Assembly: GCF_900111805.1 (NCBI RefSeq)
Contig: NZ_FOJN01000003.1
Location: forward strand, 1 to 64,000
Reading direction: 5' to 3'
Source: Rhodococcoides kroppenstedtii
GTDB taxonomy: Bacteria; Actinomycetota; Actinomycetes; Mycobacteriales; Mycobacteriaceae
Length of the DNA: 64,000 nucleotides
Shown here one piece after another: positions 1-64,000 of this stretch. A model generated the notes under the pieces. The model saw nothing but the letters and a program-made list of their open reading frames with translations, ran no database searches and had not been told where the DNA came from. Both the position numbers and the translations under genes were made by a program. Position 1 is the stretch's first letter; every line of letters begins with the position of its first letter.

Positions 1-86
1 AAGTTCTCGGATGGAAGACCCCGACCGAGGTCTTCACCGAGCAGCTAAGCTCACTCCAACAGCCCGGTGTTGCAACGACCGGTTGA
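1..86 (+). mobile_element. C-terminal end of an IS30-family transposase (5' part outside window)
   Basis: The frame starting at base 3 reads VLGWKTPTEVFTEQL and ends GVATTG with a TGA at 84-86. The words LGWKTPxEV and a VATTG terminus are typical of IS30-family transposase C-termini in actinobacteria. In that group, as I recall, the right terminal inverted repeat overlaps the last codons, so the element probably ends within a few bases of the stop. The upstream catalytic DDE domain lies outside the window. It abuts IS3-type coding sequence directly. Confidence 0.75.
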
Positions 87-87
87 A

Positions 88-357
88 CTTGCCCAGTACA
101 CCAGCTGGGTTTTCGGCCAACGACTGCGCACGGCAGGACTGCTCGGGTCGATGGGTCGGGTGGCCTCGAGCGTCGACAACACGATGATGGAATCGTTCTG
201 GTCGACGATGCAACGCGAGCTGCTCGACACCCGATCATGGGACACCCGAGATCAGCTCGCCTCCGCGATCTTCGAATGGATCGAAGCCTGGTACAACCCG
301 CACCGCCGGCACTCCGGGATCGGCTACTCCTCGCCAGTGGAATACGAACACGGGTGA
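88..357 (+). pseudogene. Truncated IS3-family transposase (orfB, rve integrase core, 3' part)
   Basis: The frame reads AQYTSWVFGQRL, then SSVDNTMMESFWSTMQREL, IFEWIEAWYNPHRRHS and GYSSPVEYE, stopping at 355-357. These are the standard words of the second half of the IS3 OrfB integrase core, including the last catalytic Glu in the MMESFWS region and the YNxxRxHS box. Everything upstream of QYTS, including the first two catalytic Asp residues and OrfA, is missing. The sequence switches to IS30 just before base 90. It cannot encode an active transposase. Confidence 0.85.
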
Positions 358-360
358 CGG

Positions 361-580
361 TGATGCCGCGGGAGCCGAAGTAGCTGTACAGGTTCGGCAA
401 CTGCCGCCACCGCACCACATTCGCCGCCCCATCCAGGGCATAGGTCGCCGGTGCCCGCAACCGACCCTCCGTCAACGATCCCTGCGCGGGGGTGGCGGTG
501 GCCCGGTTCACCATTGCGTCGGTGACGTCGACGGTCAGCTCGGTGACCAGGGCGCCGCACTCAATGACGGCGTCCTCCAT
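361..580 (-). pseudogene. Fragment of an unidentified gene, 3' end cut off at the IS3 remnant
   Basis: Reading leftward from the ATG at 578-580 gives MEDAVIECGALVTELTVDV and later RLRAPATYALDGAANVVR and QLPNLYSYFGSRGITV, with strongly GC-biased third positions as in real genes here. The frame loses coding character near 360, where IS3 sequence starts. Similar codon use continues upstream to about 640 (AFAAKDAPTLFCLS), so the true start may lie there. No ribosome-binding site stands out. I do not recognise the family. Bases 641-893 hold nothing I can support. Confidence 0.45.
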
Positions 581-893
581 CGACAGGCAGAACAACGTGG
601 GTGCGTCCTTGGCGGCGAACGCTCTCGAAAAACGTCGCACGGATCCGGCACGGCAGCGGTGCACCGCCACATCGGACCACGGTGAGTCCGCGCACGTCCG
701 CACCTCCAACGGGTCGCGTTACGGGTCGTGTCACCGTCGTGTCATCGAGACTGAAAGCCCTGGTCAGAGCCACCGGGACCGGGGACCTTTACAGTCTGGA
801 TGAAAAGGTCTGTTCCGAATACTTGCTGGTCAGAGCGGTGCCGCCGTGTACTCCACGGACCTGCGGCACTTCATTCGGGCACACCCAGGACTG

Positions 894-924
894 AAAAAGC
901 GGTCATGCGAATCGCATAACCGCT
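894..924 (-). terminator. Rho-independent terminator after tRNA-Thr
   Basis: On the minus strand AGCGGTTATGCG and CGCATGACCGCT form a 12-bp stem (one G-T pair) with a 3-base loop, followed by five T. It lies about 20 bases past the tRNA 3' end. Confidence 0.85.
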
Positions 925-942
925 GTTCAGCTTACGTTTTGG

Positions 943-1015
943 AGCCGCCTTGGGGAATCGAACCCCAGACCTTTTCATTACGAGTGAAATGCTCTACCGA
1001 CTGAGCTAAGGCGGC
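943..1015 (-). tRNA. tRNA-Thr (CGU anticodon)
   Basis: The minus strand folds into a full cloverleaf: acceptor GCCGCCT/AGGCGGC, D arm GCTC/GAGC, anticodon stem TTTCA/TGAAA around loop CTCGTAA, and a T arm TGGGG-TTCGATT-CCCCA. The anticodon is CGT at DNA level. The discriminator base is T and CCA is not encoded. A terminator follows, so it is probably transcribed alone. The IS scar lies within 600 bases downstream. Confidence 0.95.
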
Positions 1016-1078
1016 GCGGCCCCGCGAGGAGCCGGGACGAGTCTAACCACTCGCCCCGGCCACCACCAAAACGGGCCC

Positions 1079-2266
1079 CTACCTCGCCGCCGCGCCCAGC
1101 GTGGCCACCATCGCGTCGACGGCGAACTTGGGCTTGACGTTCATCTCGAGCGCCTCCCGGCACTGCAGGATCGCCTCGATGCAGGTCAGCAACGACTCCG
1201 ACGAGCACACCGACGCCAGCCCCCGCGCCTGGTCGACCATGTCCGGGTGGGTGAGCGTGGACTCGGCACCGAACGACTGGGCCAACGCGTCCCGATAGAG
1301 CCCCGCGAGGTCGATGAGCGCTCGGTCCAGCGCGTCGCGGCCGGTGCGGGTCCGGCGGGACTTCTGCCGCGCCTCGAGCTCCTTCAGCACGCCCGCCGAG
1401 CCGCGCAGCGCGCCCGCCGCACCCTTGCCGGTGCCGCCCGCGCCGAGCGCGGTGCGCAGCTCCTCGGTCTCCTGCTCGTCGCGCGCCGCGTTGAGCTCGA
1501 CCGCGTCGAGTTCGGCAGCCTTCACCAGCTCCTCGACGACGGCGTACTGCGTGGCGGGACGCAGCGCGGCCTTGGCGATGCCCAGGGCCCGCTGGCGGCG
1601 GTCGCGCGCGTCGGCGTCCGTCGCGAGTCGCCGAGCCCGACCGACGTGCCCACCTCCGACGGAGGCCGCCCACGCGGCCGTCTTCTCGTCCAGACCGTCG
1701 TTCTCGCGCAGGACGCGGGCGATGTCGTCGGGCTTGGGGGTGACGAGCGCGACGTGGCGGCACCGCGAGCGGATGGTGACGGCGATGTCCTCCGGATCCA
1801 CCGACGGCGCGCACAGCAGGAAGATGGTCCGCGCCGGCGGCTCTTCCACCGCCTTGAGCAGGGCGTTGTACGCCCGCTCACCGAGCCGGTCCGCGTCCTC
1901 GATGACGACGATCTGCCACAGTCCGGTGGACGGACGACGCGCGGCCATCTGCACGACGTCCCGCATCTCCTTGACCGAGATGGACAGGCCTTGCGGGACG
2001 ATGCGGCGCACGTCGCCGTGTGTCCCGTGCAGGGTGGTGGTGCAGGCGTGGCAACGGCCGCAGCCGACGACGTCCGGATCGGTGCACTGCAGCGCGGCGG
2101 CGAAACAGACCGCGGCGATGGACCGGCCCGAGCCGGGCGGGCCGGTGAAGAGCCACGAATGCGTCATGCGCGATCCGATGTCACCCTCACGGGCGGCGTG
2201 CGCCGCGTCGGTCAGCTCGGCCACCACCTCGTGCTGGCCGACCATTCGATCGAACACTCCCGCCAT
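1079..2266 (-). CDS. holB: DNA polymerase III subunit delta prime
   Basis: Clamp-loader AAA+ subunit that, with gamma/tau and delta, loads the beta clamp. The 395-residue protein from the ATG at 2266 begins MAGVFDRMVGQ. It has a P-loop-like GPPGSGRS at 42-49 with Arg in place of the catalytic Lys, as expected for the non-hydrolysing delta prime. Cysteines at 61, 69, 72 and 75 form the zinc module, and an SRC motif (IRSRCRH) follows. A longer frame upstream would overlap the DUF808 gene; the chosen start leaves 10 bases. This corresponds to Rv3644c. The Arg-rich tail of the P-loop and zinc module make the call secure. Confidence 0.93.
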   Translation of the reverse strand: MAGVFDRMVGQHEVVAELTDAAHAAREGDIGSRMTHSWLFTGPPGSGRSIAAVCFAAALQCTDPDVVGCGRCHACTTTLHGTHGDVRRIVPQGLSISVKEMRDVVQMAARRPSTGLWQIVVIEDADRLGERAYNALLKAVEEPPARTIFLLCAPSVDPEDIAVTIRSRCRHVALVTPKPDDIARVLRENDGLDEKTAAWAASVGGGHVGRARRLATDADARDRRQRALGIAKAALRPATQYAVVEELVKAAELDAVELNAARDEQETEELRTALGAGGTGKGAAGALRGSAGVLKELEARQKSRRTRTGRDALDRALIDLAGLYRDALAQSFGAESTLTHPDMVDQARGLASVCSSESLLTCIEAILQCREALEMNVKPKFAVDAMVATLGAAAR

Positions 2267-2276
2267 GACGGCGAGC

Positions 2277-3227
2277 CTAGTGCTGCGCTCCGACACTGCC
2301 CGACCGACGGCCGCGCAGGCGCGCGATGCCTGCCAGGACGGCCACCACGATCGACCCGACGATCAGACCCAGCAGGGCGGAGAACAGGGTGTTGACGATC
2401 CAGGCCAGAACTCCCCCGATCCCGCCGACGCCGTGCACCGCCTCCTCGGCGTGATGCACCAGCTCGTACAGCGGGTGGAAGCCGAGCTCGTCGATACCGA
2501 CCAGCAGGATGTGGCCGCCGACCCACAGCATCGCCGCGGTACCGACCACGGACAGCACGCTCATGACCTTCGGCATCCCGCGGACCAGACCGCGACCGAC
2601 GGTCTGCGCGACACCCGACGACGTGTCGGCGAGACGGAGGCCGATGTCGTCCATCTTCACGATCAACCCGACGACGCCGTAGACCACCACGGTGATCACC
2701 ACGGCGACGACGGCGAGAATGATCAGCCGCGACCAGAAGCCCTCCGAGGCGATGGTGTCGAGAGCGATCACCATGATCTCGGCGGAGAGGATGAGGTCGG
2801 TGCGCACGGCTCCGGCGACGACGGTGTCCTCGTCCCGCGGGCCGTCCTCCTCGTGATCGTGCGCGCCGTGCCCGCTGATCGCGCCCCAGATCTTGTGCAC
2901 CGCTTCGTAACTCAGATACGCACCGCCGACCATGAGGATCGGCGTGAGCAGCCACGGCAGGAACTGGCTGAGGAGCAGCGCGATCGGCAGGATGATGATC
3001 AGCTTGTTGCGCAGCGAGCCGACCGCGATGCGCTTGACGATCGGGAGTTCCCGCTCCGCCGCCAGGCCGCGGACGTACTGGGGCGTGACCGCGGTGTCGT
3101 CGATGACCACTCCGGCGGCCTTCGCGGTGGCCTTTCCGGTGGCGGCGCCGACGTCGTCGATGGACGCCGCCGCCAGGCGCGCGAGCGCGGCGACGTCGTC
3201 GAGCAGGGCAACCAGTCCTCCGGCCAT
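2277..3227 (-). CDS. DUF808 family membrane protein
   Basis: This is a 316-residue protein starting MAGGLVALLDDVAALARLA. The N-terminal segment DDVAALARLAAASIDDVG and the KAAGVVIDDTAVTPQYV stretch are hallmarks of the DUF808/YedI family. Five or more hydrophobic segments follow (about 75-105, 150-165, 175-200, 230-255, 275-305), interrupted by a His/Asp-rich loop (GHGAHDHEEDG). Family function is unknown. It sits between topA and holB on the same strand, 33 bases after topA, and may be co-transcribed. In M. tuberculosis I do not recall a DUF808 gene here, so this may be a lineage insertion. Confidence 0.8.
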   Translation of the reverse strand: MAGGLVALLDDVAALARLAAASIDDVGAATGKATAKAAGVVIDDTAVTPQYVRGLAAERELPIVKRIAVGSLRNKLIIILPIALLLSQFLPWLLTPILMVGGAYLSYEAVHKIWGAISGHGAHDHEEDGPRDEDTVVAGAVRTDLILSAEIMVIALDTIASEGFWSRLIILAVVAVVITVVVYGVVGLIVKMDDIGLRLADTSSGVAQTVGRGLVRGMPKVMSVLSVVGTAAMLWVGGHILLVGIDELGFHPLYELVHHAEEAVHGVGGIGGVLAWIVNTLFSALLGLIVGSIVVAVLAGIARLRGRRSGSVGAQH

Positions 3228-3260
3228 GGGCCGACCTTACGCCGTACTCGGGTCGGCCGA

Positions 3261-6200
3261 TCAGCCGTCCGTGGCCTCCGTCGCCGTGGACTTCGCCGCG
3301 GCCGTCTTCTTGGCCGGCACCTTCTTGGCCGCCGTCTTCTTCGCTGCCGCGGTCTTCTTGGTCGCCGCCTTCTTCGCCGGAGCCTTCTTCGCCGCCGTCT
3401 TCGTGGCCGCCGTCTTCGTGGCCGCCGTTTTCTTGGCCGCCGTCTTCTTGGCTGCGGTCTTCGTGGCTGCCTTCTTGGTGGCCTTCTTCTTCACCGGACC
3501 GCGCGCGCGACGGTCGGCGAGGAGTTCCATCGCCCGCTCGTCCGTGATCGTGGCGACCTCGTCGCCCTTGCGCAGGCTCGCGTTGGTCTCCCCGTCGGTG
3601 ACGTAGGGGCCGAAGCGGCCGTCCTTGATCACCATCGGCTTCTCGCTCACCGTGTCCACGCCGAGCTCACGCAACGGCGGAGTCGCCGCACCCTGACGGC
3701 CGCGACGCTTCGGTTCGGCGTAGATCTTCAGTGCCTCGTCGAGCGTGACGGTGAAGATCTGCTCCTCGGTCGCCAGCGAGCGCGAGTCCGTGCCCTTCTT
3801 CAGGTACGGGCCGTAGCGACCGTTCTGGGCGGTGATCTCCTCCTTGGACTCGGGATCGACACCCACGACGCGCGGGAGCGACAGCAGCTTCAGCGCGTCC
3901 TCGAGCGTGACGGTCGCGAGGTCCATCGACTTCAGGAGCGAACCGGTGCGCGGCTTGACGGCCGCCGCCTTCTTCGCGGCCTTCTTGGCTGGTGCCTTCG
4001 CCTTGGTGGCCACGGCCGTTCCGCCGCCGCCGTCCGAGCCACGTTCCACCGGAACGATGTCCGGGACCGGCTCGGGCTCCTCGGGGACGATCTCGGTGAC
4101 GTAGGGGCCGAAACGACCTTCCTTGGCGACGATCTCGTGTCCGCTCGCCGGATCGACACCCAGCTTGCGGCCCTCCTGCGGCGTCGAGAACAGCTTCTCG
4201 GCGTACTCGACGGTCAGCTCGTCCGGCGGCAGATCGTCGGGCAGGTTGGCGCGCTGGGAGATCGGGTCGCCGTCGGGATCGTCGGGGTTCTGCACCATGC
4301 GCTCGAGATAGGGCCCGTAGCGGCCCACGCGCACGTGGATCTCGCGTCCCTCGGCGTCGTCGAACAGCCGGATGGAGTTGATCTCGCGGGCGTCGATGTC
4401 CTCGAGGTTGGTGCCCACCATCTTCTTCAGGCCACCCGAGCGGGCAACCGACCCCTCGGCGCCGGTCTCACCGCCGAAATAGAACGCGGTCAACCAGTTT
4501 CCGCGACGCTCGCGGCCGTCGGCGATCGCATCGAGGTCGTCCTCCATGCCGGCCGTGAAGTCGAAGTCCACCAGGCGGCCGAAATGCACCTCCAGCAAAC
4601 CGATCACGGCGAACGCCACCCAGGACGGGACCAGCGCGCTGCCACGCTTGTAGACGTAGCCGCGGTCGAGGATGGTCTTGATGATCGACGAATACGTCGA
4701 CGGGCGACCGATTCCCAGCTCTTCGAGCGTCTTGATGAGCGACGCCTCGGTGAAGCGAGCGGGCGGGTTGGTGGTGTGACCGTCGGGATCGAGGCCGGTG
4801 GCCGTGACCGCCTGCCCCTTCTCCAGTGCGGGCAAGCGGGATTCGGCGTCGTCGGACTGACCGCCGGCCTGATCGTCGACACTCTCGACGTAGGCCTTGA
4901 GGAAGCCCGGGAACGTGATCGTCCGGCCCGACGCACTGAAGGTGCAGTCCTCACCGGTTCCCGCGGTGCCCGAGATCCGCAGTGACAGCGTGGTTCCGCG
5001 CGCGTCCGCCATCTGCGACGCGACGGTGCGCTGCCAGATGAGTTCGTAGAGACGGAATTCGTCGGTGTCGAGGGAGCTGTGCAGCTGGCCCGGCGTGGCG
5101 AAGGAGTCGCCGGCCGGGCGAATGGCCTCGTGCGCCTCCTGCGCGTTCTTCACCTTGCGCGTGTACTGCCGCGGGGAGTCGTGCACGTACTCGGGGCCGT
5201 ACAGCTCGGTGGCCTGACGACGAGCAGCATCGATGGCCGACGCCGACAGATTCGTCGAGTCGGTACGCATGTAGGTGATGTAGCCGTTCTCGTACAGCCG
5301 CTGCGCGATCCGCATGGTGCGCTCGGAGGACATACGGAGCTTGCGTCCGGCCTCCTGCTGCAGCGTCGACGTCATGAACGGCGGGTACGGGCGCCGCGTG
5401 TACGGCTTCGACTCGGCCGAGGCGACGGTGAGATCGACGCCGTCGAGGGCCTCGGCGAGACGACGGGCATGGGCCTCGTCGAGCACGGTGACGCCGTCGG
5501 ACTTCAGCTTGCCGTCGGCACCGAAGTCGCGGCCCGTCGCCACGCGGGCACCGTCGACCGACACCAGCCGAGCGCCGAACGCCCGCGGGGTGGCCTCGGC
5601 GCCGGCGTCGAGCTGGGCCGAGATGTCCCAGTATTCGGCTGAGCGGAACGCCATGCGCTCTCGCTCGCGCTGGACGATGACGCGCGTCGCCACCGACTGC
5701 ACGCGGCCCGCCGACAGCTTCGGCATGACCTTCTTCCACAGAACCGGCGAGACCTCGTACCCGTAGAGGCGGTCGAGGATGCGGCGTGTCTCCTGGGCGT
5801 CGACGAGGTCGGTGTCGAGGTCGCGGGTGTCGTCGGCCGCGGCGAGGATGGCCGGCTTCGTGATCTCGTGGAAGACCATCCGGCGGACGGGCACCTTGGG
5901 CTTGAGCGTCTCGAGCAGGTGCCAGGCGATGGCCTCGCCCTCACGGTCGGGGTCGGTGGCGAGGTAGAGCTCGTCGGCGTCCTTCAGGAGCGACTTGAGC
6001 TCGCTGACCTTGCCCTTCTTCTCGGGGCTGACGACGTAGAGGGGCTCGAAGTCGTGATCGACGTCGACACCGAGACGCGCCCACGATTCGCCTTTGTACT
6101 TGGCGGGCACGTCGGCGGCACCGCGTGGGAGGTCGCGAATATGACCCACCGACGCCTCGACCACGTAGTCCTTGCCCAGGTAGGGCGCGATCTTGCGGGC

Positions 6201-6278
6201 CTTGGTGGGCGACTCGACGATCACCAGACGACGGACGCCGCCGGACGACGACCCCGTCGACTTGTCCCCTGCTGCCAC
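3261..6278 (-). CDS. topA: DNA topoisomerase I (type IA)
   Basis: Relaxes negative supercoils through a 5'-phosphotyrosine intermediate. From the GTG at 6276-6278 (AGGAAGG upstream) the protein has 1005 residues. The Toprim domain starts with LVIVESPTKARKIAPYLG, and the acidic triad is in TDPDREGEA (Asp109, Asp111, Glu113). The active-site Tyr336 and Arg338 lie in GYITYMRTDS. The C-terminus carries several topoisomerase C-repeats (FGPYV / YGPYL words) but no four-Cys zinc fingers, as in mycobacteria. It ends in a tail of about 75 residues made of AAKK/ATKK repeats. A longer open frame to 6374 exists but lacks family similarity. Confidence 0.96.
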   Translation of the reverse strand: MAAGDKSTGSSSGGVRRLVIVESPTKARKIAPYLGKDYVVEASVGHIRDLPRGAADVPAKYKGESWARLGVDVDHDFEPLYVVSPEKKGKVSELKSLLKDADELYLATDPDREGEAIAWHLLETLKPKVPVRRMVFHEITKPAILAAADDTRDLDTDLVDAQETRRILDRLYGYEVSPVLWKKVMPKLSAGRVQSVATRVIVQRERERMAFRSAEYWDISAQLDAGAEATPRAFGARLVSVDGARVATGRDFGADGKLKSDGVTVLDEAHARRLAEALDGVDLTVASAESKPYTRRPYPPFMTSTLQQEAGRKLRMSSERTMRIAQRLYENGYITYMRTDSTNLSASAIDAARRQATELYGPEYVHDSPRQYTRKVKNAQEAHEAIRPAGDSFATPGQLHSSLDTDEFRLYELIWQRTVASQMADARGTTLSLRISGTAGTGEDCTFSASGRTITFPGFLKAYVESVDDQAGGQSDDAESRLPALEKGQAVTATGLDPDGHTTNPPARFTEASLIKTLEELGIGRPSTYSSIIKTILDRGYVYKRGSALVPSWVAFAVIGLLEVHFGRLVDFDFTAGMEDDLDAIADGRERRGNWLTAFYFGGETGAEGSVARSGGLKKMVGTNLEDIDAREINSIRLFDDAEGREIHVRVGRYGPYLERMVQNPDDPDGDPISQRANLPDDLPPDELTVEYAEKLFSTPQEGRKLGVDPASGHEIVAKEGRFGPYVTEIVPEEPEPVPDIVPVERGSDGGGGTAVATKAKAPAKKAAKKAAAVKPRTGSLLKSMDLATVTLEDALKLLSLPRVVGVDPESKEEITAQNGRYGPYLKKGTDSRSLATEEQIFTVTLDEALKIYAEPKRRGRQGAATPPLRELGVDTVSEKPMVIKDGRFGPYVTDGETNASLRKGDEVATITDERAMELLADRRARGPVKKKATKKAATKTAAKKTAAKKTAATKTAATKTAAKKAPAKKAATKKTAAAKKTAAKKVPAKKTAAAKSTATEATDG

Positions 6279-6475
6279 GTGCTGCCGAACCTTCCTGGCC
6301 TCGCCGGACGAGACCCCTTCCAACCACGGTCGACGCCTCGAACCGCTCGAGGTCGACACCATACAGAGTGACACACGTGCACCGATCCGCCGTTTCGGCG
6401 CGATCGGCGGGGGCGTCCGCGCCTGTCACGACGCGTGGGCGGTGCCCGGTCTCACGGCGCCGTGGGCGCACGGTG

Positions 6476-7054
6476 TCACGGCGTCGTCGGCCACTCCACC
6501 ACACCCGGCGGCGCCTCGCCCACCGTGTCGACCAGGCGCCCGAGCCGTCGTCGACCCGTGATGCGCAGTTCGGGCGTGGATCCGCGGGCGCCGGCCAGCG
6601 TCGGCGCGATGCCGACGCGCATCAACGACTCCGCGAGGACGGGATGCGTGTCCGGTGCGTGCGGGTCCAGGCCGAACGCGAAGCGGGACCCGTCGGCGGC
6701 GAGCCGGCCCGAGGCGAGCGCCCAGGCGCGCAGTGCCCGCGGTCCGGGTGTCCACCCGGCGGGCACCGCCTTGACCGCCCCGCGGGTCCAGGACCGCGCC
6801 GTCGGCATCAACTCGGGAGTCGGGGCGGACCTGACCAGCGGGTGACCCTCGTCGGTGTCCGCGATCTCGGGTGTGATGCCGCAGTCGGCCATCATGTCCG
6901 CGATCGCCTGCGCTCGCCACAGCCGGTCGACGACGACGGACACCCGCGCTCCGCCCGCGACCGTCACCACCTGACCCGGAGCAGCCAGCAACCCCGCGAG
7001 GTCGTCCACCGCGGGCGGTGTCGACTCGGCGGAGAAGAAGGACAACTGACTCAC
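6476..7054 (-). CDS. Conserved actinobacterial hypothetical protein (Rv3647c-like)
   Basis: This 192-residue protein starts MSQLSFFSAESTPPAVDDLAGLL. It has no signal peptide or membrane segment and is Ala/Arg/Pro rich, with conserved-looking stretches such as DRLWRAQAIADMMADCGI, PGPRALRAWALASGRLAADGSRF and ELRITGRRRLGRLVDTVGE. The position between topA and cspA matches the uncharacterised Rv3647c of M. tuberculosis, which is the main basis for the call. Function is unknown. It is on the same strand as cspA but is separated from it by a hairpin. The gap to topA is about 200 bases. Confidence 0.75.
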   Translation of the reverse strand: MSQLSFFSAESTPPAVDDLAGLLAAPGQVVTVAGGARVSVVVDRLWRAQAIADMMADCGITPEIADTDEGHPLVRSAPTPELMPTARSWTRGAVKAVPAGWTPGPRALRAWALASGRLAADGSRFAFGLDPHAPDTHPVLAESLMRVGIAPTLAGARGSTPELRITGRRRLGRLVDTVGEAPPGVVEWPTTP

Positions 7055-7127
7055 AGTCGCGACAGTAGGTCACCGATGACCCCGGCGGGCGGCGACGGGT
7101 CGAGAGCACATCGGGCCCGTGACGAAC

Positions 7128-7164
7128 GAATCCCCCGCCACCCGGAAGGGGTGACGGGGGATTC
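7128..7164 (-). terminator. GC-rich hairpin downstream of cspA
   Basis: GAATCCCCCG and CGGGGGATTC flank a further paired core (CCACCCG / GGGTG), giving a long stem. There is no T tract, which is common for intrinsic terminators in mycobacteria and relatives. It is placed 30 bases past the cspA stop. Confidence 0.7.
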
Positions 7165-7193
7165 GCGCCTCGTGCGTGGATCCGATCCGAGGA

Positions 7194-7397
7194 TCAGACT
7201 GCGCGGACGCCCGTGGCCTGGGGGCCCTTGGTGCCCTGGCCGACCTCGAACTCCACGCGCTGGTTCTCCTCGAGGGTGCGGAAGCCGCTGCCCTGGATCT
7301 CGGAGTAGTGGACGAAGACGTCAGCGGAGCCGTCCTCGGGTGCGATGAAGCCGAAGCCCTTTTCGGCGTTGAACCACTTCACAGTTCCCTGTGCCAT
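7194..7397 (-). CDS. cspA: Cold shock protein CspA
   Basis: A 67-residue OB-fold RNA chaperone that melts secondary structure in mRNA. It starts [18 protein letters not shown] and carries RNP1 (KGFGFI) and RNP2 (VFVHY) motifs, ending PQATGVRAV. Length and sequence are standard for the family (Rv3648c). The ribosome-binding site AAGAAGGAT lies about 9 bases upstream. The leader contains a GGTGAAC/GTTCACC stem at 7431-7454, which could be the temperature-sensitive leader structure known from other cold shock genes (inference). A hairpin terminator follows. Confidence 0.96.
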
Positions 7398-7705
7398 GCT
7401 TGTCTATCCTTCTTCTTGACCACCGGATGCGGTGAACGGCACTTACAGTTCACCGGGCCGGTTCCGACCGCCGACGTGATTTTCCCCCGGAGGGTGGAGC
7501 TTCACGCACCGCGCTCGCAACAATAGATCCTGCGAGCGTGAACACGAACACAGAAGCTGCGACCGAGAACAGTGAACCACGTCGCGCGTCCGCACGCGAC
7601 AGTCGCGCGCAACAAGTTCGTAAACCTTGTCGGGGCCCGCCGTCGGTGCTCGCACCTACCATCCGACCTGCGTCCCCATCGGCATCAGAGAACAGGACAG
7701 AACAG
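7398..7705. other. Divergent intergenic region, cspA leader and helicase upstream region
   Basis: No gene is supported in these 308 bases. On the minus side they hold the cspA ribosome-binding site and an inverted repeat GGTGAAC (7431-7437) / GTTCACC (7448-7454) in the likely untranslated leader. On the plus side an open frame continues upstream of the helicase from 7538, but its residues (MNTNTEAATENSEPRRAS) resemble no helicase N-terminus, so I treat it as non-coding. Confidence 0.5.
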
Positions 7706-10042
7706 TTGAGCGCCACCGTCGACACGTCCGCCACCAGCTTCGGCGGCGCGTTGTTGGACCGTGCTCTGGCCGGGACGCCGACGGGGGAATCGCCGCTGAC
7801 CCACTCGGTCGAACTGCCCGGTCGCGAGGCCCGGACGGCACCGTGGCCGGAGTGGCTCGATTCCCGGATCGTGCGCACGTTCGTCGACTGCGGCATTCCC
7901 GAACCCTGGAGTCACCAGGCCGACGCGGCGACGCTCGCGAAATCCGGCCGGCACGTCGTCGTCTCCACGGGAACGGCGTCGGGCAAATCGCTGGGTTATC
8001 GCATGCCCATTCTGTCGACGCTGTCCGAGAATCCCCGCGCCACCGCGCTGTACCTCGCCCCCACCAAGGCGCTCGGATCCGATCAGCTCCGGGCCGCGGT
8101 GGACATGACGGACACTCTCGCTCGCGCCGGATTTCCCGACATCGCGCCGAGCGATTACGACGGTGACACTCCCGTCGAGGTCCGCCGTTGGGCGCGCGCG
8201 AACTCCCGCTGGATCTTCACCAATCCGGACATGCTGCACCTGTCGCTGCTGCAGGGCCATCGTCGGTGGGCGCACTTCTTCCGCAACCTGGCCTACGTCG
8301 TGGTCGACGAGTGCCATTCCTACCGGGGGGTCTTCGGTTCGCACGTCGCCCTGGTGATGCGTCGACTGCGCCGCATCGCCGCGCGGTACGGCGCGAATCC
8401 GACGTTCGTGCTGGCCAGTGCCACCGCGTCGGCGCCCGGCGCGGCGGCGAGCCGCCTCATCGGAGCGCCGTGCGTCGAGATCACCGAGGACGGATCCCCG
8501 CACGGTCCGCGCACCGTCGCCCTGTGGGAACCGCCGCTGCTGGACGTGACCGGCGAGAACGGCGCTCCGGTGCGCCGCGCCGCCGGGTCCGAGGCCGCGC
8601 GCATCATGGCCGATCTGGTGGTCGAGGGTGCCCGCACGCTCACCTTCGTCCGGTCGCGGCGCGGCGCGGAACTCACCGCCCTCGGCACGTCGAGACTGCT
8701 CGCCGACGTCGACCCGGACCTGCCGGGGCGCATCGCGGCGTATCGAGCCGGGTACCTCGCCGAGGACCGACGCGCCCTCGAGCGCGCCCTGTCCGACGGA
8801 CGACTGCTCGGCGTGGCCACGACGAACGCGCTGGAACTCGGCGTCGACATCGCCGGCCTCGACGCCGTCGTCGTCGCCGGCTTCCCCGGCACCGTCGCCT
8901 CGTTCTGGCAGCAGGCCGGTCGCTCCGGACGTCGTGGTCAGGGATCTCTGGTGGTCCTGGTCGGGCGGGACGACCCGTTGGACACCTATCTGGTCCACCA
9001 TCCGTCGGCGTTGCTGGACAAGCCGATCGAAGCGACGGTCACCGACCCCACCAACCCCTACGTGCTCGGGCCCCAGTTGCTCTGCGCCGCAGCGGAACTG
9101 CCGCTGTCCGACGACGAGATCGCCGAGTGGAACGCCGAGGACGTCGCCCACCGCCTGGCCGAGGACGGCGACCTCCGCCGTCGGCCGCACGGGTGGTACG
9201 TCACCTCCGACACCCCGCCGCACGGCGAGATCGACATCCGCGGTGGCATCGGCTCGCAGATCGCGATCGTCGACGGCACCACCGGCCGCATGCTGGGCAC
9301 CGTCGACGCCGGCCGCGCCCCCGCCACCGCCCACCCGGGCGCGGTGCACATCCATCAGGGCGAGTCGTTCGTCGTCGACACGCTCGACTTCGACGACCAC
9401 GTCGCCGTCGTGCACCCCGAGGAACCCGACTGGACGACGTCGGCACGCGAGGTCACCGAGATCGTCGTCGAGGACTACCTCGAGCACCGTCGGCACGGCG
9501 AGGTCGACGTCGCCCTGACGCGCGTGCAGGTCAGCCATCAGGTGGTCGGCTACCTGCGGCGGCTGCCGTCCGGGGAGATCCTCGACTCCGTCGAACTCGA
9601 CATGCCGGTCCAGACCCTGCACACCCGAGCGGTGATGTACACGATCACGCCGGAGCTGCTCGCCCGCGCCGGCGTCGGGCCGGAGCGCGTGCCGGGGTCG
9701 CTGCACGCCGCCGAGCACGCGGCCATCGGCATGCTCCCGCTGGTGGCCACGTGCGACCGGTGGGACATCGGCGGCGTGTCCACCGCGCTGCACGGGGACA
9801 CCGGCCTGCCCACCGTGTTCGTCTACGACGGGTACGACGGTGGGGCAGGCTTCGCCGACCGGGGACACGCGGTGCTCGCGACCTGGCTGGCCGCGACCCG
9901 GGACGCGATCGCGTCGTGCGAGTGCCGATCCGGCTGCCCCTCGTGCGTGCAGTCACCGAAGTGCGGCAACGGCAACGATCCGCTGGACAAGGACGGCGCG
10001 GTCCGCGTGCTCGACGCCGTGCTGGGCGAGCTGGCGGACTAG
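7706..10042 (+). CDS. DEAD/DEAH-box helicase with DUF1998 zinc-binding C-terminus (MrfA/Hrq1-like)
   Basis: An SF2 DNA helicase of about 778 residues from a TTG at 7706 preceded by AGGACAG. The order is a Q-like region (IPEPWSHQADA), Walker A in STGTASGKS, Walker B VVVDECHS (DECH), motif III SATASAPG, motif V TNALELGVDIAGLDAVV and motif VI QQAGRSGRRGQG. The C-terminal four-cysteine module is CECRSGCPSCVQSPKCGNGN. This architecture is that of Hrq1/YprA (MrfA), which acts in mitomycin-type damage repair in Bacillus. It corresponds to Rv3649. The start is uncertain because a longer frame to 7538 is open. It converges on the P450 gene with a 4-base overlap. Confidence 0.9.
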   Translation: MSATVDTSATSFGGALLDRALAGTPTGESPLTHSVELPGREARTAPWPEWLDSRIVRTFVDCGIPEPWSHQADAATLAKSGRHVVVSTGTASGKSLGYRMPILSTLSENPRATALYLAPTKALGSDQLRAAVDMTDTLARAGFPDIAPSDYDGDTPVEVRRWARANSRWIFTNPDMLHLSLLQGHRRWAHFFRNLAYVVVDECHSYRGVFGSHVALVMRRLRRIAARYGANPTFVLASATASAPGAAASRLIGAPCVEITEDGSPHGPRTVALWEPPLLDVTGENGAPVRRAAGSEAARIMADLVVEGARTLTFVRSRRGAELTALGTSRLLADVDPDLPGRIAAYRAGYLAEDRRALERALSDGRLLGVATTNALELGVDIAGLDAVVVAGFPGTVASFWQQAGRSGRRGQGSLVVLVGRDDPLDTYLVHHPSALLDKPIEATVTDPTNPYVLGPQLLCAAAELPLSDDEIAEWNAEDVAHRLAEDGDLRRRPHGWYVTSDTPPHGEIDIRGGIGSQIAIVDGTTGRMLGTVDAGRAPATAHPGAVHIHQGESFVVDTLDFDDHVAVVHPEEPDWTTSAREVTEIVVEDYLEHRRHGEVDVALTRVQVSHQVVGYLRRLPSGEILDSVELDMPVQTLHTRAVMYTITPELLARAGVGPERVPGSLHAAEHAAIGMLPLVATCDRWDIGGVSTALHGDTGLPTVFVYDGYDGGAGFADRGHAVLATWLAATRDAIASCECRSGCPSCVQSPKCGNGNDPLDKDGAVRVLDAVLGELAD

Positions 10043-11376
10043 GCGTCCACCGTCGCGGGCTCGCCCAGCGAGACGGGCAACGACGAATATCCGTGCAGGA
10101 CACGGGTGTTACGACGAGTACCGGCCCCGACGGTGGTGAGGTTCGGGAATCGATCGAACAGGGTGCGCAGCGCGACCTCGCTCTCGGCGCGAGCCAGCGC
10201 CGCACCGAGGCAGAAGTGCCGACCTCCCGAGAACGAGAGGTGCTTGTTGGCATTGGGCCGGCCGACGTCGAAGCGGTCCGGGTCCTCGAAGACCTTCGGG
10301 TCCCGGTTACCCCCGGAGAGGGCGCACACCACGATCTTGCCCTTGTCGATGGTCCTACCGGCCATCTCCACCTGATGCCTGGCCACGCGCGCGGTCATCT
10401 GCACCGGCGTCTCGAGGCGCAGCATCTCGTCGATCGCGTTGGCCCACAACGACGGATCCTCCTGCAGGCGCGCAAGCTGATCGGGGTTGCGCACCAACAG
10501 GTCGATGCCACTGCCGAGCAGATTGACGGTGGTCTCGAAGCCGGCGGCGAGGACCAGACCGGCCGTCGCGCGCAGCTCCTCGTCGTTCAGGTAGACGCCG
10601 TCCTCGGAGGCATCGATGAGCTGGCTCATCAGGTCGTCGCCGGGGTTCTTCCGGAGCTCGGCGATGTGCGCGGACAGCCACGCGTCGAATCCCCGCAGGC
10701 CCTTCTCGACTTCCTCGAACTGCGGCCACGTGAGGCCCAGATCGAGGCTGGGAGCGGCCAGCTCACCGAACTCGAGCACCCGCTGCTGCTCGCTCGCCGG
10801 CACGCCGAGGACGTCACTGATGACGGCGACGGGCAGCTTGGCGCAGTACGCGGGCACGATGTCGACGGTGGACGCCCCGCTCGCCACCAGCTCGTCGAGA
10901 AGGGTGTCGGCGACCTCCTGGACACCGTCGCGCATCTTGTTCACGGCGCGCGCCGTGAAGACGGACGACACGAGCTTGCGGTACCGGGTATGCGAGGGCG
11001 GCTCGACCGCCAGCAGTGACGGCGGGGCCAGTGGATGCAGCGCACCCGACCGCGTCCTCTTCTCGATGAGGCGCATGGGCGCCGGCATGTTGCTGCCCTG
11101 GTTGACGGTGCGGAAGTCGTCCGACCGCAGCAGATCGAAGATCAGCGCGTGATCGACGGTCAGAAAGGCCACTTTGCCCTTCACCAACGGTCCACGCTCA
11201 CGGAGTTCCTGGTGGATGATCTTCGGGTTGGCGCGCGTCGCGGGGTCGGCGATCAGCTTCGCCTGCGGATCCCCCGTACGAACCCCCAGCTTGGCGACCG
11301 TACGCACCAGCCCGTGTACCGCGGCCCAGCGCAGTCGCGCCTTGGCTCCGTCTAACAGTCCTCCACCGTGTGTCAT
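10039..11376 (-). CDS. Cytochrome P450
   Basis: A haem-thiolate monooxygenase of 445 residues. It shows the I-helix oxygen-binding motif AGFETT, the K-helix ExxR in DEMLRLETP, and the haem-ligand loop FSGGRHFCLGA with Cys at about 389. The PERF-like region is EDPDRFDVGRPN. It is soluble, with no membrane anchor. Substrate cannot be told from sequence. No ferredoxin or reductase gene is adjacent, so electron donors must come from elsewhere. Its 3' end overlaps the converging helicase gene by 4 bases. Confidence 0.94.
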   Translation of the reverse strand: MTHGGGLLDGAKARLRWAAVHGLVRTVAKLGVRTGDPQAKLIADPATRANPKIIHQELRERGPLVKGKVAFLTVDHALIFDLLRSDDFRTVNQGSNMPAPMRLIEKRTRSGALHPLAPPSLLAVEPPSHTRYRKLVSSVFTARAVNKMRDGVQEVADTLLDELVASGASTVDIVPAYCAKLPVAVISDVLGVPASEQQRVLEFGELAAPSLDLGLTWPQFEEVEKGLRGFDAWLSAHIAELRKNPGDDLMSQLIDASEDGVYLNDEELRATAGLVLAAGFETTVNLLGSGIDLLVRNPDQLARLQEDPSLWANAIDEMLRLETPVQMTARVARHQVEMAGRTIDKGKIVVCALSGGNRDPKVFEDPDRFDVGRPNANKHLSFSGGRHFCLGAALARAESEVALRTLFDRFPNLTTVGAGTRRNTRVLHGYSSLPVSLGEPATVDA

Positions 11377-11467
11377 CTACTCGCCCCCGTCGTCGTCGTC
11401 GCGCACCCCAGCACGAACACTTCTCTCACTATGCGCAGTTCGCGCCGGACTGTCTACCGTCCGAGGC

Positions 11468-12079
11468 ATGCGTTTGCGCCGTGCCGTCGCCGCCCTGTGG
11501 GTGAGCACCGTCCTCTACTGGCCCGCTCAGGTCCTGGTCGCCAAGGCGTGGCCCACCCCGTACAGCTGGCGCGACGACGTCATCAGCGCACTGGGCGCCG
11601 CGACCTGCACCGAGTACTGCTCCCCGGATCACGGCGTCATGAACGCCACCTTCGTCGCGGTCGGCGCCCTCACCGCCGCGGGGGCCGCCGTGCTGGTTCC
11701 GCAGACCACGGGTCGCGATCGCACCGGCTGGCTCCTGATCGCTGCCTCCGGACTGGCCACCTCGGCCGTCGGGTTCCTTCCCATGGACGTCTCTTCCGCC
11801 GCGCACAACCTCGCCGCAAAGATCCATTGGGCACTGCAGGTCGCGGGCATGATCGTCCTCGCCACCGGCTCGGCTGGACGAGACCGACGAGCACTGGCCC
11901 TGGCCGTCGCGTGCACTGCCGCCGCCGTGATCGGCGGCGCAGCCTTCCTCACCCCCGGCACGTGGGGGCTCGGAGCCGGGCTGTCCGAGCGGATCGCGCT
12001 GGACAGTCTGAACGTCTGGACCATCGGCATGGGTGTGCTGCTGCTCCGCGGCCTGCGACCGGTGAGCCCTTCCCGCTGA
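11468..12079 (+). CDS. DUF998-family membrane protein
   Basis: This is a 203-residue protein starting MRLRRAVAALWVSTVLYWPAQ. About six hydrophobic helices are visible. The pattern DDVISALGA, the ...HGVMNATFV segment and SAVGFLPMDVS...AHNLAAKIHW fit DUF998, a polytopic membrane family of unknown role. The ATG at 11468 begins the first membrane helix; the open frame extends upstream, but that part is antisense to the P450 start region. It is divergent from P450 and converges on the tad operon. Confidence 0.75.
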   Translation: MRLRRAVAALWVSTVLYWPAQVLVAKAWPTPYSWRDDVISALGAATCTEYCSPDHGVMNATFVAVGALTAAGAAVLVPQTTGRDRTGWLLIAASGLATSAVGFLPMDVSSAAHNLAAKIHWALQVAGMIVLATGSAGRDRRALALAVACTAAAVIGGAAFLTPGTWGLGAGLSERIALDSLNVWTIGMGVLLLRGLRPVSPSR

Positions 12080-12144
12080 CCGCTCCTGCTCTCGCGGACG
12101 GTGCACCATCCGCAGCTGCACGAACCATCCGCGGAAAGCGCCGC

Positions 12145-12492
12145 TCACTCCACCGGCCCCGCCCGCGACACCGCAACGGCCTCCCGGACCCCGAACCGCC
12201 CCAACCGCACGGTCACTCGGAATCGCACCTCGAGATCCCACCCCTCGGCGGCGCAGGTCGCGAGCACCGCTCCCATGCGGTCACCCACGACCCGCGCCGC
12301 CGCGCACCCCGCCGCGTCCCCCTCGACCAGGGCCGCAGCCCCGGCCAGCGCGGCGAGATCCGCAGCCGCCTGCACTCGATGTCGTGCAGCAACGGCTACC
12401 CCCACCCACATCACCGTCGCGGTGACCACCACGAGCGACAGCACCACGAACGCCCCGATCACCGAGGCCGACCCGCGATCCCCCTCGCTCAC
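12145..12492 (-). CDS. TadE-like pilus-locus protein (Rv3654c-like)
   Basis: The last gene of the pilus operon, 115 residues from a GTG at 12490-12492. It starts VSEGDRGSASVIGAFVVLS, a TadE/TadG-type N-terminus with one transmembrane helix (about 10-35), and then RHRVQAAADLAALAGAAALVEG, the typical TadE-like helix. The remainder contains four Cys. Such proteins are minor pilin-like components. The start codon overlaps the TGA of the preceding TadE gene (GTGA), so translation is probably coupled. A much longer upstream frame exists but is antisense-like arginine-rich sequence. Confidence 0.8.
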   Translation of the reverse strand: MSEGDRGSASVIGAFVVLSLVVVTATVMWVGVAVAARHRVQAAADLAALAGAAALVEGDAAGCAAARVVGDRMGAVLATCAAEGWDLEVRFRVTVRLGRFGVREAVAVSRAGPVE

Positions 12493-12800
12493 CGCGGGTC
12501 CGCCTCGGGTTCGACCACTGCGACCGCCTCGGCGGCGACTTCGACTCCGGGCAGCGGCGACGCCGCCTCGACCCGCACCGTCACCCACTCCCCGTCCCGC
12601 GTCACCACCACCTCGGCGTCCCGCGGCGCGACGCGACGGGCAGCGACGACGGCATCGGGATCCCCCAGCGCGGACAGCCTCGCCCCTTCCCGCGCCGCAT
12701 CGACACAGCGGATGTGCGCGGTGACCGTCACCAGCGCCCCCACGCACAGCACCACCACCGCCACGATGGCGGCGATGGCCAGTGCCGCTTCGACGGTCAC
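12489..12800 (-). CDS. tadE: TadE-family pseudopilin (Rv3655c-like)
   Basis: A 103-residue protein from a GTG at 12798-12800 with GAGGGGGGA upstream, 15 bases after the Flp stop. It starts VTVEAALAIAAIVAVVVLC, the TadE motif (AVTVEAAL) plus a single membrane helix. Next comes HIRCVDAAREGARLSALGD, matching the conserved AREGAR helix of TadE pseudopilins. It is thought to be a minor pilin-like component of the Flp pilus. It overlaps the next gene by 4 bases. The start could be a few codons upstream, as the frame stays open. Confidence 0.85.
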   Translation of the reverse strand: MTVEAALAIAAIVAVVVLCVGALVTVTAHIRCVDAAREGARLSALGDPDAVVAARRVAPRDAEVVVTRDGEWVTVRVEAASPLPGVEVAAEAVAVVEPEADPR

Positions 12801-12817
12801 CGCCCCGGCGTCCCCCC

Positions 12818-13015
12818 TCAGACCGTGGTCTGCAGAGCCCGGTCGATGATTCCGGTGAGGGCGGAGACGATCGAGTCGCCCGTCACCACCGTGTAGAGCA
12901 CCGCCCCGAAAGCGGCGGCCGCGATGGTGCCGATGGCGTACTCCGCCGTCGACATCCCGTCGTCCTCCGCGAGGACCTCGAGCATCCTGTTCTGCACCCT
13001 GTGCACCACGGACAT
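12818..13015 (-). CDS. Flp-type pilin, DUF4244 family (Rv3656c-like)
   Basis: The probable major pilin subunit of 65 residues. The sequence LAEDDG-MSTAEYAIG gives a type IVb prepilin cleavage site after Gly20 with Glu at mature position 5, followed by a hydrophobic helix IGTIAAAAFGAVLYTVV. DUF4244 is the actinobacterial Flp-like family. It sits centrally in the tad operon, 57 bases after tadC and 17 bases before tadE. No prepilin peptidase gene lies in the window, so processing must rely on one elsewhere. Confidence 0.85.
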   Translation of the reverse strand: MSVVHRVQNRMLEVLAEDDGMSTAEYAIGTIAAAAFGAVLYTVVTGDSIVSALTGIIDRALQTTV

Positions 13016-13072
13016 GTTCTCCCCCTTCGTGATCCGCCGAGGCCGATCCCCGACGGCGTTTCTCTGGACCCG

Positions 13073-13639
13073 TCACGGGATCCCGCCTCCCTGAAGCACC
13101 GACCCGGCCAGTCCGACGACCACCGGCACGATGCCGAGGCAGACGAACGCGGGCAGGAAGCACAGCCCCAGCGGACCGGTGACGAGGACCCCGGCTCGAT
13201 CCGCGCGGGCGACGGCCTCGTCCTCGGCCCGACGACGCTGTTCCGCCGCGGAGCCGGCCAGCGCATCGGCCACCGAGGTCCCGGACCGTGCGGACCGTCG
13301 CAGCGCACGGGCCACGGTCTCGGTCGCCGGGTGTTCGGCCAGTGGAGCCCATGCCGATTCCGGTTCGGCACCCAGAGCGAGCAACGCACCGGCGCGGGTC
13401 AGCGCGGAGGCCAACGGCTCGGGTGCGAACTCGGCGACCGCGTGCGCGGCTGCCGGGACGGTGGCGCCGCCGCGCACGCAGGCGGCGAGGAGATCGAGGG
13501 TTCCGGCGACCGCGTGCGCATCACAGCTCGGCGATGCCGTGGCCGGGGCCGACGGCTCCCGAACCGACCCACGCCGGCACACGGACCGAGCGGGGGCGAC
13601 CAGCACGGCGAGCGCGAGCAGGATCGCCGCCCCCGTCAC
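13073..13639 (-). CDS. tadC: Type II secretion system F / TadC-like inner-membrane protein (Rv3657c-like)
   Basis: A 188-residue membrane platform protein from a GTG at 13637-13639 that overlaps the tadB TGA. An N-terminal helix is followed by a T2SSF-type cytosolic helical part (ALTRAGALLALGAEPESAW, ATETVARALRRSARSGTSVADAL). Two C-terminal hydrophobic segments end PLGLCFLPAFVCLGIVPVV, the GPLGLCFLPAF signature of TadC-like proteins. It is shorter than canonical TadC (about 300 residues), as is usual in the mycobacterial-type tad locus. It is predicted to form the assembly platform with TadB. Confidence 0.85.
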   Translation of the reverse strand: MTGAAILLALAVLVAPARSVCRRGSVREPSAPATASPSCDAHAVAGTLDLLAACVRGGATVPAAAHAVAEFAPEPLASALTRAGALLALGAEPESAWAPLAEHPATETVARALRRSARSGTSVADALAGSAAEQRRRAEDEAVARADRAGVLVTGPLGLCFLPAFVCLGIVPVVVGLAGSVLQGGGIP

Positions 13640-14421
13640 CGGACCACTCCCGCCACGATGCGATCGGTCCACAGCAGCCCCGCGCACACCAGCGTCACGC
13701 CGACGACGCCGAGCACCCCACCCGCGCCGTCCCCGCTGAGGACTGCGAGTGGCGCCGCCCCCATCGCCTGGCCGAGAGCGATACCGAGCACCGGCAACAC
13801 CGAGAGCACGGTGGCCGTCGCCCTCGCCCCGGCCGTGGACGCCTCGGTGCGACGACCGAACCGCACCCGCGCGTCGAGATCGTCCCGCACGGACCGCAGG
13901 ACGACGGCGGGCGCGAGGCCGTGCCGCTCGCAGATCACCCAGGCGGAGGCCATCCGGGTCCAGTCGAGCCGGCTGTCTCCTTGCTCTCCGGCGCCGGTGA
14001 GCCCGGTGGACAGGGCCCCGCCGAGCTCGGAATGGGCAGCGGCCGCGGCGAATCGGGAACCCACCTCACCGGGGTGATCACGAGCGACCGCCCGACAGGC
14101 CGCCGCGGGATCGGCACCCACCGCGAGTTCCGCGACCATCGTGTCCACGCCGCCGACCAACGCTGCGGTGACGGCGCGGTCGGCCCGGCGGCGCGTCGTC
14201 GCCCGCCGGCGCAAGAAGACCGTCGCCGTGACGACGGTGACCGCGATCGCCGGCGCCGGGCCGAGCGCAAGGACGGTGGCGAGCACGACGGCCGCAGCGG
14301 CGATCACCGGTAACCGCCCGGAGCCGATCCGGACGACACGGCGTGGCCCGTGCACCACCCGTCGGCGCGGCGGTCGCGACGGCCACACCAGAAGCGCCGC
14401 GGCGAGAACCAGCAGGCTCAC
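13636..14421 (-). CDS. tadB: Type II secretion system F / TadB-like inner-membrane protein (Rv3658c-like)
   Basis: A 261-residue protein from a GTG at 14419-14421 overlapping the tadA stop by GTGA. It has two N-terminal hydrophobic helices, then a cytosolic T2SSF domain with GGVDTMVAELAVGADPAAACR and WVICERHGLAPAVVLRSVRDDL. Two further C-terminal membrane helices follow (ATVLSVLPVLGIALGQAMG and a last one ending WTDRIVAGVV). It is a partner of TadC in the pilus platform acting under TadA. Confidence 0.87.
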   Translation of the reverse strand: MSLLVLAAALLVWPSRPPRRRVVHGPRRVVRIGSGRLPVIAAAAVVLATVLALGPAPAIAVTVVTATVFLRRRATTRRRADRAVTAALVGGVDTMVAELAVGADPAAACRAVARDHPGEVGSRFAAAAAHSELGGALSTGLTGAGEQGDSRLDWTRMASAWVICERHGLAPAVVLRSVRDDLDARVRFGRRTEASTAGARATATVLSVLPVLGIALGQAMGAAPLAVLSGDGAGGVLGVVGVTLVCAGLLWTDRIVAGVVR

Positions 14422-15596
14422 CGTGCCCCCTCCGACCCGAGAAGCTCGTGCAGTCGCGCCCGGCCCGGCCCCGTCGGTGCGTCCCGCGACCACGCCGGGA
14501 GCACGCGACACACGCCGTCGTCCCCCGGCGTCACGACGCCGATCGAGGCGAGCACTCGGCGGCCGTCGTCGAGTCGCGCCGTGTGCAGCACCACGTGGAC
14601 CGCGGCGGCCAGCTGACTGTGCAGGGCGGCGCGGGACAAGCCACCGAGCGCCGCCAGGGCTTCGAGGCGCGCAGGAACCTCCTCGGGCGAGTTGGCGTGC
14701 ACCGTCCCGGCTCCCCCGTCGTGCCCGGTGTTGAGCGCGGTCAACAGGTCCACCACCTCCGGCCCGCGCACCTCCCCCACCACGATGCGATCCGGCCGCA
14801 TCCGCAACGCCTGGCGGACGAGGTCGCGCACGGTCACCTCGCCGACTCCCTCGACGTTGGCGGGGCGGGCCACCAAGGTGACGACGTGGGGGTGGGCCGG
14901 GGCGAGTTCCGCCGCGTCCTCGACGCAGACGATGCGCTCGCGGGGGTCCACCTCACCGAGCAGTGCCGCGAGCAGGGTCGTCTTCCCGGTTCCGGTGCCA
15001 CCGACCACGAGGAACGCGACCCGGCGAGAGACGATGCGCCGCACCAGATCCTCCGCGCCGTCCGCGAAGGTGCCGGCCGAGGCGAGCGCGCCGAGCCCTT
15101 GCGACGCCGGGCGCAGGACGCGCAACGACAGGCAGGTGCCGCGCCGCGCGACGGGCGCGAGGACGGCATGCAGACGCACCCCGAAGGACGCAGAATCGAC
15201 CCCCGGCAGGCGGCCGTCCACCCACGGCTGGGCGTCGTCGAGGCGGCGTCCGGCCGCGACCGCCAGCCGTCCCGCGAGCCGCCGCACGGCCGCGTCGTCG
15301 TCGAACCGCACGTCGGCGCGTTCCAGTCCGCGGCCGCGGTCGACCCAGACCTCGTCCGGACGACTGACGAGCACGTCGGTGACACCCGGTTCGCGCAGTA
15401 CCGCGTCGAGGACGCCCGCTCCGCGAAACTCCGTGTCGAGGACGTGCAGGACACGGAGCAGCTCCGCGTCCCCCACCACGCCACCCGCCTCGGCGCGGAC
15501 GGCGGCGGCGATCGCGGCGGGCGTCGGCTCGGAGCCGTCCGCAGTCAACCGGTCGCGGACTCGCCCCAGCAGATCACCGGTGACCCAGCCCGTCAC
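14418..15596 (-). CDS. tadA: TadA/CpaF-type pilus assembly ATPase (Rv3659c-like)
   Basis: A secretion ATPase of the VirB11/CpaF group, 392 residues from a GTG at 15594-15596 overlapping the previous TGA. Walker A is GGTGTGKTT at about 199-207, the acidic box RIVCVEDAAEL follows, Walker B is RIVVGEVRG, and the His-box region is TGHDGGAGTVHANSP. N-terminal words GVTDVLVSRPDEVWVDRG are typical of CpaF. It powers pilin assembly at the cytoplasmic face with TadB and TadC. Apparent upstream residues are in an antisense-like frame and are excluded. Confidence 0.93.
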   Translation of the reverse strand: MTGWVTGDLLGRVRDRLTADGSEPTPAAIAAAVRAEAGGVVGDAELLRVLHVLDTEFRGAGVLDAVLREPGVTDVLVSRPDEVWVDRGRGLERADVRFDDDAAVRRLAGRLAVAAGRRLDDAQPWVDGRLPGVDSASFGVRLHAVLAPVARRGTCLSLRVLRPASQGLGALASAGTFADGAEDLVRRIVSRRVAFLVVGGTGTGKTTLLAALLGEVDPRERIVCVEDAAELAPAHPHVVTLVARPANVEGVGEVTVRDLVRQALRMRPDRIVVGEVRGPEVVDLLTALNTGHDGGAGTVHANSPEEVPARLEALAALGGLSRAALHSQLAAAVHVVLHTARLDDGRRVLASIGVVTPGDDGVCRVLPAWSRDAPTGPGRARLHELLGSEGAR

Positions 15597-16675
15597 GACG
15601 GACCCCCCACCAGGGCGAGGACGGCGGCTGCAGCGGCGGCGAGCGGCGACCGGGGTCGCAGATCCAGCCCGCCGTGGTCCAGGGTTGCGGCGAGACGACG
15701 CTCGGGGCGCATGGTGGCCAGGACCGGTGCCTCCGCGGTGCGCTCGACGTCGTCCGCACGCAGTCCCCCGGGGGCCGGGCCGCGAATCACGAGACCGACG
15801 TTCGCGGTGCGACTCTGCAGAGTCGCGACGACGGCGCGGGCCGCCCACGAACCCCGCACCGTCGCCGGCACGACGACCGTGACCAGGTCGGCCGCCTCCA
15901 CGGCAGCCCACTGCTCGGGCCCGGGCGAGCGCGGTGCGTCGCAGACGGCGAGTTCGCCCGCACGCCGAACGGACGCCAGCACCGCGGTGAGGGCGCCGGG
16001 GTCGACGTCCGAAGGTCGGCCTCGTGCGCAGGACAGCACGGCGAGGCGATCACGCGCGGGCAACGCGTCGTGCAGGGCACGAGCGTCGACGCGGCCGCCG
16101 ACGACCAAGTCGGGCCACCGCAGTCCCGGCCGATCGTCCACGCCGGCCGCAAGGTCGAGTCCCCCACCGCACGGATCCGCGTCCACCAGCACCGTGAGCG
16201 CCGAGCGTGCCGACGTCAGGGCGAGTGCCGTCGCGAACACCGAGGCCCCGGCTCCGCCGCAGCCGCCGATCACCGTGACGACGGCGCCGTCCGCGTCGCG
16301 TCCCGGAACGGCCGCGATCAGCGCCATGAGGTCGGCTTCACGGTTCGGCAGGTCGAGCACGTGCGGTGTCCCGAGGGTGGCCGCGCTCTGCCACGCCGTC
16401 ACGGTCGGCGCACCGTCCGAGACCACGACGACGCCCGGACGGCGCGGGTGCCGTCGGCGCACCGCGTCGGCGGCAGCGGACTCGGAGAGCACGACGGTGG
16501 TCGCGCCGAGCCACCCCGCTCGGTCCGGGACCGTCGACCGCACGTCGACCGCACGGCCTGCCGCGGCCACGACCCGTCGCACGTGGTCGGACAGGGTGGG
16601 CTCGCCGATCACGACGGTCACGGCGGCGTCGGACGCGGCAGCGGGGGTCGACGCGGAGAATTCGGGCGAGGTCAC
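15593..16675 (-). CDS. CpaE-like MinD/ParA-family protein of the pilus locus (Rv3660c-like)
   Basis: The first gene of the tad operon, about 360 residues from a GTG at 16673-16675. It has an N-terminal receiver-like part, then a MinD/ParA fold starting AVVTVIGGCGGAGASVFATALAL with LVDADPCGGGLDLAAG. The deviant Walker A loop (137-145) lacks the lysines of KGGxGKT, so ATP hydrolysis is doubtful; the actinobacterial CpaE-homologue family is known for this. The role is probably localisation of the pilus machine. Rv3660c has been linked to septum-site regulation. An ATG at 16808-16810 is an alternative start. Confidence 0.85.
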   Translation of the reverse strand: MTSPEFSASTPAAASDAAVTVVIGEPTLSDHVRRVVAAAGRAVDVRSTVPDRAGWLGATTVVLSESAAADAVRRRHPRRPGVVVVSDGAPTVTAWQSAATLGTPHVLDLPNREADLMALIAAVPGRDADGAVVTVIGGCGGAGASVFATALALTSARSALTVLVDADPCGGGLDLAAGVDDRPGLRWPDLVVGGRVDARALHDALPARDRLAVLSCARGRPSDVDPGALTAVLASVRRAGELAVCDAPRSPGPEQWAAVEAADLVTVVVPATVRGSWAARAVVATLQSRTANVGLVIRGPAPGGLRADDVERTAEAPVLATMRPERRLAATLDHGGLDLRPRSPLAAAAAAVLALVGGPS

Positions 16676-16812
16676 GCCGCCGATCGTGCGCCGCTCGCGA
16701 GACCGGGCGAGCGCGTCGACGACCACCCGGGGATGACGACGACGCCCGGGGAGAACGCCGTCGACGGGTCGGACCGGCGTGCTAGGCGACCGGCGAGAGA
16801 CCCCGGACATGG

Positions 16813-16881
16813 GACGACCCCCGCCAGGGGGGGGAGGAGGCGGGGGTCGTCGACGTTCAGCCCCGGGGGGTCGGGCTGAAC
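16813..16881. promoter_or_regulatory. Two adjacent inverted repeats upstream of the tad operon
   Basis: GACGACCCCCGCC (16813-16825) pairs perfectly with GGCGGGGGTCGTC (16839-16851) around a G-rich loop. GTTCAGCCC (16855-16863) pairs with GGGCTGAAC (16873-16881). They lie between the divergent cpaE-like and HAD phosphatase genes. They could be leader hairpins of the tad mRNA or a regulator site; the orientation of action is unknown. Confidence 0.55.
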
Positions 16882-17014
16882 GCGCCCGATTCGTGACCGG
16901 GCACAACGAAGTCTACACCCGACTGCGCTCGGACCACATCGCCGCGCGGCGAGTCGTCACAGCAGGTCCGGCGGACTTTCGGAGACCGACAGGCCCGCCC
17001 GTTACCCTGACCGG

Positions 17015-17818
17015 GTGAGCAGCACCGAAGCACCCGGACGCGTCGCCGCGTTCTTCGATCTGGACAAGACGATCATCGCGAAGTCGTCGACCCTGGCGTT
17101 CAGCAAGCCCTTCTTCGACGGCGGACTGATCAACCGGCGCAGTGTGCTCAAGAGCAGCTACGCCCAGTTCCTGTTCCTGGTGTCCGGTGCGGACCACGAT
17201 CAGATGGAGCGCATGCGCATCCACATCGCGAGCATGTGCACCGGGTGGGACGTCGAGACGGTTCGCACCATCGTCGCGGAAACCCTGCACGACATCGTGG
17301 ATCCGCTGGTGTTCGCCGAGGCCGCCGATCTGATCGCCGACCACAAGCTGCGCGGTCACGACGTGGTGATCGTGTCCGCGTCCGGCGAGGAGGTGGTCAC
17401 CCCGATCGCCGACGATCTGGGCGCCGACCATCACGTCGGTACGCAGATGGCGATCGAGGACGGCAAGTACTCGGGCGAGATCTCGTTCTACTGCTACGGG
17501 CCGGGCAAGGTCGAGGCGATGGAGAAGCTCGCCGCCGAGCACGGGTACGACCTGTCCCGCTCGTACGCCTATACCGACTCGGTCACCGACCTGCCGATGC
17601 TCGAGGCCGTCGGGCACCCGACGGCGGTCAATCCCGATCGTGGTCTGCGCAAGGAGGCCGCGAGCAAGGGGTGGCCGATTCTCACCTTCTCGAACCCGGT
17701 CTCGTTGCGCAGCCGGTTCACCGCGCCGTCGTCGAGCACCGTCGCCGGGGTCGCCGCCTCCCTCGCCGCGGTGGCGGCCGGCGCGGTCTCGTACGGCGTG
17801 CTGCGTCGCCGTCGCTGA
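17015..17818 (+). CDS. HAD-IB family phosphatase (SerB-like, Rv3661-like)
   Basis: A 267-residue protein from a GTG at 17015. HAD motif I is FDLDKT (Asp15, Asp17), motif II is VSASGEEVV, and motifs III/IV are represented by the GPGKVEAM Lys and YTDSVTDLPML. The family includes phosphoserine and lipid phosphate phosphatases; the substrate here is unknown. Near the C-terminus is a hydrophobic Ala/Val segment and a positive end (LRRRR), suggesting a membrane-anchored enzyme facing the cytosol. The gene matches Rv3661 in position. The candidate small RNA starts about 60 bases after its stop. Confidence 0.88.
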   Translation: MSSTEAPGRVAAFFDLDKTIIAKSSTLAFSKPFFDGGLINRRSVLKSSYAQFLFLVSGADHDQMERMRIHIASMCTGWDVETVRTIVAETLHDIVDPLVFAEAADLIADHKLRGHDVVIVSASGEEVVTPIADDLGADHHVGTQMAIEDGKYSGEISFYCYGPGKVEAMEKLAAEHGYDLSRSYAYTDSVTDLPMLEAVGHPTAVNPDRGLRKEAASKGWPILTFSNPVSLRSRFTAPSSSTVAGVAASLAAVAAGAVSYGVLRRRR

Positions 17819-17845
17819 ATCGATCGGGCCGCCGGAAGCCCTTGC

Positions 17846-17861
17846 TGTGGCGTCGATCACA
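17846..17861. promoter_or_regulatory. Crp-like site TGTGGCGTCGATCACA
   Basis: TGTGG-N6-TCACA matches the Crp half-site pattern (TGTGA-N6-TCACA) with one mismatch. It overlaps a possible -35 (TTGCTG, 17842-17847) placed 18 bases before a possible -10 (AAGAAT, 17866-17871). The window encodes a Crp homologue. At this location Crp would be expected to compete with polymerase, or to serve a different start site; the sign of control is not known. Confidence 0.5.
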
Positions 17862-17877
17862 GAGTAAGAATGGACGC

Positions 17878-18190
17878 ACGGAAAGACGGAAGGCCAAGAG
17901 CGAGCCGGAAGAGAAGGAACGCTCTCCCAGCCGGGCTTTCCCGGCACGGACCGACGGTACCCACGCGTAGCGCGCCGCTATGATGGCACAAGTGTTGTGG
18001 GCCTGCGGAATTCGGGCGGACGACGTGAGAACTCTGCACTGGTTGTGGACACGAACGAAGGTCGCCACGCATTCTCGCCGAGGCCACGTGGAGTTTCTCC
18101 ACCGCAACCCACCCTGCACGCCTGGTAACCGCGGATTCCGTGCCGACGGGCGACGACGCCGGAGTGAGATCCCGGCACCGTCGCCCGTTG
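17878..18190 (+). ncRNA. Probable Ms1/MTS2823-type small RNA
   Basis: The gap between the Rv3661-like and Rv3662c-like genes contains no credible protein frame but has a promoter-like TTGCTG-18-AAGAAT ending at 17871 and a strong terminator-like stem at 18146-18188. The predicted transcript is about 310 nucleotides on the plus strand. In mycobacteria this intergenic position encodes MTS2823/Ms1, a roughly 300-nucleotide RNA that binds core RNA polymerase and accumulates in stationary phase (known for those species). I infer homology from position, size and boundaries; I have not compared primary sequence. Confidence 0.6.
18146..18188 (+). terminator. Stem-loop at the end of the candidate small RNA
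   Basis: ACGGGCGACG (18146-18155) pairs perfectly with CGTCGCCCGT (18179-18188), with an inner CCGG/CCGG pairing. A short TTGTC follows rather than a T tract. It also lies 28 bases beyond the stop of the converging gene. Confidence 0.6.
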
Positions 18191-18215
18191 TCATGTGCGG
18201 GCCCGTCGGGTCGCC

Positions 18216-18965
18216 TCAGGCCGGCTGCGCGTTCTCCGCGATCGTCGTCGCCTCGGCGGCACCGGCCTCGAACGACCCGCAGCACAACAGGACCCAGCTC
18301 CCCACGCCGCGCTCGGTACCGCCCGCGAAGCCCTCGACACCCGTGCGGTAAGCGGCGAGCCGCTTGGCCCAGCTCTCCTCCGGCACACCCAGATTGTGGG
18401 GATCGAGGCCGGACGCGACGGCCACCAGCCGCGACGCCGCGCGCGCGACCACGCCGTCGGCCGTCCCGAACGGCCGCAGGGACACCAACTCTCCGTGGAC
18501 GATCGCCGCGACCACCGGCGCCGGCGCCCGCGTCCCGCCGGTGACGAGGTCGGCCAGGATCGACAGCCGCTGCGCGACGTCGTCACCCGCCCGCGGACGA
18601 CCCAGCTGGTCCTGATCGTCGACGAGGTCCGCCGCGGCCAACAGATGGAGACGAGCCAACGCCTGGAGCGGGGCGCGTCGCCACGTTCCGACGGTGCTGG
18701 TGAGCGCGTCGCCGTCGAGTGCCTGCGCCACCCGGAGCGCACCGGCGAGGATCGGCGGGGCCGTGCCGTCGTCGGCGACGGCGGTCGAGGACCCCGCGAT
18801 CACCGCCGACGCGCGGGCCGCCCGCACCGCCGCCTCGGCGGCCGTGGCCGGCCACCCCCGTCGGTTCGTCTTGTGCCGGTGTACCTCGGCGAGCGCGTCG
18901 CGAGCCCGGTCGGCGGCGTCCCGGACGCCCGGTAGGTCGAGGATCGGAGCCAGCGGATCGGTCAC
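18216..18965 (-). CDS. Rv3662c-like protein with a degenerate Fic-like core
   Basis: A 249-residue soluble protein, corresponding by position to uncharacterised Rv3662c. Residues 164-175, RPFGTADGVVAR, line up with the Fic motif HPFxxGNGRxxR but lack the catalytic His and the first Arg. Residues 53-58, SAVIAG, resemble the inhibitory-helix word SSxIEG with the Glu lost. The surrounding helices (VVAAIVHGELVSLRPF, then ASRLVAVASGL) have Fic spacing. I infer an inactive or altered Fic fold; this could be coincidence within an Ala-rich helical protein. It lies 9 bases downstream of nothing on its own strand except the dpp promoter side, and is transcribed from the same strand as dppD, ending near the small RNA terminator. 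Confidence 0.65.
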   Translation of the reverse strand: MTDPLAPILDLPGVRDAADRARDALAEVHRHKTNRRGWPATAAEAAVRAARASAVIAGSSTAVADDGTAPPILAGALRVAQALDGDALTSTVGTWRRAPLQALARLHLLAAADLVDDQDQLGRPRAGDDVAQRLSILADLVTGGTRAPAPVVAAIVHGELVSLRPFGTADGVVARAASRLVAVASGLDPHNLGVPEESWAKRLAAYRTGVEGFAGGTERGVGSWVLLCCGSFEAGAAEATTIAENAQPA

Positions 18966-18974
18966 GGGGCGAAT

Positions 18975-20666
18975 CTACCGACCGCCCGCCTGCTCGGCGG
19001 CCAGCAGTTCCGCCCGCTCCCGGCGCCGCACGGCCTGCTGCTCGGGGTCCGGCACGGGCACGGCCGCGAGCAGACGCTTGGTGTACGGGTCGGACGGCGA
19101 GCGCAGGATGCGGTCGGTGCGGTCGAACTCGACCAGCTTGCCCTTGCTCATCACCGCGATGCGACGGGCCAATACCTCGACGACGGCGAGGTCGTGACTG
19201 ATGAACAGGCACGCGAACCCGTATTCGCGCTGGAGCTCCTGGAACAGCTCGAGCACCTTGGCCTGCACCGAGACGTCGAGAGCCGACGTCGGCTCGTCAG
19301 CCACCAGCAGAGTCGGTTCGAGGGCGAGGGCCCGGGCGATGCCCACGCGCTGCCGCTGACCGCCCGAGAGCTGGTGCGGGTACCGGTTGCGCATGTCGCG
19401 GGACAGGTGCACCTGGTCGAGGAGCTCCTCCACCTTCTTGTTCCGCTGCGTGCGGTCCATCTCGGTGTGCAGGAGCATCGGCTCCGCGATGGACTGGCCG
19501 ATGGGCCAGCGGGGGTTCAGCGACGACCCCGGATCCTGGAAGACGATGCCCACCTTGCTGCACACCGGGCGCAGCGCACGGGTGGACGCCGACGTGATGT
19601 CGGTACCCGCCACGGACAACGACCCGGAATGCAGCTTCAGCAGACCCACCGCGGCCTTGCCGATGGTCGACTTGCCGGAGCCGGACTCGCCCACCAGGCC
19701 GACGACCTCGCCCGGCTCGATGGACAGGCTGACCCCGTCGACCGCGCGGAACCCGCCGGTGCGGCGGGAACCGGGGTACTCGATGACGGCATCGGTGAGC
19801 TCGAGGGCGTACGTGACGTCCGGGGTGTCGTCCGTGCCCTGCTCGCCCGCCCGCGATCCCAGATGGGGAACGGACGCGAGCAGCTCGCGGGTGTAAGCGT
19901 GGTCCGGGCGATGGAAGATGTGGTCGGCGGTGCCCTGCTCGACGATGTCGCCGTTCCGCATCACCAGGATGCGGTCGGCCATGTCGGCGACCACGCCCAT
20001 GTCGTGGGTGATGAGCACGATGGCGGCGTCGACTCGGCCGCGCAGATCCCGCATGAGCTCGAGAATCTCCGCCTGCACGGTCACGTCGAGCGCCGTGGTC
20101 GGCTCGTCGGCGATGAGCACGGCCGGCTCCGACGCGAGCGCCTGAGCGATCATGGCGCGCTGACGCTGTCCACCGGACAGCTGGTGCGGGTAGTAGCCGA
20201 CGCGCTTCTCGGGCTCCGGCATCTCGACCAACCGCAGCAACTCGATGACGCGGTCCTTGGCCTGCGCCTTGGTGACGTCGCTGTGCGCGCGAATGGCCTC
20301 GGTGATCTGCCAGCCGATGGTGTAGACCGGGTTCAGGGCCGTCATCGGCTCCTGGAAGATCACGGCGATGTCCTTGCCGCGCACGCCGTTCAGCTCGCGT
20401 TCCTTCAGGCCCGTGAGTTCGCGACCGTTCAGCGTGATGCTGCCCGCGACCCGGCTGTTGTCGGCCAGCAGCCCCGGTATGGCCATGGCCGTCGTGGACT
20501 TGCCCGAGCCGGATTCGCCCACGATGGCGAGGATCTCCCCGCGCGCCACCTCGAAGGACACGTCGCGCACGGCCGTGCGCCAGGTCTTGTCGACCTCGAA
20601 ATCGATGGTCAGACCGGAGACACCGAGGATCGGGGCCGCCGCGTCCGATGTTGCCTGTTCCGTCAT
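18975..20666 (-). CDS. dppD: Peptide ABC transporter, fused two-domain ATP-binding protein
   Basis: A 563-residue protein joining two nucleotide-binding domains. Each half has Walker A GESGSGKST, a Q-loop (FQEPMTALNP and FQDPGSSLNP), an ABC signature LSGGQRQR, Walker B (VLIADEPTTALD and LLVADEPTSALD) and a switch His (LITHD and FISHD). This DppD-DppF fusion is usual in mycobacterial relatives (Rv3663c). It energises import of oligopeptides with DppB, DppC and the lipoprotein DppA. It starts 2 bases after dppC and is the last gene of that operon before the Rv3662c-like gene 9 bases on. Confidence 0.95.
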   Translation of the reverse strand: MTEQATSDAAAPILGVSGLTIDFEVDKTWRTAVRDVSFEVARGEILAIVGESGSGKSTTAMAIPGLLADNSRVAGSITLNGRELTGLKERELNGVRGKDIAVIFQEPMTALNPVYTIGWQITEAIRAHSDVTKAQAKDRVIELLRLVEMPEPEKRVGYYPHQLSGGQRQRAMIAQALASEPAVLIADEPTTALDVTVQAEILELMRDLRGRVDAAIVLITHDMGVVADMADRILVMRNGDIVEQGTADHIFHRPDHAYTRELLASVPHLGSRAGEQGTDDTPDVTYALELTDAVIEYPGSRRTGGFRAVDGVSLSIEPGEVVGLVGESGSGKSTIGKAAVGLLKLHSGSLSVAGTDITSASTRALRPVCSKVGIVFQDPGSSLNPRWPIGQSIAEPMLLHTEMDRTQRNKKVEELLDQVHLSRDMRNRYPHQLSGGQRQRVGIARALALEPTLLVADEPTSALDVSVQAKVLELFQELQREYGFACLFISHDLAVVEVLARRIAVMSKGKLVEFDRTDRILRSPSDPYTKRLLAAVPVPDPEQQAVRRRERAELLAAEQAGGR

Positions 20667-20668
20667 CG

Positions 20669-21595
20669 TCAGCTCCGTTTCGGGTCGAGCGCGTCACGCA
20701 GCGCGTCGCCCATGAGGATGAAGGCCAGCACCGTCACCGACAGGAAGGCTGCCGGGAAGAGCACCAGGTGCGGCGAGGTGGAGATGTAGTTCTGGCCCAG
20801 GTTGATCTGCAGGCCCCACGAGATCGCGGGCAACTGCAGACCGATACCGAGGTAGGACAGCGTCGCCTCCGCGGCGATGAACGTGCCGACGGCGATGGTG
20901 GCGTACACCAGCACCGGCGCCAGGGCGTTCGGCAGGATGTGCCGGACCAGGATGCGGTAGGTGCTCGCACCGAGAGCCTGTGCGGCCTGGACGTATTCGC
21001 TCTGCTTGATGCTGATGACCGACGAGCGGACCAGACGCATGGCGGTCATCCAGCCGAAGGCCACCAGGGCCAGGGCGACCGTCACGACCGTGCGCTCGCT
21101 GGTCACGGTGAGGAGCACCAGGGCACCGAGAAGCAGCGGGATACCGAAGAATATGTCGGTGAACCGCGCCAGCAGGCTGTCGAGGAAGCCGCCGAAATAG
21201 CCTGCGAGAGCGCCGATCAGCACGCCCACGATCAGGACGCCGATCACGGCGAGCAGGCCGATGGTGAGCGAGATCCGCGCACCGTAGATGACATTGGCGT
21301 AGTAGTCGCAGCCCTGCAGGTCGGTACCGAACCAGTGCTCGGCGCTCGGCTTCAGCCGGGTGTTCGTCAGGGTGCAGTCGCGCGGATCGATGCCGCGGGC
21401 GAACAGCTGCGGCACCACGGCCATGAGAACGAGGACCAGGGTGATGACGGCGCCGAACCAGAAGAACGCGCTGCGCCGCAGCTTCTTCCACGCGTTGCCC
21501 CAGAGGCTGGCCTGGCCGACGAGGTCCTGCGCCTCACCGGTGACGACGTTGCCCGGCTCGCCCTCGGCGGCCGCGTGCTGTGCATCGGAGGTCAT
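20669..21595 (-). CDS. dppC: Peptide ABC transporter permease
   Basis: A 308-residue inner-membrane permease starting MTSDAQHAAAEGEPGNVV at the ATG 21593-21595. It has an N-terminal helix (FFWFGAVITLVLVLMAVV), a periplasmic part with the conserved HWFGTDLQGCDYYANVIYGAR (OppC N-terminal words), then a five-helix permease core with the EAA loop QAAQALGASTYRILVRHILPNALAPV. It pairs with DppB. The gene starts 5 bases after dppB and ends 2 bases before dppD. Confidence 0.94.
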   Translation of the reverse strand: MTSDAQHAAAEGEPGNVVTGEAQDLVGQASLWGNAWKKLRRSAFFWFGAVITLVLVLMAVVPQLFARGIDPRDCTLTNTRLKPSAEHWFGTDLQGCDYYANVIYGARISLTIGLLAVIGVLIVGVLIGALAGYFGGFLDSLLARFTDIFFGIPLLLGALVLLTVTSERTVVTVALALVAFGWMTAMRLVRSSVISIKQSEYVQAAQALGASTYRILVRHILPNALAPVLVYATIAVGTFIAAEATLSYLGIGLQLPAISWGLQINLGQNYISTSPHLVLFPAAFLSVTVLAFILMGDALRDALDPKRS

Positions 21596-21600
21596 GGTGC

Positions 21601-22524
<924 letters not shown>

Positions 22525-22629
22525 TTCGGTTCTCCTCGACAGGGGCCTCGCGCCGTGCGGCACGGGCCGACAGGTCACGCACCGGTGGGGCGCTCTGCTG
22601 TCAGGCAGAACGCCCCACCGGGTGGTCGG

Positions 22630-24246
22630 TCAGTTGACCGTGACGTCCGCGACCTCGATGTCGCCGAACAGGTCGATCTTGACGTTGTCCACGCGGTCGC
22701 TCCACACGGCCTGGTTCAGGCCGTGGAACAGCGGGGTGGCCGGCAGGTCGCGGAACAGGATGTCCTCGGCCCGCTGGTACTGCGTGGTCGCGTCCTCCAG
22801 GCTGTCGGCGTTGTTACCGTCCGACAGGGCCGCGTCGAACTCCGGGTTGGAGTAGAACGGCTTGTTCGACCCCGCCGGCGGGAGAGCCGCCGTGCTGTAC
22901 GTGGGAGCCAGGAAGTTGTACAGCGACGGGTAGTCCATGATCCAGCCGGAGCGGAACGGGCCGGTCATGCCCTTCTGATCCTGCAGCGGCAGGTACTGGG
23001 CGAACTGGAGGTCGCCGCGCAGGACGTACTCCACGCCGAGGTTGGTGCGCAGCTGATTGCCGATGGCGGTCATCCAGGTGTCGTGCGCCGCACCGGCGTT
23101 GAACCACAGGTCCACCGGCTGGGACCGGTCGAAGCCGGCCTCGTCGAGCAGCTGGTTCGCGCGATCGACGTTCAGCTCGCACTTGCTGCCGCAGGCGTCC
23201 TCGCGGTACCCGTCGACCACGGGCGAGCCGAAGGACGTCGCCGGGGTACGGGTGTTGGTGAAGATCGCCTCGGTGATCGCCTGGCGGTCGATCGCCATCG
23301 AGAATGCCTCGCGCACACGCGGATCGGAGTACCGCGGGTCGTACGTCGGGAATCCGAGGGCCGTGATGTCGGGACGTGCACGCTCGGCGTAACGGTCACC
23401 GAACTGGTCGCGGGCGGTGGCCCACGCGTCGGACGGCAGGTCCAGCATCACGTCGAGGCCGCCGGCCTGGACGTCGGTGTAGCCGGTGTTCAGCTCGGTG
23501 TAGACCTTGAACTGCACGCCCTGCGCCTGTGCGGCGTCGTCGCCCTTGTAGTCGTCGTACTTGGTCAGGGTGATGCCCTGGCCCTGGACGAAGTCCTGGT
23601 CGGCTTTGAACGGGCCGTTGCCGATCGGCTTGCGGCCGAACGCATCCGGATCCGCGTAGAACGATTCGGGCAGCGGCGAGAACGCCGAGTAGCCGAGCGT
23701 CACCGGGTAGATCGCGAACGGCTCCTTCAGCTGCACGCGAATGGTGGTGTCGTCCACCGCCGTCAAGCCGGACATCGCCGTCGCGGCGGGCGCGGCGCCG
23801 TCGGCGGCCTGCAGATCGTCGTAACCGGCGACGTTCTCGAAGAAGTACGACGCCTGGTACGCGTTGGTCGAATTCGCCGTGTAGTTCCACGCGTCGACGT
23901 AGGACTTCGCATTCACCGGCGTGCCGTCGTGGAACGTCCAGTCCGGCTTCAGCTTGATGGTCCAGGTGACCTGGTCGTCCGACTCGACGGACTCGGCGAC
24001 GCCGTTGTACTCGACCTCGCTGGTCTCGTCGTTGTAGGTCACCAGCGGGGTGAACAGTGCCTTGAGGACCTGGTTGCCCTCGCTCTCGGTGGTGTTGCCG
24101 GGAACCAGCGGGTTCTCGGGCTCGCCGATGTAGAGGCTGTAGACGCCCTCCGCGCTGGAGGAACCTCCCCCGCCACCACAGGCCGCGAGCATGCCGACGG
24201 CCACGAAGCCGACCGACACGATCGCGAGCGCGCGCTTGATCCTCAC
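22630..24246 (-). CDS. dppA: Peptide ABC transporter substrate-binding lipoprotein
   Basis: A 538-residue extracytoplasmic binding protein. The GTG at 24244-24246 has GGAGG 7 bases upstream and gives VRIKRALAIVSVGFVAVGML-AAC, a lipoprotein signal peptide with lipobox MLAAC. SBP family 5 words include the TWTIKLKPDWTFHDGTPV signature, IGNGPFKADQ, VREAFSMAIDRQAI and QYQRAEDILF. The protein is anchored outside the membrane and delivers peptides (in M. tuberculosis also haem and tetrapeptides, from published work) to DppBC. It is the first gene of the operon. A 16-base perfect palindrome lies about 52 bases upstream of the start. Confidence 0.95.
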   Translation of the reverse strand: MRIKRALAIVSVGFVAVGMLAACGGGGGSSSAEGVYSLYIGEPENPLVPGNTTESEGNQVLKALFTPLVTYNDETSEVEYNGVAESVESDDQVTWTIKLKPDWTFHDGTPVNAKSYVDAWNYTANSTNAYQASYFFENVAGYDDLQAADGAAPAATAMSGLTAVDDTTIRVQLKEPFAIYPVTLGYSAFSPLPESFYADPDAFGRKPIGNGPFKADQDFVQGQGITLTKYDDYKGDDAAQAQGVQFKVYTELNTGYTDVQAGGLDVMLDLPSDAWATARDQFGDRYAERARPDITALGFPTYDPRYSDPRVREAFSMAIDRQAITEAIFTNTRTPATSFGSPVVDGYREDACGSKCELNVDRANQLLDEAGFDRSQPVDLWFNAGAAHDTWMTAIGNQLRTNLGVEYVLRGDLQFAQYLPLQDQKGMTGPFRSGWIMDYPSLYNFLAPTYSTAALPPAGSNKPFYSNPEFDAALSDGNNADSLEDATTQYQRAEDILFRDLPATPLFHGLNQAVWSDRVDNVKIDLFGDIEVADVTVN

Positions 24247-24644
24247 AATCGATCCTCCATACATGTCCTGCGGGACAGGGTGCTGCCCTCGACAGATCCG
24301 TGGACGTCCACGGGCTCGGGTGTGGCCGCATGCGATGGTGCGACCCGGATATTCGCTTGACTGTAGACACACTCCGCACCCGTGTCGTCGACTCCCCCGA
24401 AATTGGCGGCCACCGAAACACAGCCGTAATTCGGGCAGGACCGGACCTGTCCGGTCGGACAGCCTGATGGGACGGTTTTTCGGACCCCTCGCCGCCCGTC
24501 GCCGCAGACCACCGCCCATCGCGCTCAACCGACCTCTCGGCGCACGCGCCGTCGTGCTGCCCGATGCAACGGTGCGGCGCCCGTCACACGTGACTACCCT
24601 CACACCCGTCAGAGAAGACCAGTCCGAGAGGGGCCAGGAGCACC
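24247..24644. promoter_or_regulatory. Divergent control region between dppA and acs
   Basis: No gene is supported in these 398 bases. They hold a 16-base perfect palindrome CCGTGGACGTCCACGG (24298-24313), a second inverted repeat CTGTCCG/CGGACAG (24447-24462), and a GTCAC-AC-GTGAC motif (24583-24594) 50 bases before acs. A possible -35 TTGACT lies at 24357-24362, without a convincing -10. The acs ribosome-binding region is GAGAGGGGCCAGGAG. Confidence 0.5.
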
Positions 24645-26624
<1,980 letters not shown>

Positions 26625-26640
26625 TTCCCCGCCTCCCCTT

Positions 26641-26702
26641 CCGCGCTGCCACCGTGCACCGGCGCTGCGAGCATGCAGCGCGCGAGCGCGGTGGCAGCGC
26701 GG
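26641..26702. terminator. Bidirectional hairpin between acs and the MHS transporter
   Basis: CCGCGCTGCCACCG (26641-26654) pairs perfectly with CGGTGGCAGCGCGG (26689-26702). An inner GCGCTGC/GCAGCGC stem extends the structure. It separates two converging genes and has no T tract. Confidence 0.85.
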
Positions 26703-26710
26703 GAGTCGGT

Positions 26711-28099
26711 TCAGACCCGGTCCAGGTCCGCATCCCGCGTCTCGCGCATGACCACCAGCGCGAACAGCGTCAGCGCCGCCGCCACGGCGAGGTACACCCC
26801 GACCCAGGCCACGCCGTAGGAATTCACGAGCCAGGTGGCGATGAACGGCGCGACGGCCGCACCGAGGATCGAGGCGGTGTTGTACGAGATGCCCGAGCCC
26901 GTGTAGCGCACGTTGGTCGGGAACAGTTCCGGCAGAACGGCACTCATCGGTCCGAACGTCAGACCCATCAGGGCCAGACCGACGCACATGAACACCAGCA
27001 TGCGGCCCGCGGTGGCCGTCTCCGGAGCGGCGACCCACCCGAAGCTCAGGCCGAACACGATGATCGCCGACGTCACCACGATCAGCGTGATGCGACGTCC
27101 GAACCGGTCCGCGAGCCAGCCGGAGACGGGGACGAACGCGGCGAAGAACAGCACCGAGATCAGCTGCAGCCCCAGAAAATCCGTGTAGGCGATGGACACG
27201 GCGACCCCGCTGGCGTCGACCACCTTGCCGGTGCCGTAGCTGACCACCCACGTCGTCATCACGTAGAACAGCGTGTAGGTGGCCAGCATGACGAAGGTGC
27301 CGAGGACCAGCGGCCGCCAGCTGGTGCGGAAGACCTGCGCCACGGGCGTCTTGACCCGCTGCCCCTGCGCGACGGCGCGCTTGAACACCGGGGTCTCCTC
27401 CAGCTTGAGCCGGACGTAGAGGCCGATGATCACCATGACGGCGCTGAGCAGGAACGGCACGCGCCAGCCCCACGTGAGGAAGGCATGATCGGACGCCGAG
27501 GTCTTGGCGTCGTAGTCCATCAGCGTCATCAGCACGAGGAAGATGCCGTTGGCCATGAGAAAGCCGATCGGCGCGCCGAGCTGCGGCCACATCGCGGCCC
27601 ACGCTCGCTTGCCCTTCTTCGCGGTCTCGGTGGCCAGCAGAGCCGCCCCGCTCCATTCCCCACCGAGGCCGACACCCTGCGCGAAGCGCATCAACGCCAA
27701 CAACATCGGAGCGATGATGCCGACGCTGTCGTAGGTGGGCAGGAGCCCGATGAGGAAGGTCGCGATGCCCATCGTGAGGAGCGACCCGACGAGGGTCGCC
27801 TTGCGGCCGATGCGGTCGCCGAAGTGACCGAAGAGGATGGAGCCGACCGGCCGAGCGACGAACGCCAGGCCGAAGGTGGCGAAGGAGGCGAGCAGCGCCG
27901 TGGTGTCGTTACCCGCCGGGAAGAACAGGCGAGGGAACACGAGCACGGCGGCTGTGGCGTAGATGTAGAAGTCGAAGAATTCGATGGAGGTACCCACCAT
28001 CGAGGCGACGACGATGCGGCTACGGGGAACCCCGTCGACCACGTCGGCGTCGGTTGTCGGACCGTCGGTGGGAACCTGGTCCGCGGAAGTGCTGGTCAC
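26711..28099 (-). CDS. MFS transporter, metabolite:H+ symporter (MHS) type
   Basis: A 462-residue polytopic protein from a GTG at 28097-28099 with AGGAG 10 bases upstream. Twelve membrane segments are visible. The opening RIVVASMVGTSIEFFDFYIYATAAVLVFP is the MHS-family signature, with the MFS loop GHFGDRIGRKATLVGS and the mirror loop GWLADRFGRRITLI. The family includes carriers of proline/betaine, shikimate, alpha-ketoglutarate and citrate; the substrate here cannot be assigned. Convergence with acs might suggest a carbon-source link, but this is weak. Confidence 0.9.
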   Translation of the reverse strand: MTSTSADQVPTDGPTTDADVVDGVPRSRIVVASMVGTSIEFFDFYIYATAAVLVFPRLFFPAGNDTTALLASFATFGLAFVARPVGSILFGHFGDRIGRKATLVGSLLTMGIATFLIGLLPTYDSVGIIAPMLLALMRFAQGVGLGGEWSGAALLATETAKKGKRAWAAMWPQLGAPIGFLMANGIFLVLMTLMDYDAKTSASDHAFLTWGWRVPFLLSAVMVIIGLYVRLKLEETPVFKRAVAQGQRVKTPVAQVFRTSWRPLVLGTFVMLATYTLFYVMTTWVVSYGTGKVVDASGVAVSIAYTDFLGLQLISVLFFAAFVPVSGWLADRFGRRITLIVVTSAIIVFGLSFGWVAAPETATAGRMLVFMCVGLALMGLTFGPMSAVLPELFPTNVRYTGSGISYNTASILGAAVAPFIATWLVNSYGVAWVGVYLAVAAALTLFALVVMRETRDADLDRV

Positions 28100-28318
28100 G
28101 TGTGTGCTCCTGCGGCATGGAGATCGGAAGTACGAGAAGACCCGACCGGGGCGGGTCGACCCGGGAAAAAATACCCGAGTGCTCGCTCGGGCGGACCGAA
28201 TCCCGCTGCGCGCGGTCGGTGGGACTCGGGGACGATAGGGTGAGCCCCGACGGGGTATGGATCCCATCGGGCGTGCCGGACGGCACGCGAGACGAGAGAA
28301 CGTCGAAGGGGACAACAC

Positions 28319-28840
28319 GTGAGCAGCAGCCGAGGCGATTCCCACGCCGACACCACCGTTCCGGCCGGCGTGTCCTCCATTCCGCTCACGGACGTCGACA
28401 GTCGGTCGAACCCGGCCACCGCCAGCATCGGAGCACTGGTCAAGGACGCCACCACCCAGGTCTCGACGCTCGTGCGCGCCGAGGTCGAGTTGGCCAAGGC
28501 CGAGGTCACCGGTGAGATCAAGAAGGGCCTGCAGGGCAGCGTCCTGTTCGTGCTGGCCCTCGCCGTGCTGATCTTCAGCTCGTTCTTCTTCTTCTTCTTC
28601 CTGGCGGAGCTCCTCAACACCTGGGTCGTGCGGTGGCTCGCGTTCCTCATCGTCTTCCTGATCATGGTGGCCATCACCGCGCTGCTCGCCTTTCTCGGCT
28701 ACCTGCGGGTGAAGAAGCTGCGCAAGCCCGAGAAGACCATCGACTCGCTCAAGGCCACCGCGACCGTGATCCCGGGTCAGCGCGGCTCCGACGCTCCCGA
28801 ACTGGCCGCGAAGGACGTTCGCGCCCCGCTCACCCGCTGA
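28319..28840 (+). CDS. Phage-holin-superfamily membrane protein (Rv3669-like)
   Basis: A 173-residue protein from a GTG at 28319. The core SIGALVKDATTQVSTLVRAEVELAKAEVTGEIKKG is the amphipathic helix typical of the DUF1469 putative Actinobacterial holin-X family. Two membrane helices follow, the first containing six consecutive Phe residues encoded by (TTC)6. It is not a prophage gene: no phage genes are nearby and the neighbourhood is the Rv3667-Rv3670 backbone. Function is unknown, presumably envelope-associated. The epoxide hydrolase-like gene starts 8 bases downstream, so they form one operon. Confidence 0.88.
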   Translation: MSSSRGDSHADTTVPAGVSSIPLTDVDSRSNPATASIGALVKDATTQVSTLVRAEVELAKAEVTGEIKKGLQGSVLFVLALAVLIFSSFFFFFFLAELLNTWVVRWLAFLIVFLIMVAITALLAFLGYLRVKKLRKPEKTIDSLKATATVIPGQRGSDAPELAAKDVRAPLTR

Positions 28841-28848
28841 CGCCGGCG

Positions 28849-29793
28849 GTGCCCGCACCGGATCCCGCCACGGTTCGACTCCCCGGACCGTGGCGTCACC
28901 GCGACGTGCGGGCCAACGGCATCAAGTTCCATGTCGCGGAGATCGTCCCCGACCGGTCGATCGACGACCCCACGCCCGAGCTGGTCCTGCTCGTCCACGG
29001 GTTCGCCGACCTCTGGTGCTCCTGGCGCGCGCAGGTGATCGACCTCGGCGCCGCCGGCTATCACGCCGTCGCCGTCGACCTACGGGGCTACGGGGACACC
29101 GACAAGCCACCGCGCGGGTACGACGGCTGGACCCTCGCGGGCGACATCGCCGGATTGATCCGCGCGCTCGGCCACACCGACGCCCACATCGTCGGCCACG
29201 CCGACGGTGGGTTGGTCTGCTGGGCCACGGCGGCGCTGCATCCTCGCTCGGTCCGCAGCATCGCCCTGCTCGCGTCCCCGCATCCCCTGGCGCTGCGCCG
29301 CGCGGCCGTGCGTGACCGCGGACAGCGACGCGCGCTGCTGCCCACCTTCCTGCGGTATCAACTCCCCCGCGTCCCGGAACGCGCCCTCACCGCGCAGGAC
29401 GGCGCGGAGGTGGAACGGTTGGTTCGCGAGCGCTCGTCGGAGAGGTGGCAGGGCTCGCCGGATTTCCCGACGACGGTGGACGTCATGCGGCGGGCCATCC
29501 TCGTGCCGGGGGTCGCCCACAGCACGCTGGAGTACCAGCGCTGGGCCTTCCGGAGCCAGTTCCGACCGGACGGGCGCCGGTTCGCGTCCGTCGTCGACAC
29601 CGTTCTGGACCTCCCGGCACTGCAGATCCTCGGCGGCGCCGACCCCTACGTCGTGAGCCGCACCGCCCGCCGCGACGCCCACTGGGCCCCTCGCATCACG
29701 ACGCACGAACTTCCCGGCGTCGGCCACTACGTGCACCACGAAGAGCCGGAGCGCGTCACCGAGTTGCTGCTGGAGAATCTCCGCCGCTCGTGA
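28849..29793 (+). CDS. ephE: Alpha/beta hydrolase, epoxide-hydrolase-like (Rv3670/EphE-like)
   Basis: About 314 residues from a GTG at 28849. The oxyanion-hole word is HGFADLW (50-56). The nucleophile elbow GHADGG carries Asp119 rather than Ser, as in epoxide hydrolases and dehalogenases. The catalytic His is about 293 in GVGHYVHHEEPE. The DLRGYGDTDKPP loop is also typical of epoxide hydrolases. Its substrate is unknown; the M. tuberculosis paralogues are linked to lipid epoxide detoxification. It follows the holin-like gene and overlaps the converging ThiF-like gene by 38 bases. The start is uncertain because no clear ribosome-binding site is seen. Confidence 0.85.
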   Translation: MPAPDPATVRLPGPWRHRDVRANGIKFHVAEIVPDRSIDDPTPELVLLVHGFADLWCSWRAQVIDLGAAGYHAVAVDLRGYGDTDKPPRGYDGWTLAGDIAGLIRALGHTDAHIVGHADGGLVCWATAALHPRSVRSIALLASPHPLALRRAAVRDRGQRRALLPTFLRYQLPRVPERALTAQDGAEVERLVRERSSERWQGSPDFPTTVDVMRRAILVPGVAHSTLEYQRWAFRSQFRPDGRRFASVVDTVLDLPALQILGGADPYVVSRTARRDAHWAPRITTHELPGVGHYVHHEEPERVTELLLENLRRS

Positions 29794-30796
29794 GAGGGTC
29801 CTCGAGGTGGGCCACCGCCGCGTCGAGACCGACCCGTAGCCGACCCGACGGCGGCGCCTCGCCCCGCACGAAGGCCCGGACCGCGGCAGCCACCGACGCA
29901 CCGCCGAGCGCCACGTCACCCGCCAGCTGCGGCCACGTCGACAACGACGTGCCGATGTGCGGCAGCGACGCCGCCATGCGCGGCGTGATCGACTCGGCGC
30001 CCAGGATGCGGGGTGCGAGGCGAGCGCGGTCATCCGCGGACAACGACGCGAGTCCGGCGAGGTCGAGATCGCCGAGCAGGCCGTGGAAGAACGGGCGGGC
30101 GCCGTCGAGATCGAACCGTTCGACGTCGAGGACTCCGCCGTCGCTGGTCTCCATGATCACCGGGATGCCCCGCCGACGAGCGTGCTCGCGCACGAGGAAC
30201 TTCGCCGCGACGGAATCGCATTCCTCGATGACGAGGTCGAGGCCGTCCAGGAAGTCGTCGATCACGGCCTCGTCCACTCCCGTCGGGAAGGTGCGCACCG
30301 TGAGATACGGGTCCACCTCGGCGATCCGCCGCGCAGCGACGACCGACTTGTTCACGCCGAGGTCGAACACCGTGGCCGGGACGCGGTTGAGGTTCGACAG
30401 GTCGAGTTCGTCGAAATCGGCCAGCCGCAACTCACCGCACAGTCCCTCGAGCGCCAGGGTGTGCGCCACCGCGTGACCGACGCTGAGCCCGACGACGCCG
30501 ATCCGGACATCGAGGGCGCGGGCCTGCTCGTCGAGCGTGAGTTTGTCCCGGTTCCGGTCGAGCCGCAGGCGTCGGAAGCCGACCGGGCCGAGGACCCGGA
30601 CGAGCGAGCGTCGCCACGGATAGTGCACCCACCGCACGGGCTCGTCCGGACCCGCGACGGGCGTGGGCAGGAGAGCCCCGAGCGAGAGTGCCTGCTCCGC
30701 CGTCGTGTCGATCACGGTGGTCGACTCGTCGTGCAGCAGCACCTCGGCGGCGCGGGTGTCCGCATCGTCCCGGGGATCGAACACGCGGTGGGTCAC
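29756..30796 (-). CDS. ThiF/MoeB-family (E1-like) adenylyltransferase domain protein
   Basis: A 346-residue protein. Residues about 96-140 form an E1-type Rossmann fold: RIGVVGLSVGHAVAHTLALEG, then LRLADFDELDLSNLNR with the conserved Asp and SNLNR. IEECDSVAAKFLVRE and GIPVIMETSDGG follow as in E1 proteins. No CxxC zinc sites are present, unlike MoeB and ThiF proper. The N-terminus and RNRDKLT motif recall Rv1355c-type proteins, which carry an additional nitroreductase-like half that is missing here. The role is unknown: it may adenylate a sulfur-carrier or another carboxylate. No ubiquitin-like partner is adjacent. It overlaps ephE by 38 bases at the 3' end. Confidence 0.72.
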   Translation of the reverse strand: MTHRVFDPRDDADTRAAEVLLHDESTTVIDTTAEQALSLGALLPTPVAGPDEPVRWVHYPWRRSLVRVLGPVGFRRLRLDRNRDKLTLDEQARALDVRIGVVGLSVGHAVAHTLALEGLCGELRLADFDELDLSNLNRVPATVFDLGVNKSVVAARRIAEVDPYLTVRTFPTGVDEAVIDDFLDGLDLVIEECDSVAAKFLVREHARRRGIPVIMETSDGGVLDVERFDLDGARPFFHGLLGDLDLAGLASLSADDRARLAPRILGAESITPRMAASLPHIGTSLSTWPQLAGDVALGGASVAAAVRAFVRGEAPPSGRLRVGLDAAVAHLEDPLTSGGDSPAATR

Positions 30797-30851
30797 ACGG
30801 ACTCCGTTCTGTCGTCGAAGGGCGCCGGCGGATCCACGGGCCGGCCGTCCG

Positions 30852-31970
30852 TCACGACGCTCCTCGGCGCAACACCTCGAGGCGATCGCGCCGGGACGAG
30901 ATCCCGCCGAGCGGCCACTCCACCGAATCCTCCAGGGCGAAGGCGACGCGGTCCCGGCCGGAGGTCTTCGCGGTGTACAGCGCGCGGTCCGCGGCGTAGG
31001 TCAGGCGGTCCAGCGTCGTCTCGACGTCGACCACCGCATCCGCCGAGCCGGGCCGCACGTCGGCCTGCGCGACGCCGATACTGACGGTCACGTCGCACGA
31101 CGAGCGCACGGCCTCGAGAATGTGCTCCTCGAGTCCGGTCACCGTGGCGGCCACCCGCAGGACCAAAAACTCCTCACCACCGAGCCGGGCGACGACGGCG
31201 TCGGACGGCACCTGCCGCGCGATCGCCTCCGCGACGGTCGTCAGCACGTCGTCACCCGCAGCGTGGCCACGGGTGTCGTTGACGGCCTTGAAATGGTCGA
31301 CATCGACGAGCGAGACCACGACGGACTTCCGCGTGAGGCACGCACGGGCGAGCAGCGCCTCCACCTCCGGCAGCATGCCGCGACGGTTCAACAGACCCGT
31401 CAGGGGATCGGTGTTGGCGAGAGTCTCGAGTCGCTCGGTGACCGATTCCAGGGACGTTCGCATCGCGGCGATGAGCAACGCCGGCACGATCACGGTGGTG
31501 ACTGCGGCGCCCGCGGCGACGAAGCGGACCACTCCCTCGGCACCGTTGATGCTCAGCGCGAGGGCGAGTATCACCGCGGCACCGGTCAGGGACAGAGTCA
31601 CCCGCCGAGGCGATCCCGACGCCGCGAGCGCCGGCACGACCGCGAGCATGGCGGTGACGGCGCGCGCGCCGGACGGGTCCGCGATGAGGAACGCGCACAC
31701 GGCCACGCCGAGCATGCCGCCGGATCCGAGCACGGTGAACTGACGGTCGGTCAACGTGCCCACCCGCACGGTGAAACCCACGGTCACGACGGTGAAGACG
31801 ACGATGCCGACCAGAATCGGCAGGGTGCCGGGGCGGAGGAACGTCGGTTCGAGCACCGCGATCAGCAACAGCGGCAGCGCACCGCCGGCGCTGAAGATGA
31901 CTCCCTTGGAGCGTGTGTCGAAATGCGATTCGCGCTCCGGCCGGAGACGCCGGTCGGCACGGCGTGTCAT
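30852..31970 (-). CDS. Membrane-bound GGDEF diguanylate cyclase
   Basis: Synthesises cyclic di-GMP from two GTP. From the ATG at 31968-31970 (GGGGAGGTGAGG upstream) the protein has 372 residues. About six hydrophobic helices occupy residues 25-185, then DPLTGLLNRRGMLPEVEALL opens the GGDEF domain, with active-site loop RLGGEEFLVL (GGEEF) and metal-binding VDVDHFKAVND. The usual RxxD inhibitory site five residues before GGEEF is not obvious (SDAVVARLGGEEF). No sensor domain besides the membrane part is seen. It stands alone, 55 bases upstream of the ThiF-like gene. Confidence 0.92.
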   Translation of the reverse strand: MTRRADRRLRPERESHFDTRSKGVIFSAGGALPLLLIAVLEPTFLRPGTLPILVGIVVFTVVTVGFTVRVGTLTDRQFTVLGSGGMLGVAVCAFLIADPSGARAVTAMLAVVPALAASGSPRRVTLSLTGAAVILALALSINGAEGVVRFVAAGAAVTTVIVPALLIAAMRTSLESVTERLETLANTDPLTGLLNRRGMLPEVEALLARACLTRKSVVVSLVDVDHFKAVNDTRGHAAGDDVLTTVAEAIARQVPSDAVVARLGGEEFLVLRVAATVTGLEEHILEAVRSSCDVTVSIGVAQADVRPGSADAVVDVETTLDRLTYAADRALYTAKTSGRDRVAFALEDSVEWPLGGISSRRDRLEVLRRGAS

Positions 31971-32120
31971 GCGTGCCTCACCTCCCCGGGGGACGATGCG
32001 CCGACGGAACACCGATGTCACCTCGCACCGACGAACGAGTCCGGCCACCCCCGACAGTGCGGACCCACGTCGCCACCGTACGCGGAGAACGCTGCCTGCG
32101 GCACCTCCGTCGCACAGTTC

Positions 32121-33317
32121 TCAGACGACACAGGCGCCGGTTCCGACGGCGTTCCCGTTCTGCAGGCCCAGAGCGACCTCTTCGGCGACTTCCGCTGCCG
32201 TGAGCACGAATCCGGTATCCGGATCGTCCACCGCCGCACCGAACACGACGCCCAGAACCAGACCGTCCGTGCTCATCAACGGACCGCCCGAGTTGCCCTG
32301 CCGGATCGACCCGCGCACCGTGTACACCTCTCGTTCGACGGTGCCCGTGCGATAGATGTCCGGGCCCGACAAGTTCAACGTCTCGCGCACGCGCGCGGGC
32401 GACGCCGTGTACGGGCCGCCGCCCGGGTAGCCGAGCACGACGGCGTCGGTCCCGGACTGCGCGCGCTCGGGGGCGAACTGCAGGACGTCCGCGCGCAGAC
32501 CGGGCACGGCGAGGACCGCGACGTCGATGGACGGATCGAACAGCACGACGTTCGCGTCGAGCGGACCGTCCTGCGTGTCGACGGCGACCGACGACGTCCC
32601 TGCCACGACGTGGGCGTTGGTGATGAGCCGTTCGGGTCCGATGACGAACCCGGAGCCCTCCAGCGCGCGCTGGCAACTCTGCGCGATCCCGCGAACCCGC
32701 AGGACGCTGTCCGCGACGTCGGCGGCCACCGGCGACTGCGCGACGCTCGGGTCGGGCGGGCCCACGTCCGCGACCGGGGTGCGCCCGAAGGGGCCGATGA
32801 CGTCGGGCAGTCCTGAGGTGTCGAGCAGCGCGGAGAAGTCGTTGGGAATCTCGCGCACCCAGTCCGGCGCGAGTCGGTCCACCGCGCCGAGCACCGCCGA
32901 CCCGCGGACCGCGGCGGCGATCTGCGGTTGCGAGGTGGCCGTCAGGGGCACCGCGAGCAGCCATGCAGCCACCAGTACCGCCACGGCCTGCAAACCGGCG
33001 CCGATCACGCTGTCCACGCCGCGGGCCACCGGACTGTGGATGCCGCTGCGCAGCGCGCGCCCCAGCACCATGCCGGCGATCTCGCCGACGACGACCACGA
33101 CCACGATGAGCCCGATACCGGCGAGAATGCGCAGGCGAGGTTCCTCGACGTGGACCAGCACCTTCGGAGCCAGCAGGATGCCCGCCACCGCGCCGATGAC
33201 GACGCCCAGGAAGGCGAAGGCCGACGCGACGGCGCCCTGGCGCCACCCCGAGGACGCCGCGAGCACGGCGACCAGCACGACGACGATGTCGAGCCACGTC
33301 GATCCGGTGACCGTCAC
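32121..33317 (-). CDS. marP: Membrane serine protease MarP (periplasmic, acid-resistance)
   Basis: Trypsin-fold protease tethered by four N-terminal membrane helices. The length is 398 residues from a GTG at 33315-33317. The catalytic triad is His236 (ITNAHVV), Asp265 (SIDVAVL) and Ser343 (RQGNSGGPL). Cys215 and Cys396 match the stabilising disulfide known in M. tuberculosis MarP. In that species MarP is needed for intrabacterial pH control under acid (published). It corresponds to Rv3671c. It is the last gene of a four-gene run in which each start overlaps the preceding stop; here GTGA at 33314-33317. Confidence 0.94.
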   Translation of the reverse strand: MTVTGSTWLDIVVVLVAVLAASSGWRQGAVASAFAFLGVVIGAVAGILLAPKVLVHVEEPRLRILAGIGLIVVVVVVGEIAGMVLGRALRSGIHSPVARGVDSVIGAGLQAVAVLVAAWLLAVPLTATSQPQIAAAVRGSAVLGAVDRLAPDWVREIPNDFSALLDTSGLPDVIGPFGRTPVADVGPPDPSVAQSPVAADVADSVLRVRGIAQSCQRALEGSGFVIGPERLITNAHVVAGTSSVAVDTQDGPLDANVVLFDPSIDVAVLAVPGLRADVLQFAPERAQSGTDAVVLGYPGGGPYTASPARVRETLNLSGPDIYRTGTVEREVYTVRGSIRQGNSGGPLMSTDGLVLGVVFGAAVDDPDTGFVLTAAEVAEEVALGLQNGNAVGTGACVV

Positions 33318-33994
33318 AGCAGCTCCGATCCCGCGGCGGCCAGGGCGGTCTCGAGATCTCGCACGTCCGCGGTGTCCCAGGGGACGGTCCATCCGGCCGT
33401 GTCGAGAATGCCCGCCAGCACGCCGGCGGTGAATCCCCACACCAACATGCCGCGCACGTCGAACGCCGGTCCCCGGTAGCCCAGCGGATGCCGGACGACG
33501 AATCGACGAGCCGGATCCAGCAACTCGCGCAGCGGTACCGCCTCGACCCGCGCCACCTCGGCCGTGTCGATCACCCGGACCGGCCCGGGCCGACGCCAGT
33601 AGGCCAGCACCGGCGTGACCTCGAATCCCGACGGCGGCACGAAGATCGGGTCGAACGTCGCGAGTGGATCGACCCCGTCGGCATCGAGGCCGGTCTCCTC
33701 CGCGGCCTCGCGGAGGGCCGTCCCCACGGCGCCGCCGTCGCCCGGGTCCGCGGCTCCGCCCGGAAACGCGACCTGACCGCTGTGCTGGCGCAGCGAGGAC
33801 GCCCGTTGCGTCAGCAGGACCGTCGCGTCGTCGGGCAGGGAGTCCGCGGCGGGGTCACCGCCGAACAGCACCAGCACGGCAGCAGGCCGGCCGTCCGCAT
33901 CCGGCGGTGTCTGCAGCCGGGTGATCGGATTGTCCGGGTGCTGCGCCATCGATCCGGCGTCGACGAGACCCTGCAGCCACGACGGCCCGCTCAC
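33314..33994 (-). CDS. NUDIX hydrolase, CoA pyrophosphatase type (Rv3672c-like)
   Basis: A 226-residue protein starting [16 protein letters not shown] at 33992-33994. The CoA-type context LTQRASSLRQHSGQVAFPGGAADPGD precedes the Nudix core TALREAAEETGLD with the REUxEExGU residues present. Family knowledge suggests hydrolysis of CoA or related nucleotides. The ATG overlaps the TGA of the preceding thioredoxin-like gene, and its own stop overlaps marP, which argues for coupled translation. Confidence 0.9.
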   Translation of the reverse strand: MSGPSWLQGLVDAGSMAQHPDNPITRLQTPPDADGRPAAVLVLFGGDPAADSLPDDATVLLTQRASSLRQHSGQVAFPGGAADPGDGGAVGTALREAAEETGLDADGVDPLATFDPIFVPPSGFEVTPVLAYWRRPGPVRVIDTAEVARVEAVPLRELLDPARRFVVRHPLGYRGPAFDVRGMLVWGFTAGVLAGILDTAGWTVPWDTADVRDLETALAAAGSELL

Positions 33995-34659
33995 GTGGCC
34001 ACCCCCAGTCGGGTGCGGACCGCCTCGGCGATCTCCTCGACCGACCGGAACGGTTGCGGCAGTACGGCGGCGACGTCGCCGGACGGGTCCAGCAGCACGG
34101 ACACCGGCAGCACCGCCGGCGCGCCCACCGCCGCGGCCACGGACTTGCCGCCGTCCTGCACGCCGGGGAGGCGAACGCCGTAGTCGGTGAGTCGGGCAAG
34201 CGCGCTGCCCTGCTGCGGATCCTCGTGCACCGTCAGAACGGTAACCGCATCACCGGCGCGCGCCGCGTACTGCTGCAGATACGGCAGTTCCTCGGCGCAC
34301 GGTTCGCACCAGTGCGCCCACAGATTGAGCACGACGGGCCGACCGGCCACCGCGCGCCCGAGATCGATCGGTGCGCCGTCCGCGAGGCACGTCACCTGCA
34401 GGCCGGCCAGCGGGCCGGTGGAATCCGCGGCACCACCATCGGCCGGCCGCGGACACTCCGCGAGACCCGCCGCGGCCCGCTCGGCGCCGAGGTCGACGGT
34501 CGGCGCGTCACCGGTGGCGGTGGTGCCCGCCCGGTCGCGGTACTCGGCGAAGCTGCCCGGCGTCGACACGTCGTCGTTGCGAGGCCAGATGGCGACGATC
34601 AACGCGATCACCACCACGAGCGCAGCGAGCGACCACCGAGCGGCCGACGACGGTCTCAC
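33991..34659 (-). CDS. TlpA/ResA-like membrane thioredoxin (Rv3673c-like)
   Basis: A 222-residue protein from a GTG at 34657-34659. One N-terminal membrane helix ([16 protein letters not shown]) places a thioredoxin fold outside the membrane. The active site is [15 protein letters not shown] (CxxC), and the cis-Pro region is [15 protein letters not shown]. An additional Cys pair (AECPRP and QVTCLADG) lies before the fold. It is a likely thiol-disulfide reductase for exported proteins, possibly MarP, whose disulfide is encoded in the same operon (inference). Its start overlaps the nth stop. Confidence 0.92.
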
Positions 34660-35429
34660 CGCTCCACACCGGCCAACGCGAGAATGTGGTCGGTCTCGGG
34701 ACCGCGCACGAGGGCGGCGGCCTTGCGCGCGTCCGTGGGCCCGGTGCCGTTGGCGGGACACAGCGGAGCGAGCAGACAGACGCCGCACGCGGGCGTCCGG
34801 GCATGACAGACCCGGCGGCCGTGGAAGATCACGCGGTGCGAGAGCACCGTCCAGTCCTTTTTCGGAATCAACGCACCCACCGCGTGCTCGACCTTGACCG
34901 GATCTTCGTCGGCGGTCCATTCCCATCGGCGCACGAGCCGACCGAAGTGCGTGTCGACGGTGATCCCCGGGACGTCGAACGCGTTGCCGAGCACGACGTT
35001 GGCCGTCTTGCGACCGATCCCCGGCAGGGTGACGAGGTCCTTCAAGCGGGGCGGGACCTCGCCGTCGAACCGCTCGAGCAGCTCCCGACCCAGGCCGATC
35101 AGCGACGTCGCCTTGTTCCGGTAGAAGCCGGTGGAGCGGATGTACTCCTCGAGTTCCGTCCGGTCCGCCTCCGCGTAGTCCCGCGCCGAGCGGTACCGGG
35201 CGAACAACGCGGGCGTCGTCTCGTTCACCCGCTTGTCCGTGCACTGCGCCGACAGGATCGTCGCCACCGCGAGCTCGAGCGGCGTGGTGAAGTCCAGCTC
35301 ACAGTAGACATGCGGGAACACCTCGCCCAGCTGTCGGTACATCCGCCGGGCGCGGCGCGTCAACGCCAGCGGAGTCTCCGACCGAATACCCACGTGAGGG
35401 CTGTTTCCGGGTGTTCTGGGCACGACCAC
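34656..35429 (-). CDS. nth: Endonuclease III
   Basis: A bifunctional base-excision glycosylase/AP lyase for oxidised pyrimidines. The 257-residue frame from a GTG at 35427-35429 has the helix-hairpin-helix [17 protein letters not shown] with the catalytic Lys, the catalytic Asp in VDTHFGRL, and the iron-sulfur cluster cysteines in [17 protein letters not shown] (C-x6-C-x2-C-x5-C). A GTG at 35391-35393 is an equally plausible start, since neither has a strong ribosome-binding site. It corresponds to Rv3674c and leads the operon to marP. Confidence 0.95.
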
Positions 35430-35549
35430 GACTCTACGGACACGCTCCGACAGAGCCCTCGATCCGTCCGGCGGACCACCCCGCCGCCGTGGCCGAGGCG
35501 GGTCGCCACCGTGTTCTCCCCGTGACCGAGGCAGTGTTTACTCCTCGGT

Positions 35550-35822
35550 ATGCAAGCTCTCGCTGTAGTGCTGTTCCCGGTCTTGCTGATGCTGTTCGCG
35601 CTCGCCATGGAGCGCTTCGAGGTCCGCCTCAACCGCGTCGGCGTCCGCGAGCAGGAAGTGCAGGAGTTCCTCGACGCCGCCAGCTCCTCCGAGGTGGCGA
35701 CGCTCGCGGCCGAGGGCTTCCCGCACGCCCTCGCGCGCTTCAAGACCCGTCGTCGGCGCGGCGGCGAGGTCGCCGACGACGACATCGCCATGCTCGACGA
35801 CAGGGCGCGCCGCGCCAGCTGA
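35550..35822 (+). CDS. Small membrane-anchored protein (Rv3675-like)
   Basis: A 90-residue protein starting MQALAVVLFPVLLMLFALAM, one N-terminal membrane helix. A cytosolic helical part (ERFEVRLNRVGVREQEVQEFLDAASSSEV) and a basic RFKTRRRRGGEV stretch follow. It is conserved by position between nth and crp in mycobacteria (Rv3675) but has no known function. It is divergent from nth and 127 bases upstream of crp. A promoter-like TAGACT (TANNNT) for crp lies in that gap near 35870. Confidence 0.8.
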   Translation: MQALAVVLFPVLLMLFALAMERFEVRLNRVGVREQEVQEFLDAASSSEVATLAAEGFPHALARFKTRRRRGGEVADDDIAMLDDRARRAS

Positions 35823-35949
35823 CACACCCGTGGGTGGCCGTGCTCACTCCCCGACCGCCCGAGCGACGTAGACTTCCCTCCCGGTACGACTGGACGCAGT
35901 CGGATGGCTACGAACGGCGCAGTCATTCGCGGATCGGCAAGGAGCACAC

Positions 35950-36624
35950 GTGGACGAGGTTCTGGCACGGGCCGGCATCTTCCAAGGGGTCGAGCCGTCG
36001 GCGGTGTCGGCGCTCACGAAGCAGCTGCAGCCCGTCGACTTTCCGCGTGGACACGTGGTCTTCAACGAGGGCGAGCCCGGGGACCGCCTCTACATCATCG
36101 TGAGCGGCAAGGTGAAGCTCGGCCGCCGCTCCCCGGACGGCCGCGAGAACCTCCTGACGATCATGGGACCGTCCGACATGTTCGGCGAGCTGTCCATCTT
36201 CGATCCGGGCCCGCGCACGTCCACCGCCACCACGGTCACCGAGGTCCGCGCCGTGAGCATGGACCGCGACGCTCTGAAGGCCTGGATCGATCAGCGTCCG
36301 GAGATCGCCGAGCAGTTGCTCCGCGTGCTCGCACGTCGCCTCCGTCGCACCAACAACAGCCTCGCCGACCTGATCTTCACCGACGTGCCCGGTCGCGTCG
36401 CCAAGGCACTGCTGCAGCTCGCGCAGCGTTTCGGCACCCAGGAGGCCGGCTCCCTGCGCGTGGTGCACGACCTCACGCAGGAGGAGATCGCGCAGCTCGT
36501 CGGCGCCTCCCGCGAGACCGTCAACAAGGCGCTGGCCGACTTCGCACACCGGGGTTGGTTACGCCTCGAGGGCAAGAGCGTTCTGATCTCCGACTCCGAG
36601 CGCCTGGCGCGTCGCGCCCGATAG
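35950..36624 (+). CDS. crp: cAMP receptor protein family transcription factor
   Basis: A 224-residue protein from a GTG at 35950 with AAGGAG upstream, orthologous by position to Rv3676. The cyclic-nucleotide barrel has [16 protein letters not shown] and the phosphate-binding cassette [18 protein letters not shown]. The dimer helix is followed by a winged helix-turn-helix [21 protein letters not shown] with the recognition-helix Arg-Glu. It should bind TGTGA-N6-TCACA-like sites; two such sites are in this window (17846 and 54096). The final codons and stop are part of a 23-base tandem repeat. Confidence 0.96.
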
Positions 36625-36675
36625 TCGCAGCGCGTCGCGCCCGATAGTCGCAGCGCGTCGCGCCCGACAGTCGCG
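36607..36675. repeat. Three tandem 23-base units spanning the crp stop codon
   Basis: Unit 36607-36629 is repeated exactly at 36630-36652 and with a C-for-T change at 36653-36675. The unit begins GCGCGTCGCGCCCGATAGTC, so each copy carries the last crp codons (Arg-Arg-Ala-Arg) and a TAG or its variant. A further partial copy follows to about 36690, just before the MBL gene stop. Confidence 0.9.
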
Positions 36676-36692
36676 CCCGATGACGACAGCGG

Positions 36693-37475
36693 TCAGCTGC
36701 GCAGGTACTCCAGCTGCGCCTTGACCGACATCCGGGCCGCCGGCCACAGCCGCTTGTCGACGTCCGCGTAGACGTGGCGTACCACGGCCCGTGCCGACGC
36801 GTCCGCACCGAGGACGTCCAGGGCCCCACGTACCTGGTCCAACCGCTGTTCGCGGTGCGCGCGGTAGGCGCGAGCGAGCACGGCGGTGTCGGGATGGTCG
36901 GGTCCATGGCCGGGCAGGACGGCTCGCCCCTCCCCCAGTTGTTCGAGCCGGTCGAGGGAGGCGAGATAGTCGCCGAGGCTCCCGTCCTTCCCGTCGAGCA
37001 CCGAGGTCCCGCTGCCCAGCACGGTGTCACCGGTGAGGACGGCGTCGGGCAACAGGAAGCTCACCGAGTCGGCGGTGTGACCGGGCGTGGCGACGACGGT
37101 GAGGTCCAGTCCGGCCGCGGTGATCACCTCGCCGTCTTCGAGCGGTGCGGCGTCGCCGCGAAGGTAGGTGGAGGTCACGGCGCGTACGGGCGCGCGAGTC
37201 AGGCGGTGCAGCCGGGCGATGCCGCCGGTGTGATCGTGGTGGCGGTGGGTGACGAGCACGAGGGCGACGGGTCCGCACGCGGCGACGGCGTCGACGTGGG
37301 CGCGGCTGCGCGGTCCCGGATCGACCACCACGCACCGGTCCTCGCCCGGTGCGCGCAGAATCCAGGTGTTCGTCCCGTCGAGGGTCATCTTGCCGGGGTT
37401 GTTCGCCAGCAGGACCGACGCCGTGGGTGTCACCCGGCGGAGTTGCCCGTAGGCGGGATGCGCGAGACCGGCCAT
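36693..37475 (-). CDS. MBL-fold metallo-hydrolase (LACTB2-like, Rv3677c-like)
   Basis: A 260-residue protein from the ATG at 37473-37475. Metal-binding words are THRHHDHTGG (HxHxDH), TPGHTADS, LTGDTVLG and GHGPDH. The C-terminal helical part (ARAYRAHREQRLDQV...VDKRLWPAARMSVKAQLEYL) is that of LACTB2-type hydrolases, some of which are RNases. The substrate is unknown. It converges on crp over the tandem repeat and is divergent from the Gfo/Idh gene. Confidence 0.9.
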   Translation of the reverse strand: MAGLAHPAYGQLRRVTPTASVLLANNPGKMTLDGTNTWILRAPGEDRCVVVDPGPRSRAHVDAVAACGPVALVLVTHRHHDHTGGIARLHRLTRAPVRAVTSTYLRGDAAPLEDGEVITAAGLDLTVVATPGHTADSVSFLLPDAVLTGDTVLGSGTSVLDGKDGSLGDYLASLDRLEQLGEGRAVLPGHGPDHPDTAVLARAYRAHREQRLDQVRGALDVLGADASARAVVRHVYADVDKRLWPAARMSVKAQLEYLRS

Positions 37476-37543
37476 GATCCCACCCAACCACACCCCGGAT
37501 CGGCACAGTCGGGGTGCAGCTCGAGAAGAACGAGGAGAGAACC

Positions 37544-38419
37544 GTGCGTATCGGACTCGTCGGCGCCGGCCCTTGGGCGCGCCAGGCCGCCGTTCCCGCC
37601 CTCACGGCACACGACGGCGTCGACTTCGTCGGCATCTGGGCGCGCCGCCCGGAGGCCGCGGCGGAGGTGGCACCGGGGGTGCCGATCGTCGACTCGGTCG
37701 ACGCGCTCATCGACTCGGTCGACGCAGTGGCGTTCGCCGTGCCGCCCGAGGTCCAGGCGGACCTGGCGGTGCGGGCGGCGGAGGCGGGCCGACACGTGTT
37801 GCTGGACAAGCCGATCGCCGGGACGGTCGACGATGCCGAGCGGCTGGCGGCGGCCGTGGAGCGGGCCGGCGTGGGCTCGATGGTGACGCTGACGCGTCGC
37901 TTCGCCGAGGAGACGCGTTCGTTCCTTCGCTCGGCCGGCGCGCAACGCACGGCCGGCGTCACCGCGACGTGGCTGTCCGGGGCGTTGCTGGGCGGTGAGT
38001 ACGCCGGCTCGACCTGGCGTCACGACGGCGGCGCGCTGATGGATGTCGGTCCGCACGTCGTCGATCTGGTGGAGGCCGTGCTGGGCCCGGTCACCGACGT
38101 GCCCTTCGCGCGTCGTGACGTCGACTCCGACACGTGGGCGATCACGCTCGACCACGACGGCCGGGTGAGCCAGGTGACGCTGTCCATGCGAACGCCCGTG
38201 CGGCCGTCCGTGCTGCGTGTGTCCGCGAGCGGGCCCGACGGGCTGGTGGAGCTGCAGGAGCGCACCACCCCGCCGGACCGGTGCTACGCGGTGTTGCTTG
38301 AGGAGTTCCTGGCGTCGGTGCGGCTCGGAGTGCCGCACGAGTGCTCGGTGCACCGCGGCCTGCACCTGCAGCGCGTCCTGGCGCAGGTGACCGCGCGGCT
38401 CACCGAGCAGGGCGGCTAG
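37544..38419 (+). CDS. Gfo/Idh/MocA-family oxidoreductase
   Basis: A 291-residue NAD(P)-dependent oxidoreductase. The GTG at 37544 follows GAGGAGAG. The Rossmann motif is RIGLVGAGPWARQAAVPAL, and LLDKPIAGTVDDAERL is the EKP-type catalytic motif with Asp for Glu. GGALMDVGPHVVDLVEAVLGP is the C-terminal domain signature. The substrate is probably a sugar or inositol-like polyol, not assignable. It ends in a 4-base overlap with the converging RidA gene (CTAG). Confidence 0.88.
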   Translation: MRIGLVGAGPWARQAAVPALTAHDGVDFVGIWARRPEAAAEVAPGVPIVDSVDALIDSVDAVAFAVPPEVQADLAVRAAEAGRHVLLDKPIAGTVDDAERLAAAVERAGVGSMVTLTRRFAEETRSFLRSAGAQRTAGVTATWLSGALLGGEYAGSTWRHDGGALMDVGPHVVDLVEAVLGPVTDVPFARRDVDSDTWAITLDHDGRVSQVTLSMRTPVRPSVLRVSASGPDGLVELQERTTPPDRCYAVLLEEFLASVRLGVPHECSVHRGLHLQRVLAQVTARLTEQGG

Positions 38420-38871
38420 GTCCGCACCTCGACGATCAACTCCACCTCGACGGGGGCGCCGAGCGGCAGTTCGGCGACACCGACCGCGGATCGGGCGTGG
38501 ACACCGGCGTCGCCGAAGACGTCACCGAGCAGGTGGGAGGCGCCGTTGATCACGCCGGGTTGTCCGGTGAAACCCGGTGCGGAGGCGACGAATCCGACCA
38601 CCTTGACCACGCGGGTGATCGACTCGAGACCGACCAGCGCGTCGATCGCGGCAAGCGCGTTCAACGCGCAGAGTCGGGCGGCCTCCGTCGCGACCTCGGG
38701 ATCGACCTCGGCGCCGACCTTGCCCGTCGCGTGGAGAGCGCCGTCCACTATCGGCAGCTGCCCGGACGTGAAGACGTGGTTGCCGCTGCGCACGGCCGGG
38801 ACGTAGGACGCCACCGGCGGCACGACCGGCGGCAGGGTCAGGCCGAGCTCGGCCAGGCGCTCGCGGATCAT
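38416..38871 (-). CDS. RidA/YjgF-family protein (Rv3678c-like)
   Basis: A 151-residue protein starting MIRERLAELGLTLPPVVPPV. The core words VASYVPAVRSGNHVFTSGQLP, the AARLCALNALAAI helix and a C-terminal VEVELIVEV strand fit RidA-family enamine/imine deaminases. The usual RidA catalytic Arg region is replaced by HARSAVGVAELPLGAPVEVE, the longer-subgroup form. It is translated from an ATG that shares its A with the TGA of the preceding DUF4177 gene. Confidence 0.88.
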   Translation of the reverse strand: MIRERLAELGLTLPPVVPPVASYVPAVRSGNHVFTSGQLPIVDGALHATGKVGAEVDPEVATEAARLCALNALAAIDALVGLESITRVVKVVGFVASAPGFTGQPGVINGASHLLGDVFGDAGVHARSAVGVAELPLGAPVEVELIVEVRT

Positions 38872-39035
38872 CAGCCGACGGGACGCTTGAAGTAGGCCAC
38901 GAGCTGCTCGCCGGTGGGCCCGGGGGTCACCGTGACCAGTTCCCAGCCCTGGGATCCGAAGTTGTCGAGGATGGTCTTGGTGTTGTGGATCAGCAGAGGT
39001 GCAGTGAGGTATTCCCACGTCGTCGATGCGCTCAT
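38871..39035 (-). CDS. DUF4177 small protein (Rv3678A-like)
   Basis: A 54-residue protein starting MSASTTWEYLTAPLLIHN, with KTILDNFGSQGWELVTVTPG, the DUF4177 signature (QGWELV), ending AYFKRPVG. The ATG at 39033-39035 is preferred over an in-frame upstream Met because the family starts just before the WEY word. Function is unknown. It is coupled to the RidA gene and divergent from the ArsA-like pair, 67 bases away. Confidence 0.88.
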   Translation of the reverse strand: MSASTTWEYLTAPLLIHNTKTILDNFGSQGWELVTVTPGPTGEQLVAYFKRPVG

Positions 39036-39102
39036 GGGTGCAAACCCTAGCGAAGACCCGTGAAAGACCCTCGCCAACCGGACTTTCTATAGGCTCGGCG
39101 CT

Positions 39103-40140
39103 GTGTCCGACAAGCCCGACATTCCCGAGAACCCGGCGACGCACGAGTCCACCGGCTGGCCACCCGAGGCGGCGCGGGCGCGTCTGCACTTCGTCTCCGG
39201 CAAGGGTGGCACCGGGAAGTCGACCGTCGCGGCCGCGTTGGCCCTCGCTCTCGCCGCGGGCGGCCGGAAGGTCCTGCTGGTCGAGGTGGAGGGCCGCCAG
39301 GGCATCGCGCAACTCTTCGATGTCCCGCCGCTGCCGCCCGTCGACACCAAGGTCGCGTCCGCGGAGGGCGGCGGCGAGGTGTACGCCCTGGCCGTCGACA
39401 TCGAGACCGCGTTCCTCGAGTACCTCGACATGTTCTACAACCTCGGTTTCGCGGGGCGTGCGATGCGGCGAGTCGGGGCGATCGAGTTCGCCACGACGAT
39501 CGCGCCGGGGCTTCGCGACGTGCTGCTCACCGGCAAGGTGAAGGAGCGCGCGGTCGCGACGAGCAAGGACGGTCGCCCGCTCTACGACGAGATCGTGGTC
39601 GACTCGCCCCCGACGGGCCGGATCGGCAGCTTTCTCGACGTCACCACGGCCATGCGGGATCTGGCGAAGAGCGGGCCGGTGCGGTCGCAGAGCGAAGGCG
39701 TGGTGCGCCTGCTGCACTCCGAGCAGACCGTGGTGCACCTGGTGACGCTGCTCGAGGCCCTGCCCGTGCAGGAAACCGCCGACGCCGCAGCCGAACTCGC
39801 CGCGGCCGACCTACGGCTGGGCACCGTCGTGGTCAACCGGAGTACCGCGTCGTACCTGCCGGACGCGGTGTTGGACGAAGCCGCCGACGGTGTCATCGAT
39901 TCCGCCGCGGTGCAGCGCGTGCTCGCCGGGGCGGGAATCACGTTGTCCGAGGACGACTTCGCCGGATTGCTGACCGAATCCATCGAGCACGCCGCGACCG
40001 TGCGCACGCAGCGGGAGAGCGCGCGCCGGCTCGAGACGCTGCCGGCGGCGCGGCTGGTGCTGCCCACGCTGCCCGACGGGATGGATCTCGGCGGTCTGTA
40101 CGAACTGGCTGCTCACTTGACCGAACAGGGAGTCCGCTGA
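39103..40140 (+). CDS. ArsA/GET3-like P-loop ATPase, first of pair (Rv3679-like)
   Basis: A 345-residue soluble ATPase from a GTG at 39103. The deviant Walker A is [12 protein letters not shown], with the signature lysine of the MinD/ArsA class, and [14 protein letters not shown] is the switch II region. The ArsA-type metal-binding Cys triplet is absent. In M. tuberculosis the pair Rv3679/Rv3680 forms a complex implicated in defence against reactive molecules such as nitric oxide and acrolein (published). Its stop overlaps the next start (TGATG), so the two are coupled and probably heteromeric. Confidence 0.92.
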
Positions 40141-41264
40141 TGGCCACCGTGCCCACTCTCGACGTCGCGTCCATTCTCGAGAACCCCGCATCGCGCATCG
40201 TGGTGTGCTGCGGTTCCGGCGGCGTCGGCAAGACGACGACGGCCGCGTCGATGGCCCTGCGCGCCGCCGAAAGCGGCCGAAAGGTGGTGGTGCTCACGAT
40301 CGATCCGGCCCGACGGCTCGCACAGGCACTCGGGGTGGGCGAGCTCGACAACAGCCCGCAGCCCGTCGCGCTGGGCCCCGAGGCCACGGGCGAACTGCAC
40401 GCGATGATGCTGAACATGCGGCGCACGTTCGACGAGATGGTGATCGAACACTCGACGCCGGAGAAGGCCCAGCAGATCCTGAACAATTCCTTCTACCAAA
40501 CCGTGGCGTCGTCGTTCTCCGGCACGCAGGAGTACATGGCGATGGAGAAGTTGGGGCAGTTGGCCGCCGACGGCGAGTGGGACCTGGTGGTGGTCGACAC
40601 CCCGCCGTCCCGTAACGCCCTGGATTTCCTCGACGCACCTCAGCGGCTCGGCTCGTTCCTCGACGGCCGCATGATCAAACTGCTGATGGCCCCCGGGCGG
40701 GGTATCGGCCGCGTCGTCACCGGCGCCGTCGGGCTGGCGATGCGGGGCGTCTCGTCCATCGTCGGCTCTCAGATGCTGTCGGACGCTTCGGCGTTCGTGC
40801 AGTCGCTCGACTCGATGTTCGGTGGCTTCCGCGAACGCGCACGCCACACGTACGAGCTGCTCCGCCACGAGGGCACCCATTTCGTGGTGGTGGCGGCGGC
40901 CGAGCCGGATGCCCTGCGAGAGGCGTCGTTCTTCGTCGACCGCCTCAGCGCCGACGGGATGCCCCTGGCCGGCCTGGTGCTCAACCGAACGCACCCGACG
41001 CTGAGCTCGCTGTCCCCGGACCACGCGTCGAGCGCGGCGGACACGGTCTCCGGCTCCGGCGATCCCGACGACGAGCTCGCTGCCGGGATCCTGCGCGTGC
41101 ATGCCGATCGGGCCCGCACGGCCACCCGCGAACTGGCCTTGCTGCGCCGCTTCACCGCGGCCCATCCGCGGGTGCCGGTGGTGGGTGTGCCGTCGTTGCC
41201 GTTCGAGGTCTCGGACCTGACCGCCCTGCGCGCCGTGGGCGATCAGCTCACCGGAACGGCCTGA
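40140..41264 (+). CDS. ArsA/GET3-like P-loop ATPase, second of pair (Rv3680-like)
   Basis: A 374-residue partner starting [19 protein letters not shown]. Walker A is [15 protein letters not shown], in which the ArsA-type signature Lys is replaced by Ser, and the switch region is [16 protein letters not shown]. The region [39 protein letters not shown] matches Rv3680. Different signature residues in the two subunits suggest division of labour in a shared ATPase interface (inference). It converges on the frameshifted protease gene with a small overlap. Confidence 0.92.
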
Positions 41265-41666
41265 TCGCGACCGGCCGGAATCCTGCGCCCGCGCCGGTCC
41301 GAGTGACCTCGCGCACGATCGACTCCATGGTGGTGACCACCGCCGGGCCGACGCAGGGCACGCCGAGGTAGGCGCGGCGGTGTCGTAGTCGGGCAGGACC
41401 CGCACGATGTGTCCGATCACGCGATCCCGCTCGAACTCCGGCGTCACCGCGTCGCCGGGATCACCGCAGTGGCCCGCGGTGAGTCCGACGCTCCGGCCCG
41501 CGTCGTCCGTTCCCACGACCGTCACCGTGCAGATGGATCGGTCGGCGACCACCACGGGGGACCCGCCGCCGACGGGCACCGGGTCGGCAGCGGAGGCGAT
41601 GCCTCCGCCGCCGACCACGAGACCGGCGAGCACGAGGGCCGACGCAGCGACGTGACGCGCTCGCAC
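41248..41666 (-). pseudogene. Secreted trypsin-like protease, frameshifted
   Basis: From the GTG at 41664-41666 a signal peptide (VLAGLVVGGGGIASAADP) leads into SICTVTVVGTDDAGRSVGLTAGHCG, the catalytic-His word of actinobacterial S1 proteases, and RVLPDYDTA, the Asp region. Coding sense is then lost, but the next frame reads AYLGVPCVGPAVVTTMESIVREVTRTGAGAGF and stops at 41248-41250. A single missing base near 41371-41384 would restore one protein. No GDSGG serine motif is present in either frame, so even the repaired product would be short or inactive. A sequencing error is possible. Confidence 0.65.
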
Positions 41667-41671
41667 GATGC

Positions 41672-42331
41672 CTACTTCTTCGGAGCCGGCGGCGCCTGCA
41701 GCAGCGTCACGAACTGCTGAGCGTTGCCCGCGACCGCACCGAGACCGCCGATTGCCGTGCCCGCCAGGGACGCGCCCGAGCCGAGCAGCACCGCGCCGCC
41801 GATGCAGCCGGCGAGCGGGCCCGCTCCGAAGAGGAGCGCCACGGGTGCCGACACGACGCCGGCCGCGGTGGCGCCGAGGAGGCAGCCGCCGACCAGACCG
41901 CTGGCGGCACCGAGGAATCCGCCCACCGAGGCGCTGAGCGCGATGTTGTCCTTGACGCCGGCGACGGCGGCCGGGAGGTCGACCGGCACGGTGCCGGGGA
42001 GGTCGTAGACCGGGGTGGTCGGCGCCGCGGCGTCGACGGCGAGGGTGGCGGTGTTGCCGTCCACCTGCGCGGAGACGGGGTGGACCACGCCGTCCAGCGC
42101 CAGTCCGAGCGGAACGGAGTCGACGACGACACCGGCGGCGTCGCGCACCACGAGGTGGTTGTTCTCGGTGCTCAGGGTGCCCGAGTCCGTCGTCACCACG
42201 ACGCCGGTGCCGGCGGCCACCGCGTTCCAGTGCACCTCGGGTGCCGTCGGGTTCGCATACGCGGTGGCCGACGCCCCGCCCAGAGCCACGATCGTCATGG
42301 CGGCGACCGCCGCCATCCTGTTGAGCTTCAT
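41672..42331 (-). CDS. Secreted hypothetical protein with glycine-rich hydrophobic C-terminus
   Basis: A 219-residue protein starting MKLNRMAAVAAMTIVALGG with a signal peptide probably cleaved after AYA. The N-terminal half is beta-rich (VHWNAVAAGTGVVVTTDSG, NNHLVVRDAAGVVVDSVPLGL). The second half is a Gly/Ala-rich hydrophobic region with two Cys (GLVGGCLLGATAAGVV and GPLAGCIGGAVLLG), resembling membrane-inserting or pore-like secreted proteins seen in Rhodococcus and Nocardia. I cannot name the family. AAAGGACTGG upstream is the ribosome-binding site. The frameshifted protease starts 5 bases downstream, so both are exported products of one transcript. Confidence 0.75.
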   Translation of the reverse strand: MKLNRMAAVAAMTIVALGGASATAYANPTAPEVHWNAVAAGTGVVVTTDSGTLSTENNHLVVRDAAGVVVDSVPLGLALDGVVHPVSAQVDGNTATLAVDAAAPTTPVYDLPGTVPVDLPAAVAGVKDNIALSASVGGFLGAASGLVGGCLLGATAAGVVSAPVALLFGAGPLAGCIGGAVLLGSGASLAGTAIGGLGAVAGNAQQFVTLLQAPPAPKK

Positions 42332-42877
42332 GCCAGTCCTTTGCCGCGTCGAGGTCGAGCCCGGGTGTCGGGCCGACTAATGCGGAGCCGTCGAGCTCCG
42401 GGCACGGCGAAACAGACCGTCTCGTCAGAGGTGAGGTGGTCGAAAGTCGCTGTGCCGACGGAAGTCTCGGTGGGGCCGGGGCACGTGTCAATCGACGGCG
42501 AGGTGTCCGCCGGGCGACGGAACGGCGGCGGGACGGACCGGGGACACGGGACCGGAACGAGCGGTCCGCGGGCGATGGAGCGGGCGGGCTGTCGGCGGCG
42601 CGTCGAGTGGCGGGCGACGGCGTCGACAGGGCATCACCGCAGGTGACGGGGCCACGAGGCGGCGGGAGGCGGCGAGGTGATCCCGCTCGGCGGACCGACG
42701 AGGATCGGGCGAACGGGACGGACCGGCGGGCGAGAGCACGAGACCGCGTGACGACGAAACGGGACGGATCGGACGACACCGTCGCGGCGGGACGGCGATA
42801 CCGGCCCCACCCGTCCGTCGTCCGTTCACCGAGAATTCATGCTCCGGCGGACCCGCAACATGGTGGCCGATAGTGAA
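42332..42877. other. Gene-poor gap upstream of the secreted protein gene
   Basis: These 546 bases contain open frames on both strands (for example plus 42436-42873), but their products are almost all Arg, Gly, Ala and Asp without motifs, and no start has a good ribosome-binding site. I see the promoter side of the secreted protein gene at the left end and no repeat, tRNA or terminator before 42878. Confidence 0.5.
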
Positions 42878-42913
42878 CTGTCCCACCGCAATTCGGACAT
42901 CGCGGTGGGACAG
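42878..42913 (-). terminator. Hairpin after whiB4
   Basis: CTGTCCCACCGC (42878-42889) pairs perfectly with GCGGTGGGACAG (42902-42913) around a 12-base loop, 24 bases past the whiB stop. There is no T tract. Confidence 0.8.
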
Positions 42914-42937
42914 GACAAGCGTGCGTCGGATGCGGAG

Positions 42938-43261
42938 TCAGACCGCCGACTGGTGCTGACGCTGCGCCTCGAAGAATTCGGCCCACGACTCGACGTCGGG
43001 GTGCTGCTTGATCAGAGCGCGCCGCTGACGCTCGGTCATGCCGCCCCAGACACCGAACTCGACCCGGTTGTCCAGAGCGTCGGCTCCGCACTGCATCAGG
43101 ACGGGGCAGTGACGGCAGATGGTGGCGGCCTTGCGCTGCGCCGCACCGCGAACGAAGAGCTGGTCGGGGTCCACACCCCGGCACCGCGCCTGCGAGACCC
43201 ACGCGATGCGCGCTTCGGCCTCTCCGATGTCGAGCGCGGAGTTCGACGTTCCTGCGTGCAT
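42938..43261 (-). CDS. whiB4: WhiB-family iron-sulfur transcription factor (WhiB4-like)
   Basis: A 107-residue redox-sensitive regulator. Cluster-binding cysteines are Cys27, Cys49, Cys52 and Cys58 (C-x21-C-x2-C-x5-C). The turn GVWGG (70-74) and a basic TERQRRALIK tail for DNA contact follow. Placement between the ArsA-like pair and ponA2 matches Rv3681c, WhiB4, which in M. tuberculosis controls oxidative-stress responses. It is transcribed divergently from ponA2 with a 298-base gap holding a palindrome. Confidence 0.94.
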   Translation of the reverse strand: MHAGTSNSALDIGEAEARIAWVSQARCRGVDPDQLFVRGAAQRKAATICRHCPVLMQCGADALDNRVEFGVWGGMTERQRRALIKQHPDVESWAEFFEAQRQHQSAV

Positions 43262-43371
43262 TCGAAGATCCCTTCACCGTCCGAGAACACCGGGACCAGC
43301 CGGTGTCCGGTACCGCTGCCGTGATGCGCCACCTGCTGCACACCCACCCGAGCGCTACCCCACTAACCGGA

Positions 43372-43391
43372 GTGATTGTTAGCTGAATCAC
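43372..43391. promoter_or_regulatory. Inverted repeat GTGATT-N8-AATCAC between whiB4 and ponA2
   Basis: GTGATT (43372-43377) and AATCAC (43386-43391) are perfect arms around GTTAGCTG. A second, overlapping CTAAC/GTTAG pair lies at 43361-43382. The site is 111 bases upstream of whiB4 and 169 upstream of ponA2. It is a candidate operator; the spacing does not fit Crp. Confidence 0.4.
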
Positions 43392-43559
43392 AACGGCCTG
43401 ATCAATGTAAGCGACAGCCCAGCAGCGAAGCAAGGTGGGCGGTCAGATTTCTGGTACGGGCGTGCGGACTGCGACGTAAGCCCAGGTCACGGGGTCGACG
43501 CGGGCGGGCTGCCGCCGAGACCACCGGCCCGCGGCCCGGCGACCCGTACTCTGTTCAGC

Positions 43560-45929
43560 GTGTCGATCGCCAGAACAGTCGCCAAGCTCGCCGGGTGCAG
43601 CGCCCTCGCGGGTGCCTTGCTCGCCGGAGTGATGTTTCCGCTCGCCGGTGGGTTCGGCTACGCCTCGAACCGCGCGGCCGACACCGTGGACAACGTCTCC
43701 GCCGAGTTGGTCGAGGGCACGGTTCCGGCGGTGTCGACCATGGTCGACGCCGCGGGCAACCCCATCGCCTGGCTGTACGAGCAGCGCCGATTCGAGGTGC
43801 CGAGCGATCGCATCTCCAACGAGATGAAGCTCGCCATCGTCTCCATCGAGGATCGTCGCTTTGCCGAGCACGACGGCGTCGACTGGCAGGGCACCGTCCG
43901 CGCGTTCCTCACGAACACCACCAGTGGTCAGGTAGAGCAGGGCGCGTCGACGCTCGATCAGCAGTACGTGAAGAACTACCAGTTGCTCGTCGTCGCCAAG
44001 ACCGACGCGGAACGCCGGGCGGCGATCGAGACGACTCCCGCTCGCAAGATCCGTGAGATCCGCATGGCGCTCACGCTGGACAAGCGACTGACCAAGGACG
44101 AGATCCTCACCCGCTACCTCAACCTGGTGCCGTTCGGTAACTCGTCGTACGGCATCCAGGACGCGGCCCGGACCTACTTCGGGGTGGACGCGGCCGACCT
44201 CACGCTCACCCAGGCCGCCATGTTGGCCGGCATGGTCCAGTCGAGTTCCGCGTTGAACCCGTACACGAACTACGACGGCGTCATGGACCGTCGCAACACC
44301 GTGCTCGACACGATGATCCAGAACATCCCCGAGCGCGCCGCGGAGATCGAGGCCGCGAAAGCCGAGCCGCTCGGTGTCCTGCCGGAGCCGAATCAGCTTC
44401 CGCGCGGATGCATCGCGGCCGGCGATCGCGGGTTCTTCTGCGACTACGCCCTCCAGTACCTCGCCGACGCCGGCATCAGCAAGGAGCAGGTGGACAAGGG
44501 CGGGTACCTCATCCGCACCACGCTCGACCCCGAGGTGCAGGCCAGCACGTCCGCCGCGCTGACCGGGAACAGCAATCCCAACCTCGACGGCGTCGCGACG
44601 GTGATGAACGTGATCGCGCCGGGCCAGGACGATCACCGCATCCTCGCGATGGGCTCGTCGCGGCGCTACGGGCTGAACGGCGACGCCAACGAGACGGTGC
44701 AGCCGCAGCCGTATTCGCTGGTCGGCAGCGGTGCCGGATCGATCTTCAAGATCTTCACGACCGCCGCGGCCATGGAGAAGGGACTCGGCACGTCGGCCGT
44801 TCTCCAGGTCCCCAGCCGCGTCGAGGTCAAGGGCCTCGGTGACGGCGGTGCACGCGGCTGCCCGCCCTCGACCTACTGCGTCACCAACGCCGGCACCTAC
44901 CCGGCGGCCCTCTCGGTGACCGACGCCCTCGCCCAGTCCCCCAACACCGCGTTCGTGAAACTGATCGAATCGGTCGGCGTCACCCCGACCGTCGACATGG
45001 CCGTCCGCCTCGGACTGCGGTCCTACACCCTGCCGGGCACCGCCGGCCAGGGGACGGACCAGAGCCTCGCCGACTACCAGAAGGAGGCCAACCTGGGCTC
45101 CTTCACCCTCGGCCCCACGTACGTCAACCCGTTGGAGCTGTCCAACGTGGCCGCCACCATCGCCTCCGGGGGCAAGTGGTGCCCGCCGAACCCGATCGAC
45201 AGCGTCTTCGATCGCAGCGGCAAGCAAATCCCGGTGACGCATCAGGCCTGTGAGCAGGTGGTCGAGCCCGGGTTGGCGAACACCCTGGCCAACGCGATGA
45301 GCAAGGACGACCAGCCGGGCGGGACCTCCGCGTCCGCGGCCGCGTCCGTCGGATGGACGCTGCCGATGGGCGGCAAGACGGGGACCACGGAGTCCCACCG
45401 GTCCTCGGGCTTCCTCGGCTTCACCAACCGCTACGCGGCGGCCGCCTACACCTACGGCGACTCGCCGACGCCCAGCGAGATCTGCTCGTTCCCGCTGCGC
45501 CCGTGCGGATCGGGCAACCTGTTCGGCGGTAACGAGCCCGCCCGCACCTGGTTCGACGCCATGGATCCCGTGGCCACCAAGTTCGGCGACGTCTCGCTTC
45601 CCCCGGTCGATCAGAAGTTCGTCCGCGGGTCGGCCAACGGCCAGGTTCCGGACGTGGTGGGACTGAACCAGGGGTCGGCACAGTCGCAGGTGCAGGCCGC
45701 CGGCTTCCGCGTGTCCATCGCCACCACTGCATCGTCGGAACGACGAGGCACGGTGGTCAGCACGTCGCCGTCCGGTTCGGCGATCCCCGGCTCGACGATC
45801 ACGCTGTACGTGTCGGACGGCTCCGTGCGTCCGTCGCCGGCCCGGCCCGCGCCCGGCCTCACGCTGCCGTCGTTGCCGCCGGACGTGACCATCCCGCCGA
45901 TCCCCGGCCTCACCGCACCCCCGCGGTAG
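43560..45929 (+). CDS. ponA2: Bifunctional penicillin-binding protein PonA2 with PASTA domain
   Basis: A class A PBP of 789 residues from a GTG at 43560. One N-terminal membrane helix is followed by a GT51 glycosyltransferase domain (VSIEDRRFAEHDGVDWQGTVRA, GASTLDQQYVKNY). The transpeptidase domain has SxxK in AGSIFKIFT, SxN in QSPNTAF and KTG in GGKTGTTES. A single PASTA domain (VPDVVGLNQGSAQSQVQAAGF) and a Pro-rich tail end it. It polymerises and cross-links peptidoglycan. It corresponds to Rv3682, needed for adaptation to non-replication in mycobacteria (published). Confidence 0.96.
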   Translation: MSIARTVAKLAGCSALAGALLAGVMFPLAGGFGYASNRAADTVDNVSAELVEGTVPAVSTMVDAAGNPIAWLYEQRRFEVPSDRISNEMKLAIVSIEDRRFAEHDGVDWQGTVRAFLTNTTSGQVEQGASTLDQQYVKNYQLLVVAKTDAERRAAIETTPARKIREIRMALTLDKRLTKDEILTRYLNLVPFGNSSYGIQDAARTYFGVDAADLTLTQAAMLAGMVQSSSALNPYTNYDGVMDRRNTVLDTMIQNIPERAAEIEAAKAEPLGVLPEPNQLPRGCIAAGDRGFFCDYALQYLADAGISKEQVDKGGYLIRTTLDPEVQASTSAALTGNSNPNLDGVATVMNVIAPGQDDHRILAMGSSRRYGLNGDANETVQPQPYSLVGSGAGSIFKIFTTAAAMEKGLGTSAVLQVPSRVEVKGLGDGGARGCPPSTYCVTNAGTYPAALSVTDALAQSPNTAFVKLIESVGVTPTVDMAVRLGLRSYTLPGTAGQGTDQSLADYQKEANLGSFTLGPTYVNPLELSNVAATIASGGKWCPPNPIDSVFDRSGKQIPVTHQACEQVVEPGLANTLANAMSKDDQPGGTSASAAASVGWTLPMGGKTGTTESHRSSGFLGFTNRYAAAAYTYGDSPTPSEICSFPLRPCGSGNLFGGNEPARTWFDAMDPVATKFGDVSLPPVDQKFVRGSANGQVPDVVGLNQGSAQSQVQAAGFRVSIATTASSERRGTVVSTSPSGSAIPGSTITLYVSDGSVRPSPARPAPGLTLPSLPPDVTIPPIPGLTAPPR

Positions 45930-45961
45930 GGTCCGGCCGGGGCTCGGCCTCCGGGCTCGCG

Positions 45962-46435
45962 TCAGAGGCGGGCGCGCACCGCGGCGGAGAGCCGTGAGCC
46001 GTCGGCCTTGCCCGCGGCAATGGCGGTGGCGGCCTTCATGACCTGGCCCATCTGCCGCATGCCCGGCCGCTCGCCGAGCTCCTCGGCGACCTGCGCGATG
46101 GCGGTGTCGGCGACGTCCGCGAGTTCCGCGTCGTTGAGCGGGGTCGGCAGGTACTCGTCGATGATCTGTGCCTCGGCGCGCTCCGTCGCGGCAAGTTCGC
46201 CGCGCCCGTTCTGGGTGTAGATCTCGGCGGACTCGCCGCGCTTCTTCGATTCCTTGGCCAGCACCCGCAGCACGTCGTCGTCGGTCAACTCGCGTGCTTC
46301 CTTGCCGGCGACCTTCTCGGCGCCGATCGCCGACAGCAGCATGCGCAGCGTGGCGGTCCGCAGCGCGTCCTTCGCCTTCATCGACGTGGTGAGGTCCGCG
46401 CGCAGGCGCTTTTCGATGTCAGAGTTCTCGGCCAT
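45962..46435 (-). CDS. YqeY/GatB-related protein
   Basis: A 157-residue protein starting MAENSDIEKRLRADLTTSMK at the ATG 46433-46435. Words typical of YqeY are KDALRTATLRMLLSAI, YTQNGRGELAATERAEAQIIDEYLP and MGQVMKAATAIAAGKADG. It is related to the tRNA-binding tail domain of GatB; a role in tRNA-dependent amidation has been suggested but not shown. It is divergent from the metallophosphoesterase (24 bases) and convergent with ponA2. A longer upstream frame is antisense to the phosphoesterase and is excluded. Confidence 0.92.
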   Translation of the reverse strand: MAENSDIEKRLRADLTTSMKAKDALRTATLRMLLSAIGAEKVAGKEARELTDDDVLRVLAKESKKRGESAEIYTQNGRGELAATERAEAQIIDEYLPTPLNDAELADVADTAIAQVAEELGERPGMRQMGQVMKAATAIAAGKADGSRLSAAVRARL

Positions 46436-46459
46436 GCTCGAAACGGTATCCTCGACGAG

Positions 46460-47491
46460 GTGTCCGGCAAATCCGCGTTCCCTTCTCGTCCGGCCTCCGC
46501 CGCGTCCGTCGGTGCTGCCTCGTCCGCTCGCGCGGCCCGTGAGGTTCTGTCCACCCCCGCCGGCGTCGCCGCCCTCGCGGTCGGCAGTGCGGCCGCGGGA
46601 CTGACGTACGCGACGGCCGTGGAGCGCAACGCCTTCACGCTGCGGGAGGCGACCCTCCCCGTCCTGGCGCCCGGCAAGCCCTCGCTGCGGGTGCTCCACA
46701 TCAGCGACCTGCACATGATGCCGAACCAGAAGCTCAAGCAGACCTGGCTGCGAGAGCTCGACCGTCTCGAGCCCGATCTGGTGGTGAACACCGGGGACAA
46801 CCTGTCCCACCGGAAGTCGGTTCCGGCGGTGGTGCAGTCCCTGGGCGGTCTGCTCGGTCGGCCCGGCCTGTTCGTCTTCGGCTCCAACGACTATTTCGCA
46901 CCGGTGCCCAAGAACCCCCTGAAGTACTTCCGGAAGAACCACACCCGCGTGTTCGGCGACGCGCTGCCGTGGCAGGACCTGCGCGCCGCGTTCACCGAGC
47001 GCGGGTGGCTCGACGTGACCCACGTCCGTCGTGAACTCGAGGTGTCCGGCGTGCGGATCGCCACCGCCGGCGTCGACGACCCCCATCTCCAGCGCGACCG
47101 GTACGACACGATCGCGGGCAACCCCAACCCGGTGGCGGACGTCAGCATCGGACTGACCCACTCCCCCGAACCCCGCGTGCTCGATCGCTTCGCCGCGGAC
47201 GGGTACGACCTGGTTCTGGCCGGGCACACGCACGGGGGGCAGCTGTGCCTGCCGTTCTACGGTGCGCTGGTGACCAACTGCGGACTCGACCGATCGCGGG
47301 TGAAGGGTCCGTCGCGGTGGGGCGCGCACACCCGTCTGCACGTGTCGGCCGGCCTGGGCACCTCGCCGTACGCCCCCTACCGGTTCTGCTGCCGCCCCGA
47401 GGCCACCCTGCTCACGCTCGTGCCGAGCGGTCGCGCACGGGAAAGTGCGCCCGAGGTGGGCGTTTCGCGTTCCGAGGCGGTCGTGCGTTAG
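46460..47491 (+). CDS. Membrane-associated metallophosphoesterase (Rv3683-like)
   Basis: A 343-residue protein from a GTG at 46460. An N-terminal Ala-rich hydrophobic segment ([20 protein letters not shown]) precedes a calcineurin-type phosphoesterase. Metal-site words are ISDLHMMP (D-x-H), [21 protein letters not shown] and [13 protein letters not shown], as in YkuE/UDP-diacylglucosamine-hydrolase-like proteins. The substrate is unknown, perhaps a lipid-linked diphosphate. The next feature is tRNA-Pro, 33 bases on. Confidence 0.9.
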
Positions 47492-47523
47492 AGTGATGCG
47501 GCTGCCCGCGAGGGTGGTGATCA

Positions 47524-47597
<74 letters not shown>

Positions 47598-47616
47598 CTC
47601 GTGGTTGAGACACGAA

Positions 47617-47656
47617 GGAAAGGCCCTGCGCCGGGATGCCGGTGCGGGGCCTTTCC
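47617..47656 (+). terminator. Hairpin downstream of tRNA-Pro
   Basis: GGAAAGGCCC and GGGGCCTTTCC form a stem (47617-47626 / 47646-47656) with an inner GC/GC and CCGG pairing. No T tract follows. Confidence 0.75.
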
Positions 47657-47697
47657 GCTTGCCCGGGCGCACCGCGCGGTCTGCTTATCATGACGGC

Positions 47698-49230
47698 ATG
47701 ACCCGCACCCGGCTCGTCGTTGCGATCGTTGCCCTCGGGGTGGTTCTGGGGCTCACCGGATGTTCGACGTCGTCCTCGGCGGACGCTCGCTTCGACGGGC
47801 TCGTCGCCGGTGAGCGCGTCTACGACCTGACGGAGTTCTCGCTCGACGGCGCGGAAACGGACGCCCTCGACCGACGGCTCGAGTCACTGCGGGCGGAAAC
47901 GGGCGCCGACGTCGTCGTCTACGTGCGCGAACTCGACGCCGATCCCGACGACACTCTCGACCAGGTGGAAGCGCTCCAGCAGACCTGGGTCGCGGCCACC
48001 GGCGTCGACCAGGACGTCGCCGGTGCGATCCTGGTCAACCGCGAGCCCGGCACCACCGACGAGGCTCGCGCCGGCATCTTCGTGGGGTCCCGGTTCGACG
48101 ACGGCAACGTCCCGTCGGACGAGCAGGAGGCCATCGTCGAGGACGCCCTGATCCCGCCGCTGAAGGACGGAGACGTGGCGGGCAGCCTGAACGCCGGACT
48201 CGACCGGCTGCAGTCGTCCATCGTGAACGGGCCGCCGGTCACCGCGCTGGATCGGTTCGCCGACGGGCCGGGGTCGACGTGGCTCCCCTGGACCGGACTG
48301 ATCGTCGTGCTGGTCGGCGCCGTCGCGGCGTTCTCGCTCTACCGTCGTCGGCCACGGCCGAGTCTGCCCCCCGACTCGCCGACGACGTACCGACCGGACC
48401 ACCACACCGACCCGGCGGTGGCGACGGCCCTGGTGCACCGCAGCAACCAGGCGAGCGCCACGTCGGCCACCGTGCTGGCGCTCGCCGCCGACGACGCCGT
48501 CGCCTTCGAACCCGACGGGAAGAAGCACGGGAAGCCGACGATCCGCGTCCGACTCCTGGACGAGAGCAAGGCCCGGGGAGAGGTGCCCCGCGCCGTGTGG
48601 GGCCGGCTGGCCGAGCACGCCGTGGACGGCGTCGTCGACCACGCAGCGCTGACGAAGGTCGCGTCGAACACCCGCTCGATCGGTCGGGTGGTCGAAGCCG
48701 AGTTGGACGCGCGGGGGTGGCGTGCCCACGGAACCGGACCGGTGCGCTGGGCGTTCGGTGGACTCGCCTTGCTCGGCGGCGCGGTCATGGTGGGCGCGGC
48801 GGTGGTCGCCGCGGCCGGGGCACCGATCATGCTGGTCGCGGCGATTCCGGGCGGGTTGTTGCTCGTGACCGGCCTGATCATGACGGTGGCCTACCCGGGC
48901 CTGACCGCCGCCGGCCTCGACGCCGCCCGGCCGTGGGAGGCGTACCGGGACGGCCTGAAGGCGGCGGCAAAGAAGGACGACACGGCCGTCGACCTCGACG
49001 CGGCGCTGCCCGACATCGTCGCTCTGGGTCTCGGTTCGGCGTACCGGAAGCGGCTCGAGTCGGGCCCGGAACTGCGGGCGTTCACCGCGCCCGCCGGACT
49101 GCCGCTCGCCGTCGATCCGTCGGTGGTGAACTGGGCCGCGTTCACCGCGACGTTCGGAGCGAGCTCGTCGTCCGCCACGGTGTCCGGCGGGGGCGCCGGG
49201 GGCGGGGGCGGCGCGGCGGGCAGTACTTGA
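47698..49230 (+). CDS. TPM-domain lipoprotein with C-terminal membrane region
   Basis: A 510-residue protein. MTRTRLVVAIVALGVVLGLTGC is a lipoprotein signal with lipobox GLTGC. Residues about 35-180 resemble the TPM domain (DLTEFSLDGAETDALDRRLESLRAETGADVVVYV ... VGSRFDDGNVP). A membrane helix (WTGLIVVLVGAVAAFSLY) leads to a cytosolic part, then two more helices, and a Ser/Gly-rich tail ending GGGAGGGGGAAGS. The layout is like the DUF2207/TPM proteins of actinobacteria, whose function is unknown. It marks the left edge of the cargo region, following tRNA-Pro. Confidence 0.75.
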   Translation: MTRTRLVVAIVALGVVLGLTGCSTSSSADARFDGLVAGERVYDLTEFSLDGAETDALDRRLESLRAETGADVVVYVRELDADPDDTLDQVEALQQTWVAATGVDQDVAGAILVNREPGTTDEARAGIFVGSRFDDGNVPSDEQEAIVEDALIPPLKDGDVAGSLNAGLDRLQSSIVNGPPVTALDRFADGPGSTWLPWTGLIVVLVGAVAAFSLYRRRPRPSLPPDSPTTYRPDHHTDPAVATALVHRSNQASATSATVLALAADDAVAFEPDGKKHGKPTIRVRLLDESKARGEVPRAVWGRLAEHAVDGVVDHAALTKVASNTRSIGRVVEAELDARGWRAHGTGPVRWAFGGLALLGGAVMVGAAVVAAAGAPIMLVAAIPGGLLLVTGLIMTVAYPGLTAAGLDAARPWEAYRDGLKAAAKKDDTAVDLDAALPDIVALGLGSAYRKRLESGPELRAFTAPAGLPLAVDPSVVNWAAFTATFGASSSSATVSGGGAGGGGGAAGST

Positions 49231-49258
49231 GCCGGCCCCGTCCTCACCGCGGCGCCGG

Positions 49259-50248
49259 TCAGGACGACGCTGCCCGCAACTTCTCCAGCAGCGGACCCGC
49301 CGCCTCGGCCAGGAAACGCTCCTGCGTCTCGTCCCCCACCTGCACCAGCGCGATGTCCGTGAACCCGGCCTCCCAGTAGGGCTTCACCTTCTCGACGATC
49401 GCGTCGAGGTCCGGTCCGCACGCGATGGTCTCCGCGACATCTTCGGGCCGCACGAACTGCGTGGCCCCGGCGAAGCCCGCCGTGGTGGGCAGGTCGGCAT
49501 TGACGGCCCACCCGCCCGCGAACCACCGAAACTGCTCGTGCGCCAGCGTGATCGCCGCCTGCTCGTCCGGACCCCAGCAGATCGGGATCTGGCCGATCTT
49601 CTTCGACTTCTGTGCGAGGCCGGTGCCGACGTGCCGCGCCTTGTCCCAGCCCTCGATCAGCTCGGGCTTGGGCTCGGTGGAGATCATGTGGTCGGCCAGC
49701 GGGGCGAACCGCTCGATGGACTTCTCGCCGCTGACCGCGACGCCGATCTCGAGCGGGGTGTCGGGGGTGTCCCACAGCCGCGCCGAATCGACGCGGTAGT
49801 GCTCGCCCTCCCACGTGATCAGCTCGCCGGACTGCAGCTGTCGGATGATCTTGACGGCTTCCTCGAACATGTCCTGCCGCTTGTCCACCGACGGCCAGCC
49901 CTGGCCGACCACGTGCTCGTTGAGGTTCTCACCGCTGCCGAGACCCAGGGTGAAGCGTCCGTCCGCGAGGATCTGGAGGGTGGCGGCCTTCTGCGCGACG
50001 ACGGCGGGGTGATAGCGGATGATCGGGCAGGTCACGTACGTGTAGAGCTCGACCCGCGAGGTCACCTGCGCGACCGCGCCCAGCATCGTCCAGGCGTAGG
50101 ACGCGTGGCCCTGCGCCGACAACCACGGCGAGTAGTGATCGCTCGAGACCTCGAAGTCGAACCCGACGTTCTCGGCCTTTTCCGCGTAGTCGACGAGCTG
50201 CTTGGGCCCGCTCTGCTCGGTCATGAGGGTGTATCCGAAGCGTGTCAT
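49259..50248 (-). CDS. LLM-class F420-dependent oxidoreductase
   Basis: A 329-residue luciferase-like TIM barrel starting MTRFGYTLMTEQSGPKQLVDYAE. FEVSSDHYSPWLSAQGHASYAWTML, TYVTCPIIRYHPAVVAQKAATL and FTLGLGSGENLNEHVVGQGWP are the words of the F420-dependent glucose-6-phosphate dehydrogenase-like subgroup (Fgd2-like). Coenzyme F420 use is inferred from the family. It is the last gene of a four-gene run with a HAD phosphatase, GH15 hydrolase and SDR. The 33-base spacing from the SDR suggests co-transcription. Confidence 0.9.
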   Translation of the reverse strand: MTRFGYTLMTEQSGPKQLVDYAEKAENVGFDFEVSSDHYSPWLSAQGHASYAWTMLGAVAQVTSRVELYTYVTCPIIRYHPAVVAQKAATLQILADGRFTLGLGSGENLNEHVVGQGWPSVDKRQDMFEEAVKIIRQLQSGELITWEGEHYRVDSARLWDTPDTPLEIGVAVSGEKSIERFAPLADHMISTEPKPELIEGWDKARHVGTGLAQKSKKIGQIPICWGPDEQAAITLAHEQFRWFAGGWAVNADLPTTAGFAGATQFVRPEDVAETIACGPDLDAIVEKVKPYWEAGFTDIALVQVGDETQERFLAEAAGPLLEKLRAASS

Positions 50249-50281
50249 GTGTTGTCCGTTCGTGCGTCGAGTGTTCGGGAC

Positions 50282-51082
50282 CTAGATGGTGGCGACGGAT
50301 CCCGAGTCGACGCGGTAGTTGCTGCCGTTGACGAAGGCGGCGCGCTCGGAGCACAGGAACGTCACCACGGCCGCCACTTCCTCCGGGGTACCCCGTCGAC
50401 CGAGTTCCATGAACGGACGTTCTTCCTTCAGGAAGCTCTCGATTGCCTCGTCACGATCGGTGCCACGCTCGTCGGCACGCTTGTCCATCATGGCGTCGGT
50501 CATCGGCGTGTGAATGAAGGCCGGTGACACGGCGTTCACCAGGACACCCTCCGACGCGTAGGTCTTGGATAACCCCTTGGTGAGCGAGAGGATGCCGGCT
50601 TTGGCTGCGCAGTACGGCAATTCGTCGATGTAGGGCTGCTCGGCGTCCTCGGAGGCCAGCAGGACGATGCGACCCCATCCGCCCTGGCGGAGTTCCGGGA
50701 GGAACGCGCGGATCAGCCGCACCGGTCCGAGCAGATCGATCTCGACGGTCGATGCCCACCCGTCGTCGTCGATCTCGTGGAACAGTCCCTGCGCACCGGT
50801 GACGCCGGCGCTCTGCACGAGGATGTCGACGGAGCCGAGGGCCTCGACGGCGCGCCGATGCAGGTTCGCGACCGACTCCGAATCGGTCACATCCGCCGCG
50901 ATCGCGGTGACGGCGCCGTCCGGTCCGGTCAGCTTGCCGGCCGATTCGGTCAGCTTCTCCTCGTCCTTGTCGCTGACGACGACGCGGACGCCCTCGTCGA
51001 GCAGCATCTGTGCGGTGCACCAGCCGATGCCCGAGTCGGCACCCGTGACGACGGCCGTGCGGCCCTTGATTCCGAGATCCAT
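50282..51082 (-). CDS. SDR-family oxidoreductase
   Basis: A 266-residue classical short-chain dehydrogenase. The cofactor motif TGADSGIG lies at 14-21, a DV(T) acidic pair follows (AADVTDSES), the active-site Tyr-Lys is in YCAAK, and QSAGVTGA replaces NNAG. Asp at the end of beta-2 (VVSDKD) favours NAD(H). The substrate is unknown. It sits 25 bases after the GH15 gene and 33 bases before the F420 oxidoreductase. Confidence 0.9.
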   Translation of the reverse strand: MDLGIKGRTAVVTGADSGIGWCTAQMLLDEGVRVVVSDKDEEKLTESAGKLTGPDGAVTAIAADVTDSESVANLHRRAVEALGSVDILVQSAGVTGAQGLFHEIDDDGWASTVEIDLLGPVRLIRAFLPELRQGGWGRIVLLASEDAEQPYIDELPYCAAKAGILSLTKGLSKTYASEGVLVNAVSPAFIHTPMTDAMMDKRADERGTDRDEAIESFLKEERPFMELGRRGTPEEVAAVVTFLCSERAAFVNGSNYRVDSGSVATI

Positions 51083-51107
51083 GAGTGCGCTCCAGTTTCG
51101 TTGTGGG

Positions 51108-52901
51108 TCAGGCGGTGTGGTCGTGGCCGCGAGCGAGGGTCAGCGCGGAATTGATGAGGGCCAGATGGCTCAGGCCCTGCGGGAAGTTGCCGAGGTGCGT
51201 GGTGGTGCCGCGGTCCGGAGTGCGGTGCGGATCCACCATCTCCGCCCACAGCCCGACGTCGTTGGCGCTGGCGACCAGGCGATCCATGAGATCCGACGCC
51301 TCGTCCTCGCGGCCGATGTGCGCCAGAGCGTTCACCACCCAGAACGAACAGGCCACGAAGGTGCCCTCGACGGTCTGCATCCCCGAATAGCGGTACAGGT
51401 GATCACCCGCACCGAGTTCGGAGCGGAGGGCGTCGATGGTCGACGACATGCGTGCGTCGTCGGTGCACGGGCTGCCGGCGTGCAGTAGGACCGACGCGTC
51501 CAGCTGATCGGTGCCGGGGTACCAGACGTAGGCCTGTTTGTCCTCGGACCAGCAGTGATCGCGAATCCACTCGGCGATGCGGTCGCGTTCGGTGACCCAG
51601 CGGTCCGCGATGCCCGGGATCATGCCCTGCTCGGACAGGTGGACGGCTCGGTCGAGGGCGTGCCAGCAGCCCATTTTCGACGACGTGTAGTGCTGTTCGT
51701 CCGGAAGCTCCCACAGTCCGGCGTCCTTGCTGCGCCAGATGTCGCACGTCGTGTCCGCGATGGCGGCGAGCAGTCGACCGGTCGGCGCGTCGAGGATGTT
51801 GCCGGCGTCGACGTACAGGGAGACGATGTCGAACAGATCGCCGAAAATGCCCTGCTGCAGCTGGGTCGCCGCGTCGTTGCCGGCGATCACCGGGCCGATT
51901 CCACGCCACCCCGGAACATCGGGATACGAACTGCCGCCAGGGATTTCACCGTTCAGCGTGTAGAAGACCTGGGTGAGCTTGTCGTTGCGGCGGATGATGC
52001 GCAGCAGCCAGGCGACGGCCGCGTGCACCTCCTCCCGCAGACCGAAACGGATCATCGCCTTGATGGTGTAGGCGGCGTCGCGCACCCACGCGTAGCGGTA
52101 GTCCCAGTTCTTCGCACCCGCCCACCGCTCCGGGAGCGAGGTGGTCGCGGCAGCAGCGATTGCCCCGGAGGGGCTGTACAGCAACAGTTTCAGAGCCAGC
52201 GCACTGCGGTGCACCGCCTCCTTCCACGGCCCGTCGTACCGGAACTCCTCCGACCAGTGCTGCCAGTTGCGCACGGTGCGGTCGATGCCGGCGTCGACTT
52301 CCTCCGGGGTGGGCAGGTACAGCGGTTCGACCTCGGTTCCGACGACGGCGACGGTCGACCGCGAACCGGTCGTCGTGGTGAACCGCCCACGGATGGACCG
52401 GGTGTCCTTGTCGACGTCGTCCGCGTTCAGGGTGCGGACACCGAGAGTGATGCCGTCGACCCGCAGGACCGTGCCGTGCACGGTGTCGTACGCCCACGGC
52501 GAGGCGTTGCCCAAGCAGGTTCCGGGGACGACGGCCCACTCCATGTCGACGGTGCCCGACACGCCCTCCACCCGACGGGCGAGCTCGGTCCACGGAAGAC
52601 GTCCCGCGACACCGGTGTTGAGGGAGTCCGTCATCCGTGCCACGCCCGTCTCGGTGGTGAACGTGGTGATGAGGACGTTGGTGCCGTCGTAGTAGGAGCG
52701 CTCGGTGGTGTACTCACCCACCGGATGCAGCGCGATGTAGCCGCCCTCGTCCGCATCGAGCAAGGCCGCGAAGACCGGCCGGGTGTCGAGGTTGGGGACG
52801 GGAAGCCAGTCGATCCGCCCGTCCGTGGCGATGAGAGCCACAGTCCGACCGTCGCCGATCGCCGCGTAGTTCTCGATCCCGGTGTAGCCGTCCTGCCTCA
52901 T
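51108..52901 (-). CDS. Glycoside hydrolase family 15 protein (glucoamylase/trehalase-like)
   Basis: A 597-residue protein starting MRQDGYTGIENYAAIGDGRTV at the ATG 52899-52901. The N-terminal beta domain contains ATDGRIDWLPVPNLDTRPVFAALLD, and the (alpha/alpha)6 barrel contains NWDYRYAWVRDAAYTIKAM, the family catalytic-region word WDYRYxWxRD. GLWELPDEQHYTSSKMGCWHALDRAV and SGMQTVEGTFVACSFW follow. Mycobacterial relatives hydrolyse trehalose, needing phosphate and Mg; starch-type activity is an alternative. No signal peptide is seen, so it is cytosolic. The start overlaps the HAD gene stop (ATGA). Confidence 0.92.
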   Translation of the reverse strand: MRQDGYTGIENYAAIGDGRTVALIATDGRIDWLPVPNLDTRPVFAALLDADEGGYIALHPVGEYTTERSYYDGTNVLITTFTTETGVARMTDSLNTGVAGRLPWTELARRVEGVSGTVDMEWAVVPGTCLGNASPWAYDTVHGTVLRVDGITLGVRTLNADDVDKDTRSIRGRFTTTTGSRSTVAVVGTEVEPLYLPTPEEVDAGIDRTVRNWQHWSEEFRYDGPWKEAVHRSALALKLLLYSPSGAIAAAATTSLPERWAGAKNWDYRYAWVRDAAYTIKAMIRFGLREEVHAAVAWLLRIIRRNDKLTQVFYTLNGEIPGGSSYPDVPGWRGIGPVIAGNDAATQLQQGIFGDLFDIVSLYVDAGNILDAPTGRLLAAIADTTCDIWRSKDAGLWELPDEQHYTSSKMGCWHALDRAVHLSEQGMIPGIADRWVTERDRIAEWIRDHCWSEDKQAYVWYPGTDQLDASVLLHAGSPCTDDARMSSTIDALRSELGAGDHLYRYSGMQTVEGTFVACSFWVVNALAHIGREDEASDLMDRLVASANDVGLWAEMVDPHRTPDRGTTTHLGNFPQGLSHLALINSALTLARGHDHTA

Positions 52902-53569
52902 CGTCGGTCGAGCAACCGTGCGATCGCCGAATCGTCCAGCGAGGACCGAAGATCCGCGGGGTCGTCGTACACCTCGATCGCCCCGGCGTCCCGCAGTTCT
53001 GCGGCCGAGATGCCGCCGCTGCGCACCCCGATGCAGTCGACCTTCGCCGACCTCGACGCCTCGACGTCCCACACGCTGTCTCCGACGAACACGGCGCGAT
53101 CCGCCGGCACACCCGCACGCTCGAGCGCGATGTCGACGATGGGCGGCTCGGGCTTGGCCGTCTCGACGTCCTGCGACGACGTGGACTCCGAGACGATGTC
53201 GTCGACACCCAGAACGTCACGGAGGATGGACAATTCGTTCTCCGGCGCCGACGTCGCAAGCACCACCTGCAGGCCGCGTCGCTCGATTTCGGCGAGAAGC
53301 TCGCGCGTTCCGGGCAGCGGCTCGAGCATCGGAGCGAGTTCCTCGTAGTACTGCGTGTGGAGTTCCTTCGCGTGCTGCGCTCGCTCCTCCTCGGCGTCAC
53401 CGGTGAGCGACTCGAGGAGCTTGCCGCCGTCCATGCCGATCGACCGATGCGTCCGCCACGCCGCCACCGGAATCCCCGCCTCACGGAAAGCGCGGGTCCA
53501 GGCGTGGACATGGGCGTAGTTCGAGTCGACGAGGGTGCCGTCGATGTCGAAGAGCACGGCGGGGGACAT
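52898..53569 (-). CDS. HAD-superfamily hydrolase, beta-phosphoglucomutase-like
   Basis: A 223-residue protein starting MSPAVLFDIDGTLVDSNYAH. Motif I is DIDGTLVDSN (nucleophile Asp and general acid Asp), motif II ATSAPENEL, and motif III/IV KPEPP...VFVGDSVWDVEAS. The alpha-helical cap is of the phosphatase/phosphomutase C1 type. The ATG at 53567-53569 is preferred, with GGGGTG just upstream; a GTG two codons earlier is possible. Translational coupling to the GH15 gene suggests action on a sugar phosphate derived from the same pathway (inference). Confidence 0.88.
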   Translation of the reverse strand: MSPAVLFDIDGTLVDSNYAHVHAWTRAFREAGIPVAAWRTHRSIGMDGGKLLESLTGDAEEERAQHAKELHTQYYEELAPMLEPLPGTRELLAEIERRGLQVVLATSAPENELSILRDVLGVDDIVSESTSSQDVETAKPEPPIVDIALERAGVPADRAVFVGDSVWDVEASRSAKVDCIGVRSGGISAAELRDAGAIEVYDDPADLRSSLDDSAIARLLDRR

Positions 53570-53650
53570 GGTCACCCCGGTCGGCTACCCGGCGGTCCAT
53601 TTCCACAAACGGTCGGGGGGTTCGGCTCGGGGTTTTCGGTGGGGGCGGGT

Positions 53651-53790
53651 GCACCTGCGCAGGTTGCAGCCAACCTCACCGGTTGCAACCCGCGCACTTG
53701 GCGGGAACCTGAGCAGGTGCAGCCGCCACTGCGAACCTGCTTCCCTTTCCGCAACCTGCTCCGGTTACAACAGAAGCAACCTGCGGGAAC
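53651..53790. repeat. Cluster of degenerate GCAACCTGC units in both orientations
   Basis: Within 140 bases the core AACCTG or its complement recurs about eight times. Perfect palindromes are ACCTGCGCAGGT (53653-53664) and GGTTGCAACC (53681-53690), and ACCTG-AG-CAGGT lies at 53707-53718. Direct copies GCGAACCTGC (53731), GCAACCTGCT (53751) and GCAACCTGCG (53776) follow. No protein frame explains it. The spacing is irregular, so this is not a CRISPR array. Confidence 0.75.
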
Positions 53791-53800
53791 CGGAGCAACG

Positions 53801-53995
53801 TCAGCCGCGGACCGCCGACACCACCCTGACCGGCGCGCCGTCGGTCGTGCGGGGTGTCCACACTCCCTGCACCGTCGTGGCAGCGACCGCACTCGGAGTC
53901 ACCGCATCGGTCGAGATCATGGTGCCGTCGTCGCAGCTCAGTCCTCCGCCGTCGGCCGCGGCGCACACCACTCCGTCTGCGGTGGTCAATGACAT
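53801..53995 (-). CDS. Short hypothetical protein or gene remnant
   Basis: The 64-residue frame MSLTTADGVVCAAADGGGL...TVQGVWTPRTTDGAPVRVV has normal codon bias and continues to look protein-like upstream of the Met (SHLPWLPAGDRFVSP), but no start codon with a ribosome-binding site is found there. Two cysteines (VVCAAADGGGLSCDD) suggest an exported domain. It lies downstream of the Crp-type promoter at 54070-54111. It is either a small exported protein, the end of a decayed gene, or fortuitous coding-like sequence in a regulatory RNA. Confidence 0.35.
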   Translation of the reverse strand: MSLTTADGVVCAAADGGGLSCDDGTMISTDAVTPSAVAATTVQGVWTPRTTDGAPVRVVSAVRG

Positions 53996-54069
53996 CGGAC
54001 TGACGAACCGGTCACCCGCCGGAAGCCATGGCAGGTGGCTGTTACGCCGCCACGAAGAGCCGACGCGAC

Positions 54070-54111
54070 AGGATACTGGACACGCCCGCCCTAAACGTGA
54101 TTTACATCACA
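54070..54111 (-). promoter_or_regulatory. Crp-type promoter directed leftward
   Basis: On the minus strand TGTGATGTAAATCACG (54111-54096) matches TGTGA-N6-TCACA with one mismatch. A TATCCT (-10, TANNNT) lies at 54075-54070. With a start near 54063 the site centre falls at about -41, the classic class II activator position. The promoter reads into the region with the 64-residue frame and the AACCTG cluster. Confidence 0.6.
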
Positions 54112-54120
54112 CATAGGTAC

Positions 54121-54148
54121 ACCCCACCCCGGCGGACCGGGGTGGGGT
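54121..54148 (-). terminator. Hairpin terminator of the catalase gene
   Basis: ACCCCACCCCGG (54121-54132) pairs perfectly with CCGGGGTGGGGT (54137-54148) over a 4-base loop, 15 bases past the catalase stop. It insulates the Crp-type promoter from catalase read-through. Confidence 0.85.
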
Positions 54149-54162
54149 GCGGGGACCTGCGA

Positions 54163-55686
54163 TCAGACCCGAGCAGCCTCGTCCGCTGGGTCGTCGACGG
54201 CACCGGCTCCGGTGGTGGGAGCGGTCTCGCCCTGCCCGGCGCGCACACCCTCCTCGACCTTCTTGCCGATCTCGGGGTCGACGTTCCGCCAGTACTCGAA
54301 CACGCGCAGCAGCACCGGCTCGGTCACGCCGTTGAGGGCGTGGCCGACGATGTTGTCGACCAGCCGGTCACGGGCGTCGTCGTCCATGACCTCCCGCACC
54401 AACTGCCCGGCCTGGACGAAGTCGCCGTCCTCGGGGTGCTGGACGTAGCCGGTTCGAACGAACCGCGGCTCGAAATCCCATGCGCCGTCGTCGCCGTAGC
54501 GGTTGCTGTCGGCAGCGGGACCGCCGTACGAGTTGGGCGCGTACACCGGCGTGTCCGCCGAGTTGTAGTGGATGTTCATCGCGCCCTCCTTCGAGTAGGA
54601 GTTGATTTCCGCCTTGGCGCGGTTCACCGGCAGCTGCGCGTAGTTGGTGCCGATGCGGTAGCGATGCGCGTCCGCGTAGCTGAAGATGCGGCCGAGCAGC
54701 ATCTTGTCCGGGCTCGCGCCGATGCCGGGCACCAGGTTGGACGGCTCGAAGGAGCTCTGCTCGATCTGGGCGTGGAAGTTTTCGGGATTGCGGTTCAGCG
54801 TCATCCGGCCGACCTCGATCAGCGGGTAGTCCTTCTGCGACCACACCTTGGTCAGGTCGAACGGGTTGAAGCGGTAGTTCTCCGCCTCGTCGTACGGCAT
54901 GATCTGCACCTTCACGGTCCAGCTCGGGAAATCGCCGTTGCGGATGGATCCGAACAGATCCTGACGGTGGTGATCGGGCGACGTGCCGGCGAGTTCGTCG
55001 GCCTTGTCCTGCGTCAGGTATTCGATGCCCTGATCGGTCTTGAAGTGGAACTTCACCCACGACTTGGTGCCGTCCGCCGCGATGAACTGGTAGGTGTGCG
55101 AACCGAAGCCGTCCATGTGGCGGAACGACTTCGGGATGCCACGGTCGCCCATGAGCCACGTGACCTGGTGCGCCGACTCGGGCGAGAGCGTCCAGAAGTC
55201 CCACTGCATGTTGTTGTCCCGCAGGCCTGAATCCGGCATGCGCTTCTGGCTGCGGATGAAGTCCTGGAACTTGAGGGGATCGCGCACGAAGAAGACCGGC
55301 GTGTTGTTGCCGACCATGTCCCAGTTGCCCTCGGTGGTGTAGAACTTCAGCGCGAAACCGCGCGGGTCACGCCAGGTGTCCGGGCTGCCCTGCTCACCGG
55401 CGACGGTGGAGAAGCGCGCGAGGACCTCGGTGGTGGCGCCGGGCTGGAACACCGCAGCGCGCGTGTACTTCGAGATGTCGCCGGTGACCTCGAACGTGCC
55501 GAAGGCACCCGATCCCTTGGCATGCACCACGCGCTCCGGCACCCGCTCCCGGTTGAACTGCGCCATCTTTTCGATGAGGTAGTGATCGTGCAGGAGAATC
55601 GGCCCCTGCGCACCGGCGGTCAGCGAGTGCTCATCGCTCGGGACGGGAACTCCCGCGTTGTTGGTGGTGGGCTTGGGCGTCGTCAT
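54163..55686 (-). CDS. Monofunctional haem catalase (small subunit, clade 3)
   Basis: A 507-residue catalase that splits hydrogen peroxide. The active-site His is in [16 protein letters not shown], the distal Asn in [15 protein letters not shown], and the proximal haem-ligand Tyr in [15 protein letters not shown]. Length fits the small-subunit class, which usually also binds NADPH. It starts [20 protein letters not shown] at an ATG. It has its own terminator and is preceded by the terminator of the ChoD-like operon, so it is a single transcription unit. No OxyR or FurA gene is adjacent. Confidence 0.96.
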
Positions 55687-55773
55687 GGATCCACTGCCTC
55701 CTGCTGATCGGGGGACGCGGGGGCAGCCGCGTCATCGGAACGGCTACCCGCTCCCCCGCTCACGCAACCGTGA

Positions 55774-55800
55774 CCCGGTCCGAACATCGTCCGGACCGGG
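55774..55800 (-). terminator. Hairpin after the ChoD-like gene
   Basis: CCCGGTCCG (55774-55782) pairs with CGGACCGGG (55792-55800), 28 bases past the oxidase stop. There is no T tract. It also lies in the upstream region of catalase. Confidence 0.75.
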
Positions 55801-55827
55801 CTGGGGCCGAGTGAGGACCGGGCAGCG

Positions 55828-57534
55828 TCAGCGATCCTGGCCGACCACCGTCAGCGGTAACCGGAGAGCGCCCGGTGCGTGCGCCGGCACCACCGGTGCG
55901 GCCGGCGTCTGCGGCGGCAGGGACACGTAGTCGCCCTGCATCGGCGGACGACGGTCCTCCTCGCCCTTGTTCGGCCACAACGCCAGAGCGCGCTCGGCCT
56001 GGGCGGTGATGGTGAGCGATGGGTTGACGCCGAGGTTGGCGCTGACCGCGGAGCCGTCCACCACGTGCAACCCCTCGTACCCGTACACCCGGTGGTAGGG
56101 ATCGATGACGCCGCGCTCGGGCGTGGCCCCGATGACACAGCCACCGAGGAAGTGGGCGGTCATCGGAATGTCGAAGACGTCGGCGAAGGACCCGCCGGGA
56201 TCGCCGCCGATCTTGTCCGCCGCCTTGCGAATGGCGACGTGACCCTCCGGGATCCATTTGGGCGGCGGGGTGCCACCGCCGGGCCGCGAGGTGAGGCGCC
56301 GACCGAATCGGCCCTTCTTCGACCCCAGTTCGAGCGAGTTGTCGTCCGTCTGCATGACCAACGCGATGACCGTGCGCTCCGACCAGTTGCGCACCGACAG
56401 GCTCCGCAGCGTCGCAGCCGGATGCCGCACGGCGACGCCCAGGGTCTTCAGCGGCCGGGGCAGTCGACCGCCACCGTCGCTGAGCACGGTCTGCAGGAGC
56501 CCGATGGCGTTGCTGCCCTTGCCGTATCGCACCGGCTCGATGTGCGTGTGGTCGTTCGGGTGGAACGACGACGTGATGGCCACGCCCTCGGTGAAGTCGA
56601 TCTGGCGGTCGCGGGCGGTGGCCGCGAGCACCGCCTCGGAGTTGGTGCGCACCACCGAGCCGAGTTTGTCCGACAGGCGGGGCAGCTCACCGCTCTCCTT
56701 CATGGCGAGCATGAGCTTCTGGGTGCCGTAGGTGCCGGCCGCGAACACCACCTGAGAGGCGGTCATCACGGTCTCGCTGCGGCGCAGCTTCGCGCCCGTG
56801 CGGCGCACGCGTACCTCGTACCCACCGCCGGACCGAGGGCGCACCGAGGTCACCGTGGTGAGCGGATGCACGGTCGCCCCGGCACGTTCGGCCAGGTGCA
56901 GGTAGTTCTTGACCAGCGTGTTCTTCGCGCCCACCCGGCAGCCGGTCATGCAGGACCCGCATTCGGTGCAGCCGGTTCGGGTGGGACCGACGCCCCCGAA
57001 GTAGGGATCGGGAACGTCCTTGCCCTTCTGTCCCGGCGCACCGAAGAACACGCCGACGGGCGTCGTGCCGAAGGTGTCGCCGACGCCCATCTCCTCGGCG
57101 ATGTCGCGCATGATCTTGTCGGCGGGGGTGATGGTGGGATTGTCCTCGACGCCGAGCATGCGCTTGGCCTGGTCGTAGTACGGCGCCATCTCCTTCTCCC
57201 AGTCGGTGATGTCACCCCACTGCGGATCCCGGAAGAAGGGGGTCGGCGGCTGGTACAGGGTGTTCGCGTAGTTCAGCGACCCACCACCGACACCCGCACC
57301 GGCCATGACGAGGACGTTCGGCAGCAGGTGGATCCGCTGCAGCCCGTAGCACCCGATCAGCGGCGCCCACAGGTACTTTCGCAATCGCCAGCTGGTCTTG
57401 GGCAGTTCGTGATCCTCGAACCGTCGACCCGATTCGAGGACGCCCACTCGGTAGCCCTTCTCGGTGGCGCGCAACGCCGCGACGCTGCCGCCGAAGCCGG
57501 ACCCGATCACGATGACGTCGTACGTGTCCTTCAT
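55828..57534 (-). CDS. GMC-type FAD oxidoreductase, cholesterol-oxidase-like (ChoD-like)
   Basis: A 568-residue flavoprotein starting MKDTYDVIVIGSGFGGSVAALRATEKG (GxGxxG FAD motif). The words GAGVGGGSLNYANTLYQPP, CTECGSCMTGCRVGAKNTLVKNY, ITSSFHPNDHTHIEPVRYGKGSNA and GGCVIGATPERGVIDPYHRVYGYEGLHVVDGSAVSANLGVNPSLTI correspond closely to M. tuberculosis ChoD (Rv3409c). No signal peptide is present. The substrate is likely a sterol or related alcohol, though ChoD itself is not essential for cholesterol growth. The start overlaps the stop of the flavin monooxygenase gene (ATGA). Confidence 0.9.
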   Translation of the reverse strand: MKDTYDVIVIGSGFGGSVAALRATEKGYRVGVLESGRRFEDHELPKTSWRLRKYLWAPLIGCYGLQRIHLLPNVLVMAGAGVGGGSLNYANTLYQPPTPFFRDPQWGDITDWEKEMAPYYDQAKRMLGVEDNPTITPADKIMRDIAEEMGVGDTFGTTPVGVFFGAPGQKGKDVPDPYFGGVGPTRTGCTECGSCMTGCRVGAKNTLVKNYLHLAERAGATVHPLTTVTSVRPRSGGGYEVRVRRTGAKLRRSETVMTASQVVFAAGTYGTQKLMLAMKESGELPRLSDKLGSVVRTNSEAVLAATARDRQIDFTEGVAITSSFHPNDHTHIEPVRYGKGSNAIGLLQTVLSDGGGRLPRPLKTLGVAVRHPAATLRSLSVRNWSERTVIALVMQTDDNSLELGSKKGRFGRRLTSRPGGGTPPPKWIPEGHVAIRKAADKIGGDPGGSFADVFDIPMTAHFLGGCVIGATPERGVIDPYHRVYGYEGLHVVDGSAVSANLGVNPSLTITAQAERALALWPNKGEEDRRPPMQGDYVSLPPQTPAAPVVPAHAPGALRLPLTVVGQDR

Positions 57535-59072
57535 GCCTCCACCTTCTCGGTCGCGCGGTCGTCCTGCGTCGCAGCCACCGGACGCAGCGTCCGGTAGTTC
57601 TCTCGATCGAAGTTCTTGGTGGCCCGACGGAAGAGCCAGGTGAACGTCGGCCACATCGCCGAATTGCGGCCGCTGGCATCGAGATACCAACTCGAGCACC
57701 CGCCCGTGTTCCACACCGTGCCGGCGAGATCGCGGTCGAGGCCGGCGTTCCAGGCGTCCATCGCGTCCGGACGCACGTCCACCGCGTCGACGCCGGCGTC
57801 GGACATCTCCCGCAACGCGGATTCGAGATAGGCCGACTGCGATTCGAGCATGTAGACGATCGAGCTGTGCCCGAGGTTCGTGTTGGGCCCGTACATCATG
57901 AACAGATTGGGGAAACCGGCGACGGTGGTGCCGCGGTACGCCCGCGGGCTGCCCTGCCACCGCTCGGCGAGCGTGACACCCTCCCCGTCGCGGATCAGGT
58001 GCGCCACAGGGGGTTCCGTCGGGGTGAACCCGGTTCCGAAGACGATGACGTCGACCTCGCGCTCGCGACCGTCGCGGTCGACGACGCCCGTGGGCGTCAC
58101 CGCCGTCAACCCGGAATCGACCAACTCGACGTCGGGACGCTGCAGCGTGTCGTACCAGTCGTTGGAGAGCAACATGCGCTTGCAGCCGATGGTGTACGAC
58201 GGCACGATGCGCTCACGCAGCGTCCGATCCCGCACCTTGCGACGGAGGAAGGCCGTGGCCACCAGATGCGCTGCGCCGAGCAGCTTCGGGCGACGGGCCA
58301 TCATCTCCACGTACATCTCGCGGTAGGCGTAGATGGCGCCGCGCTGCGCCTTGAGCGTCCAGGGCGCGCGGCGGTACAGAGCGCGCTCCAACGGTCCCCT
58401 GGTGCGGTCCGCGCGCGGGACCACCCACGCCGGGGTGCGCTGGAACACGACGGTGCGGTCGGCGATCGGCGCGATCTCCGGCACGAACTGGATGGCCGAG
58501 GCCCCCGTCCCGACGACGGCGACCCGCTTGCCGGCGAGTTGCACGTCGTGATCCCAGGTGGCGGAGTGGAAGGTCTCTCCCTGGAACGTGTCCAGACCCG
58601 GGACCGCGGGCAGCTTGGGGGTCGAGAGGGTGCCCGTCGCGGCGACGAGGACGCGCGCCGTGCACTCGCCCTTCTCGGTGGTCACCTGCCATCGGCAGCG
58701 ATCGTCGTCCCAGCGCGCCTCCACCAGGGCGCACCCGGTGATCAGCCGCTCGCGAATGCCGTGTCGGTCGGCCACCCCGCGCAGGTACTCGTGGATCTCC
58801 GGTCCCCGCGCGAAGGTGTGCTTCCAGTCGGCGTACGGGGCGAACGAGAACGAGTAGAGGGACGTCGGGACGTCGCAGGCGACACCGGGATAGGTGTTGT
58901 CCCGCCACGTGCCCCCGACGTCGTGGGCCCGTTCGATCACGGTGATGTCCGCGGCCGGGTTCTGCCGCAGGACGCGGGCGACGACGCCCATCCCGGCAAA
59001 CCCGGACCCGACGACGAGAATGTCGGTGTGCGCGGGCAACTCTCGCGTCGACGGATCGAGTGAGGTGGTCAT
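57531..59072 (-). CDS. Flavin-containing / Baeyer-Villiger-type monooxygenase
   Basis: A 513-residue protein from the ATG at 59070-59072 with GGAGG upstream. The FAD motif VGSGFAGMG is near the N-terminus, the Baeyer-Villiger fingerprint FQGETFHSATW follows, and the NADPH motif is VVGTGASAIQ. MYGPNTNLGHSS and the GGCSSWYLDASGRNSAMWP word place it with the mycobacterial EtaA/Rv3083-type enzymes. It oxidises ketones or heteroatoms; the substrate is unknown. It is coupled to both neighbours by ATGA overlaps, so the TetR, monooxygenase and oxidase act as one operon. Confidence 0.92.
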   Translation of the reverse strand: MTTSLDPSTRELPAHTDILVVGSGFAGMGVVARVLRQNPAADITVIERAHDVGGTWRDNTYPGVACDVPTSLYSFSFAPYADWKHTFARGPEIHEYLRGVADRHGIRERLITGCALVEARWDDDRCRWQVTTEKGECTARVLVAATGTLSTPKLPAVPGLDTFQGETFHSATWDHDVQLAGKRVAVVGTGASAIQFVPEIAPIADRTVVFQRTPAWVVPRADRTRGPLERALYRRAPWTLKAQRGAIYAYREMYVEMMARRPKLLGAAHLVATAFLRRKVRDRTLRERIVPSYTIGCKRMLLSNDWYDTLQRPDVELVDSGLTAVTPTGVVDRDGREREVDVIVFGTGFTPTEPPVAHLIRDGEGVTLAERWQGSPRAYRGTTVAGFPNLFMMYGPNTNLGHSSIVYMLESQSAYLESALREMSDAGVDAVDVRPDAMDAWNAGLDRDLAGTVWNTGGCSSWYLDASGRNSAMWPTFTWLFRRATKNFDRENYRTLRPVAATQDDRATEKVEA

Positions 59073-59647
59073 GCCTCCGTCACCGCCTTCTCCCACACCG
59101 GCAGCAGTCGTGCCCGCATGTCCTTCTCCTCTCCGGGTGAGCGCAGGATGGCGGACACCGCCATGCCCCTGGCCAGTTCGATGCTCAGTTCGAAGGCGGC
59201 GGGACTCATCCGGTCGCCGTAGATCTCACGTCCACCGAGTTCGAGCGCCTCGGTGACCTTGCGTTCGAGCGGCAGTACGGCCGCGTGCAGCGACGAATCC
59301 GTCCGGGCGGCCACCCACAGCTCGAGAGCCGCGTGGAACAGCGGCCCCGAGAACGCCTCGAGCAACAGCTCGAGCCCGGCCGCGTCCCGATCGACCGTCA
59401 GGAACTCCGCGAGCCGACGGTCGACGAGGTGCTCGACGGCGGCGACCACCAGGGCCTCGCGAGTGGGGAAATGGTGCAGCTGCGCTCCGCGCGAGACGCC
59501 GGCGCGACGGGCGATCTCCTGGGTCGACGTCCGGGCGTAGCCGAGGTCGACCAACACGTCGATCGCGGCGTCGAGCAACCGCGCGCGGGTCGACGCCGTG
59601 CGCTCTGCCTGGGTGCGCCGCGCCGGGACCGTAGTGGTGTCGCTCAC
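59069..59647 (-). CDS. TetR-family transcriptional regulator
   Basis: A 192-residue protein from a GTG at 59645-59647. The helix-turn-helix is RARLLDAAIDVLVDLGYARTSTQEIARRAGVSRGAQLHHFPTREALV, with the typical SRGAQLHHF recognition region. The C-terminal ligand domain is helical. It is the first gene of the operon with the monooxygenase and oxidase and probably represses it and itself through the palindrome 20 bases upstream (59667-59698). An inducer related to the sterol or ketone substrate is a reasonable guess. Confidence 0.93.
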   Translation of the reverse strand: MSDTTTVPARRTQAERTASTRARLLDAAIDVLVDLGYARTSTQEIARRAGVSRGAQLHHFPTREALVVAAVEHLVDRRLAEFLTVDRDAAGLELLLEAFSGPLFHAALELWVAARTDSSLHAAVLPLERKVTEALELGGREIYGDRMSPAAFELSIELARGMAVSAILRSPGEEKDMRARLLPVWEKAVTEA

Positions 59648-59666
59648 ATCGACGACGATAGCGACA

Positions 59667-59698
59667 AACTTACAAACAGTCCAGACTGACTTTAAGTT
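59667..59698. promoter_or_regulatory. Palindromic operator for the TetR operon
   Basis: Two 15-base arms, AACTTACAAACAGTC (59667-59681) and GACTGACTTTAAGTT (59684-59698), are 12/15 complementary around CA. The inner CAGTC/GACTG pair is perfect. It lies 19 bases upstream of the TetR start and overlaps the stop codon of the upstream glycosyltransferase gene (59692-59694). Confidence 0.7.
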
Positions 59699-60789
59699 GC
59701 TCGACGCGCCGCGTCGGCCAGGATGCCCAGCATCGCGTCGACGGCGACAGGCCACGCGAACTCCTCCGCGCGGGCACGGGCGGTGTGCCGGCCGCCGCCC
59801 GGCAGTGCCAGCGCCTCCGCGATGCCGTCGGCGAAGTCACGCCCCGTGTTCGCCACGGCCGCGCCGCACGCCGGGGTGACGATCTCGGCGGAGGCCGACG
59901 TCGCCGAGACCACGGCCGGCGTGCCCGACGCGAGGGCCTCGAGCGCGGCGAGCCCGAAGGTCTCGTGGGGACCGGGCGCCAAGGCGACGTCCGCACCTGC
60001 GAGCAGGCGCGCCACCCGGATCCGATCATCCACGAAACCGGTGAACTGCACCGGCAATCCGGCCGCTCGACGCTCCAACGCCGCCCGACGCGGTCCGTCA
60101 CCGACCACGGTCAGCTCCGCGTCGACGCCCGTCCGTCGCAGGTGGGCCAGGGCCTCGATACTGCGTTCCGCGTGTTTCTCCACCGACAGCCGCCCGCAGT
60201 GCACCAGGCGGACGAGGCGACCTTCGTTCCGACGACGCCGTCGCGGATGGAACAGGTCGAGATCGACGCCCAGCGCCACCCGCCGGGCGTCGACGTCGAT
60301 GCGGTCGAACTCCTGTTGCGCGAACTCGGTGGTGCACACCACCGCGTCGTGACCGGCCGCGCTCCGACGGTTGGCCAGGTCCGCCAGCCGCCGCGCCGCG
60401 GAGCCGGGCAGTACCTGACCGAGCAACCGGTCCAGCCGCTCGTGACTGATCATCACGCTCCCCACGCCCCGCTCGCGCGCCCACGCGCCGAGCCCGCGCA
60501 GCGTCAGCCGGTCCGACACCTCCAGCACGTCCGCGCCGATCTCGTCGACGACCTCGGCCGTGGGTCCGGGGCGCGCGGCGCGATAGCCCCCGGTGAACGG
60601 CAGTCCCGACGACGGGACCTCGATCCGTCGCACCCCGTGGGCCGTCGTCCACTCGGCGTACGACGTCCCCGGCACGATCAGTGTCACCCGGTGGCCGCGG
60701 GCGACGTAGCCCGCGCCGAGCTGGTCGACGGCGGTCCGGAGCCCGCCCGATCGCGGGCCGTAGAAATTGGCCACCTGCACGATGCGCAT
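59692..60789 (-). CDS. GT4-family glycosyltransferase
   Basis: A 365-residue GT-B enzyme starting MRIVQVANFYGPRSGGLRTAVD at the ATG 60787-60789. The N-domain words GARGHRVTLIVPG-like and the C-domain sugar-nucleotide motif HETFGLAALEALASGTPAVV (ExFGxxxxE) are standard for GT4. LGVDLDLFHP precedes the linker. Mycobacterial neighbours of this type (PimB/PimC and Rv0486-like groups) mannosylate lipids; the donor and acceptor here are unknown. The gene stops inside the TetR operator. No clear ribosome-binding site is seen, so the start is tentative. Confidence 0.88.
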   Translation of the reverse strand: MRIVQVANFYGPRSGGLRTAVDQLGAGYVARGHRVTLIVPGTSYAEWTTAHGVRRIEVPSSGLPFTGGYRAARPGPTAEVVDEIGADVLEVSDRLTLRGLGAWARERGVGSVMISHERLDRLLGQVLPGSAARRLADLANRRSAAGHDAVVCTTEFAQQEFDRIDVDARRVALGVDLDLFHPRRRRRNEGRLVRLVHCGRLSVEKHAERSIEALAHLRRTGVDAELTVVGDGPRRAALERRAAGLPVQFTGFVDDRIRVARLLAGADVALAPGPHETFGLAALEALASGTPAVVSATSASAEIVTPACGAAVANTGRDFADGIAEALALPGGGRHTARARAEEFAWPVAVDAMLGILADAARRAT

Positions 60790-60995
60790 GGCGGGAGTAT
60801 CGGCAGGCGGGGTCCGAGAACCGGTGTACGGCGACGGGCCGTGCGGCGAACGTCGAACGAAATCGCCGCGTCGGGCCTGCCGAGGTGACCGACCCGGTCG
60901 CGCCGAGGAGGCCGACCCCGGCCGGCCGCCGGGGAACCCGTGCCCGACCGGGCGCGTTGTCTCGATGACCGATCGCCCGACCCGGAGGACTCGCC

Positions 60996-61193
60996 ATGAC
61001 CACGCCCGCACGTCGCCTCACCCGTTCCCGTCGCAGCAAGGTCGTCGCGGGCGTCTGCGGCGGACTGGCCGAGCGGTTCGGGCTGAGCCCCAATCTGGTT
61101 CGGCTGCTCTTCGTGCTCTCGTGCATTCTGCCCGGACCGCAGTTCGTGGTGTACCTCCTGCTCTGGATCGCGATCCCCAAAGCGGCATACTGA
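60996..61193 (+). CDS. PspC-domain small membrane protein
   Basis: A 65-residue protein at an ATG with GGAGGA upstream. RRLTRSRRSKVVAGVCGGLAERFGLSPNLVRLLFVL is the PspC domain signature (VCGGLAxxFG), followed by one membrane segment ending YLLLWIAIPKA. PspC proteins sense or respond to envelope stress; no PspA or toxic partner is adjacent. It is divergent from the glycosyltransferase. Confidence 0.93.
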   Translation: MTTPARRLTRSRRSKVVAGVCGGLAERFGLSPNLVRLLFVLSCILPGPQFVVYLLLWIAIPKAAY

Positions 61194-61258
61194 CCGACCC
61201 GGCCTGCGCACCTGCCGATCGTCCCGATCGGACCCCCGAATCACGGGAGGACGGACAC

Positions 61259-61288
61259 TTGCGCCCATTCCCAAGGGCGTCCTAGTGT
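61259..61288 (+). promoter_or_regulatory. Promoter-like TTGCGC-18-TAGTGT
   Basis: The -35 TTGCGC (61259-61264) and -10 TAGTGT (61283-61288) are separated by 18 bases, upstream of the hypothetical gene at 61434. A start near 61295 would give a leader of about 140 bases. Confidence 0.35.
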
Positions 61289-61433
61289 CGATCCGACGCC
61301 CGCGCCGGGCCCGCCTCGCGGCGGCGATCCGGACGGGCCACCCTCGCTCGTGACGATCGAACCCGCGTCGTCCGCGCACGTGCCCCGCCGATCACGATTC
61401 GCCCTCACCCTTCGGGGCGATCCGAGGACGCCG

Positions 61434-62117
61434 ATGCCTGCTCTACCCCCGAACGACCCGTCGGTCCCCCCGCCCGACCCCGCCGGGGCGCGTTACGCCT
61501 GGCGGTCGCTGGACCGACACGACGCCGCCCGCCTGTGGGACGACCTGGTGGACTGGGTCTGGTGGTTGCGTGATCGGTACGAACTCACCGAAACCGTTCC
61601 CCGGTGCTGGTACCGCCACGGCCCGGTGGTCGAGGAGTTCACCGCATTGTTCGCCTGGTGGCGGGCCGCTCACGCCGCTGTCGACGTGCCCGGACAGCAG
61701 GACGACGCCGCGATGCGACGCCTGGCCGACTGGCACTCCGACGGATTGTGGGCCCTGATCGACCGGCTGCACCGCCTCACCGATTTCGATCGCTGTCGCG
61801 CCGAGGGCTGCACGCACACCTCGGGGTTCCTCCACGCACCGGACGGCGCAGCCGAGTCGATGGAGCCGATCGAAATCGAGCCCGTGGCGATCGACGCGGA
61901 CTACGCGGGGGACTACACCGGCGACGACGTCGCCGACGCGGACGTCGTCGCCGTGCTCGGCGAGAACCTCATGCTGTCGGCCGTCGTCAGCGGCGAAGCC
62001 ACGGCTCTGGACACCGACTCTCGACACGGGCGCTACCGCATGGGCGGCCGGTTGTGGTCCTGGAGTCCCATACTCGGCGGGTACATCCCGTCGGAGGATT
62101 CGATCTCGCAGAACTGA
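61434..62117 (+). CDS. Hypothetical protein with DUF4913-like region
   Basis: A 227-residue soluble protein. The ATG at 61434 has GAGGA 7 bases upstream; an in-frame GTG at 61350 is less likely. Residues about 30-80 (WDDLVDWVWWLRDRYELTETVPRCWYRHGPVVEEFTALFAWWRAA) resemble DUF4913, a tryptophan-rich domain often near actinobacterial mobile or conjugative genes. Two Cys (DRCRAEGCTH) follow. The second half is acidic and ends LWSWSPILGGYIPSEDS. Function is unknown. It converges on asd, 9 bases apart. Confidence 0.6.
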   Translation: MPALPPNDPSVPPPDPAGARYAWRSLDRHDAARLWDDLVDWVWWLRDRYELTETVPRCWYRHGPVVEEFTALFAWWRAAHAAVDVPGQQDDAAMRRLADWHSDGLWALIDRLHRLTDFDRCRAEGCTHTSGFLHAPDGAAESMEPIEIEPVAIDADYAGDYTGDDVADADVVAVLGENLMLSAVVSGEATALDTDSRHGRYRMGGRLWSWSPILGGYIPSEDSISQN

Positions 62118-62126
62118 GCCGCGTCG

Positions 62127-64000
<1,874 letters not shown>

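Follow-up and report, generated by a model that had tools for sequence, protein, structure and literature searches.

The window, a 64,000-nucleotide stretch of DNA from Rhodococcoides kroppenstedtii, carries between two protein genes a region in which a small RNA of the Ms1/MTS2823 type very probably lies. On its upstream side stands a plus-strand gene (17015–17818) for a HAD-IB hydrolase (TIGR01490, PF12710), a neighbour that is conserved upstream of Ms1 in relatives and that fits the "Rv3661-like" gene named in a preliminary description of this DNA. On the downstream side a convergent gene occupies 18216–18965 on the minus strand. Its product has no match in Pfam or NCBIfam, so that of the earlier label "Rv3662c-like" the minus-strand gene itself stands, while the name rests on position only. 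Among named HAD proteins, the one from Rhodococcus sp. UNC23MFCrub1.1 comes closest to that of the window (85%). Five loci of the genus are the same in HAD gene and promoter as loci named Rhodococcus (L013, L025, L005, L007, and L003), which identifies the genus as a Rhodococcus clade of NCBI naming.

About 1 kb from Ms1, a 6C RNA is found on the minus strand at 16809–16885 (RF01066, 75.1 bits). We take ncRv13660c of M. tuberculosis to be the 6C RNA. CRP has been reported to bind upstream of ncRv13660c in that species, and the linkage of 6C and Ms1 in mycobacteria has been published (PMC9569102).

The Ms1 candidate RNA

A relaxed Rfam search of positions 17700–18350 revealed a match to the Ms1 family (RF02566) at 17878–18196 on the plus strand, with 116 bits and an E-value of 3.6e-30, that is complete in spanning model positions 1–304 of 304. 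The preliminary description had proposed Ms1/MTS2823 for this interval, and the covariance search bears this out over the entire model, though under the curated cut-off of 162 bits. Because 116 bits fall short of that value, a default Rfam search overlooks the locus; at default thresholds, only the 6C RNA and two tRNAs are reported for the whole 64 kb. Weak Rfam matches to Scr3202 (24.7 bits) and GHRLOS (14.6 bits) at the same locus were taken as chance. Identity with 6S RNA was ruled out, as no covariance match to 6S is found at the locus: throughout the window no 6S family reached its gathering score, and 17700–18350 gave no hit at E-values up to 10.

The predicted RNA begins at A17878 and ends near 18190. 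Its fold reaches −151 kcal/mol with a z-score of −4.11, and none of 100 shuffles is equally stable. An alignment of 28 Ms1 sequences yields 77 consensus pairs, and for 32 of these at least one sequence has both partners changed. The consensus and the single-sequence folds alike show one long hairpin, interrupted by an internal bubble, together with short hairpins towards the ends, and the motif GAAGAGAAG in the loop of the 5′ hairpin is invariant in all 28 aligned sequences.

The perfect 10-base terminator stem described earlier does exist, as 18146–18155 paired with 18179–18188 in a 3′ hairpin (18146–18188, +) that is a probable terminator. A perfect 10-bp stem appears in 6 of 500 composition shuffles and in 12 of 183 equal tiles of the GC-rich window, which makes the stem by itself weak evidence, but its pairs show compensatory changes among relatives. 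The T-run after the hairpin is poor, and a scan for T-run terminators found none at the locus. It is exceedingly improbable that the interval holds no separate RNA and is just an extended 3′ portion of the HAD gene or a chance structure in GC-rich DNA: the frequency of such stems in the window and the empty terminator scan would agree with it, but the covariance match (E 3.6e-30), the invariant promoter frame, and the compensatory pairs speak against it.

Mechanical open reading frames overlap the RNA at 17980–18351 (+), 17718–18194 (−), and 17857–18285 (−), yet none corresponds to a conserved frame. Compared with the window, each of the 27 aligned relatives has one or more indel runs whose length is not divisible by three. 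With the frames broken in every one of them, the interval was judged not to encode a protein, in agreement with the first description of the interval as free of a protein frame.

It is very probable that 17878–18196 (+) is an Ms1 RNA gene whose noncoding product, about 310 bases long, most likely binds the sigma-free core RNA polymerase as a stationary-phase reserve. Binding of Ms1 to core RNA polymerase has been reported for M. smegmatis, S. coelicolor, and M. tuberculosis. For the window RNA, this binding and the accumulation in stationary phase are carried over from characterised relatives and may be expected by analogy; transcription presumably starts from its own promoter. With the described Ms1/MTS2823 the window shares the full covariance match, the length, the HAD-IB neighbour, a predicted promoter of its own, the 3′ hairpin, the hairpin-with-bubble fold, and the invariant GAAGAGAAG loop. 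It differs in being the more distant RNA, at 116 bits against a cut-off of 162, with a function assigned by analogy. A location close to the replication origin, with transcription directed to it, is a further feature of Ms1 genes. 6S RNA likewise sequesters RNA polymerase, but is reported to bind the sigma holoenzyme.

Distribution of Ms1

Matches to RF02566 were found in all 37 genomes of the genus, every one of them under the cut-off, and in none of 14 control genomes. Across the family, 181 of 201 genomes and 30 of 31 genera carry a match, 36 of the 181 above the cut-off and 145 below. Among loci found by way of the HAD protein, all 80 that were kept (of 565 confirmed) have an Ms1 match. 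Since the Rfam cut-off is high and only 36 of the 181 matching genomes pass it, copies such as that of the window are missed by default annotation; a lower cut-off combined with synteny would annotate far more Ms1 genes. One genus with genomes of 2.0–3.0 Mb (g3) has a match in none of its 15 genomes, which fits the published absence of Ms1 from Corynebacterium (PMC9130861).

The expectation that Ms1 in this genus would extend the system outside Mycobacterium is outdated. A 2014 paper (PMC4191392) lists homologues from Nocardia and Rhodococcus, and a 2022 report gives Ms1 in 824 actinobacterial species and 146 genera, Rhodococcus included, with binding to core polymerase in Streptomyces (PMC9130861). 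The Rhodococcus and Nocardia Ms1 described in these two papers have the same RNA and synteny as the window and do not differ from it in principle. The Ms1 gene itself thus looks like an ordinary further copy of a widespread RNA, and what looks new here is the palindrome in its promoter.

Several genomes hold additional or weaker matches. Second, weak matches occur in two genomes of the same genus as the window (G018, 32.5 bits; G019, 27.6 bits). Second, shorter Ms1-like RNAs of 246–260 bases (77–107 bits) were found at six loci (L156–L161) in genera g19, g23, and g2. Their promoter is a different one that lacks the palindrome, and the surrounding 1.5 kb or so contain no HAD gene; for R. jostii RHA1 and others, a second Ms1 has been noted in the literature (PMC9569102). 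One genome of genus g11 (G046) has two Ms1 copies (L148 and L162), each with CGTGA-N6-TCACA. Weak matches of 34–60 bits were detected at L149 and L151 in genus g5 and at L154 and L155 in genus g4; a HAD gene adjoins L149, L154, and L155, and the flank of L151 gave none. The g5 genomes measure 1.9–2.2 Mb, and the presence of Ms1 in them is a poor fit to a loss of Ms1 in small genomes. Two loci of genus g7 (L150 and L153), where the RNA matches are weak (58 and 44 bits) and the flank gave no HAD gene, have a promoter with TGTGATCTAGATCATG, a near-ideal CRP palindrome.

The promoter and its palindrome

Ahead of the RNA, a −35 element TTGCTG (17842–17847, +) and a −10 element TAAGAA (17865–17870, +; TACAAA in most relatives) are separated by a spacer of 17. 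TTG-N20-TA precedes the RNA in 109 of 110 related loci, the remaining one (L076) having N21. In 103 rows, namely the 110 related loci minus five duplicates, L022, and L076, the five bases TTG (17842–17844) and, 20 bases on, TA (17865–17866) are invariant. A scan for E. coli-type sigma-70 promoters found none at the locus, so that support for this promoter comes from conservation and not from a consensus score. The promoter-like elements of the preliminary description are well supported by this frame, as the interval that it delimited begins exactly at the TTG of 17842.

Between the −35 TTG and the −10 TA, most loci carry the palindrome TGTGA-N6-TCAC followed by A or G. This is a CRP/GlxR-type site, TGTGA-N6-TCACA being the reported consensus of M. 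smegmatis CRP and of GlxR. The window version, TGTGG-CGTCGA-TCACA (17846–17861, +), has one mismatch to TGTGA-N6-TCACA, and its centre lies at −24.5 from the predicted start. Over the 103 rows, TGTGA-N6-TCACR is exact in 52, and has one mismatch in 23, two in 5, and three or more in 23; the 52 exact rows carry 25 different N6. With a one-base shift counted in, 38 of 80 named loci are exact and 17 have one mismatch. The exact palindrome is present in 14 of 20 loci of Nocardia, 9 of 9 of Mycolicibacterium, 2 of 2 of Williamsia, 5 of 13 of Rhodococcus, and 7 of 26 named Mycobacterium. R. jostii NBRC 16295 (L015) is one of the loci with an exact palindrome.

For the 103 non-duplicate rows, the number of changes in each column was obtained by parsimony from a HAD protein tree. 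Half-site columns that lie outside the −35 box, eight in all, changed 2–13 times (mean 6.4), the six N6 columns 12–27 times (mean 18.0), and 17 upstream columns 17–38 times (mean 27.5), so that the N6 evolves at roughly three times the rate of the half-sites around it. By a Mann-Whitney test that treats columns as independent, the half-site columns differ from the N6 columns with p 0.0018 and from the upstream columns with p 4e-5. Columns 4 and 5, which are shared with the −35 element, columns −3 to −1 (14, 16, and 1 changes), and columns 20–21 (4 and 10 changes) were placed in neither group.

This conservation might reflect the needs of polymerase and promoter DNA alone, with no bound regulator. 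The overlap of the left half with the −35 hexamer would suit such a reading, as would the second Ms1 copies and the weak matches of genera g4 and g5, which have other promoters without the palindrome. It is nonetheless fairly unlikely, given that the right half overlaps neither hexamer and, at a fixed spacing, forms the complement of the left: half-site symmetry reaches 3.86 of 5 positions against a mean of 1.3, in the 85 rows that remain when the 18 without a right half-site are excluded. In L022, a locus of Nocardia, the palindrome is moreover shifted by one base as a unit, the TTG-N20-TA frame staying in place.

The exact 28-base composite TTGNTGTGANNNNNNTCACNNNGTANNA was found once each in 78 of 201 family genomes and 13 of 31 genera, and its reversed control in none of the 201. 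Of these copies, 77 sit 8–18 bases before an Ms1 match (64 in the first search and 13 in the second); the one in G121 is the sole copy without an RF02566 match. Among genomes sampled from the order, TTGNTGTGANNNNNNTCACNNNGTANNA occurs in 12 of 20 that belong to the family and in none of 130 from other families, and by this comparison the palindrome on the Ms1 promoter looks like an innovation of the window's family.

The palindrome is also dispensable, as deduced from 18 of 103 rows in which the right half is replaced by TCTAG or TCCAG and from two strongly divergent loci, Rhodococcus L053 (deviating at 7 of 10 half-site positions) and L086 from a genome of the genus (4 of 10). Named rows without the right half include M. 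colombiense, M. arosiense, M. triplex, M. europaeum, and M. scrofulaceum, which are slow growers. Within the genus, a looser pattern, TTGNTGTGN7TCACNNNGTANNA, is present in 29 of 37 genomes and absent from 8; a degenerate left half, TGTGG or TGTGT, is seen in 6 of the 37, the window and five relatives.

Possible control of Ms1 by CRP

A candidate regulator is encoded 18 kb from Ms1 by a crp gene (35950–36624, +; cNMP_binding and HTH_Crp_2 domains), which is flanked by genes for endonuclease III and a metallo-hydrolase. The alignment of its product with CRP of M. tuberculosis (3h3u; phmmer E-value 1.2e-133) runs the full length of both proteins, and their helix-turn-helix regions are identical. 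The Ms1 site shares half-sites, spacing, and palindromy with known operators of CRP (Rv3676, Crp1/MSMEG_6189) and GlxR, in company with this orthologous CRP; it differs from them in lying inside the promoter of an RNA polymerase-binding RNA.

In M. tuberculosis, CRP bound near a start site has been reported to repress and CRP bound upstream to activate, and both cAMP and CRP occupancy are described as dropping in starvation. Repression during growth with release on starvation is consequently the simplest reading, and both the binding of CRP at the Ms1 promoter and the repressive sign of the regulation are inferred on this ground. Briefly, during growth the spacer would be covered by a cAMP-CRP dimer with its centre at −24.5, in competition with sigma-A polymerase; upon starvation, the fall in cAMP or in CRP occupancy would free the promoter and allow Ms1 to accumulate. 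CRP would form one layer among several controls, because other factors act as well and Ms1 rises even where the site is broken. In M. smegmatis, upstream elements (the −491/+9 region) and decay by PNPase are reported to set the level of the RNA too.

The opposite sign, in which CRP-cAMP activates Ms1, alone or with another factor, and rising stationary-phase cAMP switches the RNA on, is quite unlikely. Precedents have been published, in that GlxR activates ldhA as C. glutamicum enters stationary phase and CRP activates the sRNA MTS0997 in M. tuberculosis, but both of those sites lie upstream of the promoter, and the Ms1 site lies across the spacer, where proximity to the start is associated with repression in M. 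tuberculosis. Very unlikely, too, is that another dyad-binding regulator with the same half-sites, such as a CRP/FNR paralogue, occupies the palindrome. M. smegmatis does have Crp1 and Crp2, which reportedly recognise one common consensus; against this stand the match of half-sites and spacing to the CRP consensus and the identity of the window CRP with that of M. tuberculosis in the helix-turn-helix.

Repression by CRP can be set beside the levels of Ms1 described in mycobacteria. In M. smegmatis, Ms1 is reported to rise about 130-fold in stationary phase, the driving factor being described as unclear in 2014. MTS2823 rises 6.5-fold in M. tuberculosis (from 6748 to 43600 RPKM), a slow grower in which it is described as the most abundant non-ribosomal transcript already in exponential phase. 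High exponential expression and the smaller rise would fit the loss of the operator seen in the rows of slow growers, so the M. tuberculosis pattern may reflect such a loss. A family-wide switch, in which CRP represses Ms1 and the cAMP state directly sets the polymerase reserve, with the right half broken in a group of slow-growing mycobacteria in keeping with MTS2823 levels, is a proposal for which the chances appear evenly divided. If it is true, a conserved operator on the core promoter would make the amount of RNA polymerase kept in reserve depend on signalling by cAMP.

No published link between CRP and Ms1 was found in the open-licence literature, as far as those texts were available, and one may be in print in a 2019 paper on the Ms1 promoter. 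As far as its text was available, a CRP ChIP-seq study of M. tuberculosis assigns upstream CRP sites to three sRNAs, with no mention of Ms1. RNA-seq of wild-type M. smegmatis and a crp1 deletion in late exponential phase is public (GSE158137).

Over the whole source genome, an assembly of 30 contigs, TGTGR-N6-TCACA is modestly enriched, with 10 occurrences where the reversed control has 3. The window holds four sites with at most one mismatch to TGTGA-N6-TCACA where 0.92 are expected, and one of 100 shuffles reaches four. Besides the site at Ms1, these include CGTGA-N6-TCACA at 24589–24604, with one mismatch and about 40 bases before a gene for acetyl-CoA synthetase (24645–26624), where CRP may have another target in the window. 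The further two are found at 54096–54111 and at 43377–43392, the latter preceding a large open reading frame at 43560.
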